A stretch of DNA of 39,976 nucleotides from Helicobacteraceae bacterium (GTDB taxonomy: Bacteria; Campylobacterota; Campylobacteria; Campylobacterales; Sulfurimonadaceae): the NCBI GenBank assembly GCA_015488775.1, contig WFNF01000002.1, positions 1 to 39,976 on the forward strand, read 5' to 3'. How positions within the stretch are numbered: position 1 is the first letter of the stretch; each line of letters begins with the position of its first letter. Below, in pieces: positions 1-39,976 of the stretch. The position numbers were made by a program, and so were the translations under genes. Below the pieces are notes generated by a model. That model was not told the DNA's origin. It saw nothing but the letters and a program-made list of their open reading frames with translations, and made no database searches.

Positions 1-858
1 GATTATACAAAGAGGCTACAATCTAAAAAGACGCTTATGTTTGAGTATATCTTAGATGGTGATAAATATATTGTTAATAAAAAATATATTAATGAGTTGA
101 ATCTTCATATAGTAGTAAAAGCTAAAGTGAAAGATTTTACATCATCTTTGGAAAGGAGTTTTTATATAAGCATACTTATATCTTTTATAGTTAGCATTTT
201 AATAACAATTGCAATTTTATATATAGTCAGAACCTCTTTACATAAGTTAGAACAATCTAATGAGCAAAAAGACATACTTTTAAAAGAGGTTCATCATCGT
301 GTTAAAAATAATTTAAATATAATTGGTTCTATGCTTGGGTTGCAAGCTTTTCAAGAGGATAATGTGATTAAGAAACACCTTATGAAGGGAAAATCTAGAA
401 TAGATGCTATTGCAGCTGTTCATGAGATGCTTTATAAACAAGATAATCTAAAAGAGATAAACTTTTTTGATTATATCAATAAAATAGAGCTACTAACATC
501 TAAAATTGTTACAGATACAAAAGGATTACAATTAGATATAGATATAGATAAGGAGTTTGTTTTAGCCCTTGATAAAATGGTTCAGTTTGGCTTGATGATC
601 AATGAGATGTTTACAAATACATTTAAATACGCAAAAAATAGCAAGGGCTTATATATAAAAATCTCTTTAGAAAAATCGATTGATGGATATGTTTTTTACT
701 ATAAAGATAATGGTGAGGTAGAAGTAGATATAGACAATATGAATAACTCTAAGGGCTTAGGTACAAAACTTATAAATATTTGTGCAAATCAACTTAATGC
801 TAAAGTGAAAAAAAGTTATGAGAATGGATTATCTTATGAGGTTAGCTTTAAAATTTAG
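1..858 (+). CDS. Sensor histidine kinase (HisKA_2 type), 5' end outside window
   Basis: This is the C-terminal part of a membrane histidine kinase. The reading frame is open from base 1, so the ATG at 37 is probably internal and the start lies upstream. Visible in order: the tail of an extracytoplasmic sensor domain (it looks like the end of a dCache fold), one membrane helix at about residues 43-66 counted from the ATG at 37, a HisKA_2 dimerisation and phosphoacceptor box EVHHRVKNNL, then an HATPase_c domain with an N-box-like INEMFTNTFKYA and a G-box SKGLGTKL. It should autophosphorylate on a histidine in the HH pair. No response regulator follows; the next gene is an unrelated lipoprotein, so the partner is unknown. 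The same kinase family recurs at 21627-22769. Confidence 0.88.
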   Translation, partial: DYTKRLQSKKTLMFEYILDGDKYIVNKKYINELNLHIVVKAKVKDFTSSLERSFYISILISFIVSILITIAILYIVRTSLHKLEQSNEQKDILLKEVHHRVKNNLNIIGSMLGLQAFQEDNVIKKHLMKGKSRIDAIAAVHEMLYKQDNLKEINFFDYINKIELLTSKIVTDTKGLQLDIDIDKEFVLALDKMVQFGLMINEMFTNTFKYAKNSKGLYIKISLEKSIDGYVFYYKDNGEVEVDIDNMNNSKGLGTKLINICANQLNAKVKKSYENGLSYEVSFKI

Positions 859-925
859 GTAAAAGAACACATATAGAACAAATCTCCTATAAGATATCAG
901 ATTATGATGCTTTAAGGAGTTTGAA

Positions 926-3900
926 ATGAGCATAAAATCTGTACTAAAAGGGACAATACTATCTTTACCAATAGTTTTGTTATTGAGTTGTAGCAATAAT
1001 AGCGGTGATAATAATAAAAATCTAGCTAAGACTAAAATAGTAACTGGAATATTTGTAGATAGTGCTGTAGAGGGTGTAAACTATAAATGTTCATCTGGAA
1101 CTAAAGGGATAACAAATCGTAAGGGTGAGTTTAAGTGTAAAGTAAATGATACAATATCTTTTAGACTTAAAAATATACCACTAGGTGAAGTTAAGGTTGG
1201 TAAAATAATAACACCAACAACACTTTTCCCAAAAAATCCAAAAGCTGCACTAAACTTGGCACAACTTTTACAAACATTTGATACTAAGCCAAAAGAAGAT
1301 GGTATATCGCTAAAAGATGTAGAGTTGAAGAGTTTTATAGAAAACATAGGTGGAGTGAAAAATATAAATTTCTTTTCAGATGATTTTGATACAGTTGTAT
1401 CAGCATCACTACCAGCTGGAAAAAAATTAGTAGATGAAAAAGTTGCTCAAAAACATCTTAATGATACCTTTATAAGGTTAGATATAAATTCTGATGGAAC
1501 AAAAAAAGATAAAGTACCATTAGATGATAATAATACATCAAACACCGAAAACAATACAACAATTCCTGATGATAACAATACATCAAATACTGAAAATAAT
1601 ACAACCCTTCCAGGTGACACAACTCCACCAACATTTATAAGCTCAAATGTGTTTATAGTAGCTGAAAATCAAACATCAGTTGGTATAGTAAAAATAGATG
1701 ATATTAATGCAACACTTATTTTAGGTGGAGTTGATATGTCGGCATTTAATTTGGCAAGTGATGGTACCTTGACATTTAAAGTAGCACCAGATTATGAAAC
1801 AAAATTATCATATTCTATAACAGTAACTGCAAAAGATGTAGAAAATAATGAGAGGGCGCAAAATATTACTATTAAAATTGCAAATATTGATGAAGAAGCA
1901 CCAAACTTTTTAAGCGATAGTGAATTTTCTGTGCAAGAGAATAGTACATATGTTGGTGAAATACTTATAGATGATAACAGTGGATCGATAAATTTAATAG
2001 GTTTAAATAGAGAAAAATTTAGATTGAATAGTAATAAGTTATATTTTATTAGCTCACCAGATTATGAAACACAAAATAGTTATACTTTAACTATAGAAGC
2101 AAAAGATAGAGTTAATAATCGTAGAACACAAAATATTACAATCAATATAATAGATGTTGCAGATGAAACAGCACCAATATTTGCAAGTGGTGATAGTATA
2201 GTGGTTGATGTAAATGAATCTAATAAGAGAGTAACAAGGTTGATAGTTGATGATACTCAAGCACAACTTACACTAAGTGGGTCTGATAATAGTGCTTTTA
2301 CAATCGAAGGGGATGTACTGTTTTTTAAAGAAACGCCTATATATTCTGTGCAATCTATTTATTATGTTACAGTTACAGCGGTAGATAACTTTGGTAATAG
2401 TGCAAACCAATCTATTCGTGTGAATGTATTAGAAGCTAAGGTTGCAGATACAACTCCACCAATTTTTACTAGTGCAAATAGTATAGAGTTTAATGAAAAT
2501 GCAACAGGAGTAGTACTTCGTATAACTACAGATGAAAAAACTACACTCACTTTAAGTGGAACAGATAAAGATGCATTTACATTAAGCAGTGGAGGGGATT
2601 TAAGTTTTGTTAATCCTGCAGATTATGAAACACAAAATACCTACTATATCAGTGTAACCGCATCTGATGAGTCAAATAATACAGCAGTCCAAGATATAAC
2701 TGTTAACATTGTAGATCTCTATGAGATATCAAACGAAGAGTATTTTTTATATAGAGCAGAAGATAGTAGATATGGGGTTGAACGCTGGGTAGCACCACTA
2801 GATGGAAACAGTACAACTGTTTTAAAAGATATTAATACTATTACAAAACGATCAAGTGTTTCTAATGTAATATCATACAACAATAGTACCTATTTTTATG
2901 CTAATGGAGAGATTTGGAAAACAGATGGAACGACTACAGGAACTATTAAGGTTGTGACATTACCTAGGCTTAGTGTATATGCAAGTAATATACAGTATCT
3001 TATACCAAGTGGAAATAAATTTTTCTTTTTATATAAAGATGGAAGCGCTTCTAGTCGTGAGCAGTTATGGGTGAGTAATGGAACACAAGATGGTACTTTT
3101 GTTATTACAGATACTTCTGCAAATATTAGTGAAGTAACAGCATGGAACAACGGAGTGCTCTTTACAATATCCGATGATAGAAGTCACTTATGGTTTAGTG
3201 ATGGAACAGTTGAGGGGACATACTCTACAAATGATTCTGGCGATAATACAGCTTTTGAAGATGTTTATTATTATAACTATCATAATAGTGGACCGCATCT
3301 TATGAAAACAGATGGAACAACAAGTGGTACATCGACAATCGACATTCCGTCTGCTTATAGAAGTTATCTTAAAAGAGTAGGAGATAAAGTTTATCAAATG
3401 GAGCAGGACTCTTCTTATGATGCAACATTCTATTTAATAGATGAAACATTAGATGAAAATAGAGCATTAGTGGATATAAACGAGACTTTAAGGAAGGCTA
3501 ATTTTTATAGTTCTTTGGGTAAGTTGTTTATTACTGGATATAACTATTTATATGTTGTATCAGGAAGTGAGTGGACAAAATTGACAGACAGTACAACTCC
3601 TGTACGAGAACATGTAGATTACAATGGAAAACAGTATTTTGTAAGTAAAAGTGAGCTCTGGGAAACACAAGGAACAGTGCAAACAACACAAAAACTTCTA
3701 GATATTAATGCAACTACTATTGAAAACTTAGTAGTTGAAAATGGAAAACTATATTTTAGTGCATATAACAGTGATATTTCAGGAAATACCAAACAGTTAT
3801 GGGAGAGTGATTTTACTCAAGATGGTACCAAAATAGTACGCTATATTCCTGCTGAAAGGCTATCAAATTATAGTGATACTAAACTTTACAATCTTAATAA

Positions 3901-5041
3901 TCATATTTATTGTAGTGGATATGATACTAAACATTCATATGAATTATGGATAAGTGAAAGTGATCAAAATGGTGAAATTATAGGTATGGAAATTCTTAAG
4001 GATATTAATATAAATACACAAGACAGTACCAGAGTATTTAGCTCAAGCCAAGATTTAGACTCTAAAAAGATAGGTAATGTATCATACTTCCTTGCTTCTG
4101 GTGGTTCTGGACTAAATTCAATGTATAAAACAGATGGTAGTTATGCAAATACACAACAAATATTTTTAGATTTAAACAAATCTATTAATGCATTTACATA
4201 TCATAATGGCTCGTTTTATTTAGGTTTAGATGATAGTATATATGTAAGCTCCACTGAAAATAATGCACAGTTGTTAAGAGAGAAAACTGATGCTGAGTAT
4301 ATGGGTCCTGTTAGAAATTTTAGGGGTTCATGTAAAGATATTGTATTTTTTACCACAGTTAACGATTTGTGGAGAACAGATGGAACATTTGATGGTACAT
4401 ACAAATTGAGTGGAGTTAGAGAAACCTCGAATATAGTACAAACTACAGATGAACATTGTTATTTTGAATATTCAGGTAAACTTATGCAAAGCGATGGATC
4501 AGATTCTAATACAACTGAGGTTCAAGGTGCGAGCATAGTTGTGGTAAATAATGATATTGATATAGCTGATATAAATAACAGTATATATTATAAAAGTAGT
4601 AACAACGAGATTCACAAATATAATACTAGCTCAGGTGATAGTGTATTTCATACATTTGATGATATTATTAGCTATCTTACAGATGTAGGTGAAAGTTTTT
4701 ATGTAATTACTGTAGAGAATACAAATGAAAGAGCTTCAAAAATGTTTAGTATTAACGAGGATGGCGTAACACAAATACTTTCATCGACATCAAATATGCG
4801 TGTTCCACAGTTTACAAATGTTGATGGCATTGTTTATTTTACAAAAGATATGAATATATATAAAACAGAGGGAACAAGTGCTACAACAATAATGGTTGTT
4901 GAAAATACTACAGATCCAAAAGTATCTATAAGATTTTTAGGAGTGGAAGGGTCTAAGCTATTTTATAGATATGGCTCAAATTCCCCACAAGTGTATTATA
5001 TAGATAATAGTGGAAAAAATAAGGAGTATGAAGTAAAATAG
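926..5041 (+). CDS. Large lipoprotein with cadherin-like repeats and ELWxxDGT repeats
   Basis: A 1371-aa predicted lipoprotein. The signal peptide ends in a lipobox LLSC with Cys22, and an AAGGAG ribosome site precedes the ATG. After a 200-residue N-terminal domain comes a low-complexity Asn/Thr linker (about residues 200-230). Four cadherin-like repeats of about 90 residues follow, starting near residues 231, 324, 413 and 508; each opens with a (T/A)PP-F or AP-F step and carries the YET(Q/K) and VTA-D strands typical of the fold. The last 770 residues hold at least ten ELWxxDGT-type units, for example EIWKTDGTTTGT, HLWFSDGTVEGT and DLWRTDGTFDGT, a pattern usually read as a beta-propeller-like surface domain. 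It is probably surface-exposed and involved in adhesion or carbohydrate binding, but that role is inference. It seems monocistronic. Confidence 0.88.
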   Translation: MSIKSVLKGTILSLPIVLLLSCSNNSGDNNKNLAKTKIVTGIFVDSAVEGVNYKCSSGTKGITNRKGEFKCKVNDTISFRLKNIPLGEVKVGKIITPTTLFPKNPKAALNLAQLLQTFDTKPKEDGISLKDVELKSFIENIGGVKNINFFSDDFDTVVSASLPAGKKLVDEKVAQKHLNDTFIRLDINSDGTKKDKVPLDDNNTSNTENNTTIPDDNNTSNTENNTTLPGDTTPPTFISSNVFIVAENQTSVGIVKIDDINATLILGGVDMSAFNLASDGTLTFKVAPDYETKLSYSITVTAKDVENNERAQNITIKIANIDEEAPNFLSDSEFSVQENSTYVGEILIDDNSGSINLIGLNREKFRLNSNKLYFISSPDYETQNSYTLTIEAKDRVNNRRTQNITINIIDVADETAPIFASGDSIVVDVNESNKRVTRLIVDDTQAQLTLSGSDNSAFTIEGDVLFFKETPIYSVQSIYYVTVTAVDNFGNSANQSIRVNVLEAKVADTTPPIFTSANSIEFNENATGVVLRITTDEKTTLTLSGTDKDAFTLSSGGDLSFVNPADYETQNTYYISVTASDESNNTAVQDITVNIVDLYEISNEEYFLYRAEDSRYGVERWVAPLDGNSTTVLKDINTITKRSSVSNVISYNNSTYFYANGEIWKTDGTTTGTIKVVTLPRLSVYASNIQYLIPSGNKFFFLYKDGSASSREQLWVSNGTQDGTFVITDTSANISEVTAWNNGVLFTISDDRSHLWFSDGTVEGTYSTNDSGDNTAFEDVYYYNYHNSGPHLMKTDGTTSGTSTIDIPSAYRSYLKRVGDKVYQMEQDSSYDATFYLIDETLDENRALVDINETLRKANFYSSLGKLFITGYNYLYVVSGSEWTKLTDSTTPVREHVDYNGKQYFVSKSELWETQGTVQTTQKLLDINATTIENLVVENGKLYFSAYNSDISGNTKQLWESDFTQDGTKIVRYIPAERLSNYSDTKLYNLNNHIYCSGYDTKHSYELWISESDQNGEIIGMEILKDININTQDSTRVFSSSQDLDSKKIGNVSYFLASGGSGLNSMYKTDGSYANTQQIFLDLNKSINAFTYHNGSFYLGLDDSIYVSSTENNAQLLREKTDAEYMGPVRNFRGSCKDIVFFTTVNDLWRTDGTFDGTYKLSGVRETSNIVQTTDEHCYFEYSGKLMQSDGSDSNTTEVQGASIVVVNNDIDIADINNSIYYKSSNNEIHKYNTSSGDSVFHTFDDIISYLTDVGESFYVITVENTNERASKMFSINEDGVTQILSSTSNMRVPQFTNVDGIVYFTKDMNIYKTEGTSATTIMVVENTTDPKVSIRFLGVEGSKLFYRYGSNSPQVYYIDNSGKNKEYEVK
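1523..1612 (+). repeat. Two-copy 45-bp tandem repeat in a lipoprotein linker
   Basis: Two head-to-tail copies with a 45-bp period begin at 1523 and 1568. Each encodes 15 residues of the form DDNNTSNTENNTT(I/L)P. Copies differ at several third positions, so the duplication is not brand new. It forms the flexible linker before the cadherin-like repeats, and copy number could vary between strains without changing the frame. Confidence 0.85.
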
Positions 5042-5085
5042 TAAAATCAATTAAATACATAATAAAATATTATAATTCTTGTTTT

Positions 5086-5127
5086 TTAGATTAATTGTTA
5101 CATTTATACACAAAATAATTAATCTAA
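5086..5127. other. Inverted repeat downstream of the lipoprotein gene
   Basis: Arms TTAGATTAATT (5086-5096) and AATTAATCTAA (5117-5127) are perfectly complementary over 11 bases with a 20-base loop. The left arm is preceded by a run of T. It could act as a weak terminator for the 926-5041 gene or as a regulatory site for the next gene; its AT-only stem makes the function uncertain. Confidence 0.4.
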
Positions 5128-5206
5128 ACTTAAATATAAGTTAATTTAGTTAGTAATTCAATTTTTTGATGTTACATTGTTTCATCTTAAAAGATAAAGG
5201 ATATAA

Positions 5207-5806
5207 ATGAAAAAATTAATTATGAGTTCAGTTGTTGCAGCAACAGTTCTAAGTGGAGTTGCGTCAGCAGATGTGAAAGTTGGTCTTGGTGTTGATGTTT
5301 TAACAAATATAGATAACCCTATTGCAAGTTTTACTAAAACACCAATTGCTGGTAAAATTGGATCAACTCCTGTTGTTAGAGTGCCTATAGTTTTTGATGC
5401 TTTTAGAGTTGAACCACGTCTTGCTTATGCTTCAACTTCAAATGATAATGGGCCTGGTATAAATAAAGAGGGCTCTCTTTTCGCTGCTGGTTTAGGTGCT
5501 TACTATACTTTTGCTGATTGGGGTGATACGGGTATGTACGCTGGTGGTAATGTAGATTACTATGGTGTCGGTGGACCAGATGGTAAGGGTGGAACAACTT
5601 CTTATATTACAGCATTAGTTATGGCTGGAACTATCGGTGTTGAATACTTTATAGTAAAAGATCATTTTTCAGTAGCAAGTGAACTAGGTTTTTCTTATAC
5701 TGCGACTACTTTTCCAAAAGGGACAGGAGCTAATCCAAGTACAAGTGATGTAAAAGGTTCAGATATTAACCCGGTAACTTCATTAACAATGAGATACTAC
5801 TTCTAG
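5207..5806 (+). CDS. Small outer-membrane beta-barrel protein
   Basis: A 199-aa protein with a clear Sec signal peptide; cleavage is probably after ASA near residue 21. The mature part alternates hydrophobic and polar residues in short strands, is rich in Gly and aromatic residues, and ends in the barrel-insertion signal LTMRYYF with a terminal Phe. That fits an eight-strand outer-membrane barrel of the OmpA/OmpW or generic beta-barrel type. The start is supported by an AAAGG site seven bases upstream of the ATG. A 13-bp hairpin follows the stop, so it is probably transcribed alone. The substrate or role cannot be told from sequence. Confidence 0.8.
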   Translation: MKKLIMSSVVAATVLSGVASADVKVGLGVDVLTNIDNPIASFTKTPIAGKIGSTPVVRVPIVFDAFRVEPRLAYASTSNDNGPGINKEGSLFAAGLGAYYTFADWGDTGMYAGGNVDYYGVGGPDGKGGTTSYITALVMAGTIGVEYFIVKDHFSVASELGFSYTATTFPKGTGANPSTSDVKGSDINPVTSLTMRYYF

Positions 5807-5825
5807 TCATAAAGAACTCAAAATA

Positions 5826-5857
5826 TATATAACTCAAGCAAAAACTTGAGTTATATA
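5826..5857 (+). terminator. Hairpin terminator after the barrel gene
   Basis: Perfect 13-bp stem (5826-5838 with 5845-5857) around a CAAAAA loop, 20 bases after the stop at 5806, followed by a short ACTTTC tract. It is the strongest hairpin near this gene and most likely ends its transcript. The U-tract is short, so termination could be partial. Confidence 0.7.
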
Positions 5858-5995
5858 CTTTCACACTCAAATAATATAAATTACTTCAAATTATAATTCT
5901 AAATTATAAAAAAATTAAATTTACTTATGATAAGTAATTTTGTAACATTTTTTTAAAAAATCACAATATAGCTTTAATCTTAGGTAACTTTGTGT

Positions 5996-6001
5996 TAAAA
6001 T
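5996..6001 (+). promoter_or_regulatory. Candidate -10 box for the exported-protein locus
   Basis: TAAAAT at 5996-6001 lies in an AT-rich tract and would give a start near 6008, so the leader would contain the hairpin at 6013-6049. No clear -35 is seen, as is common for housekeeping promoters in Campylobacterota. Confidence 0.4.
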
Positions 6002-6012
6002 AAGCCTAGCTT

Positions 6013-6049
6013 TAAATATTTGTAAAAACTTATAGTTTTTAAATATTTA
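6013..6049 (+). promoter_or_regulatory. Long AT-rich 5'-leader hairpin
   Basis: AAAAACT (6024-6030) pairs with AGTTTTT (6034-6040) around TAT. After a two-base GT bulge on the left, TAAATATTT (6013-6021) pairs with AAATATTTA (6041-6049). The result is a stem of about 16 bp ending eight bases before the AAAGG ribosome site of the 6068 gene. It could stabilise the message or gate ribosome access. Confidence 0.5.
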
Positions 6050-6067
6050 TAATTTTAAAGGATGAAT

Positions 6068-7027
6068 ATGATTAAAAAACTTCTTGCAGGTGTTCTTGCA
6101 CTTTCACTTAGCACTAGTGCATTGTTGGCAGCAGATGGTGTTGTTTTTAATGTTGTTAAAGGTGATAAAGAGAAAGCTTACTACAATATGGTTAATAATA
6201 AGATGGAAGAGATAGGTTTTGTACTTTCTGATCCACATGAGCGTATTAATGATGGTTATAAAGAGAAGTATGGAGAAACTAACTTAGATAATTTAGGTTT
6301 TATGTCAGTTACCGCAGATAAAGCTTTAAGAACTATGCTTATCACCAACCCTGAATTAGCTGGATTTTCACCTTTCAATATTCATTCTTATAAATTAACT
6401 GCTGAAGACAATACTTATGTTGGTCATTTAGCTCCTTCAACTATGCTTGATATAGTTGGAGTAAAAACCCCATCTGTACGTGCAGAATTTACTAAAATGT
6501 TTGAGCCACTAGATAAAATGATTGATCAAGAAATCGGTGGTAAGAAACAGATAATTACTTATGATAAACTTCCAGCAGACACTATGATGCATTTTGAGAT
6601 AGAACTTAAAATTCAAGATGGTGATATAGCAACGGCTATAGAAGATTTTCAAGATGGTTTTGAAGAAGCATTTGAAGATAAAAAGTACATCATTGCAGGT
6701 TATAAAGACTTTAAAGAGGCATATGAAGATTTAGATCTTCCTTTTAAAGAGTATGATGCATTTTTTGTTTACTCACTTTGTCACTTTAAATTTTCAGATA
6801 GCATCTTTAACCACAAAGGTGGAATCCCAGCAGCAGGTGCATTTGCTCCGTGCTCAATGTACATGTATGTAAAGGCTGGAACTAATATACTTGTAATTGG
6901 TATGCCTAAACTTGCAAATTGGGCTTCTGTTATGGATATAAAAGATAATAAAAAAGTTGATTATATACACGCTATAGATAGTGAAATTATTGGTATAATG
7001 AAAAATTTAGGAGCAGTGCTTAAATAA
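6068..7027 (+). CDS. Exported DUF302-like protein
   Basis: Secreted protein of 319 aa. I take the ATG at 6068 rather than 6062 because AAAGG (6057-6061) abuts the first but is six bases from the second. A Sec signal peptide ends near LLAADG. Two halves each look DUF302-like: an N-terminal one with ALRTMLITNPELAGFSPF, and a C-terminal one (about residues 225-285) with AFAPCSMYMYVKAG followed by VIGMPKLANW. The same AFAPC and GxPxxxNW blocks recur in the lipoprotein at 11930-12907, so the two are paralogues. The stop overlaps the next start by one base (TAATG), which implies translational coupling. DUF302 function is poorly defined; a periplasmic binding or stress role is possible. Confidence 0.8.
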   Translation: MIKKLLAGVLALSLSTSALLAADGVVFNVVKGDKEKAYYNMVNNKMEEIGFVLSDPHERINDGYKEKYGETNLDNLGFMSVTADKALRTMLITNPELAGFSPFNIHSYKLTAEDNTYVGHLAPSTMLDIVGVKTPSVRAEFTKMFEPLDKMIDQEIGGKKQIITYDKLPADTMMHFEIELKIQDGDIATAIEDFQDGFEEAFEDKKYIIAGYKDFKEAYEDLDLPFKEYDAFFVYSLCHFKFSDSIFNHKGGIPAAGAFAPCSMYMYVKAGTNILVIGMPKLANWASVMDIKDNKKVDYIHAIDSEIIGIMKNLGAVLK

Positions 7028-7872
7028 TGAAAAAATTAATAACTTTAGCAATTATTACTTTTATTATCTCCTTTTCTGGATGTTCATCTTCTGCTCCAAT
7101 TGAGGCAGTAGCTAGTCCTATGCCAACAGGTAGCGTTCCAACATACTATGTTGGTGCATACCAAGATGTTGATTCAGTAAAATCAGCACTTGTAGGGGCT
7201 GGTTTTGAAGTATTAGCTGAGTATAAAGTTAAAAAAATAGGTACTACTATTGTATTTACAAATAATAGTTTAAAAGCTATGGCAGATAATCCAAAAAGAG
7301 GGTTTGCCGCTATATTAAGAGTTTTAGTAGATGATGCAAATAAACAGATATCTTTTACCAACCCTATTTACTATGGGAAAGCATTTATGCAAGATGAATA
7401 CAACAATGAAGTTTCTTCTGCTGCATTAACTGCTATACAAGGTGCATTTGATGGTTTAAAAGCAAGTGAAAATGATAAATGGGAGTTCGCTGAACTTTCT
7501 GGTTACCACTTTATGGTAAGTATGCCTTATTATGAGGATTTTGTAGAACTTGGTGAGGGAACTGACTTAGTTTCAAAAGCCGATTCTTACAAAAAAGGTA
7601 AGTTAGAAGTATTTAAACTTGAATTATCCAAAAATCGTACTATTTTAGGTTATAAACTTGGTAAAAGAACAGCTAAATTTGTTAAAAAAATTGGCACAAA
7701 AAATGCGAGTATTTTACCATGGTTAGTACTTATAGAAGATGGAAAAGCTTATGCACTTAATGCAAAGTATTATATAGCTATATCTTATCCTAAACTTAGT
7801 ATGGGTGAATTTATGACTATTGCTACTGTGCCTGGTGCGGTAGCAAAAGACTTATCCAAACCTTTTAAATAA
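7027..7872 (+). CDS. DUF302-like lipoprotein
   Basis: A 281-aa lipoprotein with lipobox FSGC (Cys19). It has a DUF302-like core at about residues 40-125, with FTNNSLKAMADNPKRGFAA and then FTNPIYYGKAF, and a C-terminal block of the form EDGKAYALNAKYYIAISYPK. Both blocks are matched closely in the next gene (7982): TNPVYFGKAYLQ and DRGKAYTMNPKYYIPVHIPK. The pair therefore arose by duplication, with one copy lipidated and one free in the periplasm. It overlaps the preceding gene by one base and is probably co-translated with it. The exact biochemical function is unknown. Confidence 0.8.
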   Translation: MKKLITLAIITFIISFSGCSSSAPIEAVASPMPTGSVPTYYVGAYQDVDSVKSALVGAGFEVLAEYKVKKIGTTIVFTNNSLKAMADNPKRGFAAILRVLVDDANKQISFTNPIYYGKAFMQDEYNNEVSSAALTAIQGAFDGLKASENDKWEFAELSGYHFMVSMPYYEDFVELGEGTDLVSKADSYKKGKLEVFKLELSKNRTILGYKLGKRTAKFVKKIGTKNASILPWLVLIEDGKAYALNAKYYIAISYPKLSMGEFMTIATVPGAVAKDLSKPFK

Positions 7873-7876
7873 AATA

Positions 7877-7894
7877 TTTGAGTTTCGGCTCAGG
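7877..7894 (+). terminator. Weak intrinsic terminator
   Basis: TTTGAG (7877-7882) pairs with CTCAGG (7889-7894), including two G-U pairs, and is followed by TGTTTTTCT. It sits just after the stop at 7872 and separates the 6068-7872 pair from the 7982-11880 operon. The stem is short, so read-through is likely. Confidence 0.5.
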
Positions 7895-7950
7895 TGTTTT
7901 TCTAAAATTATTACTTTTTGTTTTTTACACCTATCTTAAACACTATATGT

Positions 7951-7956
7951 TACAAT
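7951..7956 (+). promoter_or_regulatory. Candidate promoter for the caspase operon
   Basis: TACAAT at 7951-7956 would start a transcript near 7963 with an AAGGG ribosome site at 7972. A better hexamer, TATAAT at 7963-7968, lies too close to that ribosome site to leave a normal leader. Either could be used. Confidence 0.35.
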
Positions 7957-7981
7957 ACGCTTTATAATCATAAGGGCAATA

Positions 7982-8947
7982 ATGAAAATTTTATTAACAA
8001 TATTTTTATTTATTACAACTCTTTTTTCTGCTGAAAAAGTTGTTTGGGATAATGATATAAAACTTGACGATAGACGCGCTGAACAAATATATAAAGCATA
8101 TATAGATAGAACTCAAAGTGATGATGTTAAAAATTGGATTAAATACGAAATTCAAACTGAGAAAGAACTTATAACTAAGGTTACTTCTAACTCTATACTA
8201 GATGGTGAAGTTAGTGCATACTTTGTATCAAAAATTGTTTCATTGGACGAAATAAAAAGAAGACTTGAAAAAGAAAACTTCAAAGTTGTATCTACTATGA
8301 ATATTGATACAAATACAAAAAGTGTTATATTTACTTCTAAGCAGATGATTGAGATGTCAAACTTACCTGGACGTGGATTTGCTTCCTATGGGACAGTGAC
8401 CATATATAAAAATAAGGGTGTATCTTTAATTACTAATCCTGTGTATTTTGGTAAAGCTTATCTTCAGCAGTATGCTAAGATGTCAATACTCAGTGAGATG
8501 CAAAATAGACTTATTGTTGTATTTAATGTTTATAAATACTCACCTCAACGCTACCCTCTTGATGACCTGAGCTCATATAGATATAAAAGTAGATATCCAG
8601 AATATAAAAATTTAACCTTACTTATAAAAAGTTCTACAAGTAAATTATTGAGTAATTTTAGAAAAAATACAAGAGAATCAGATAGAAGTATAATTAAACT
8701 TAGTGATGACAGATATCTATTGCTATACAATTTTTCAACTGAACTAAATTATACTTTAAAACGTATAGGTAGTGTATATGCACTTTTGATGCCTATACCA
8801 ATTATGATAGATAGAGGTAAGGCATACACAATGAACCCTAAATACTACATACCTGTACATATCCCTAAGATTGATATTGACGAGCTAAAACAGATTGCAT
8901 CAATACCTAAACAGATAAAATTTAAAGCAAAATCACTTTTTTACTAG
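7982..8947 (+). CDS. Exported DUF302-like protein, paralogue of the 7027 gene
   Basis: A 321-aa protein with a Sec signal peptide ending near LFSAEK and no lipobox. The core aligns by eye with the preceding lipoprotein: IFTSKQMIEMSNLPGRGFAS, then TNPVYFGKAYLQ, then GKAYTMNPKYYIPVHIPK near the C-terminus. It carries an extra 65 residues at the N-terminus and a more basic central section. It opens the operon that continues with the caspase-like gene nine bases downstream, so it is the family member most tightly linked to that protease. It could be a partner, an inhibitor or a substrate; that is inference. An AAGGG ribosome site supports the start. Confidence 0.78.
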   Translation: MKILLTIFLFITTLFSAEKVVWDNDIKLDDRRAEQIYKAYIDRTQSDDVKNWIKYEIQTEKELITKVTSNSILDGEVSAYFVSKIVSLDEIKRRLEKENFKVVSTMNIDTNTKSVIFTSKQMIEMSNLPGRGFASYGTVTIYKNKGVSLITNPVYFGKAYLQQYAKMSILSEMQNRLIVVFNVYKYSPQRYPLDDLSSYRYKSRYPEYKNLTLLIKSSTSKLLSNFRKNTRESDRSIIKLSDDRYLLLYNFSTELNYTLKRIGSVYALLMPIPIMIDRGKAYTMNPKYYIPVHIPKIDIDELKQIASIPKQIKFKAKSLFY

Positions 8948-8956
8948 GAGAATGAG

Positions 8957-10480
8957 ATGAAAAAACTACTACTATTGGTTCTACTACCTATAATGCTATT
9001 TGGAGTTCCATTAAATCCATATAAAAATATTAGCGATGAAAAAAAACTTTCTGCATTAACTGAATATTATTTTGATAAGATAGCAATCTATCCAACTGCC
9101 CCAAAATTAACAAAGGGGGAGTTCGAAAAAACTTCTGTTTTTAACAAAAGAGTTGAGAAAGAAAAATATAAATATAAACAATTGGTTGATAAGTACAAGT
9201 CTTCAACACAAAAATATAAGGCTTTGGCAATGGCAAAAGCTTTTGGTGCTCTTTATGGAAAACCTGAACTTGGAAAACTAAAATATGATGCTGATACAGA
9301 ACATTTTTATACAAAAATATATACTAAAAATGGTAAGTTTGAAAAAAATATTGCCATAAAGGTTCCAATCTCTAATGCAAAAAAGTTCAAAAAAAATTAC
9401 TCAAAATTATCACCTAAGGTTGTTTATGAGTTCAATGGAAATGACTTAGTTTTAAAAAACATTAGCGTAAAGTATAAAAACAAAGAGTATAAAGGTCTTG
9501 TAACAAATGACAGTTACAAAGATAGTTCTATGGTTGTTGCTCTTAATTCACTTGGAGAAGCATCTTTAGTTATGGGTGAAGTTAGTGTTGGTGTTGATGA
9601 AGAGTTACTTAAACTACAAGAGGAAAATTTAAAACTACTTAGAAGAAAAGCCCTACAAGGTGAAAAAAATCGTTTAGCGAAATCTAACTCTAAATTGGGT
9701 GTATATAAAAATGATGATATACATAGAAAGCTTAATGGTGTTTCTCAAGCAAAAGTTGATCCTAAAAAATGGTTATTTATTATATCTATAGAAAATTATG
9801 AATTTGCTGACAATATTATATATAATAAAAATACTGCTAAAAATTTTAGAGATGTTGCTAAAAAGACACTTGGTATAGAAGATTCGCATATTGCTTTTAT
9901 GAGTGAGGACGGTGCAACTGCTGGAGCGATTAAAGGTAAACTTAGAACTAAGCTCAGGCGTGTTGAAAAGGGTGATACTGTTTACTTTTACTACAGTGGA
10001 CATGGAATACCAGTAGCTTCAAAGGACAATGAACCATATATGTTACCAGCAGATACTATGGTAGATTATGTTGAGGATGAAGAATTTTTTAAATTGAAAA
10101 ATATATATGCTCTTTTAACTGATTCTAAAGCATCAAAAGTTGTTGCAATTATTGATGCTTGTTTCTCTGGTGCTACAGACAATAAAGCTGTTATAAAGGG
10201 TGTCGCTGCAGCCAGGCTTAAGCCTAAAGGTATAAAAATTGATGAAGATAAAATGTTTGTTATAACTGCTGGTAAAGATAAGCAATATTCAAATAAATTT
10301 GATGACAAAAGTAATAGACTTTTTTCATATTATGTTATGGACGCATTAATGGATGGAAAAAGAGATAGTATGTCTATGTATAGATATGTATATAAAAATG
10401 TTAAAGATGAGTCTTATAAGATGGGGGATCTCAATCTACAGGAACCAACTTTAATGGGTAATAAGGATATGTCATTTTGA
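8957..10480 (+). CDS. Exported caspase-like (peptidase C14) protein
   Basis: A 507-aa predicted envelope protease. A Sec signal peptide (about residues 1-17) is followed by a lysine-rich N-terminal domain of about 200 residues with an FNKRVEKEKY segment, then a short coiled stretch (about 213-240). The caspase-like domain spans about 272-505. The catalytic dyad is visible: His349 in YYSGHG and Cys402 in IDACFSG, each after a hydrophobic strand as the fold requires. Cleavage would be after Lys/Arg if metacaspase-like, or another P1 if not; sequence does not settle this. It lies nine bases after the DUF302-like gene and overlaps the DUF4384 gene, so it is a central operon member. Export is unusual for this fold. 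Targets are unknown. Confidence 0.87.
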   Translation: MKKLLLLVLLPIMLFGVPLNPYKNISDEKKLSALTEYYFDKIAIYPTAPKLTKGEFEKTSVFNKRVEKEKYKYKQLVDKYKSSTQKYKALAMAKAFGALYGKPELGKLKYDADTEHFYTKIYTKNGKFEKNIAIKVPISNAKKFKKNYSKLSPKVVYEFNGNDLVLKNISVKYKNKEYKGLVTNDSYKDSSMVVALNSLGEASLVMGEVSVGVDEELLKLQEENLKLLRRKALQGEKNRLAKSNSKLGVYKNDDIHRKLNGVSQAKVDPKKWLFIISIENYEFADNIIYNKNTAKNFRDVAKKTLGIEDSHIAFMSEDGATAGAIKGKLRTKLRRVEKGDTVYFYYSGHGIPVASKDNEPYMLPADTMVDYVEDEEFFKLKNIYALLTDSKASKVVAIIDACFSGATDNKAVIKGVAAARLKPKGIKIDEDKMFVITAGKDKQYSNKFDDKSNRLFSYYVMDALMDGKRDSMSMYRYVYKNVKDESYKMGDLNLQEPTLMGNKDMSF

Positions 10481-11457
10481 AAATTCTACTATTTTTGATT
10501 TTTACTATTGCTATTATATATGCAGAGGTTCCAACTTGGTATGCGAGTGGTTCATTAACTACCAATAAACCATCAGAAGTTATTGGTACGGCTGAGGCTA
10601 AGACATGTTCTGAGGCCAAAGCTATTGCACTTGATGATATAGCATCACAGTTGAAAAGTGAGGTCTCTTCTACTCTTAGCTCTAATGTTAAAAGTAACAA
10701 TACCAGAGATGTATCTTATAGCGTTAAAGCAAGTTCTCATGCTATACTTTATGGTGTCGAAACACTTAGAAAAGAGGAAAATGATGGTAGGTGCTTTTTA
10801 GCTTTACAATATGACAATATTTCAGTTGTACAGCGACTTGCAAGAAGATATAAAAACAAAAAATGTGAAGCTAAAATACTAGACCCATATCTCAATAAAA
10901 CAAGACTTAGTGATAGAATAGAAAAAAGAGTTGGTTGTAGACTTGGTTTTGATATAGTAAGAGAAGATGGAGTTTGGCAACTTGTTTATGATGATTTTAG
11001 AATACCTATATCTAAAGATGAATTTGAGGATCTTTTTGTTTCTGTAAAATCAAAATATATAAACTTTGAAAGTTCAAAAAATACACTTTATGATGGTGAC
11101 GAGTTTAATTTTACTTTAAGTGCGAAAAGTGATGGATATATAACACTTCTTAGTGTTTATGAAAATGGTATAGTTACTTTGTTTATGCCATCTATGAAGA
11201 TTAAGAAAGGTAAAACTATCCATTTTCCAAGTGAAGATTCTGATCAGATGTTAGAAGCAGGACTTGTAACTAAGGGTGTTGATACTTATGATCTTTATGT
11301 AGCAATATTTTCAAAAGAACCAATTAATACTAGTAGATTTGAGTATGCATCTAGTGAACTTGAAGAGAGCGAAAGTGCATACAAATTTGATGAGTTAAAA
11401 GAGTTAATAAATAAACATAATTTTTCAAGTATATATATAAGGACAAAAGCTAAATAA
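10477..11457 (+). CDS. Exported LPP20-like/DUF4384 protein, caspase partner
   Basis: A 326-aa protein. The start is TTG at 10477, inside the caspase stop region (TTGA overlap), with an AAGGAT site eight bases upstream; no ATG fits. A signal peptide ends near IYAEVP. Residues about 17-130 resemble LPP20-type domains (VPTWYASGSLTTN, then an Ala/Ser-rich helix). Residues about 195-300 carry a DUF4384-like beta domain with YDGDEFNFTLSAKSDGYITL and VTLFMPS. DUF4384 is a frequent companion of caspase-like domains in bacteria (from memory of family architectures), here on a separate polypeptide. A scaffold or regulatory role for the protease is inferred. Domain boundaries are approximate. Confidence 0.8.
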   Translation: MKILLFLIFTIAIIYAEVPTWYASGSLTTNKPSEVIGTAEAKTCSEAKAIALDDIASQLKSEVSSTLSSNVKSNNTRDVSYSVKASSHAILYGVETLRKEENDGRCFLALQYDNISVVQRLARRYKNKKCEAKILDPYLNKTRLSDRIEKRVGCRLGFDIVREDGVWQLVYDDFRIPISKDEFEDLFVSVKSKYINFESSKNTLYDGDEFNFTLSAKSDGYITLLSVYENGIVTLFMPSMKIKKGKTIHFPSEDSDQMLEAGLVTKGVDTYDLYVAIFSKEPINTSRFEYASSELEESESAYKFDELKELINKHNFSSIYIRTKAK

Positions 11458-11466
11458 GGAGTTTTT

Positions 11467-11880
11467 ATGTCTATTAGAAAAGATGATATAACACAGCAAT
11501 GGTATTTTGATATAGAAGATTATATTATTAGTGAAACAGATGGCTCTGGCATTATTACCTATGCGAATCAGGGGTTTTGTGAGATTGCTGGCTATAACAT
11601 TGATGAACTGCTTGGACAACCTCATAATATTGTAAGACATCCAGATATGCCTAAAATTGCTTTTAAAGGCCTATGGGATGACGTGAAAAACAAGGGATTC
11701 TGGACTGGATATGTAAAAAATACTAGGAAAGATGGAGGATTTTATTGGGTCTATGCTACAGTAATGCGTAAAATAGATTCTAGTGGTAAATCAAGTTATT
11801 TATCTGTTAGGGTTCCCGTCCTAAGAAATGTTACTGAGCAATATAAAGAAATTTATGCAAAATTAAGAGATAAAGAGTAA
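11467..11880 (+). CDS. Single PAS-domain protein, Aer-like
   Basis: A 137-aa cytosolic protein that is essentially one PAS domain, with an Aer-type signature NIVRHPDMP and GFWTGYVKNTRKDGGFYWV. In Aer this region binds FAD and reports redox state; whether flavin binds here is inferred. There is no output domain, so it must act through a partner. GGAG lies upstream of the ATG, nine bases after the DUF4384 stop, making it the last gene of the caspase operon. That link suggests redox input to the envelope module, or simple co-transcription. Confidence 0.82.
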   Translation: MSIRKDDITQQWYFDIEDYIISETDGSGIITYANQGFCEIAGYNIDELLGQPHNIVRHPDMPKIAFKGLWDDVKNKGFWTGYVKNTRKDGGFYWVYATVMRKIDSSGKSSYLSVRVPVLRNVTEQYKEIYAKLRDKE

Positions 11881-11888
11881 ATGTTTTC

Positions 11889-11915
11889 CTCGTTCACACT
11901 ATATGTGAGAACGAG
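11889..11915. terminator. Hairpin between convergent genes
   Basis: CTCGTTC (11889-11895) pairs with GAACGAG (11909-11915) with further partial pairing inside. It sits between the convergent stops at 11880 and 11930. Neither side has a clear U-tract, so it may be a bidirectional pause or 3'-end stabiliser instead of a classic terminator. Confidence 0.45.
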
Positions 11916-11929
11916 TATAGCTAAAGCTT

Positions 11930-12907
11930 TTATTCAATAATAGAGTTAACTGTCTTCTTAAATAAGTTTTGTGCTTTTATAAGAGGTTTAATTGAATAAT
12001 CATCTTCCATGTCAGTTGACAAAATCCAATTCTGCACAGATGGAAAGCCCATGTGTACAATTTTTTCATTTTTCTTTTTATAGAAGTAGAAAGTACATGG
12101 AGCAAAGGCACCAACTTCTGGGTGTACTTTAGAGACTGGATGTATAACTTCTAGTTTACATACAGAGTATGTATTATAAAAATCAAATGTATCTACTCCA
12201 CGATCTATAATCTCATCATTTACACCAATATAACCTGGAAATAAGAAACCTAGAGGTTCCATCTCACCTTCAAATTCATCTTGGAATGCGTCTATGTCAT
12301 CTTCACAGTCACCACCAGCACACTCAAACTCAGTTTCAAAAGTTGTTTCTAAAGATCTATTTAAATCAGCAACTTTTTTGTAGTTTAAAGTTTGAAATTT
12401 TCCATTTGGTAGAGCAAGTTTTAAAGCTTTTTCGACTTTATCAGCAAAAGCTACTAATACAGGGTTAGTCATAGGAATTTGTGTCATTCTTGACATACCT
12501 CTTAATGATGGTGATGATATACTCATTGTAGTACCATTTTTATCAGAATAGATTGACATAGAAAGTGGAGTAATTAGACCAACACTTGGATATTGCTCTA
12601 CAAGTTTAGCAACCATATCTGGATCATGAAATGTAAACAGATGGTATGTTTTGTACCAAGTTGAGCCAAAACGCTTAGAAAATGGCTTATTCATATTGTT
12701 GTTACCATCAATAGAAAAACCACTTGTTTCAAATGCTTTTTCTATTGTAGTTGGAGTAATTTTACCATCTACATTTGAAGTTTTGAAGATACTAATATCT
12801 TGTTGTGGTTTTTCTGCTACTTTTGCTTTAGCTTCAACTTTTGGAGAAGCTGAATTGCAAGAGATAAATGTTAATGCAATAAATGCACTTAGTATTACTT
12901 TAATCAT
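11930..12907 (-). CDS. DUF302-like lipoprotein
   Basis: A 325-aa lipoprotein with lipobox FISC (Cys17). It is the paralogue of the exported protein at 6068: both have a C-terminal AFAPC block (AFAPCTFYFYKKK here), then a GxPxxxNW block (MGFPSVQNWILS here), and a matching acidic stretch before them. The N-terminal half also has a DUF302-like segment, DPDMVAKLVEQYPSVGLITP. It converges on the caspase operon but is transcribed separately: a TATAAT on the minus strand at 12935-12940 and an AAGGA ribosome site give a leader of about 21 bases. An acidic CAGGDCEDD segment near residue 200 contains two cysteines and could bind metal. Confidence 0.78.
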   Translation of the reverse strand: MIKVILSAFIALTFISCNSASPKVEAKAKVAEKPQQDISIFKTSNVDGKITPTTIEKAFETSGFSIDGNNNMNKPFSKRFGSTWYKTYHLFTFHDPDMVAKLVEQYPSVGLITPLSMSIYSDKNGTTMSISSPSLRGMSRMTQIPMTNPVLVAFADKVEKALKLALPNGKFQTLNYKKVADLNRSLETTFETEFECAGGDCEDDIDAFQDEFEGEMEPLGFLFPGYIGVNDEIIDRGVDTFDFYNTYSVCKLEVIHPVSKVHPEVGAFAPCTFYFYKKKNEKIVHMGFPSVQNWILSTDMEDDYSIKPLIKAQNLFKKTVNSIIE

Positions 12908-12934
12908 AGTAATCCTTAGGGGAAATTTTGCAAT

Positions 12935-12940
12935 ATTATA
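12935..12940 (-). promoter_or_regulatory. Candidate -10 box for the 11930-12907 lipoprotein
   Basis: TATAAT on the minus strand, placed for a start near 12928 and a 21-base leader that contains AAGGA. No -35 was recognised. Confidence 0.45.
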
Positions 12941-13002
12941 ACATAGATGAAATTTTTGAAGTTTGAAAGTTGAAACTGTTTATAGATAAATTGTTATATG
13001 TG

Positions 13003-13461
13003 TTATGTTGATACAAGATTATTTAATATATAAACTTCATCATCTAACTTAATTGTACCACTAACATCAACTTTAGAAAATATACCCCTATCCTCTTTAA
13101 GAAGTTTTGGAAGCTTTGCATCTACTTGAGATAAACCTTTACATAAAGTACAGTTTTGTGAAATTTCTAAAATTGTTGTGCCAATTTGTAGTTTTTGTCC
13201 TGGAAGCATAGAGTACGGATTATAATCTATTAGTATATTTTCACCTAAAAGTCCATAATCTATATTTATATCGTTTTGTAAGGCTAAATCATAGCTATCT
13301 TTTGTAGCAATTAAAACTGATCTTTTGATGTTTTTATTGTAAAACTTATTGTCTAATATACCTTGGGCATCTAGTGTAATGGATGTTTTTGGTACTCTAT
13401 TAGGATTATCTTTACGAGATATAAATAGTGCTAATACAGTTCCAACTTTAGTTTTTGACAT
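13003..13461 (-). CDS. MOSC-domain protein downstream of sox genes
   Basis: About 152 aa from the ATG at 13461. A longer frame reaches a TTG at 13524, but that extension crosses a perfect hairpin after soxZ and adds nothing domain-like, so I prefer 13461. The C-terminal half shows the MOSC (molybdenum cofactor sulfurase C-terminal) pattern: NCTLCKGL with a candidate cofactor cysteine, then LKEDRGIFSKV and LDDEV. MOSC proteins carry activated sulfur to molybdenum cofactor. Its place after soxC-soxD-soxY-soxZ suggests maturation or repair of the SoxC molybdenum site, which is inference. Confidence 0.72.
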   Translation of the reverse strand: MSKTKVGTVLALFISRKDNPNRVPKTSITLDAQGILDNKFYNKNIKRSVLIATKDSYDLALQNDINIDYGLLGENILIDYNPYSMLPGQKLQIGTTILEISQNCTLCKGLSQVDAKLPKLLKEDRGIFSKVDVSGTIKLDDEVYILNNLVST

Positions 13462-13498
13462 ATAAAAATCTTTTTTGATTATTTTTGATAGAGGGATG

Positions 13499-13521
13499 TT
13501 TAAAGAGTTAAACTCTTTAAA
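13499..13521. other. Perfect hairpin between soxZ and the MOSC gene
   Basis: Arms TTTAAAGAGTT (13499-13509) and AACTCTTTAAA (13511-13521) are perfectly complementary around a single A. On the minus strand it lies 11 bases after the soxZ stop. No U-tract follows in the sox direction, so I read it as a processing or stabilising hairpin and not a full terminator. Confidence 0.6.
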
Positions 13522-13531
13522 CAAAGTAAAA

Positions 13532-13840
13532 TTACTTAAGTTTTACAGTTTTTTCTTTAGTTGCACCTGAACGGTCAACCCAATTCATAGTAAGTTTATC
13601 ACCTTTTTTAAATTTATCGCCTTTAGCTTGAAATTTTAAAATAGGGTTTTTAGATAAAAATTGAGAAGTTGATGCATCATATATAACTGCATCACCGATT
13701 TTTGCTGTTACATGCATAACAAAGTTAGACTTTTCTCTATCACCAAATTTTTTCTTAGCTTGATCATAAGTAATCATATCGTGTTTTATAAGTGCTTTAA
13801 CTTTAATAACATCTTTTTTTAATTTTGCTTTTACTTTCAT
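13532..13840 (-). CDS. soxZ: SoxZ, thiosulfate carrier subunit
   Basis: A 102-aa protein with the full SoxZ immunoglobulin-like sheet pattern: KALIKHDM near the start, FVMHVTAKIGDAVIYDASTS in the middle, and KGDKLTMNWVDRSG near the end. SoxZ pairs with SoxY, whose C-terminal cysteine carries the sulfur substrate in the periplasm. There is no signal peptide, as expected, since SoxZ is exported with Tat-targeted SoxY. It follows soxY by 42 bases in the same operon. Confidence 0.95.
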   Translation of the reverse strand: MKVKAKLKKDVIKVKALIKHDMITYDQAKKKFGDREKSNFVMHVTAKIGDAVIYDASTSQFLSKNPILKFQAKGDKFKKGDKLTMNWVDRSGATKEKTVKLK

Positions 13841-13882
13841 AAATGTTCCTTTGTATTTTCTATTTATAATGAAGTAAAGGGA

Positions 13883-14335
13883 TTAACCTTCACAACCACC
13901 AAGTGCAACGTCTAGTGTTTTCTTACCAACGTATAATTTTCCATCTTTACCTTCAACAACACAAGAGATAGTACCACTTGCTTTCATTTTGATTTTGATG
14001 TCGTAGTTGATGATTGAATACTCATTGATATCAAATACAATTACAGCAGCTTCAGGGTTAGCATCTTGAAAGATTGCTACACTTTTAGCATCTATATTAG
14101 ATTTTACATTAATTGGAACAGCTCCACCATTTGCAGCAACATCTGGTGCGGTAACTGTAACACCTTTTTCAATAGTTGCAGTTGAACCATATAAAGCTTT
14201 AATAGCGTCATCAACAGTTTTAGCAGTCCAAGCTGTTGGCTTTAATTTTCTATAATCTTCTGCACGAACACTTACTGGAACTGCAGCTAATGCTAAAGCA
14301 CCAAGAGTCATACTTAAAAATTTTCTTCTTTCCAT
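13883..14335 (-). CDS. soxY: SoxY, covalent sulfur-substrate carrier
   Basis: A 150-aa protein with a twin-arginine signal peptide (MERRKFLSMT; cleavage near VRAED) and a SoxY sheet domain. The C-terminus is ALGGCEG with Cys148, the residue to which thiosulfate is attached as a thioester-like S-sulfonate. The family consensus tail is GGCGG; here the fourth residue is Glu. This is a real departure seen in the sequence, in a stretch that docks in SoxAX, SoxB and SoxCD active sites. The ribosome site AAAAGG supports the start. Two hairpins lie between it and soxD. Confidence 0.94.
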   Translation of the reverse strand: MERRKFLSMTLGALALAAVPVSVRAEDYRKLKPTAWTAKTVDDAIKALYGSTATIEKGVTVTAPDVAANGGAVPINVKSNIDAKSVAIFQDANPEAAVIVFDINEYSIINYDIKIKMKASGTISCVVEGKDGKLYVGKKTLDVALGGCEG

Positions 14336-14363
14336 GTTTTTTCCTTTTAGAGTTTAAAATTTA

Positions 14364-14385
14364 TACTAACACACTAATGTTAGTA
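14364..14385. other. Hairpin in the soxD-soxY intercistronic region
   Basis: TACTAAC (14364-14370) pairs perfectly with GTTAGTA (14379-14385) around an 8-base loop. It is 29 bases upstream of the soxY start in the minus-strand transcript. It may stabilise the soxYZ message after processing. Confidence 0.5.
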
Positions 14386-14392
14386 ATTTGTT

Positions 14393-14411
14393 AAGGGGAT
14401 ATTATCCCCTT
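14393..14411 (+). terminator. GC-rich hairpin in the soxD-soxY gap
   Basis: AAGGGGAT (14393-14400) pairs with ATCCCCTT (14404-14411) around ATT and is followed on the plus strand by TTTTAT. That orientation is antisense to sox, so it would stop plus-strand transcription. Within the sox message the same stem has no U-tract and would be a processing or stability element. Confidence 0.55.
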
Positions 14412-14429
14412 TTTATGTTTAAGCTTTTA

Positions 14430-15605
14430 TTATTTGCTTGAGTTAACCATGTAGTTAATAACATCTTTAATTTTTGCATCAGATAAATCAGTCCCACCTT
14501 TTGGAGGCATACCATTTTTACCATTGATAGCATTATGATAAACTGTTTCCATACCTTGAGATGTTACTTTTGCCCATGCTTCTTTGTTTCCAAATGCAGG
14601 TGCACCCATTGAACTATCAGCGTGACATACTGCACACGAAGCTTGGTAGTCTTTCTCACCAGGAGTTGGAGCACCCTTTTCAACAGGCATATCTCTAGTA
14701 ACATTCATAGGCGGTAAGAAATCAGATATACCAACACCTTGAATACGTTTTACAGTTGCATTCGCTTCTTGACAATTAGTCGTACATCTTACAGCACCTT
14801 TATTAAGATTCTGTCCGCCAAAGTTCTTAGGATTAGCGTAGTATGCACGAACTACATCAGTTGCACCTTTACCATCTATTTTTGGTTCAAAACCATCAAC
14901 ATTAGGCATCACTATTTTAGAGAATTTTTCTTGATCAAGTACATACTCATCATCAACCTCTTCACCATCAATTTTAATCTCATTAATACTAATAATGTAA
15001 GCAGTTAAAGCATAAACTTGATCTATACTTAAACTTTTTGTTTTAGGATGTGGCATACCATCATGAATGTACCACCAAAGTGTACTTGCTTGTGGCCAGT
15101 ATGAACCAAATTCACGAGTTGGACCATCAGCATCTGGGATGTTTCTTTGGTTGGTAAGTGTTTTTTGTAAATCGTAAGCATTACCTTTAGATAGTGATGG
15201 GTAACCACCACCACCTGAACCAAAGTCACCATGACACATTACACATTTTGCTTCATATATCTCTTCACCATCTTCAACAGAACCTTGACCTTTTGGAGGT
15301 AGTTTCCATGGTGTTACATCTGTATTCCAAGCTTCAAGCTCATTAGCAGTTGGTGTACGACCATAGTTAAAACCGCTTGATGGTATTTTAGTATTTACAG
15401 CATATTGTGAAGTCTTTCCATTAACAGTAGGATAAGTTACACCACCATCAATTACAGCTTTACCATTTGCGTAAACACTTTGTTTTGCACTAGAACTCAT
15501 GTGTCCTTGTGCATCTGCAGATGCATCACCATTACATCCTATTGCCAATAATGAAGCAGCACTTATTGATAGTGCTACTAAAAATTTACGATCTAATTTG
15601 AACAT
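14430..15605 (-). CDS. soxD: SoxD, di-heme cytochrome c of sulfane dehydrogenase
   Basis: A 391-aa c-type cytochrome, partner of SoxC. Two heme sites are visible: CVMCH (Cys121, Cys124, His125) and CAVCH (Cys324, Cys327, His328), with likely Met ligands in HDGMPHP (Met184) and NGKNGMPPK (Met366). The N-terminus has a lipobox-like LLAIGC (Cys24), so it may be membrane anchored; cleavage near ADAQ is the alternative. It accepts electrons from SoxC during oxidation of SoxY-bound sulfane sulfur. Its start lies inside soxC (20-base overlap), with AAAGG eight bases upstream, so the two are translationally coupled. A Cys pair at RCTTNC (residues 274-279) between the domains is not a heme site. Confidence 0.93.
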   Translation of the reverse strand: MFKLDRKFLVALSISAASLLAIGCNGDASADAQGHMSSSAKQSVYANGKAVIDGGVTYPTVNGKTSQYAVNTKIPSSGFNYGRTPTANELEAWNTDVTPWKLPPKGQGSVEDGEEIYEAKCVMCHGDFGSGGGGYPSLSKGNAYDLQKTLTNQRNIPDADGPTREFGSYWPQASTLWWYIHDGMPHPKTKSLSIDQVYALTAYIISINEIKIDGEEVDDEYVLDQEKFSKIVMPNVDGFEPKIDGKGATDVVRAYYANPKNFGGQNLNKGAVRCTTNCQEANATVKRIQGVGISDFLPPMNVTRDMPVEKGAPTPGEKDYQASCAVCHADSSMGAPAFGNKEAWAKVTSQGMETVYHNAINGKNGMPPKGGTDLSDAKIKDVINYMVNSSK

Positions 15606-16884
15606 GATTCACCTTTCCATCAGTTGTTACTTCCCAAGTCTCTACCGCATTTCTGTGGTAAACAGATTCAACACCCATTACAGATGTTTCTTGATCAATT
15701 GTTGGTTGAATGTAGCCAGCATCATCTATAGCACGACTTGTAAGTAAAAGTTTTTTACCTTCGTACTTGTAGATGTAGCTCCATCTTGTCCAACATTTTG
15801 GTAGAACTAGACCTTTTAATTCTGCTTCAACATAGTTTTTACCACCATCAAATGACAAATCAACAGCATTAATTGTTCCCATCCCAGACCATGCAAGTCC
15901 TTCTATCTCAATTAAATCACCAACTTTTACATCTTTCCAAGGTTTCTCTGGAGATGGAGAAGTTACAGTTGAGTTTACTTCATTTGCATAAAAGTGTTGT
16001 ATAGCTTTACCTGTTGGTTTTAAAGCAGTATATTTAGAAGTTTCCTCTTTACAATAGTAAGGTTCAGTTGAAAACTTAAGGCGTTTAAGCCATTTTACAC
16101 AAAGATTACCTTCCCAACCTGGAACAAGTAAACGAACAGGGTAACCTTGTTCAGGACGAAGTGCTTCACCATTTTGTCCCCAAACTAGCATTGCATCATC
16201 AAGAACTTTATCAACAGGAACAGTTCTACCCATCTCTGAGTTATCTGAACCCTCTGCTAACATCCATTGAGCTTCTGGCTTAAGACCTAAATCTTTAAGA
16301 ATATCTTTGATGTAAACACCAGTCCATTCAGCACAACTCATAAAACCTTTTGCAAATTGTAAAGAGTTAAATTGTGGGCCTCTCCACTCTTGTCCACCAT
16401 TAGCAGGACACTCAATAAAGTGAGTACGAGTAACGCTAGGGTATTTTTTAAGTTGATCAAGAGTTAAAACAATCTCTTTTTCTACTAAACCATGAATCAT
16501 TAGTCTAAACTCATTAGGATCAACTATAGCAGTTCCACCATGACTTCTTGAGAAAAATAAACCATTTGGTACAATAATTCCAGAAAGCTCATGTATAGGA
16601 GCAACTGCGATTGATGCTTGAAAGTTACCAGAAGCTAGTAGTTTCGTGTTTCTTCTTAAAACATTATGCTCAAAAGGAGATGGCATGCCGTAACGGTTAT
16701 GTGTTACTGGAAAACCTAATTTTTGCCCCCAAGGCACATGGTGCATAATTGCAGGATCATCAGCTAATGCTTCTTTTGAAAGCAAAACTGTTGATGCCGC
16801 AACTGCGCTTACAGAAGCAGCTCTTTTAAAGAACTCTCTTCTACTAACAGACGTGTTGTCTTGTGTATTCAGACTTTTGTTCAC
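15586..16884 (-). CDS. soxC: SoxC, molybdenum sulfane dehydrogenase subunit
   Basis: A 432-aa member of the sulfite oxidase family. The start is GTG at 16884 with GGGAG five bases upstream. A twin-arginine signal (SRREFF, residues 14-19) leads to the periplasm. The molybdenum-pterin domain follows, with the ligand cysteine in HFIECPANGGQEWRG (Cys159), and the C-terminal dimerisation domain contains WSGMGTINAVDLSFDGG and LTSRAIDDAGYIQP. With SoxD it removes six electrons from SoxY-bound sulfur, so that thiosulfate is oxidised fully to sulfate. It needs molybdenum cofactor, for which moaD, moaE and moeA lie at 35561-37413. Confidence 0.95.
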   Translation of the reverse strand: MNKSLNTQDNTSVSRREFFKRAASVSAVAASTVLLSKEALADDPAIMHHVPWGQKLGFPVTHNRYGMPSPFEHNVLRRNTKLLASGNFQASIAVAPIHELSGIIVPNGLFFSRSHGGTAIVDPNEFRLMIHGLVEKEIVLTLDQLKKYPSVTRTHFIECPANGGQEWRGPQFNSLQFAKGFMSCAEWTGVYIKDILKDLGLKPEAQWMLAEGSDNSEMGRTVPVDKVLDDAMLVWGQNGEALRPEQGYPVRLLVPGWEGNLCVKWLKRLKFSTEPYYCKEETSKYTALKPTGKAIQHFYANEVNSTVTSPSPEKPWKDVKVGDLIEIEGLAWSGMGTINAVDLSFDGGKNYVEAELKGLVLPKCWTRWSYIYKYEGKKLLLTSRAIDDAGYIQPTIDQETSVMGVESVYHRNAVETWEVTTDGKVNHVQIRS

Positions 16885-16931
16885 GTTATCTCCCTTAATA
16901 AATTATAGTATTGAACTTTTTGCAAAATATA

Positions 16932-16944
16932 TGGCAAGTTGCCA
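16932..16944. promoter_or_regulatory. Palindrome upstream of soxC, candidate operator
   Basis: TGGCAA-G-TTGCCA (16932-16944) is a perfect 6-1-6 palindrome about 50 bases upstream of the soxC GTG. A looser repeat, GTTGA-8-TCAAC (16961-16978), lies further upstream. No sox regulator is encoded nearby, so the binding protein is unknown. Confidence 0.4.
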
Positions 16945-17121
16945 CATATCTTGTAAAAACGTTGACATATTGCTCAACTAACGGCAATAGTATATAGCTT
17001 AATCTATATTTAATCACTTAGTTAGGGGTAGGTTATACTTATTTTAGCTTTTTGGTATTACAATTTGAAACATATACGCTTATAAGTTTTTGAGTAATAA
17101 TTTTAACTAACACATATTAAC

Positions 17122-17580
17122 TTATATGTTAGTTATATCAAACCAATGTGATATACTCAAATTAATAGTAGCTTTTTTTCTATTCTTGAAGTGTTCATTT
17201 AAATCAAATTCTTTAGTTCCATACCCTTTTTTATACTCATTTATAAATTTTGCATATTCTTTTTCATTCATTGCTGATATTGTGTACTCGACTTTTTCAT
17301 ACTTATTTAATTCACTAGTTATGGTCTCTCTGCTTATTTCACTTAGATTAATGCTACCAAACCTTTCATCTTCATTTAATGTCATGTTCATCTCTAAATA
17401 TGCTCTCATAGTTGAAAGTGTATGTTCTAACTCTTTTAGAGGCATCTGTGTTGAGTTTATGATTGTAGCTTCATCTTTTGTGTAACCCCAAGCACCATCT
17501 ATGTCAAACTCTGCTTGAAATGCAGTTTTAACAACTTCTTTTATTTTATCATCAGCTTTTATTTTTTCAAATTTTTGCAT
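17122..17580 (-). CDS. Conserved-looking hypothetical protein
   Basis: A 152-aa soluble protein, not recognised. It has no signal peptide or membrane segment. Sequence is mixed alpha/beta with an acidic middle (NEDERFGSINLSEI) and a C-terminal stretch ending ISHWFDITNI. A purine-rich AGAAGAGA ribosome site precedes the ATG, and a minus-strand TATAAT at 17600-17605 gives a leader of about 13 bases. It diverges from the 44-aa gene at 17679, sharing a 98-base promoter region. Codon use matches neighbours, so I think it is real. No function is assigned. Confidence 0.65.
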   Translation of the reverse strand: MQKFEKIKADDKIKEVVKTAFQAEFDIDGAWGYTKDEATIINSTQMPLKELEHTLSTMRAYLEMNMTLNEDERFGSINLSEISRETITSELNKYEKVEYTISAMNEKEYAKFINEYKKGYGTKEFDLNEHFKNRKKATINLSISHWFDITNI

Positions 17581-17618
17581 TATCTCTTCTTTTATTCAAA
17601 TTATAGCATTTAAAGTGA

Positions 17619-17646
17619 TATCTAAGTGATAGTATCTAAGTATAAT
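17619..17646. promoter_or_regulatory. Direct repeats and -10 box in a divergent promoter region
   Basis: TATCTAAGT occurs at 17619-17627 and 17633-17641, one and a half helical turns apart (14 bases), running into a TATAAT at 17641-17646. The hexamer would drive the small plus-strand gene at 17679. The repeats could bind a regulator. Confidence 0.4.
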
Positions 17647-17678
17647 GTTATTAGTTATAAAAATTAAAAGGGGTCAAA

Positions 17679-17813
17679 ATGGAACCAAATTTAAATAACC
17701 TAGGTGATTATGATAAACCGCTTTCAGTAGATAAACTTATAGATATAGCTGTTGCTTTTGGATTTATGATTGGATTATCAATCATAGTTGGATACTTTTC
17801 ACCAGCTTTTTAG
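17679..17813 (+). CDS. 44-aa single-span membrane microprotein
   Basis: A 44-codon gene. AAAAGGGG (17666-17673) sits five bases before the ATG, and a TATAAT at 17641 precedes that. The product has a polar N-terminus (MEPNLNNLGDYDKPLSVDKL) and one hydrophobic helix running to the end with an FGFMIGLSIIVGYF core. The shape is like small accessory subunits of membrane complexes, for example cbb3 oxidase CcoQ/CcoH-like or transporter microproteins, but I cannot name it. It converges with the membrane gene at 17810, overlapping by four bases. Promoter, ribosome site and helix together make it convincing despite its size. Confidence 0.68.
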   Translation: MEPNLNNLGDYDKPLSVDKLIDIAVAFGFMIGLSIIVGYFSPAF

Positions 17814-18190
17814 TTTAAATCTTCTAAACACTCTTTTTTGACTTCACTTAGAAACTCTTTTAAGTCGGAGTCCGTTTTACTTTTGTACGCTTTGTATGAC
17901 TCATAAGAGTACTCTTTAAATACTTTATCATCTAAACATTTACACATACTAATATTGTTATCTTTTTCGCACCATATCTTTAACTCTGATTTATGTGTAT
18001 TATCCCAAGTCATATATTTGTTATAAAATGGAACTATTGCCCATATAAAAAAGCCTAATGTTAAGGCAATGTTTATAAGGTACTGTTTCTGTCTTGTTTG
18101 AAAATACTTTTTTGTATCGTAAGCTATAAATAATAAAAAAACAATTTGAAGTATTATATTAAAATAATCATTATCTAAAAAATCAAACAT
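17810..18190 (-). CDS. Two-span membrane protein with a cysteine-bearing tail
   Basis: About 126 aa. I choose the ATG at 18190 (MFDFLDN), six bases after AGAGGA, over the one at 18196 that abuts it. Two hydrophobic helices (about residues 10-25 and 40-55) are followed by an 70-residue hydrophilic tail containing CEKDNNISMCKCLDD and a last Cys near the end. The four cysteines suggest an oxidising compartment or metal binding. A minus-strand TATAAT at 18213-18218 fits a 16-base leader. No family was recognised. Confidence 0.65.
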   Translation of the reverse strand: MFDFLDNDYFNIILQIVFLLFIAYDTKKYFQTRQKQYLINIALTLGFFIWAIVPFYNKYMTWDNTHKSELKIWCEKDNNISMCKCLDDKVFKEYSYESYKAYKSKTDSDLKEFLSEVKKECLEDLN

Positions 18191-18219
18191 CTTCATCCTC
18201 TAATAAAATGCAATTATAC

Positions 18220-18225
18220 TATAAT
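18220..18225 (+). promoter_or_regulatory. TATAAT six bases before the truD ATG (leaderless candidate)
   Basis: The hexamer ends six bases before the ATG at 18232, so transcription would begin at or next to the start codon. No ribosome site is present. It also lies inside the longer possible frame from 18208, which argues against that start. Confidence 0.55.
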
Positions 18226-18231
18226 ACATTT

Positions 18232-19284
18232 ATGAAAAAATATATAACCCAAAATGGTGCATCTTTTGATTTTGCACAAAGTATTGATGATTTTAAAGTT
18301 TACGAAGTTGCTTCGGTTGTAAAAAGTAAAAATGGTAATTTTTTAGTTTTAAAAATACACAAAGAGGGTGTATCAACTTTTGATGCAATTAAAACCTTAG
18401 CTAAATTTTTAAATATACCTACAAATGATATAACTTTTTTAGGTTTAAAAGATAAGCATGCGACAAGTGAACAGTTTTTATGTTTAGATAACAGACATGA
18501 AAAATCTTTAAAATTTTTTAAAGAAAAATATATACAAATAGTTGATTTTTTTAGATATAACAAAGCTTTAAAAAGAGGTGGCTTGGATGGAAATAATTTT
18601 GAGATAGTTTTACATAATGTAAAGCAAATTGATGCAGGCAAAATAGAAAAACGTTTTAAAAAAATAGAGAAAAATGGATTATTAAATTTTTTTGGTGAGC
18701 AAAGATTTGGTAAAAATGAAGATAATTTTGATCAAGCCTCAAAAGTTATACATGGTGAGGAAAAAGTTAAAGATAAAAATATTGAAGATATTTTAAAATC
18801 AGCATATAAATCTAAATTTTTTAATGATTGGCTAAAAGATAGAGTTGAATTTAACAAAGATATAATCTCTATGAGTCCAAATGAGATAAAGGATAAATAC
18901 TCTTTAAGTATAGAATCTATAAATAAAATAAAAAAACAAACACAAGAGTTTAAACTTTTAGATGGGGATATACTTTATTCTACTATAACACAAAAAGAGT
19001 TTAATGTTAAAAATGTAAATACACTTCTAAAAGATTTTAATAATAAAAAGATATTCCCAACTGGTTTGATGGTTGGAAAGGGCGTTTATAGAAGTCAAAG
19101 TGATGCCTATGTTTTTGAAAGTAAAATAGATGATATTGAAATTTTTGATAAAGGTTTTAGGAGAGGTGCATTAGCTTACATAAAAAATACAACTTTCTCT
19201 TACATAAATAATGAAAATAAAGTTATATTAAAATTTTTCTTACCTAAAAGTGCTTATGCAACTGAACTTATAGCTCAACTTTAG
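18232..19284 (+). CDS. truD: TruD, tRNA pseudouridine(13) synthase
   Basis: A 350-aa enzyme that isomerises U13 of tRNA(Glu) to pseudouridine. The catalytic motif FLGLKDKHATSEQ carries the Asp (residue 74 from this start). GGLDGNNFEIVLHNV and FFGEQRFGKNEDN are the other TruD signatures, and the insertion domain is present. An in-frame ATG at 18208 exists, but the -10 box at 18220 falls inside that extension, so 18232 is preferred. It diverges from the two-span membrane gene, and its end overlaps the convergent 381-aa gene by 17 bases. Confidence 0.92.
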   Translation: MKKYITQNGASFDFAQSIDDFKVYEVASVVKSKNGNFLVLKIHKEGVSTFDAIKTLAKFLNIPTNDITFLGLKDKHATSEQFLCLDNRHEKSLKFFKEKYIQIVDFFRYNKALKRGGLDGNNFEIVLHNVKQIDAGKIEKRFKKIEKNGLLNFFGEQRFGKNEDNFDQASKVIHGEEKVKDKNIEDILKSAYKSKFFNDWLKDRVEFNKDIISMSPNEIKDKYSLSIESINKIKKQTQEFKLLDGDILYSTITQKEFNVKNVNTLLKDFNNKKIFPTGLMVGKGVYRSQSDAYVFESKIDDIEIFDKGFRRGALAYIKNTTFSYINNENKVILKFFLPKSAYATELIAQL

Positions 19285-20413
19285 GTTTGTCTGCTCTTTT
19301 GTTAGTTTTATCTATGTAAAGTTCTAGTGCTTTTAGTGTAGAACTACTTAGGGTGTATTGATCTTCATAAAAATGTAACATATGATCAACTTCATTTACA
19401 CTCACTCCAAATGGATCTTTTTTTACTACAGAAATATTTCCATTTTTAACTCTGATATTTAAAAGTTTTTTTCTTGCAAGTTGTGAAAAATATGTTAAAT
19501 TTAACTCTCCTGTATGTTCATACTCTAAAGATATAACAAAGACATCTGCAAGTTTAACTTCTGAATCTATCTCATAAAGCTTTAAAAAATCTTCTTTTTT
19601 TATAAACCCAATATATACTTTAGTATAAAGTTCATGAAATTGAATAAATTTTTTAGAGTGTAAAAATTTTGCATTTAAGGTATAACGTTTTGAATCTCTT
19701 AATTTTTCCATTATCCAAACTAAAGTACCAAAATAATCAAATTTTTCAACTTTAAGTGAAGAAGCAGTTATAAGATTTTTTCCATATATTCGCTTAAATG
19801 GGATAGTGGGTTCTATATGGTCTCTTAATCTTTTGAAATATTTAGAGGCATCAAATTGTTTTGTTTTCCAAACTGTAACATAATCTGGAACATTTGAAGC
19901 ACCCATAACCCCCTCATTTAAAATTAGTAAAGCTTTTATGTTCCAAGTTGGAAACAGTGTTTTAAGTAAAGCATGTTTTTTTCGTAAACGTTTTTTAAGT
20001 GATGCTATAGATTTTACAAGTGTCATCTCAATAAAAAATAAAGAATCATTAGTAAAAAATAGTCCATCAAATTCACCTATCTCGTTACGCTTGATCCTAT
20101 AAACTATTTGACCTTTTTTGTTTACACTTAGAGCATTTGGCTTTGCAAAGTTACCATCTTTATGTAAACCTTTGATCAGAAATCTTTTTATCTCACTTGA
20201 AGTTGTTGCGTAGCGTATAAGTCTTTCATAAACTAAATTTTCAAAAACTGCACCCTCAAAAGATCTGTATGTACTTAAAAATCTTTCATCATCTTCAGCT
20301 AAACCTTGTTTAATGATTTTTAAAAGGTGATCTATTTTATACTCGTATGCTAGTACAAACTCTTCTATATCATCATCTACAAGGTTTTTTATGTCATCAC
20401 TAATTTTTATCAT
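19268..20413 (-). CDS. Hypothetical protein with a PD-(D/E)xK-like nuclease pattern
   Basis: A 381-aa soluble protein, not recognised as a named family. Residues 53-131 show the layout of a restriction-like nuclease core: Glu58 in a helix (FENLVYERL), Asp116 in EFDGLFF, then a strand ending IEMT (Glu129, Thr131) where the family normally has ExK. A Lys-rich helix (KKRLRKKH, 140-147) follows and could supply the missing Lys. A winged or dimerisation region could lie further on. It converges with truD and has no toxin, methylase or phage neighbour. Nuclease activity is inference and could be lost. Confidence 0.6.
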   Translation of the reverse strand: MIKISDDIKNLVDDDIEEFVLAYEYKIDHLLKIIKQGLAEDDERFLSTYRSFEGAVFENLVYERLIRYATTSSEIKRFLIKGLHKDGNFAKPNALSVNKKGQIVYRIKRNEIGEFDGLFFTNDSLFFIEMTLVKSIASLKKRLRKKHALLKTLFPTWNIKALLILNEGVMGASNVPDYVTVWKTKQFDASKYFKRLRDHIEPTIPFKRIYGKNLITASSLKVEKFDYFGTLVWIMEKLRDSKRYTLNAKFLHSKKFIQFHELYTKVYIGFIKKEDFLKLYEIDSEVKLADVFVISLEYEHTGELNLTYFSQLARKKLLNIRVKNGNISVVKKDPFGVSVNEVDHMLHFYEDQYTLSSSTLKALELYIDKTNKRADKPKVEL

Positions 20414-20505
20414 TATTTCTCTTTTTGAGTTAATACAAAAAATTTAAGAGATTATCTTTATTTTTCGATACCATTCTATCATTAAAATGATTAAAGGTAA
20501 GGATA

Positions 20506-20724
20506 ATGTTGGATTTAGATAGAGAACTTTGTGTCTGTAATGGGATAACACTTGGTGATATTGTTAAATATATTAAAGAAAATGGTAGTGAAAAAGTTGA
20601 AGATTTATTGGATTGTGACTTAGATGTAGGAAATAAATGTGAAACATGCGTTGAAGATGGGTATGAAAATGATGGATTTTCTTTAACTATGGTTTTGTCT
20701 CTAGTTAAACAAGATAGGCTGTAG
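20506..20724 (+). CDS. BFD-like [2Fe-2S] protein
   Basis: A 72-aa protein with the BFD (bacterioferritin-associated ferredoxin, Fer2_BFD) cysteine set: Cys9-x-Cys11 and Cys45-x2-Cys48, about 33 residues apart, in LCVCNGITLGDIV and VGNKCETCVED. These ligate one [2Fe-2S] cluster. Stand-alone BFD proteins pass electrons to bacterioferritin or serve as domains of nitrite reductase and other enzymes; no bacterioferritin is in the window. AAGGA before the ATG and a TAAAAT at 20483 support the start. The 75-aa gene follows one base later. Confidence 0.82.
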   Translation: MLDLDRELCVCNGITLGDIVKYIKENGSEKVEDLLDCDLDVGNKCETCVEDGYENDGFSLTMVLSLVKQDRL

Positions 20725-20725
20725 T

Positions 20726-20953
20726 ATGAAACCAATTGAACATATTCAAAACGCTTTAAAAGATATAGATAAAGAGGTTGAAAGTATTTTACTAAATATT
20801 AAACTTGCTTTAGATGAAAAAGATGACCTAATGTTGCCAATAGTACAACAAAAAAAAGTACTAACTCAAACCTTAGAAGATTTAGAATATCTTAGAGACA
20901 ACCCCCCAACACCTAAAGGTGGTTGTGGTATGAGTAAATATAGAGAAGACTAA
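20726..20953 (+). CDS. Small coiled-coil protein co-transcribed with the BFD gene
   Basis: A 75-aa protein starting one base after the BFD stop. The first 57 residues are almost all helix-forming with heptad-like Leu/Ile spacing, so a coiled coil or helical hairpin is likely. The tail has NPPTPKGGCGMSKY with a single cysteine. The tight spacing suggests a shared function with the [2Fe-2S] protein. The last four bases overlap the end of the convergent response regulator. Confidence 0.68.
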   Translation: MKPIEHIQNALKDIDKEVESILLNIKLALDEKDDLMLPIVQQKKVLTQTLEDLEYLRDNPPTPKGGCGMSKYRED

Positions 20954-21630
20954 GATAAAAGTAGTTTATATCCTTGTGAATGGATAGTTTTAATAAGTAA
21001 AGTATCAAATTTTTTGTTCAACCTTGATATAAATGAACGTCTAGTTGAATCTGTAACGCTATCATCTCTCCAAAGAGCATGCTCTAAATCTGTATATGTT
21101 AAAAACTGATTTTTAGCTTTTGCTAGTAAGCTTAAAAATTCTAATTCACCTTTTGTTAGTGAAATCTCTTTATTGTTTTTAGACATAGATTTTTTTTCAA
21201 TATTAAATGTATATTCGCTTGCTAAATGTATTAAAGTGTTTTGAGCAGATTGTTGAGTCTCTTTTTGATTGATACACATAAGAACAGTTGCCTTTAATTG
21301 CTCGGGTGTAAATGGTTTAGTTATAAATGTTTGTATATCTATATCATTCGCTCTTGACATAGTTAAACTGTCATGATTAGCTGATATAACTATCTGCTTA
21401 TGTGATTGGATATTTAATATTTTTCTTGCTATATCTAGACCATCAAAAGATTTATTTAGATTTATATCTAGCAAAGAAATATCAATTTTTTTATTTGTAA
21501 CTATATCAATTATCTCACTGATATCTGTACTAATATATATGTTTTCAAACTCCATCTGTTTTAGAATCATCTCAATATATCTAGCTGTTATAGCTTCATC
21601 TTCTATAATTAAAAAACTTTCTTGCCTCAT
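20950..21630 (-). CDS. Two-component response regulator (REC plus winged helix)
   Basis: A 226-aa regulator. REC domain, residues 1-120: acidic pocket DE at 11-12, phospho-acceptor Asp55 in SLLDINLN, Thr/Ser site in VISAN and Lys105 in ITKPF. The C-terminal OmpR-type DNA-binding domain shows ISLTKGELEFLSLL, then a recognition region RRSFISRLNKKF and the wing IHSQGYKLL. It overlaps the histidine kinase gene by four bases (ATGA), so they are a pair. The regulon is unknown; the pair is divergent from a GNAT gene. Confidence 0.9.
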   Translation of the reverse strand: MRQESFLIIEDEAITARYIEMILKQMEFENIYISTDISEIIDIVTNKKIDISLLDINLNKSFDGLDIARKILNIQSHKQIVISANHDSLTMSRANDIDIQTFITKPFTPEQLKATVLMCINQKETQQSAQNTLIHLASEYTFNIEKKSMSKNNKEISLTKGELEFLSLLAKAKNQFLTYTDLEHALWRDDSVTDSTRRSFISRLNKKFDTLLIKTIHSQGYKLLLS

Positions 21631-22769
21631 ATTTCATCTTTAAATATTATTGTATGAGTATTATTTTTATATATTAACTCACCTTTTAACTGATCATAAA
21701 CAAGTATGTCTATAAGAACAGTTCCAAAAGAACTTTTACTATTATTTTTATTGTAGCTTATTCCATCATCTTTTATACTCAAAATATATTTATTGGTATC
21801 TTTTTTAAGGTTTATGTATATATTTCCCCCACTATTTTTAAATGAGTGTTTAATAGAGTTTGTTATAAGTTCATTTAGTAATAATCCACAAAAAAGATTA
21901 TGAGAAATAGATATATTAACATTTACTCCAATATGTAAATTTATATTATATATTGATGTTGATACTAATGTATTTGCAATTTTTGAAAAATAATCTTTTG
22001 TGCTAATATTGTGCATATCTTCTGTATCATAAAGTATATTATGTAGATGAGATAGAGAAATTATTCTATTTATTGCTACATTATATTTATCTGAATTGTT
22101 TTCATGTATGGCTTGCATACTTAAAAGAGCAACTATAAATTGAAGATTGTTTTTAACCCTATGATGAACCTCTTGGTTTAGTATATCTTTATGTTTTAAG
22201 GCTTTCTCTAAAGCTAACTCTTGTGTTAGTCTTGAGTGTTCATAATGATAAAATAGATAAGATAAGCCTGCAAATCCAAGGATTAATTGTATAAGTAAAT
22301 CACTTGAAAATATAGGATTATAAAATTTAAAAATTGTATTTAAAAATGTAAATATAAGCACTATTTCTGTAAGCAAAGTCCATTTTAAACCAGATTTTAC
22401 ATCTAAAAAAAAGAAAAAGTATAGAGGGAGAGTCGCCGTCCAAAAAATGGCTGATTCTTTTCCAAATCCCTCTACGCTTAGAGATACTAAAGATAAAAAA
22501 GCTATCCCTCCAACTATTAAGTTTGAAGCAGTCTGCACACTTAGTTTATATTTGAAAAGTATGAAAGTTATTGTTGCCATAATTAAAAAAAGTATTTCCA
22601 TATATGATATGGTTAAGTAATTATAATATAATGAATTTATTAGATCAATGCCAACTATAAAGCTTGAAAGCAATATCATCAAGTTTGTTATCTCTGCACG
22701 TCTTGCTAATTTTGCATCATAGTTATATCTAGGTACTTTTATCAAAAAAGATTTTAAATTTTTTATCAT
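21627..22769 (-). CDS. Membrane histidine kinase (HisKA_2 type)
   Basis: A 380-aa kinase. Six hydrophobic helices (about residues 28-175) form a membrane sensor without a periplasmic domain. A short linker leads to EVHHRVKNNLQFIVALLSMQ with the phospho-acceptor at His202/His203, then an HATPase_c domain with LLLNELITNSIKHSFK and SSFGTVLI. The membrane-embedded sensor suggests a lipid-soluble, membrane-state or redox signal. It pairs with the response regulator by a four-base overlap. The partial kinase at the left edge of the window shares the same phospho-acceptor box but has a different sensor. Confidence 0.9.
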   Translation of the reverse strand: MIKNLKSFLIKVPRYNYDAKLARRAEITNLMILLSSFIVGIDLINSLYYNYLTISYMEILFLIMATITFILFKYKLSVQTASNLIVGGIAFLSLVSLSVEGFGKESAIFWTATLPLYFFFFLDVKSGLKWTLLTEIVLIFTFLNTIFKFYNPIFSSDLLIQLILGFAGLSYLFYHYEHSRLTQELALEKALKHKDILNQEVHHRVKNNLQFIVALLSMQAIHENNSDKYNVAINRIISLSHLHNILYDTEDMHNISTKDYFSKIANTLVSTSIYNINLHIGVNVNISISHNLFCGLLLNELITNSIKHSFKNSGGNIYINLKKDTNKYILSIKDDGISYNKNNSKSSFGTVLIDILVYDQLKGELIYKNNTHTIIFKDEI

Positions 22770-22793
22770 GCTTGATGATAACCAAAAATGAGT

Positions 22794-22799
22794 TATAAT
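22794..22799 (+). promoter_or_regulatory. -10 box for the GNAT gene
   Basis: TATAAT at 22794-22799 predicts a start near 22806 and a 15-base leader holding GGAGA (22811-22815). Because it lies downstream of the in-frame ATG at 22788, it decides for the start at 22821. Confidence 0.6.
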
Positions 22800-22820
22800 T
22801 CGCTCAATTTGGAGATTTTA

Positions 22821-23312
22821 ATGGCTAATGCAACAATTATAGGTGAAAAAGAGTACTTTTATTTAAGAAGTTTTGAACAACATGTTGTTAGAGATATTAT
22901 GTATTATGCTGCGTCATTAGACACACATAAACTAGAGCTAAGTGATGTTAAACATTTAGATTTATATTATAAATATTTTGGTGACACAGATAAAGATATG
23001 GGTATGTATATTATGATTAAAAATCAAGTTGCAGCTGGTGTTTGGGTTAGAGATCTTGGAAATTATGGTTATGGTTTTGTAAAAGATGGTGTACCTGAAC
23101 TTGTTTTTGGAGTTAAGCCTGAGTTTAGAGATGTTGGACTTGGTAGTGAACTTTTAGAACATTTTTTTGATTATATAAAAGATAGATATAAGGCAGTTTC
23201 TTTAGTAATTGAGAGTGATAATAGGGCGATAAAGTTATTTGAAAGGTTTGGATTTAGTAAAATAATTGATGAAAAAAATGAAACTATAATAAAAATGTAT
23301 AAAGAATTTTGA
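22821..23312 (+). CDS. GNAT-family N-acetyltransferase
   Basis: A 163-aa acetyltransferase. The CoA-binding motif A is visible as VFGVKPEFRDVGLGSELLEHFF, and motif B as VIESDNRAIKLFERFGF. It is the plain GNAT length with no fused domain. GGAGA at 22811 fits the ATG at 22821, and an upstream in-frame ATG at 22788 precedes the promoter, so it is rejected. The substrate cannot be predicted; there is no toxin-antitoxin partner. It is divergent from the kinase operon. Confidence 0.85.
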   Translation: MANATIIGEKEYFYLRSFEQHVVRDIMYYAASLDTHKLELSDVKHLDLYYKYFGDTDKDMGMYIMIKNQVAAGVWVRDLGNYGYGFVKDGVPELVFGVKPEFRDVGLGSELLEHFFDYIKDRYKAVSLVIESDNRAIKLFERFGFSKIIDEKNETIIKMYKEF

Positions 23313-23787
23313 AGCAGTTGGAAAACCCAACTGCAAGTAAAAAATAGGTTGTTAACCCTAAAGTTGTATCTTAACAGCTTCAACTTTAATATAAGAAAAT
23401 AGATAACAAAAATTTGTCCAAAAACCCAAATACATCTAACTCTAAGTTAGTAAACTCTAAAAGAGCATAGGTTTGAATCTATTTCACTTATAACACTTTT
23501 TACAAAATATTCATAAATAAGTAAAGAGTTAAAAAAACTCTTTTATGTTGTAAGAACAACTAGATATTTCGCGTAAAAATTATTATAAAAATCTATCTAT
23601 CTTAAAAAAGTTCGGTTCATTGTAAAGCTTGATTGCACTCAACTTTTGATTAGAGTGTGCTTCAATAAATGACCTTAAAGCCTGTGAAAAAGTTTTAATC
23701 AAATGGCTTCCTTTTAGTTAATCTTTGTAGCTACAAGAATAATGATATAACTAATCAGCTTAAATACAAATTAAAAACACAAAGTAG
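23313..23787. other. 475-base gap with several hairpins, no gene recognised
   Basis: No convincing reading frame. A perfect hairpin GCAGTTGG / CCAACTGC (23314-23334) comes just after the GNAT stop. AAAGAGTT / AACTCTTT (23523-23543) is followed at once by GTTGT / ACAAC. A bulged stem TTG-GCAC / GTGC-CAA lies near 23627-23665, and AAGCC / GGCTT (23678-23709) runs into CCTTTT. A tRNA-like TTTGAAT loop near 23475 lacks a matching stem. The density of structure suggests an uncharacterised small RNA, or the relic of one. Confidence 0.45.
23314..23334 (+). terminator. Hairpin after the GNAT gene
   Basis: Perfect 8-bp stem, GCAGTTGG with CCAACTGC, around a five-base loop, directly after the stop at 23312. 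There is no T-run on the plus strand, so it is a 3'-end stabiliser or weak terminator. Confidence 0.45.
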
Positions 23788-24318
23788 TTAATTGTCTTTT
23801 TTCTTCTCTTTTTGAGCTTTTTTATACTCTTTTTCAAATTTTTTACGTCTAGCATAAGGAAGTTTCTCTATAAAAAGTTTACCATCTAAGTGATCTATCT
23901 CATGTTGTATTGCAATGCTAAGTAAATCATCTGTTTGTAGAGTGTGTTTTGTGCCGTATCTATCTTGGTACTCAAGTTCTATAGATTCAAATCTTTCTAT
24001 CTCCTCATAAAAACCAGGAACGCTTAAACAACCCTCTTGGTAAAAGATACTACCAGACTTTTTTATAACTATAGGGTTTATAATCTCAAGAAGATCCTCT
24101 TTCTTTTGCTCATCCTCTTCGCCACTTGGAAGACAAATAAGTAAAACTCTAATTGGATTAGCAACTTGTATTGCTGCGAGACCAATACCATTGGATAGAA
24201 TCATGGTATCAAACATATTGTCTAAAAATTTATGTAGTAGATTATCAAATTTTTTTACTTCACTTGATATGTTTTTTAATACTTTGTTGGGATATGTTAT
24301 AACTTTAAGTGTACTCAT
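23788..24318 (-). CDS. def: Peptide deformylase
   Basis: A 176-aa metalloenzyme that removes the formyl group from nascent proteins. All three motifs are intact: NGIGLAAIQV, EGCLSVPG (metal Cys) and QHEIDHLDG (two metal His plus catalytic Glu). The C-terminus is an unusually Lys/Glu-rich helix, as in other Campylobacterota. Its start overlaps the stop of the GGDEF gene (TAATG), so translation is coupled. It is the last gene of the clpP-GGDEF-def operon. Confidence 0.95.
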   Translation of the reverse strand: MSTLKVITYPNKVLKNISSEVKKFDNLLHKFLDNMFDTMILSNGIGLAAIQVANPIRVLLICLPSGEEDEQKKEDLLEIINPIVIKKSGSIFYQEGCLSVPGFYEEIERFESIELEYQDRYGTKHTLQTDDLLSIAIQHEIDHLDGKLFIEKLPYARRKKFEKEYKKAQKEKKKDN

Positions 24319-25370
24319 TACGCCTCACATACTGAAAAATCGATACTATCGTCGTTGTAAGCATTTTGCATAGCATCAAGTGCACAAAGTATAGTTTCCT
24401 CTACACTTTTTGATTCTTTAATTGGTGCTATACCAACTGCAATTTTTAGCTCTATCTCTTTTTCAGCTAAAAAGAAATTTGAGTTTGATACTAAGTCACA
24501 AAGTCGCTCACTTGCTTTTTTTGCACTATTTATATCTGTATGTTTAAGTATCATTGCAAATATACCATTAGAGTAGTGTGCAACAATGTCAGAGCGTCTT
24601 GAAGTTTTCATTAGAAGTCTAGCTATAGTTTTTGTCATTAAAACTAAAACTTTTTCGCTTTCTATTTGCTCTTCAAGTGATTTTGATAGTTCAAGCATTA
24701 TAACGGTACTTTTGTGGTTAAACTCACTTATAGATTTTATCTCTTGATCAAGTTTAGTTAAAAGATAGCGTTTATTATAGATGCCATATCTGTTATCAAA
24801 AATAGTTTCATTTTCTACATCTTTTACTATACTCGCAGTATCATCATATAAAGTTTTCATCTGAGTTATCTGTTTTTTGATAATACCATTTAGTTTGCTA
24901 ACATCCTCTTCAAGATTAATAATCGCATTTAATGCAGTAGCACTTGTTGGATCATTTTCTAACTCAGCTTTTCTTTTATCTAAAATCTTAGTCATTAAAG
25001 CCATGTTTTTATACATATTAGCTGTAACACCTAAAATACTTTTAACAGATTGAAAACCTTTTTTTAAATATTTTTCTAACTCTAATGATTTATCATCATC
25101 ATTATCTTGATCAAACTCTAAAATAGAATTGACTTGTTTTCTTAGTGTTTCGCTTTTGTCCTCTAGTAGTCTGTCAAAATATAAAATATAGTTAGATGGA
25201 GTAGGTGGCAAATTATCGTTAATTAAAGTGTTCAATACCTCTTTAGCATACACTTCTATATCGCTAGTAGGGGTATTTAACTTATTTGAAGGTACTCTAT
25301 CTTGCGATATGACTTCTGGTTCTAAATCAACTTCTGAAATATCTCTTCTTTTTCTTAAACGAGCTGCCAT
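24318..25370 (-). CDS. GGDEF-domain protein with a degenerate active site
   Basis: A 350-aa soluble protein. The N-terminal 180 residues are acidic and helical (coiled-coil-like). The C-terminal GGDEF fold (about 190-345) has NRYGIYNKRYLLTKLDQEI at its entry and RRSDIVAHYSNGIFAMIL where the catalytic loop should be. GGDEF is replaced by SNGIF, so cyclic-di-GMP synthesis is very unlikely and it probably works as a binding or structural domain. It lies nine bases after clpP and is coupled to def, an unusual place for a signalling gene. Confidence 0.85.
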   Translation of the reverse strand: MAARLRKRRDISEVDLEPEVISQDRVPSNKLNTPTSDIEVYAKEVLNTLINDNLPPTPSNYILYFDRLLEDKSETLRKQVNSILEFDQDNDDDKSLELEKYLKKGFQSVKSILGVTANMYKNMALMTKILDKRKAELENDPTSATALNAIINLEEDVSKLNGIIKKQITQMKTLYDDTASIVKDVENETIFDNRYGIYNKRYLLTKLDQEIKSISEFNHKSTVIMLELSKSLEEQIESEKVLVLMTKTIARLLMKTSRRSDIVAHYSNGIFAMILKHTDINSAKKASERLCDLVSNSNFFLAEKEIELKIAVGIAPIKESKSVEETILCALDAMQNAYNDDSIDFSVCEA

Positions 25371-25379
25371 AATAAAGCC

Positions 25380-25976
25380 TTATTTCTCTTCTAACTCTTT
25401 TTTAGTAAGTATTTCATCTATCATACCATAATCTTTAGCTTCTTGTGCACTTAAAAAATTATCTCTATCAGTGTCTTTTTCAACTTTTTTTATAGTTTGC
25501 CCAGTGTTTTTAGCCAAGATACCATTTAACTCTCTTTTCATTCTAAGTATCTCATTTGCTTGAATCTCTATGTCAGTTGCTTGACCTTGAGCCCCACCAA
25601 GAGGTTGATGTATCATAATTCTTGCATGTGGAAGTGCGTATCTTTTACCTTTTTGACCACTTGAAAGTAAAAATGCACCCATTGATGCTGCTTGACCTAT
25701 ACAGATTGTTACAACATCTGGTCTGATGTAGTTCATTGTGTCATACATAGCCATACCCGCAGTTACAACACCACCTGGAGAGTTTATATAAAAATAGATA
25801 TCTTTTTCTGGATCTTCAGCTTCTAAAAAAAGCATTTGAGCAACGATAGTTGAAGCAACTTGATCATTAACTTCACCACTAAGCATAATAATACGATCTT
25901 TTAAAAGTCTTGAATATATATCGTAAGATCTCTCTCCACGACCAGTTTTTTCTATTACATAAGGTATATATGACAT
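25380..25976 (-). CDS. clpP: ClpP, ATP-dependent protease proteolytic subunit
   Basis: A 198-aa serine protease. Catalytic triad: Ser98 in [11 protein letters not shown], His123 in [10 protein letters not shown] and Asp172 in DTDRDNF. Length and motifs are typical. The start is supported by AAGGAG six bases upstream. It forms the barrel used by ClpX/ClpA for protein degradation. It heads the clpP-GGDEF-def operon and follows tig by 126 bases, a pairing found in many bacteria. Confidence 0.96.
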
Positions 25977-26068
25977 TTTAACTCCTTGGGTTTAATAATT
26001 TATTATTTTGACAAATCTTACTCTATAAGCTCTGTGAAAAAAATAAAGTGGAAACTATTTTGTGAGGT

Positions 26069-26087
26069 GAACCCAAAAAAAGGGTTC
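26069..26087 (-). terminator. Hairpin after tig
   Basis: GAACCC (26069-26074) pairs with GGGTTC (26082-26087) around a seven-base homopolymer loop (A on plus, U in the tig transcript), 15 bases after the tig stop. The stem is short and the U-run is in the loop, so it may be a partial terminator between tig and clpP. Confidence 0.45.
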
Positions 26088-26102
26088 TAGTAACTTATTT
26101 TA

Positions 26103-27398
26103 CTAAGCTATTTTTGCATCAAGCATTTTTGAAAGAACTTTGTCTTCAACCATTGCCATCTGTATAGCTGGGATGTAACCAGCTTTTTTGTAATTTTCAT
26201 AAGCTGCACTTGGGTCTTGACCAGTTTGCATAGCTTCAAAGTATATAGTCTGCATAACTTCTTGCTCATCAACTTTAATAGATTCTTTAGCAGCAAGTGC
26301 GTCAATAATAAAAGTAGCTTTTACACTTCTAGTTGCATCTTCTCTAAAAGTTTCTCTAAGCTCAGTTACTTTGTCTTGATTTTCTTTTAGTTCATTTACT
26401 TCTTCTTCACTCATAGTTCCAGCTTTTTTATTTAAAGCCATATCTATCTCTTGTTCAACAACAAAAGATGGTAAGTCAAAGTTGAAAGTTTCAACTAATT
26501 TGTCTAAAACTTTTGGTTTTAAGTCTTCATTATAAAGTTTTGCAAGCTCTTCACTTTGAATTTGCTCTTCAACTTGCCCTTTTAGCATATCTATAGTAGC
26601 ATCTTCCTCATTTGGCATCATCTTTTTAGCTAGTTTGTCATTCATAATAACTTTTGCTTTAGCTTCGATTGCATTTAGTGTAACTTTAAACTCTGCATCT
26701 TTACCAGCAAGGTCAGCTGAACCATACTCTTGAGGGAAAGTTACTTTAATAACTTTTTCTTCACCTTTTTTTAGACCAAGCATTTGATCTTCAAATCCTG
26801 GGATAAATTGACCTGAACCAATTTGAAGTGAAAAATCTTTAGCAGCACCACCATCAAATAGTTTACCATCTATAGAACCTTCAAAGTCAAATTTAGCAAA
26901 GTCATCATTTTCTAATGCTCTGTCCTCTTCAACTTCATTAAGTTCAGTTTGTGCACTTGCTAACTCTTTAATACGATCTTCAACAGCTTTTTTAGTTACT
27001 TTAGGCTTGTTAAAATCAGGAACAAGTGAATTATAGTCACCTAACTCAATTTCTGGGCGAAGTGCAACAATAACCTCAACTTCTATAGAATCATCTTTTT
27101 TATCAAACTTAGTAACTTGTGGCTCACCAATTAATTTATCATTAGCAAAACCTAACTCTTTAAGACCACCATCTAGAACATCTCTTAAAGCTTGCGCTTC
27201 AGCATCTTGAACAAGTTTTTCACCATACTGAGATTTAACAGCAGTAACAGGAACTTTACCTTTTCTAAAACCAGAGATGTTAGCAGTTTTGCTTAACTCT
27301 TTAGCTATTTTGTTTACGTTCTCTTCAACTATACTTGAAGCTATAGTAGCCGATATAGTTGCATTAGCAGAATCAATTTTTTTAGCAGTAATTTGCAT
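26103..27398 (-). CDS. tig: Trigger factor, ribosome-associated chaperone
   Basis: A 431-aa chaperone. The N-terminal ribosome-binding domain has GFRKGKVP (the FRK contact loop, about residues 43-50). The FKBP-type PPIase domain (about 155-240) includes DFEGSIDGKLFDGG and FIPGFEDQMLGLKKGEEK. The C-terminal helical arms complete the usual length. It binds nascent chains at the ribosome exit. AAAAAGG precedes the ATG. The next gene downstream is clpP. Confidence 0.96.
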   Translation of the reverse strand: MQITAKKIDSANATISATIASSIVEENVNKIAKELSKTANISGFRKGKVPVTAVKSQYGEKLVQDAEAQALRDVLDGGLKELGFANDKLIGEPQVTKFDKKDDSIEVEVIVALRPEIELGDYNSLVPDFNKPKVTKKAVEDRIKELASAQTELNEVEEDRALENDDFAKFDFEGSIDGKLFDGGAAKDFSLQIGSGQFIPGFEDQMLGLKKGEEKVIKVTFPQEYGSADLAGKDAEFKVTLNAIEAKAKVIMNDKLAKKMMPNEEDATIDMLKGQVEEQIQSEELAKLYNEDLKPKVLDKLVETFNFDLPSFVVEQEIDMALNKKAGTMSEEEVNELKENQDKVTELRETFREDATRSVKATFIIDALAAKESIKVDEQEVMQTIYFEAMQTGQDPSAAYENYKKAGYIPAIQMAMVEDKVLSKMLDAKIA

Positions 27399-27510
27399 TT
27401 AGTACCTTTTTTGGGTAAATTTTTCGGAATTTTACCATAAACTTGGTTACAAGACAAATAATAATTTTTTTTGATACAATTAATAAAAATATTTTTAGTT
27501 AGGTTTAAGT

Positions 27511-27588
27511 ATGAAATTATTTTTGTTATTATAATGTATTTCTCTAAGTGCAGATATACTAAATTTAAGTCAAGCTCAAATTGATTAA
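27511..27588 (+). pseudogene. Possible remnant of a small exported protein
   Basis: From the ATG at 27511 the frame reads MKLFLLL, stop, CISLSADILNLSQAQID, stop. Without the first stop it would be a typical signal peptide followed by the start of a mature protein. A single base change at the TAA (27532-27534) would restore 25 codons. It might be a relic, or chance in AT-rich sequence. Confidence 0.25.
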
Positions 27589-27592
27589 CTTT

Positions 27593-27614
27593 AGAGACTC
27601 CCTAAGGGATCTCT
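27593..27614. other. Bulged hairpin at the end of the globin gene
   Basis: AGAGA and TCCC on the left pair with GGGA and TCTCT on the right around TAA, with one bulged C. It touches the globin stop at 27613. No U-tract follows on the minus strand, so it is more a stabiliser than a terminator. Confidence 0.4.
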
Positions 27615-28062
27615 AGTCTGGAGTGTTTATCATCCAAATTGAAAATATATCAAGATAGTTCCAAACACTTTGAACATACTCCTCATCTATGCCACTATCT
27701 ACTAGTGGTTGCATAAGCGTAGCGTAAAGCTCTAGCCATTTAACTCTTGAGTCATTGTCTATTCTAAATGGTGCATGTCTTCCAACCATACGAGGGGCCC
27801 CTCTGCTTTGAGTAAAAAGGTCTCTTCCTCCACAAATTTGTATTAAAAAATCTGCTGCATGTTTTTGAGCTGCTGCAAAATCATCATCATCATTTACTGG
27901 AAATAAAAAAGCTATTTCACTGTCTTTAATAAGATCATAATGATCACTTGCTAGTTTTCTAACTCCATCTTCTCCAGCTTGTTGTAAAAACCCAGGATGT
28001 GGTTTAGTAACAGGGGGACGAACCCCTAAAATACCATTTGTAATACTTAAATCTAATGCCAT
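27613..28062 (-). CDS. Truncated (bacterial-type) hemoglobin
   Basis: A 149-aa globin of the group II-like truncated family. The heme-binding region shows KHAADFLIQICGG on one side and PRMVGRHAPFRID with the proximal His96 on the other, followed by VKWLELY. AAGGG upstream supports the start. Such globins bind oxygen and react with nitric oxide. It is divergent from an Rrf2 regulator carrying three cysteines, which supports a role in nitrosative or oxygen stress; the pairing is inference from context. Confidence 0.85.
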   Translation of the reverse strand: MALDLSITNGILGVRPPVTKPHPGFLQQAGEDGVRKLASDHYDLIKDSEIAFLFPVNDDDDFAAAQKHAADFLIQICGGRDLFTQSRGAPRMVGRHAPFRIDNDSRVKWLELYATLMQPLVDSGIDEEYVQSVWNYLDIFSIWMINTPD

Positions 28063-28174
28063 AATCTGACCCTTCTAGTTATAAATTTTATGAATAATAT
28101 ATAAACAAAGCTTAAAATAATACTACGATAAAGTACTAATTATCAATATAAAAGAAATAAATATTTCATCTCGT

Positions 28175-28180
28175 TATAAT
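28175..28180 (+). promoter_or_regulatory. -10 box for the Rrf2 regulator
   Basis: TATAAT at 28175-28180 would start transcription near 28187, giving a leader of about 34 bases before the GTG at 28221. Confidence 0.5.
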
Positions 28181-28192
28181 CTGTCATAATTT

Positions 28193-28208
28193 TTGAGTTA
28201 AGTCTCAA
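28193..28208. promoter_or_regulatory. Inverted repeat, candidate Rrf2 operator
   Basis: TTGAG-6-CTCAA (28193-28208) lies just downstream of the predicted transcription start and upstream of AAGGA. A second, weaker repeat GATAA-8-TTATC (28127-28144) lies nearer the globin. Either could be the autoregulatory site; no consensus was matched. Confidence 0.35.
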
Positions 28209-28220
28209 CAAAGGATAGAT

Positions 28221-28637
28221 GTGCATTTTTCAAAAACTTCAGAGTACGCTATAAGAGTTTTATCTTATTTAAGCGTTCATAATGAATCGCTTCATTCAGT
28301 AAACACTTTACATAAAGAGCTAGATTTTCCATACAAGTACCTTACTAAACTGATGACAGGTTTAACAAAAAAAGGTTTAGTTATATCAAATAGAGGAAGA
28401 GAGGGTGGATTTTCACTTGCTCGTGATTCTAAAGATATATATTTAAATGATATTTTAAATGCTGTTGAAGATAGTGGTGTTAACGAAGATGAGCGTTGTA
28501 TATTGGGCTTTGATAAATGTGACTCGACAAATCCATGTATGTTACATGATAAATGGATTAAACCTAAAACTTTAATAGATGATATGCTTCTAAATACTAC
28601 TTTAGCAGAACTTGCTAGAAGTAATAAAAAAATATAA
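28221..28637 (+). CDS. Rrf2-family iron-sulfur regulator
   Basis: A 138-aa transcription factor starting at GTG with AAGGA five bases upstream. The winged helix is at residues 1-75 with SEYAIRVLSYLS, the recognition helix PYKYLTKLMTGLTKKGL and the wing RGREGGFSLA. Three cysteines, Cys93, Cys100 and Cys106 (spacing 6 and 5), are placed as in IscR and NsrR and would hold a [2Fe-2S] or [4Fe-4S] cluster sensing nitric oxide or iron-sulfur status. No isc genes adjoin, while the divergent gene is a globin, so an NsrR-like nitric oxide response is the best guess. Confidence 0.88.
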   Translation: MHFSKTSEYAIRVLSYLSVHNESLHSVNTLHKELDFPYKYLTKLMTGLTKKGLVISNRGREGGFSLARDSKDIYLNDILNAVEDSGVNEDERCILGFDKCDSTNPCMLHDKWIKPKTLIDDMLLNTTLAELARSNKKI

Positions 28638-28650
28638 TATTTATATGAAC

Positions 28651-28672
28651 TTCCCAAGCTATAGCTTGGGAA
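28651..28672. terminator. Bidirectional terminator between Rrf2 and MFS genes
   Basis: A perfect 11+11 palindrome: TTCCCAAGCTA followed directly by TAGCTTGGGAA. It sits between convergent stops at 28637 and 28704. Its central bases must form the loop. Symmetry and position suggest it ends both transcripts, although neither side has a long U-tract. Confidence 0.65.
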
Positions 28673-28703
28673 CTACATGGTTAAGTAAACTAAGGTTCTA
28701 TCT

Positions 28704-30035
28704 TTAGCTTTTTTCTACTTTAGATATTAACTCTTCCTCTTTTATAGCATCTTTTTCATACTTAATAACTGCTAAATTTTCTGTATCGTTGATGTACCAT
28801 TGTGCGATTGAATCATGCTCAAGAACTTTTAGTTTCTCCATATCTACATTATCTAAGTGAATATATAAGTGTGAATATTTTTTAGGATTACTTAATCTAA
28901 GAGTCCAAAATAACCACAATACACTTAATGCTAAAACTACATATATAAGCATATCTCTAGATCCTATGTCTAGCATAAAACCAGCTCCCATAGCTCCTAG
29001 GAAAGTTGTAAAGTAAGCTATAGAGTTTGAAAGTCCAAGTGCAGCACCTTTTTGATGCACCTTAGCAAATTTAGAGATCATTGATTGAACAAGTGGTTCC
29101 ATCATATTAAAAGCTACAAAAAAGCTTATTACTCCAAGTACAAAAAGTGTAGAGTTAGATGCAAAACCCATTAAGGCAAAGGCAATTATAAAAAGAACTA
29201 TAGAGATTAAAAAAATCTGCTTAGGTATATTTTTTTTCTCACCAAAAACAGCAGCAGGTCCCATAGCTATAAGACCTAAAAGCATTGCTGGAGCATACGC
29301 CATATATAGTTCAGACTTTTCCCAAGCAAAACCACCATCAGCTACACTTGAAGTTAAGATTATAGGTATTAAAACAAAAGCAATAGTCATTAAACCTTTT
29401 TGCATTGCATTTATAATAATCATAGTAAGTAGGTTAGTATCTTTTAAAATATCTGATGTTGAAGACTTTTCATGAAAATGTACTATTATTTTTGGTGGTG
29501 TAGCAACTTTTGTAAAAAGTACAACTATAGATATAGCTGCAAAAATTGCAGTTAGATAAAATAAAAATTCCATTCCATAGCTCGCAGATAAAACAGGCCC
29601 AAGCATCATAGCTGCTGCAAATGAAAGTGCAATAAAACCACCCATCATCGCCATAGCCTTACCTCTAATCTCCTCCTCAACCATATCTGAAATCATTGCT
29701 GGAATTACAGAACCTATTGCTCCTGCTCCTTGAAGAAATCTACCAAGTATTAATATATAAATATTATCACTAGTTGCACAAACTAAAGAACCAACAAGAA
29801 ATATTGTTAGTCCTATAAAAAGAGTAACCTTACGACCTATTTTATCACTCATATATCCAAAAGGAAATTGAAATATTGCCTGAGTTAGTGCATAACCACC
29901 AACAATAATACCAACTAAAAGTGGTGTAGAGTCTTTCATATCAAGCGCGTAGATTGATAAAACTGGTAGAACTATAAAAAGTCCCAAAAATCTTAAAGAT
30001 AAGATTAAAGATAAGGGCCATATTTTTTTGAACAT
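28704..30035 (-). CDS. MFS transporter, YajR-like drug-efflux type
   Basis: About 443 aa with twelve membrane helices. I use the ATG at 30035 (MFKKIWPLSL), seven bases after AAAAGG, over an upstream ATG at 30065. The MFS loop 2-3 motif is GYMSDKIGRKVT and the helix 4 motif is GRFLQGAGAIGSVIPA. After the last helix a soluble tail of about 60 residues (YSHLYIHLDNVDMEKLKVL onwards) looks like the ferredoxin-like C-terminal domain of YajR. The substrate is unknown. It shares a divergent promoter with rdgB. Confidence 0.85.
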   Translation of the reverse strand: MFKKIWPLSLILSLRFLGLFIVLPVLSIYALDMKDSTPLLVGIIVGGYALTQAIFQFPFGYMSDKIGRKVTLFIGLTIFLVGSLVCATSDNIYILILGRFLQGAGAIGSVIPAMISDMVEEEIRGKAMAMMGGFIALSFAAAMMLGPVLSASYGMEFLFYLTAIFAAISIVVLFTKVATPPKIIVHFHEKSSTSDILKDTNLLTMIIINAMQKGLMTIAFVLIPIILTSSVADGGFAWEKSELYMAYAPAMLLGLIAMGPAAVFGEKKNIPKQIFLISIVLFIIAFALMGFASNSTLFVLGVISFFVAFNMMEPLVQSMISKFAKVHQKGAALGLSNSIAYFTTFLGAMGAGFMLDIGSRDMLIYVVLALSVLWLFWTLRLSNPKKYSHLYIHLDNVDMEKLKVLEHDSIAQWYINDTENLAVIKYEKDAIKEEELISKVEKS

Positions 30036-30064
30036 TGTTTGCCTTTTCTGGATAGAATTATGCA

Positions 30065-30072
30065 ATTATAAT
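30065..30072. promoter_or_regulatory. Overlapping divergent -10 boxes (MFS and rdgB)
   Basis: The palindrome ATTATAAT contains TATAAT on both strands (plus 30067-30072, minus 30065-30070). The plus one fits rdgB with a 45-base leader; the minus one fits the MFS gene with a 22-base leader. Two polymerases could not use it together, so the genes may compete. Confidence 0.45.
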
Positions 30073-30123
30073 CAAAAAAAATATATATTTGGACAATAAA
30101 CTCATTTATATCAAGGAATTAAG

Positions 30124-30711
30124 ATGAAATTAGTTTTAGCAACCTCAAACAAGGGTAAAGTTAAAGAGATAAAAGCAATGTGTGATAGTTTTGAGGTTGT
30201 CCCTTATACTGATTTGATTGATGAGTTTGAAATAGTTGAAGATGGTTCAAGCTTTAAAGAAAATGCTTTGATCAAAGCAAGAGCTGTTTTTAAAGCATTA
30301 GGTGATGATGAAGTTGTAGTTTTAGCTGATGATAGTGGGATAAGTGTGGATGCTTTTGGTGGTGAACCAGGTATTTACAGTGCAAGATATGCAGGTGTGG
30401 GTGCAAGTGATGTTGACAACCTAAATAAGATGTTAAATGAGCTTAAATCTAAAGGTTTAAAAAGTTCACCTGCTCATTACACTGCTTGTATGGCTATAGT
30501 AGATAAAACTAGAGAGTTTAGTGTTCATGGTTGGATGTATGGTGATGTTTTAGATGAAAAGCGTGGTGAAAATGGTTTTGGTTATGATCCTATATTTGTA
30601 CCAAAAGATTATGATAAAACATTGGGTGAGTTAGATGATAAAATAAAAAAGAAGCTTTCACATAGAGCAAAAGCATTAAAAAATGCTTCGTCTATATTGA
30701 AAACTTTCTAA
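30124..30711 (+). CDS. rdgB: RdgB/HAM1-type dITP/XTP pyrophosphatase
   Basis: A 195-aa nucleotide-pool cleaning enzyme that hydrolyses dITP and XTP to monophosphates. All signatures are present: [12 protein letters not shown] at the N-terminus, [12 protein letters not shown], the catalytic [20 protein letters not shown] stretch, [10 protein letters not shown] and KLSHRAKAL. Length is typical. AAGGA precedes the ATG. It is followed by a 310-base structured gap. Confidence 0.96.
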
Positions 30712-31021
30712 ACGTACAAAAAGGACAAATGGGTCCACTTCTTGTAAAAATCTCCCGAATTTACAGAAGTCTTTTGCACATTTTAACTAAAGTTATCTCT
30801 GTCTTGAGATAAACTCCAACTATAGTAATCACGGCTTGTAAATAATATTGCATATCCCTACCTTATTAACACCATGTAAGTTTTGTGAAAAAAATTTGCC
30901 ATGGTGTTTCACTTATGTGATAAGCAAAGTTTATTCCAACATAAGTTAATCTAATATTAACTCATATTAGCAAATCCCTATAAATAGTGATAAAAATGTG
31001 ATTATATTGAGCTTATGTTAC
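30712..31021. other. 310-base structured gap downstream of rdgB
   Basis: No plausible reading frame. At least five inverted repeats are packed here: GGAC/GTCC (30723-30736); ACTTCT-T-GTAAA with TTTACAGAAGT (30737-30748 / 30760-30770, one bulge) followed by CTTTT; TTATCTC/GAGATAA (30793-30812); AACACCATG/CATGGTGTT (30868-30908, perfect 9 bp); and AGTTAAT/ATTAACT (30944-30962). The first pair may terminate rdgB; the rest are unexplained and fit a structured RNA. No known RNA family was recognised. Confidence 0.5.
30737..30770 (+). terminator. Terminator-like hairpin after rdgB
   Basis: An 11-bp stem with a one-base bulge, followed by CTTTTGCACATTTT, 26 bases after the rdgB stop. It is the best candidate to end that transcript. 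Confidence 0.5.
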
Positions 31022-31618
31022 TTAAAGTAACTTAATTGCCTTGTTGCCTTTATCTAAAATAATTTTTTCAACTCTTTTTTGCCATAAAGAACCAAACAAT
31101 TTTATCTCTTCTTTGCTAGAATTACCTTGCATCATCTTTTTCATTAACTCAAGTTGCCTAGGATCACTTGCAACAAAAGATGGATCATAAACTACATCTA
31201 CACTTTCATTGGTATCCATTCTTGTAAATTTAGCACTAGACTTTATATCTTGATCAAATGACATAAGTGATGTTCTTGCAAACTTACCATTTAAGCCCTT
31301 AAAACCATTGTTACTTGTAGCACCTGTAATCATAGTTACAACCATAGCTATAACTCCAGCTACACCCTCATCTTGTGACTCTTTAAACTCAACTTTTATC
31401 TCACCACGTTGAGGCAAGCTGTCTTTATATAGCTCTTGAAGAGCAACTTGTGTCATAAGATAAGCACCAGCAACAGTTGGACATGAATGACCAGCAGATT
31501 TTACAACCTCTTTATAACTTATCTCATAGATACCATCATAAAAAGCACCTAAAGTAAGTGCTAGTTTATCTTGAAGCTTAATACTCTCAACTTTATCAAA
31601 AAATTCTGGATAGTTCAT
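31022..31618 (-). CDS. FmdE-like domain protein
   Basis: A 198-aa soluble protein with the FmdE (formylmethanofuran dehydrogenase subunit E-like) signature KSAGHSCPTVAGAYLMT, where His and Cys can bind metal. The rest fits the domain, with GVIAMVVTMITGATSNNGF in the middle. Despite the name, no methanofuran chemistry is expected in this kind of organism, and the role is unknown. There is no zinc-ribbon tail. GAGAG precedes the ATG. A palindrome GTTACTT-A-AAGTAAC overlaps its stop. Confidence 0.75.
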   Translation of the reverse strand: MNYPEFFDKVESIKLQDKLALTLGAFYDGIYEISYKEVVKSAGHSCPTVAGAYLMTQVALQELYKDSLPQRGEIKVEFKESQDEGVAGVIAMVVTMITGATSNNGFKGLNGKFARTSLMSFDQDIKSSAKFTRMDTNESVDVVYDPSFVASDPRQLELMKKMMQGNSSKEEIKLFGSLWQKRVEKIILDKGNKAIKLL

Positions 31619-31683
31619 TTTACTCTCTTTTTTTAGCTATTTTAACTTATTGATTGTCATTTTGTGTAGATATAAATCAATAT

Positions 31684-32445
31684 TTATAAAACAAAGTAAA
31701 AAGCGATACCACTTAGTAGTAAGTAATAACCAAATGGCTTAAAGCTATACATAGAAACAAGTTTTAAAAATGTTTTAACTGCAATATACCCAACTATAAA
31801 AGATGCAATAAAACCTATACCTAAAGCTAAAAACTGATCAGAGTTAAAAATCTTATACTCTTTTAAAAGTGTGTATGATGATGCCGCTCCCATAGTTGGA
31901 ATAGCAAGTAAAAAGCTAAAGCTCATAGCAACTTCTCTTTTTAAACCAACTAACATCGCTCCTAAAATTGTACTTCCACTTCTTGAAACACCAGGTATTA
32001 GTGCAAAAACTTGAAAAAGTCCTATGTATATAGCTTGTTTATAAGATACTTCATCTAAATCAGATGTATGTTTATGCTCCTCTTGGTGAGTGTACTCAAT
32101 GGCAAGAAAAAGAATACCAGTGATCATCATCATAGTGACTGTTAGGTTACTTGAAAAAAGGGCTTCTATTTGTTCATGAAACAATAAACCTACTACCCCT
32201 GTTGGTATAAAAGATATTATTAGTTTTTTCCATAATTCTAATGATTGCATCAGTTTGTCTTTATATATCAACATAACTGAAAATATTGGCGCTATCTGAA
32301 TGATTATATTAAAAGCTTTTAAAAAATCATCATTTTTAAGACCCATTGCCTCTGCTGCTAAAATGATATGTGCGGTTGATGAGACAGGAAGGTATTCAGT
32401 TATACCCTCAACGACTCCAAGTATGAGTGATTCTATTAGTGTCAT
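31684..32445 (-). CDS. uppP: Undecaprenyl-diphosphatase (BacA/UppP)
   Basis: A 253-aa membrane enzyme recycling undecaprenyl pyrophosphate for cell-wall synthesis; it also gives bacitracin tolerance. Both catalytic motifs are present: GVVEGITEYLPVSSTAH near the N-terminus and PGVSRSGSTILGAML in the centre. About eight hydrophobic helices are visible. The histidine-rich EYTHQEEHKHTSDLDE loop (about residues 113-128) is longer and more polar than usual. AAAGGG lies upstream of the ATG. It is divergent from the RlmB-like gene. Confidence 0.95.
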   Translation of the reverse strand: MTLIESLILGVVEGITEYLPVSSTAHIILAAEAMGLKNDDFLKAFNIIIQIAPIFSVMLIYKDKLMQSLELWKKLIISFIPTGVVGLLFHEQIEALFSSNLTVTMMMITGILFLAIEYTHQEEHKHTSDLDEVSYKQAIYIGLFQVFALIPGVSRSGSTILGAMLVGLKREVAMSFSFLLAIPTMGAASSYTLLKEYKIFNSDQFLALGIGFIASFIVGYIAVKTFLKLVSMYSFKPFGYYLLLSGIAFYFVL

Positions 32446-32488
32446 GTGTACCCTTTAAATTTTAACAACATAATATCTACTTTTAGTG

Positions 32489-32494
32489 TAAAAT
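32489..32494 (+). promoter_or_regulatory. TAAAAT six bases before the RlmB-like ATG (leaderless candidate)
   Basis: The hexamer ends exactly six bases before the ATG at 32501 and no ribosome site is visible. The same spacing is seen for truD, mqnA and ccp. Confidence 0.5.
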
Positions 32495-32500
32495 ACGTTT

Positions 32501-33256
32501 ATGAAAAATGACTCAAAACAATATATAGATAAAAAGAACTTTTTTAAAGACATAATAACCCTTTATGGAAGAAATGTAGTAGTTGAAGCACTTAAAGATA
32601 AAAATGTAGATGTTCACAAGCTACATCTAAGTAACTCAAATCTTGATGATGGTGTAATACTTGAGATAAAAGAGTTAGCTTCTAATGCTGGGGTAGAGAT
32701 AAAATATCATGATAAAAAAGCACTTTCTCGTATCTCTAAAAACTCTAAGCAAGATCAAGGGGTTGCTCTTGATATAAAAAGTAAAAAGTACAAAAGTGTA
32801 AGTGGTTTTTTATCTGATCAAAGAGATGCATTTAAAATCATTGCACTTGACGGGATTCAAAATCCACAAAATCTTGGTATGATTTTAAGATCTGCCGCTG
32901 CTGCTGGTGTTGATGCAATAATTTTACCATCAAAAAGTTCTGCAAAAATCTCCCCTTTAAGTATAAAAGCAAGTGCTGGAGCTTGGAGTAAGATAACTAT
33001 ACTTCATTGTGATGTATTAGAAGATGAATTAAAAAAGTTTACAGATACAAAGATTTATATGTTAAGTTCACATGCTAAAAAATCTATTTTTGATATAAGC
33101 AAAAGTAAAAAAGAGATTTATGTTTTAGGTAATGAGAGTGATGGCGTAAGTTTAGAGGTTGAAAAAATGTGTAACTCTAAAGTATCTATACCTATGAAAA
33201 ATGGCATAGAATCTTTAAATGTAGCTATTACAGCTTCTATAATTGCTTTTAGTTAA
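32501..33256 (+). CDS. rlmB: RlmB-like SpoU-family rRNA 2'-O-methyltransferase
   Basis: A 251-aa SPOUT enzyme. The N-terminal substrate-binding domain opens with LYGRNVVVEALKDK after a 20-residue lead. The SpoU catalytic domain has DGIQNPQNLGMILRSAAAAG (motif 1, with the catalytic Asn/Arg), YVLGNESDGVS (motif 2) and IPMKNGIESLNVAITASII (motif 3), forming the trefoil knot. It most likely methylates G2251 of 23S rRNA; a TrmH-type tRNA role cannot be excluded. It may be leaderless. Confidence 0.88.
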   Translation: MKNDSKQYIDKKNFFKDIITLYGRNVVVEALKDKNVDVHKLHLSNSNLDDGVILEIKELASNAGVEIKYHDKKALSRISKNSKQDQGVALDIKSKKYKSVSGFLSDQRDAFKIIALDGIQNPQNLGMILRSAAAAGVDAIILPSKSSAKISPLSIKASAGAWSKITILHCDVLEDELKKFTDTKIYMLSSHAKKSIFDISKSKKEIYVLGNESDGVSLEVEKMCNSKVSIPMKNGIESLNVAITASIIAFS

Positions 33257-33271
33257 TACTTAATGTTTAGT

Positions 33272-33577
33272 TTACTCGCAAGAGTAACTAGCAGTACATT
33301 GTATAATTTTAGAACCTGTACTTATAGGTTCACTTTGTGAGCATACTATCTCACCACCATCTACAATTATAAATTTAATTCTTTCACCACGTTGACACTG
33401 TACTTTATGCATTGTTGATTCAATAGCTTTAGCCTTGTTTCCACCATCTGCATAAACTGTATGTATTGATGAGTGTGAACCTGATCCAGTAGCACCACCT
33501 TGAGATTGTCCACCCATTACAGCAAAAGAACTTACTGCAAAAATCGAACTTATTAACATTATTTTGAATGATTTCAT
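33272..33577 (-). CDS. Small exported cysteine-containing protein
   Basis: About 101 aa from the ATG at 33577 (MKSFKIMLIS), which begins a clean Sec signal peptide; an upstream in-frame ATG at 33619 would put 14 charged residues before it. The mature part starts with a Gly/Ser-rich flexible stretch and has four cysteines (one in HKVQCQRGE, one in EIVCSQ, two in IIQCTASYSCE), probably as two disulfides in the periplasm. The ribosome site is weak (GGGTAG). No family was recognised. Confidence 0.65.
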   Translation of the reverse strand: MKSFKIMLISSIFAVSSFAVMGGQSQGGATGSGSHSSIHTVYADGGNKAKAIESTMHKVQCQRGERIKFIIVDGGEIVCSQSEPISTGSKIIQCTASYSCE

Positions 33578-33685
33578 ATCTACCCACTTGAGTTTATTTC
33601 TCTTATTGTAGCACATCATTTATAAAGTAATCAAATTTATTATATTTTTTTAATCTAAAACAGTTGTATGGGAACAATAAGTAGC

Positions 33686-33712
33686 GTCTAAGCTTGCAAA
33701 ACAAGCTTAGAC
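33686..33712 (-). terminator. Hairpin terminator after malic enzyme
   Basis: GTCTAAGCTTG (33686-33696) and CAAGCTTAGAC (33702-33712) form a perfect 11-bp stem around CAAAA, 12 bases beyond the malic enzyme stop on the minus strand. The U-tract is poor, but this is the strongest hairpin in the area. Confidence 0.65.
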
Positions 33713-33724
33713 ATAAGAGCTTAT

Positions 33725-34990
33725 TTAAACTATTAAGCCACTCAACTCTTTTTTATAATTTTCTAAATTGAAGTTTTCAATATTTGCAACACCCTCAGCA
33801 ACTGCTGCTTGTGCTACTGCACTAGATATCTCAACTATAAGTCTTTTGTCAAATGGATTTGGGATTATATACTCTTCACCAAATACTAATTCTTCACCTA
33901 CTAACTCATTTAAGTATGCTGGAACTTTTTCACGAGTTAAGTCTGCAAGTGCATGCGCTGCTGCTAGTTTCATATTTGTAGTGATTTTTTTAGATCTTAC
34001 ATCCATTGCACCACGAAATATAAAAGGAAAACCTAAAACATTATTTACTTGGTTTTTAAAGTCACTTCTTCCTGTTGCAATGATTGCGTCAGGTCTAGCT
34101 GCTTTTGAGTCTTCTGGAAAAATCTCAGGATTTGGATTTGCGAGTGTAAAGATAACAGGTTTTGGTGCCATAAGTTTTAAATGTTCAGTTGTAAAAGTAC
34201 CAGGTTGTGAAAGTCCAACTACAACATCTGCTCCTATAAATACATCCTCTTTGCTTAAATTTTCTTCACAAGCAAACTCTTTTTTATACTCATTTAAATC
34301 ATTTCTAGTATTATTGATAACACCTTTAGAATCTATCATATATATATCTTTAGCTCCAAGTTCTCTATAAAGTCTTGCACAAGATATAGCAGCAGCTCCA
34401 GCGCCAACTACAACGATTTTAATATCTTCTATTTTTTTATCTCTAATAAGACAAGTGTTTAGTATACCAGCAGATGATATAACAGCCGTACCATGTTGAT
34501 CATCATGCATAACAGGGATATCAAGCTCTTTAATTAAACGTTTTTCTATTTCAAAACATTCAGGTGCTTTTATATCTTCTAAATTTATACCACCAAATGT
34601 TGGAGCAATATTTTTAACAGTTTCACAAAAAGAGTCTATATCTTTAGTATCAACTTCTATATCAAAACAGTTAAGGCCTGAGAACTTTTTGAAAAGTACC
34701 CCTTTACCTTCCATAACAGGTTTAGAAGCAAGTGCTCCAATGTCACCAAGTCCAAGAACAGCAGTTCCATTTGTGATAACTGCAACTATTGAACCTTTAG
34801 ATGTATAATCATAAGCTAACTCTGGATTTTTTTCTATCTCTAGACATGGTACAGCAACACCAGGTGTGTATGCTAGAGATAAATCTCTTTGAGAATTCAT
34901 CGCTTTGGTTGGGGTAATAGAGATTTTTCCAGGGTGTAAACCCTTATGATAATCTAACGCTTCTTGATCAGTAATTTTTGCACTACTCAT
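33725..34990 (-). CDS. Malic enzyme, decarboxylating
   Basis: A 421-aa enzyme converting malate to pyruvate plus CO2 with NAD(P)H. The catalytic Tyr is in DLSLAYTPGVA, the Lys in KPVMEGKGVLFKK, the metal site in LEDIKAPECFEIEKRL and HDDQHGTAVI, and the nucleotide fold in VVVGAGAAAISCARLY. It matches the short MaeB/YtsJ-type form without a phosphotransacetylase tail. Cofactor preference is not settled: the fold's second strand ends MIDSKG, Asp suggesting NAD. AAAGG precedes the ATG. It is transcribed alone. Confidence 0.92.
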   Translation of the reverse strand: MSSAKITDQEALDYHKGLHPGKISITPTKAMNSQRDLSLAYTPGVAVPCLEIEKNPELAYDYTSKGSIVAVITNGTAVLGLGDIGALASKPVMEGKGVLFKKFSGLNCFDIEVDTKDIDSFCETVKNIAPTFGGINLEDIKAPECFEIEKRLIKELDIPVMHDDQHGTAVISSAGILNTCLIRDKKIEDIKIVVVGAGAAAISCARLYRELGAKDIYMIDSKGVINNTRNDLNEYKKEFACEENLSKEDVFIGADVVVGLSQPGTFTTEHLKLMAPKPVIFTLANPNPEIFPEDSKAARPDAIIATGRSDFKNQVNNVLGFPFIFRGAMDVRSKKITTNMKLAAAHALADLTREKVPAYLNELVGEELVFGEEYIIPNPFDKRLIVEISSAVAQAAVAEGVANIENFNLENYKKELSGLIV

Positions 34991-35078
34991 AATTTACCTT
35001 TAATATGATTTTTGAAATTATATCTTAAATATGGTAAAAAATATTTTTTATGTTACTTTATGTTCCAAAGAAAGAGTT

Positions 35079-35564
35079 TTATCTACCTAAAAGTGTATTT
35101 ATCTCTCTCATTTTTTCAAGTGGGTCTTCTATCTTTTTTTCATCATTTTTTGGTTTTTCAAAGTTAATAGTTTCAGGAATATCACCACTAATAGTTCTAT
35201 CTTTTAAAGTATTTATATGTGTATTAAGTCTATCTAAAAGGTAGTTTTCACTTGGAGTATATTTGCTTTTTGATTCATCTATAAACTCAAGTAAAAACTC
35301 TATAGCTTCTAATTCATTATCAAATTTTATAGACTCTAGTAGTGCCATCTCCTCTAAATATATACTTTTTGAAGCTTCTAAAAAGTCACTTCCTACATCC
35401 ATAGTTTTCATCGTTGCAAGAGAAAACTTAAATTTAAAGTTATTATAAAGAAGACAACCAACAAAGTACTCTATATCTGATGGTTCATATTCGGAGTATT
35501 GATTATTTTCATCTTCAAAGTGTTTATGGTAAAGCTCTAGTGATTTTTTTAATATATTTTTCAT
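35079..35564 (-). CDS. Hypothetical protein at the end of the moa-moe operon
   Basis: A 161-aa soluble, mostly helical, acidic protein that I do not recognise. Its start overlaps moeA by four bases (ATGA), so it is certainly co-transcribed with the cofactor genes. Features are a helical N-terminal domain (LELYHKHFEDENNQYSEYEP) and a C-terminal charged tail (KPKNDEKKIEDPLEKMREIN). No cysteines suit metal binding apart from one, Cys37. A function related to molybdenum cofactor is only suggested by context. Confidence 0.65.
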   Translation of the reverse strand: MKNILKKSLELYHKHFEDENNQYSEYEPSDIEYFVGCLLYNNFKFKFSLATMKTMDVGSDFLEASKSIYLEEMALLESIKFDNELEAIEFLLEFIDESKSKYTPSENYLLDRLNTHINTLKDRTISGDIPETINFEKPKNDEKKIEDPLEKMREINTLLGR

Positions 35565-36754
35565 AGTTTTATAACATTTACCCTCATATTAGCTTCAAGA
35601 TTGCCATCCTCTTCGCCTGTCATCATCAAGGCAACATCACCCAACATATTTGTAAGTATTGCAGATGTTCCAACTTTTTTATCATCAAAATCAACATAAA
35701 ATTGACCATCTTCTACGCTTAGGTTACAAGCTGTAAACTCACTTTTTTTGCTTCTTTTATTAAAAGGCACTTTTAGTATAGCTTCTACTATGTTTGGTTC
35801 AGAGTCTTGAAGTAACATACGTCTGATTATAGGTAAAGCATAAAGTATAAAAGTTACAGTAGCAGAGTAAGCAAAACCTGGAAGTCCAAAAACAAAGGTA
35901 TTCTCTTTTTTTGCTACAAGTATATGTTGACCAGGTTTTATATTTACACCCTTATATATAACTTCAGCTCCAAGACGGGGGATTATATCTTTTACAAAAT
36001 CATAATCTCCAACACTAACCCCACCTGTGCTTACAACTATATCTGCACACTCAAAAGCTTCTGAAAATACTTTCATAATGCTTTGTTTATCATCTTTTAC
36101 AACACCATATTGTAAAACATCTGCTCCAGCTTCTTTTGCTAAAGCTTCAAGTGTATAGTTATTTGTTGAGATGATTTGTCCAGCATGTTTACGCTCACCA
36201 CCAACTTCAAGTATCTCACTACCAGTTGAGATGATTGCAATTTTTGGTTTTTGAACTACACTTACAGTTGCTAAGTTTAAGCCTGCCATAACACCTATTT
36301 GTGCAAAAGATATTTTAGTACCTTTTTTTATTAGTACATCACCCTCAAAGTAAGATTCACCTATAGCCCTAACGGCAAAACCACTATCAACTTTTTCATT
36401 TATTATAAGTCTATCTCCATCAACGCTAACTTTCTCTATAGGTATTAAAGTGTCAGCACCTTCAGGCATCAATGAACCCGTAAATGTTTTTATAGCCTCA
36501 CCATGATGAACAACTCTACTCTCATCACTACCAGCAGGATTGTCTCCTAGTATATTGTAATCTTCATCTTGATCAGATGCTATAATAGCAAAACCATCCA
36601 TTGCAGAGGTTGCTTGTGTTGGGCTTGATTCACTAGCTACTATATCACAAGCTAAGATGCGTCCAAGTGATTGACTTAAAAACACTTTTTCGCTTTTTGT
36701 TTTTGCTACCTCAAGTAGAGATAACATATTTTGAGAAGTTTCATAAGATATCAT
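35561..36754 (-). CDS. moeA: MoeA, molybdopterin molybdenumtransferase
   Basis: A 397-aa enzyme that inserts molybdate into adenylated molybdopterin. Signatures: TQATSAMDGFAI near the N-terminus, FTGSLMPEGADTLIP, then the molybdopterin-binding core IISTGSEI and STGGVSVGDYDFVKDI, and FVFGLPGFAYSATV. Length is normal and it ends in the usual beta domain. It overlaps moaE and the hypothetical gene by four bases each. The cofactor made is needed by SoxC in this window. Confidence 0.96.
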   Translation of the reverse strand: MISYETSQNMLSLLEVAKTKSEKVFLSQSLGRILACDIVASESSPTQATSAMDGFAIIASDQDEDYNILGDNPAGSDESRVVHHGEAIKTFTGSLMPEGADTLIPIEKVSVDGDRLIINEKVDSGFAVRAIGESYFEGDVLIKKGTKISFAQIGVMAGLNLATVSVVQKPKIAIISTGSEILEVGGERKHAGQIISTNNYTLEALAKEAGADVLQYGVVKDDKQSIMKVFSEAFECADIVVSTGGVSVGDYDFVKDIIPRLGAEVIYKGVNIKPGQHILVAKKENTFVFGLPGFAYSATVTFILYALPIIRRMLLQDSEPNIVEAILKVPFNKRSKKSEFTACNLSVEDGQFYVDFDDKKVGTSAILTNMLGDVALMMTGEEDGNLEANMRVNVIKL

Positions 36755-37188
36755 GCTAATAGTCCTGATCCTTTAATTGCAGTTGAACGCTCACTAGCGT
36801 AAACTCTTTTTCCATCTTTAAGGTCGTACTTCCATATAGGAGCACTCGCCTTAAAATCCTCTACAAACTCATCTATCATCTCTAAAGCTACACGTCTTTT
36901 TGGTGAAAAAACAGCAGCTATATACGAGGACTCATGTAAAAGTACATCACCTTTTGAGTGAGCCATTTTAACTATAGCGTTTGATTCTTTAGCTTTTTCT
37001 TGCCATTTATTAAACCAAGATTCCAATATTGGCTCATACACATCAAAACTAAGTCCATCTATAGAATCTTCATCTCTAATAGTTCCAACAAAAGGGATAA
37101 AAGCACCATAATTACTTTTAGACTCCTCTTTATACCATTTATCAAAAATGGCACTTACATCTAATGCACCATCATAAAGTTCTAACAT
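36751..37188 (-). CDS. moaE: MoaE, molybdopterin synthase large subunit
   Basis: A 145-aa subunit that transfers sulfur from MoaD to precursor Z. Signatures: FVGTIRDEDSIDGLSFDVYEP, HSKGDVLLHESSYIAAVFSP with the RR that follows, and APIWKYDLKDG with the catalytic Lys. It lies three bases after moaD and overlaps moeA by four bases (ATGA), so all three are one transcript. Confidence 0.95.
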   Translation of the reverse strand: MLELYDGALDVSAIFDKWYKEESKSNYGAFIPFVGTIRDEDSIDGLSFDVYEPILESWFNKWQEKAKESNAIVKMAHSKGDVLLHESSYIAAVFSPKRRVALEMIDEFVEDFKASAPIWKYDLKDGKRVYASERSTAIKGSGLLA

Positions 37189-37191
37189 AAT

Positions 37192-37413
37192 TCACCCACC
37201 ACAAACAGGCGGAAGTAAAGAGACTTTGTCTCCATTTTGAAGTTTAACATCTAAAGAGCTAACTAATGTGTCATTTACAGCTACTGCACATGTCTCAAGC
37301 CACTCTTTAACTTCATCATCTTGTTTCAAAATCTCACTAATATCTTTTAAATTTGAAGCTTCAAGCTCCATTGTGGGCTTAGATATAGGCCCTAAAAATT
37401 CTACTTTTATCAT
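37192..37413 (-). CDS. moaD: MoaD, molybdopterin synthase sulfur carrier
   Basis: A 73-aa ubiquitin-like protein ending in Gly-Gly (VSLLPPVCGG), the site of C-terminal thiocarboxylation. Core strands include KVEFLGPIS and AVAVNDTLV. A cysteine stands just before the terminal Gly-Gly. AGGA is placed for the ATG at 37413. It is the first gene of moaD-moaE-moeA. Confidence 0.94.
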   Translation of the reverse strand: MIKVEFLGPISKPTMELEASNLKDISEILKQDDEVKEWLETCAVAVNDTLVSSLDVKLQNGDKVSLLPPVCGG

Positions 37414-37486
37414 TATAAATTATCCTAGGATTTAAGTAAGCTTATTATATTTAAAAGCTCTTAAGAAGTTAATTAAATTTTTTGTC

Positions 37487-37492
37487 TATAAT
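37487..37492 (+). promoter_or_regulatory. TATAAT six bases before the mqnA ATG (leaderless candidate)
   Basis: The hexamer ends six bases before the ATG at 37499. There is no ribosome site. The product starts directly with the family's N-terminal motif, so the start is secure. Confidence 0.6.
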
Positions 37493-37498
37493 CACACT

Positions 37499-38152
37499 AT
37501 GATTTTTGGCAAAATAGAATATCTTAATCTTCTCCCCTTTCATGTTTTTATGAAAAGGTATGTTTCATCTTCACAAGCGTTGCACTCTATGAACTATAAA
37601 AAAGGTGTTCCCTCTAAGATAAATAAAGACTTTTTAGCAAGACGTGTTGATTCTGCTTTTATCTCTAGCGTAAAAGTTAAAAGCACAAAAGGTGTAAAAT
37701 TAGGGATAATCGCTAGAAAAGAGGTTTTAAGTGTGCTCGTTATACCCTCTAAAAACTCTAAAGATGATAACGAGAGTGCAACATCAAATGTTTTAGCTAA
37801 AGTTTTAGGTGTAAAGGGTGAAGTTATTATCGGAGATAAGGCTTTAAAGTACTATTTATCAAATGATGATTATATAGATTTGGCTAAATTATGGGAAGAA
37901 AAATATAATTTACCATTTGTTTTTGCTCTTTTAAGTACTCATAATCACTATGAAGCTATAGATAAACTTTCAAAAAGCTTTTTAAAAAAACCTATCAAAA
38001 TTCCTCGTTATATTTTAAATAAAGCATCAAAAAACACTGGTATAAAACCAAATGATGTGTTAAACTATCTAAACTATATCTCATACAACTTTGATAAAAA
38101 AGCACAACGTGGATACATAAAATTTCTAAAATGTTTATCTAAGCTTAAATAA
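37499..38152 (+). CDS. mqnA: MqnA, chorismate dehydratase (futalosine pathway)
   Basis: A 217-aa enzyme of the alternative menaquinone route; it dehydrates chorismate to 3-enolpyruvylbenzoate. The typical N-terminus GKIEYLNLLPFHVF is present, as are DSAFISSVKV, VIIGDKALKYYL and DLAKLWEEKYNLPFVFALL. It is shorter than most (about 250-280), as is common in Campylobacterota. Its start seems leaderless. It is followed by the cytochrome c peroxidase gene 25 bases later, which has its own -10 box. Confidence 0.87.
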   Translation: MIFGKIEYLNLLPFHVFMKRYVSSSQALHSMNYKKGVPSKINKDFLARRVDSAFISSVKVKSTKGVKLGIIARKEVLSVLVIPSKNSKDDNESATSNVLAKVLGVKGEVIIGDKALKYYLSNDDYIDLAKLWEEKYNLPFVFALLSTHNHYEAIDKLSKSFLKKPIKIPRYILNKASKNTGIKPNDVLNYLNYISYNFDKKAQRGYIKFLKCLSKLK

Positions 38153-38165
38153 GTTAAATTTTTAC

Positions 38166-38171
38166 TATAAT
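38166..38171 (+). promoter_or_regulatory. TATAAT six bases before the ccp ATG (leaderless candidate)
   Basis: The hexamer ends six bases before the ATG at 38178, followed directly by TAACCC with no ribosome site. The ATG begins a signal peptide, which fixes the start. Confidence 0.6.
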
Positions 38172-38177
38172 TAACCC

Positions 38178-39095
38178 ATGAAGTTATTTGTTATTATATG
38201 TATCACTTTTTTTACACTATATGGTGTAGAAGCAATTGTTCCGATTCCACAAAATATAAAATATGACACAAAGAAAGCACTTTTAGGAAAAAAACTTTTT
38301 TCTGATACTGATCTTTCTAAAGATAAAAAAATATCATGTGCATCGTGTCATAATCTCTCAACATCTGGCGCTGATAGTAGAGTTGTCTCTGTTGGAGTGT
38401 ATGGAAGAAAGGGTAATGTTCAAGCACCTACCGTCTTTAACGCATACCTCTCTTTTAGACAGTTTTGGAATGGGCGTGCAAAAGATTTAAGTAATCAAGC
38501 ACATGGTCCTATATCTACTCATGTTGAGATGAGTATGACTAAAAAAGATATATTAGATGTTGTAGAAAAAAAATATAAAAAAGAGTTTTTTGATATTTAT
38601 AAAACTAAAAATATAAAGTTTACTCAAGTGATAGATGCTATTGTTGAGTTTGAAAAAGCTTTAACTACACCTAACTCTAAGTTTGATAAATATCTGCGTG
38701 GTGAAGTAAAACTCTCTAAAGAGGAGTATAAAGGTTATACTCTTTTTAAAGAGTTTGGTTGTATAACTTGCCATAATGGTGTAAATATTGGTGCAAACTC
38801 TTTTCAAAAGATGGGTTTATTTGTTGAGTATAATAATATACATGAGTATCCAGATAGAGCGTACCTAACAAAAGATGCAAATGATAAAAATGTTTTTAAA
38901 GTACCAACACTTAGAAATATATCTAAAACAGCTCCATACTTTCATGATGGTAGTAGAGCAACACTAGGAGAGGCTATAAAAGTAATGAGTTACCATAACC
39001 TAGGCTTTAAAATAGATGACAAAGATGTTCAAACTCTTATTGCATTTTTGAAAACTTTAGATGCCCCTTTACCAAAGATATTAAGAGTAAAATGA
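38178..39095 (+). CDS. Di-heme cytochrome c peroxidase
   Basis: A 305-aa periplasmic enzyme reducing H2O2 with electrons from c-type cytochromes. A signal peptide ends near VEA. Two heme motifs are visible: CASCHN (Cys54, Cys57, His58, low-potential peroxidatic side) and CITCHNG (Cys195, Cys198, His199, high-potential side). Family blocks include RDxx-type APTVFNAYLSFRQFWNGR and VPTLRNISKTAPYFHDG. It may be a MauG-like variant, but the normal CCP length and blocks favour peroxidase. Its stop overlaps the next gene by four bases. Confidence 0.92.
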   Translation: MKLFVIICITFFTLYGVEAIVPIPQNIKYDTKKALLGKKLFSDTDLSKDKKISCASCHNLSTSGADSRVVSVGVYGRKGNVQAPTVFNAYLSFRQFWNGRAKDLSNQAHGPISTHVEMSMTKKDILDVVEKKYKKEFFDIYKTKNIKFTQVIDAIVEFEKALTTPNSKFDKYLRGEVKLSKEEYKGYTLFKEFGCITCHNGVNIGANSFQKMGLFVEYNNIHEYPDRAYLTKDANDKNVFKVPTLRNISKTAPYFHDGSRATLGEAIKVMSYHNLGFKIDDKDVQTLIAFLKTLDAPLPKILRVK

Positions 39096-39976
39096 TGAGT
39101 AAGCGTTTAATTTTAGTATTTATCTTATCTAGTGTTTCTTTGCTTGGCTTGATGACGTTTTATATATATGAGCGTGATTATAATAAAGAGAACAATGAAG
39201 TAAATCAACACTACTTTAAAATGAAAAACACCATAAATGAGATTAGTTTAGAGTGTTTAAAAGCTAGAGCTATAACTTATAACAATTATGACAAACTCAA
39301 TCAATTGGTTTTTACTCTTGAGACATTATCTCTTATAGGTTTATCTAATGATGAAAATCAAAAAAATTTACAAAATGTAAGTGAAAAAAAGAGATTGAAA
39401 AAAGATATAGATATATATATCAATAACGTAAATCAGTTTTTAAGATATTTATCTGGAATTAAAAACTCATATATTTTGTTAACAACTTTAAATGACAAGC
39501 TACTTAGCAGTGATATAAACCAAAAATATAAAAAAGATTTTTTGCAATCTGTGTACTACTTCACTAAGGCTATAATATTAAATGATACCTTGTATATTGA
39601 AAAAGCACATAAGTATTTAGATAAATTAAATATAAAAAGTGTTGATCAAAAAGATGTGAAAATTTTAAGTGCCTTTTTTATACATACAAAATTTTTATCA
39701 GATAATTATAAAACTTTTCAAGAGTATTATTTTAAAGTTATAGATAAAGATATTTTAAATGAGTTAAGTACTAGAAAAAATGAACTTGACATTACTCTTA
39801 ACAAAAATCTATACTTTTTAAATCTTTTAACCGCTTTTATATTTTTACTGTTTTTAATCTCTTTTATAATTATTATATATTTGTTACTTAAATCTTCAAG
39901 AGAAAATCTAAGATTAATTTTAATGAAAGAGCATATAGATTATAGCTATTATCATGACAGTTTAACTCTTCTTAGA
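39092..39976 (+). CDS. Membrane sensor with a GGDEF domain, 3' end outside window
   Basis: This frame starts at ATG 39092, overlapping the peroxidase stop by four bases (ATGA), and stays open for 295 codons to the window edge. One N-terminal helix (LILVFILSSVSLLGLMTFYI) and a second near residues 250-275 (LTAFIFLLFLISFIIIIYLL) flank an all-helical, Lys- and Asn-rich periplasmic region. The final residues YYHDSLTLLR are the usual entry into a GGDEF domain (consensus HDSLTGLPNR). It is therefore a two-span diguanylate cyclase or GGDEF protein, and coupling to the peroxidase suggests it may sense redox or peroxide state. Confidence 0.78.
   Translation, partial: MMSKRLILVFILSSVSLLGLMTFYIYERDYNKENNEVNQHYFKMKNTINEISLECLKARAITYNNYDKLNQLVFTLETLSLIGLSNDENQKNLQNVSEKKRLKKDIDIYINNVNQFLRYLSGIKNSYILLTTLNDKLLSSDINQKYKKDFLQSVYYFTKAIILNDTLYIEKAHKYLDKLNIKSVDQKDVKILSAFFIHTKFLSDNYKTFQEYYFKVIDKDILNELSTRKNELDITLNKNLYFLNLLTAFIFLLFLISFIIIIYLLLKSSRENLRLILMKEHIDYSYYHDSLTLLR

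Follow-up and report, generated by a model that had tools for sequence, protein, structure and literature searches.

The window analysed here, a stretch of 39,976 nucleotides from a sulfur-oxidising Helicobacteraceae bacterium (contig WFNF01000002.1), carries a row of closely spaced genes on the forward strand which meets a convergent run of sox genes. The row begins with a conserved overlapping pair, encoding an exported DUF302-family protein (6062..7027) and, with a 1-base overlap, a predicted lipoprotein of an unnamed family (7027..7872). These are followed by a diverged orphan copy of the 7027 family (7982..8947), a caspase of the orthocaspase type with a Peptidase_C14 domain (8957..10480, 507 aa), an LPP20-DUF4384 protein (10477..11457, 326 aa), whose TTG start codon overlaps the caspase stop codon by 4 bases, and an Aer-type PAS protein (11467..11880). 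On the reverse strand, a DUF302 lipoprotein gene (11930..12907) ends a run encoding a MOSC protein, SoxZ, SoxY, a c-type cytochrome (SoxD-like by position) and SoxC (13003-16884). A preliminary description of this DNA had placed the four reading frames from 7982 to 11880 correctly, with spacings of 9 bases, a 4-base overlap and 9 bases; the position 6068 that it gave as the start of the first gene is the second Met of a frame opening at 6062. The description had overlooked gene 11930 and, further on, the sox genes. A scan of the window for promoters and terminators returned counts equal to those of shuffled sequence. The locus is composite, and the real object within it is the cassette formed by the apparently exported orthocaspase and its LPP20-DUF4384 partner.

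The flanking genes (6062, 7027, the PAS gene 11467 and 11930) belong to a conserved soxCDYZ-linked neighbourhood which is older than the insert. In relatives, homologues of 6062 and 7027 stand in this order, the ends of the two genes often overlapping, and the PAS gene comes directly after the pair. One relative (G033, locus L092) carries 6062-7027-PAS and, on the opposite strand, a DUF302 paralogue, 11930, MOSC, soxZ, soxY, cytochrome and soxC genes; a second (G023, L082) has the same gene set reversed, and two others (G028, L091; G009, L096) keep most of the sox-linked set. No caspase was found at the sox-linked locus in any of these four genomes, and no 6062, 7027 or PAS gene was found at any sampled caspase locus other than that of the window. 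Because relatives keep the same gene order without a caspase, the DUF302 and PAS genes owe their place beside the caspase to history, and the role of caspase partners that had been proposed for them is rejected. DUF302 genes also lie beside sox genes, like 6062 and 11930, in Thermithiobacillus and other sulfur oxidisers (PMC5037610); the Thermithiobacillus-type loci differ from the window in lacking a caspase and in their arrangement within the sox cluster.

Of the three forward-strand genes that had been called DUF302-like, one keeps this assignment. The match of 6062 to DUF302 (18.9 bits) is below the cut-off of 23, but the protein is homologous to 11930, which matches DUF302 with an E-value of 1e-10. 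Pfam yielded nothing meaningful for 7027 and 7982, none of 12 members of their family matched the DUF302 profile and hhalign detected no profile-profile relation between this family and that of 6062/11930 (probability 7.7%), so that for both genes the assignment was rejected. The PAS domain of 11467-11880 was confirmed, the aerotaxis receptor PAS domain being closest (8dik, E 8e-28); as the protein has no export signal, it is presumably cytoplasmic.

In the window, gene 7982, the caspase gene and the LPP20-DUF4384 gene sit exactly between 7027 and the PAS gene, an arrangement present in no other sampled genome. Since the relatives with an empty site (G033 and G023) share the order of the flanks without the caspase, the caspase block looks like an insertion, and the simplest reading is that a caspase cassette was inserted and that 7982 derives from the duplication of a 7027-like gene. 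The latter origin is supported by the tandem 7027-type genes which occur in locus L083. In the tree of the 7027 family the branch of 7982 measures 3.04, against a median of 0.48, and such a long branch makes its placement unsure. No ortholog of 7982, and no match above 33% identity, was found in 228 genomes of the family, and its association with a caspase is unique to the window's genome. We found no convincing flanking repeats around the block as a signature of insertion; a 16-base repeat (88%) links positions 7940 and 11896, but chance could well produce it in such AT-rich DNA, and one of its copies lies in a hairpin after the PAS gene. A phage origin of the block was also rejected, as no phage record matches it.

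The caspase matches Peptidase_C14 over residues 271-486 (E 4.8e-15; 56.3 bits against a curated cut-off of 21.4), within a C14 domain extending from about 262 to 507, and scores below the curated cut-off of NCBIfam NF047832, a caspase of EACC1-associated type (65 bits against 140). The intact catalytic dyad that had been read from the sequence was borne out by this match, by the conservation of both residues and by the predicted fold. His349 lies in a YSGHG motif and Cys402 in a DACFSG motif, and both are invariant in an alignment of 11 members. In the alignment of the whole clade, His is present in all 58 sequences and Cys in 57 of them, counts biased towards members with an intact dyad, given that the loci were gathered with two motifs, one of which covers the catalytic Cys. 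With both residues present, the window protein is not a pseudo-orthocaspase, in which the dyad is lost.

An AlphaFold2 model of the caspase, obtained with an alignment of 32 sequences of which one is probably a wrong row (L150:4056-6731, a weak caspase match), has a mean pLDDT of 79, with values above 90 across most of the C14 part. The model predicts an N-terminal domain with helices and beta strands (residues ~59-182), a low-confidence linker (~187-250) and a C14 domain whose best PDB fold matches are the paracaspase MALT1, metacaspases and GSU0716. A match of one profile (A4) to the periplasmic-binding structure 3i09 was discarded, as it probably stems from the wrongly included L150 sequence and not from caspases. 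One long member of the clade (L128) carries an Lcl_C domain, and other members show the same motif.

The signal peptide attributed to the caspase was seen again as a signal-peptide-like stretch in residues 1-20, by a hydropathy heuristic. The same kind of evidence suggests that the clade as a whole is exported: judged by a simple hydropathy rule, 46 of the 52 complete clade caspases have a signal-peptide-like start (with a lipobox in 18 of them), compared with 181/448 other genes of the same loci (Fisher p 1e-11), and so do 31/35 of the LPP20-DUF4384 partners. Some of the six clade caspases without such a start look like wrong start calls. Exported caspases are in themselves not new, and the view of bacterial caspases as usually cytoplasmic proved oversimplified, as a 2012 survey reported that 104 of 671 metacaspases have transmembrane helices and that 46 sequences have a single N-terminal helix, which may be a signal peptide (PMC3501461).

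The gene 10477-11457 had been described as encoding a separate DUF4384-like protein with LPP20 character, and this stands, with a DUF4384 match above the Pfam cut-off (27.6 bits against 27) and a weak LPP20 match below it (23.9 bits against 25.9). The N-terminal domain of the protein is homologous to the LPP20-family protein HP1454 of Helicobacter pylori, which the profile of the partner family matches (4kzs, E 1.3e-16), leaving the later domains of HP1454 unmatched. The protein has a signal-peptide-like start, and its model is confident (pLDDT 86.6); the DUF4384 part (residues ~204-259) is predicted to form an Ig-like beta-sandwich, and Foldseek returned weak beta-sandwich matches only. Work on HP1454 has dealt with its interaction with FlgP and FapH, two accessory proteins of the flagellum, seen in two-hybrid and pull-down tests, and not with a caspase (PMC11756786). 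In cyanobacteria there are orthocaspases which themselves carry DUF4384 (PMC7475262), and this supports a physical link between the caspase and the DUF4384 protein, although here DUF4384 resides in a separate, exported-looking protein together with an LPP20 domain.

The caspase and LPP20-DUF4384 cassette recurs in Campylobacterota, Vibrio, Photobacterium, Shewanella, Deferribacteraceae and on one Sulfurimonas plasmid. GTDB genomes scanned with the caspase alignment yielded 79 caspase loci. The commonest same-strand neighbour of clade caspases is the LPP20-DUF4384 gene (36 loci, a count to which two collections contribute some of the same loci), followed by Lcl-type proteins, identified by motif (10 loci). 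Where enough flank was available on both sides, an LPP20-DUF4384 gene lay no more than two genes away from 24 of 42 clade caspases, the other 18 having no adjacent copy; in the reverse search, through 399 genomes of the order with the window included, 12 of 15 full-length LPP20-DUF4384 genes adjoined a caspase. The pair is thus conserved from the side of the caspase and from that of the partner, and the neighbourhood which the preliminary description had proposed to look for in Campylobacterota exists in this reduced form, in that phylum and beyond, without the DUF302 and PAS genes. The partner gene may precede or follow the caspase gene, and the two repeatedly overlap by 1-4 bases. In Vibrio, Photobacterium and Shewanella an extra gene of ~220 aa stands between the two, and in five gammaproteobacterial loci the cassette runs on into one gene family (an MltC-like lytic transglycosylase in L106) and an LPP20 gene.

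The plasmid copy is found on the 82-kb pSULFM1 of Sulfurimonas aquatica, where the genes are annotated as 'caspase family protein' and 'LPP20 family lipoprotein', so that the single genes have already been named by automatic annotation. In open-licence papers we found no description of a caspase with LPP20 or DUF4384, or of an orthocaspase lipoprotein operon. The caspase tree intermixes families and phyla, which fits a horizontal spread of the cassette, and its distribution probably owes something to horizontal transfer. Another contig of the window's genome encodes a second caspase of the clade; a second partner gene was looked for in this genome and is absent.

Asp365 on helix alpha-1 of MALT1 holds the P1 arginine, and the pocket also contains Asp462, just before the catalytic Cys; Asp95 and Asp211 of TbMCA2 occupy the corresponding places, and both S1 Asp residues are reported to be strongly conserved, prokaryotic pseudo-orthocaspases included (PMC4357240, PMC6426788). 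HMMER alignments tie the column of the first S1 Asp to the NDA motif of yeast and to the Asp of MALT1 at the corresponding place. All 57 clade members covering this position have Ser or Thr instead of the first S1 Asp (Thr293 in the window, within helix 290-305 of the model), compared with Asp in 24 of 27 outgroup caspases, and the three outgroup exceptions branch with the exported clade in the caspase tree. Campylobacterota C14 caspases outside the clade keep this Asp, including some with signal-peptide-like starts, so neither a lineage effect nor an effect of compartment is apparent. MALT1 and metacaspases, the closest in predicted fold, retain the alpha-1 Asp which helps to bind a basic P1 residue; the window caspase, with Thr293 at the first position, does not have the two S1 Asp residues by which meta- and paracaspases of basic P1 preference are recognised. 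We infer from the alignments that the P1 preference of the clade may have changed from the usual Arg/Lys. Since the second S1 Asp is retained (Asp400 in the window), an ordinary basic P1 specificity could still apply.

The caspase is best read as an orthocaspase that is probably active and periplasmic, with an adaptor of its own and, putatively, an altered specificity. We propose that the cassette would have entered the sox-linked DUF302/PAS locus together with, or beside, a duplicated and diverged copy of 7027, and that the caspase and the LPP20-DUF4384 protein would be co-translated and both exported. The caspase would be periplasmic or anchored in the outer membrane, and catalytically active, with a flexible and probably cleavable linker between its C14 domain and an N-terminal domain that may serve in binding. 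The LPP20 part of the partner would dock the caspase to an envelope structure and the Ig-like DUF4384 part would bind or restrain it, until an envelope signal releases the protease to cleave envelope proteins, preferring P1 residues other than the usual Arg/Lys. To this joint reading, of a co-translated cassette inserted into the sox-linked locus and of an exported, restrained protease, we assign a probability of about 0.55. The wider proposal, that such orthocaspases with a re-shaped S1 pocket and control by an LPP20-DUF4384 adaptor constitute a widespread two-component periplasmic protease system for regulated proteolysis outside the cytoplasm, is tentative.

The neighbouring genes allow for other accounts. 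Only 9 bases separate 7982 from the start of the caspase gene, and this, with the extreme divergence of 7982 and its lack of an ortholog in the 228 family genomes, would agree with 7982 alone having been co-opted for the inserted caspase, as its substrate or its inhibitor, the fast divergence of 7982 being the consequence and the other flanks being bystanders. However, relaxed constraint after duplication yields the same pattern, and the association is known from a single genome; we consider such a recruitment unlikely. The preliminary description had gone further and seen one functional module, with the caspase bound, restrained or fed by DUF302-like proteins and served by the PAS protein as its sensor. 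The tight co-directional spacing from 7982 to 11880 is in its favour, and the divergence of 7982 would be expected from a new role beside the caspase, but 6062-7027, the PAS gene and 11930 are sox-linked without a caspase in relatives, the 6062/7027/PAS genes accompany no other caspase, and 7027 and 7982 are not DUF302 proteins, which leaves this module highly improbable.

Other accounts concern the protease itself. A weak PADLOC 'caspase' match (E 2.9e-12) and the location of the pSULFM1 copy near Fic and HipA genes would fit a cytoplasmic or inner-membrane caspase acting as the suicide effector of an anti-phage defence; against this, signal-peptide-like or lipobox starts are found throughout the clade, the partner looks exported too, no defence-type neighbour gene recurs at the caspase loci and no phage record matches, and we regard this role as very unlikely. 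The continuation of the five gammaproteobacterial cassettes into the transglycosylase-containing family and an LPP20 gene would suit a protease of envelope remodelling, controlling peptidoglycan enzymes rather than acting in stress or death; this is quite unlikely, as the transglycosylase-family gene is absent from the Campylobacterota cassettes, that of the window included. The exported, restrained protease proposed above is the reading that we prefer.

With the prokaryotic caspase homologues (orthocaspases, MEROPS C14) the window caspase shares the C14 sequence and predicted fold, the His/Cys dyad and the Asp before the active-site SC/AC, and some members of that group also have accessory domains and an N-terminal hydrophobic helix. 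The window clade stands apart in being, as a rule, apparently exported, in the change of the alpha-1 S1 Asp to Ser/Thr, in its conserved LPP20-DUF4384 partner gene and in an invariant Arg454, a position mostly occupied by Gly in outgroup caspases. Bacterial caspases have mostly been discussed as cytoplasmic enzymes of death or defence which cut after basic residues. The window alone gives no ground for studying the DUF302 and PAS genes as caspase partners. The cassette does supply a named partner for DUF4384, a domain for which we found no assigned function in the literature searched, and an exported clade which keeps its catalytic dyad, has replaced an S1 Asp by Ser/Thr and is accompanied by an envelope-type partner of its own would represent a distinct, testable use of the caspase fold.

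Within the clade of exported caspases that includes the window gene at 8957-10480, a single member (3697-5388 of locus L157) lacks the catalytic Cys, carrying DSGFS at the site and otherwise resembling the clade; it is possibly a decaying copy or a pseudo-enzyme. Exported-looking pseudo-caspases are also encoded in three genomes of a single genus (L073:3578-6203, L074:7420-9995 and L075:7077-8387), in tandem in two of the three. These proteins have Ser in place of the catalytic Cys and Thr at alpha-1, the S1-pocket position, and retain Arg454; in all three genomes, the genes downstream of them encode an outer-membrane-barrel-like protein and then a cadherin-like one.

Just upstream of the DUF302/caspase locus, the window encodes a 1371-aa lipoprotein with cadherin-like repeats, then a small barrel-like protein (926-5806); the lipoprotein is weakly similar to products of cadherin-like genes adjoining exported caspases in L066 and L073-L075. 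Caspase cassettes of Gammaproteobacteria (L106:9435-12783, L104, L109, L120 and L131) contain extra genes: one for a 220-aa protein of no assigned type, and others that in L106 code for an MltC-like lytic transglycosylase and for a protein with LPP20 similarity.

A 16-base repeat (88%; 7940-7955 and 11896-11911) lies in the two spacers flanking the inserted block and PAS gene, its second copy forming part of a hairpin 3' of the latter, and is probably due to chance.

The gene at 7027-7872 and its relatives form an unnamed, conserved family whose members usually have a DUF302 gene as their partner; such pairs lie close to soxCDYZ in several genomes, and the two genes may constitute a sulfur-metabolism pair.
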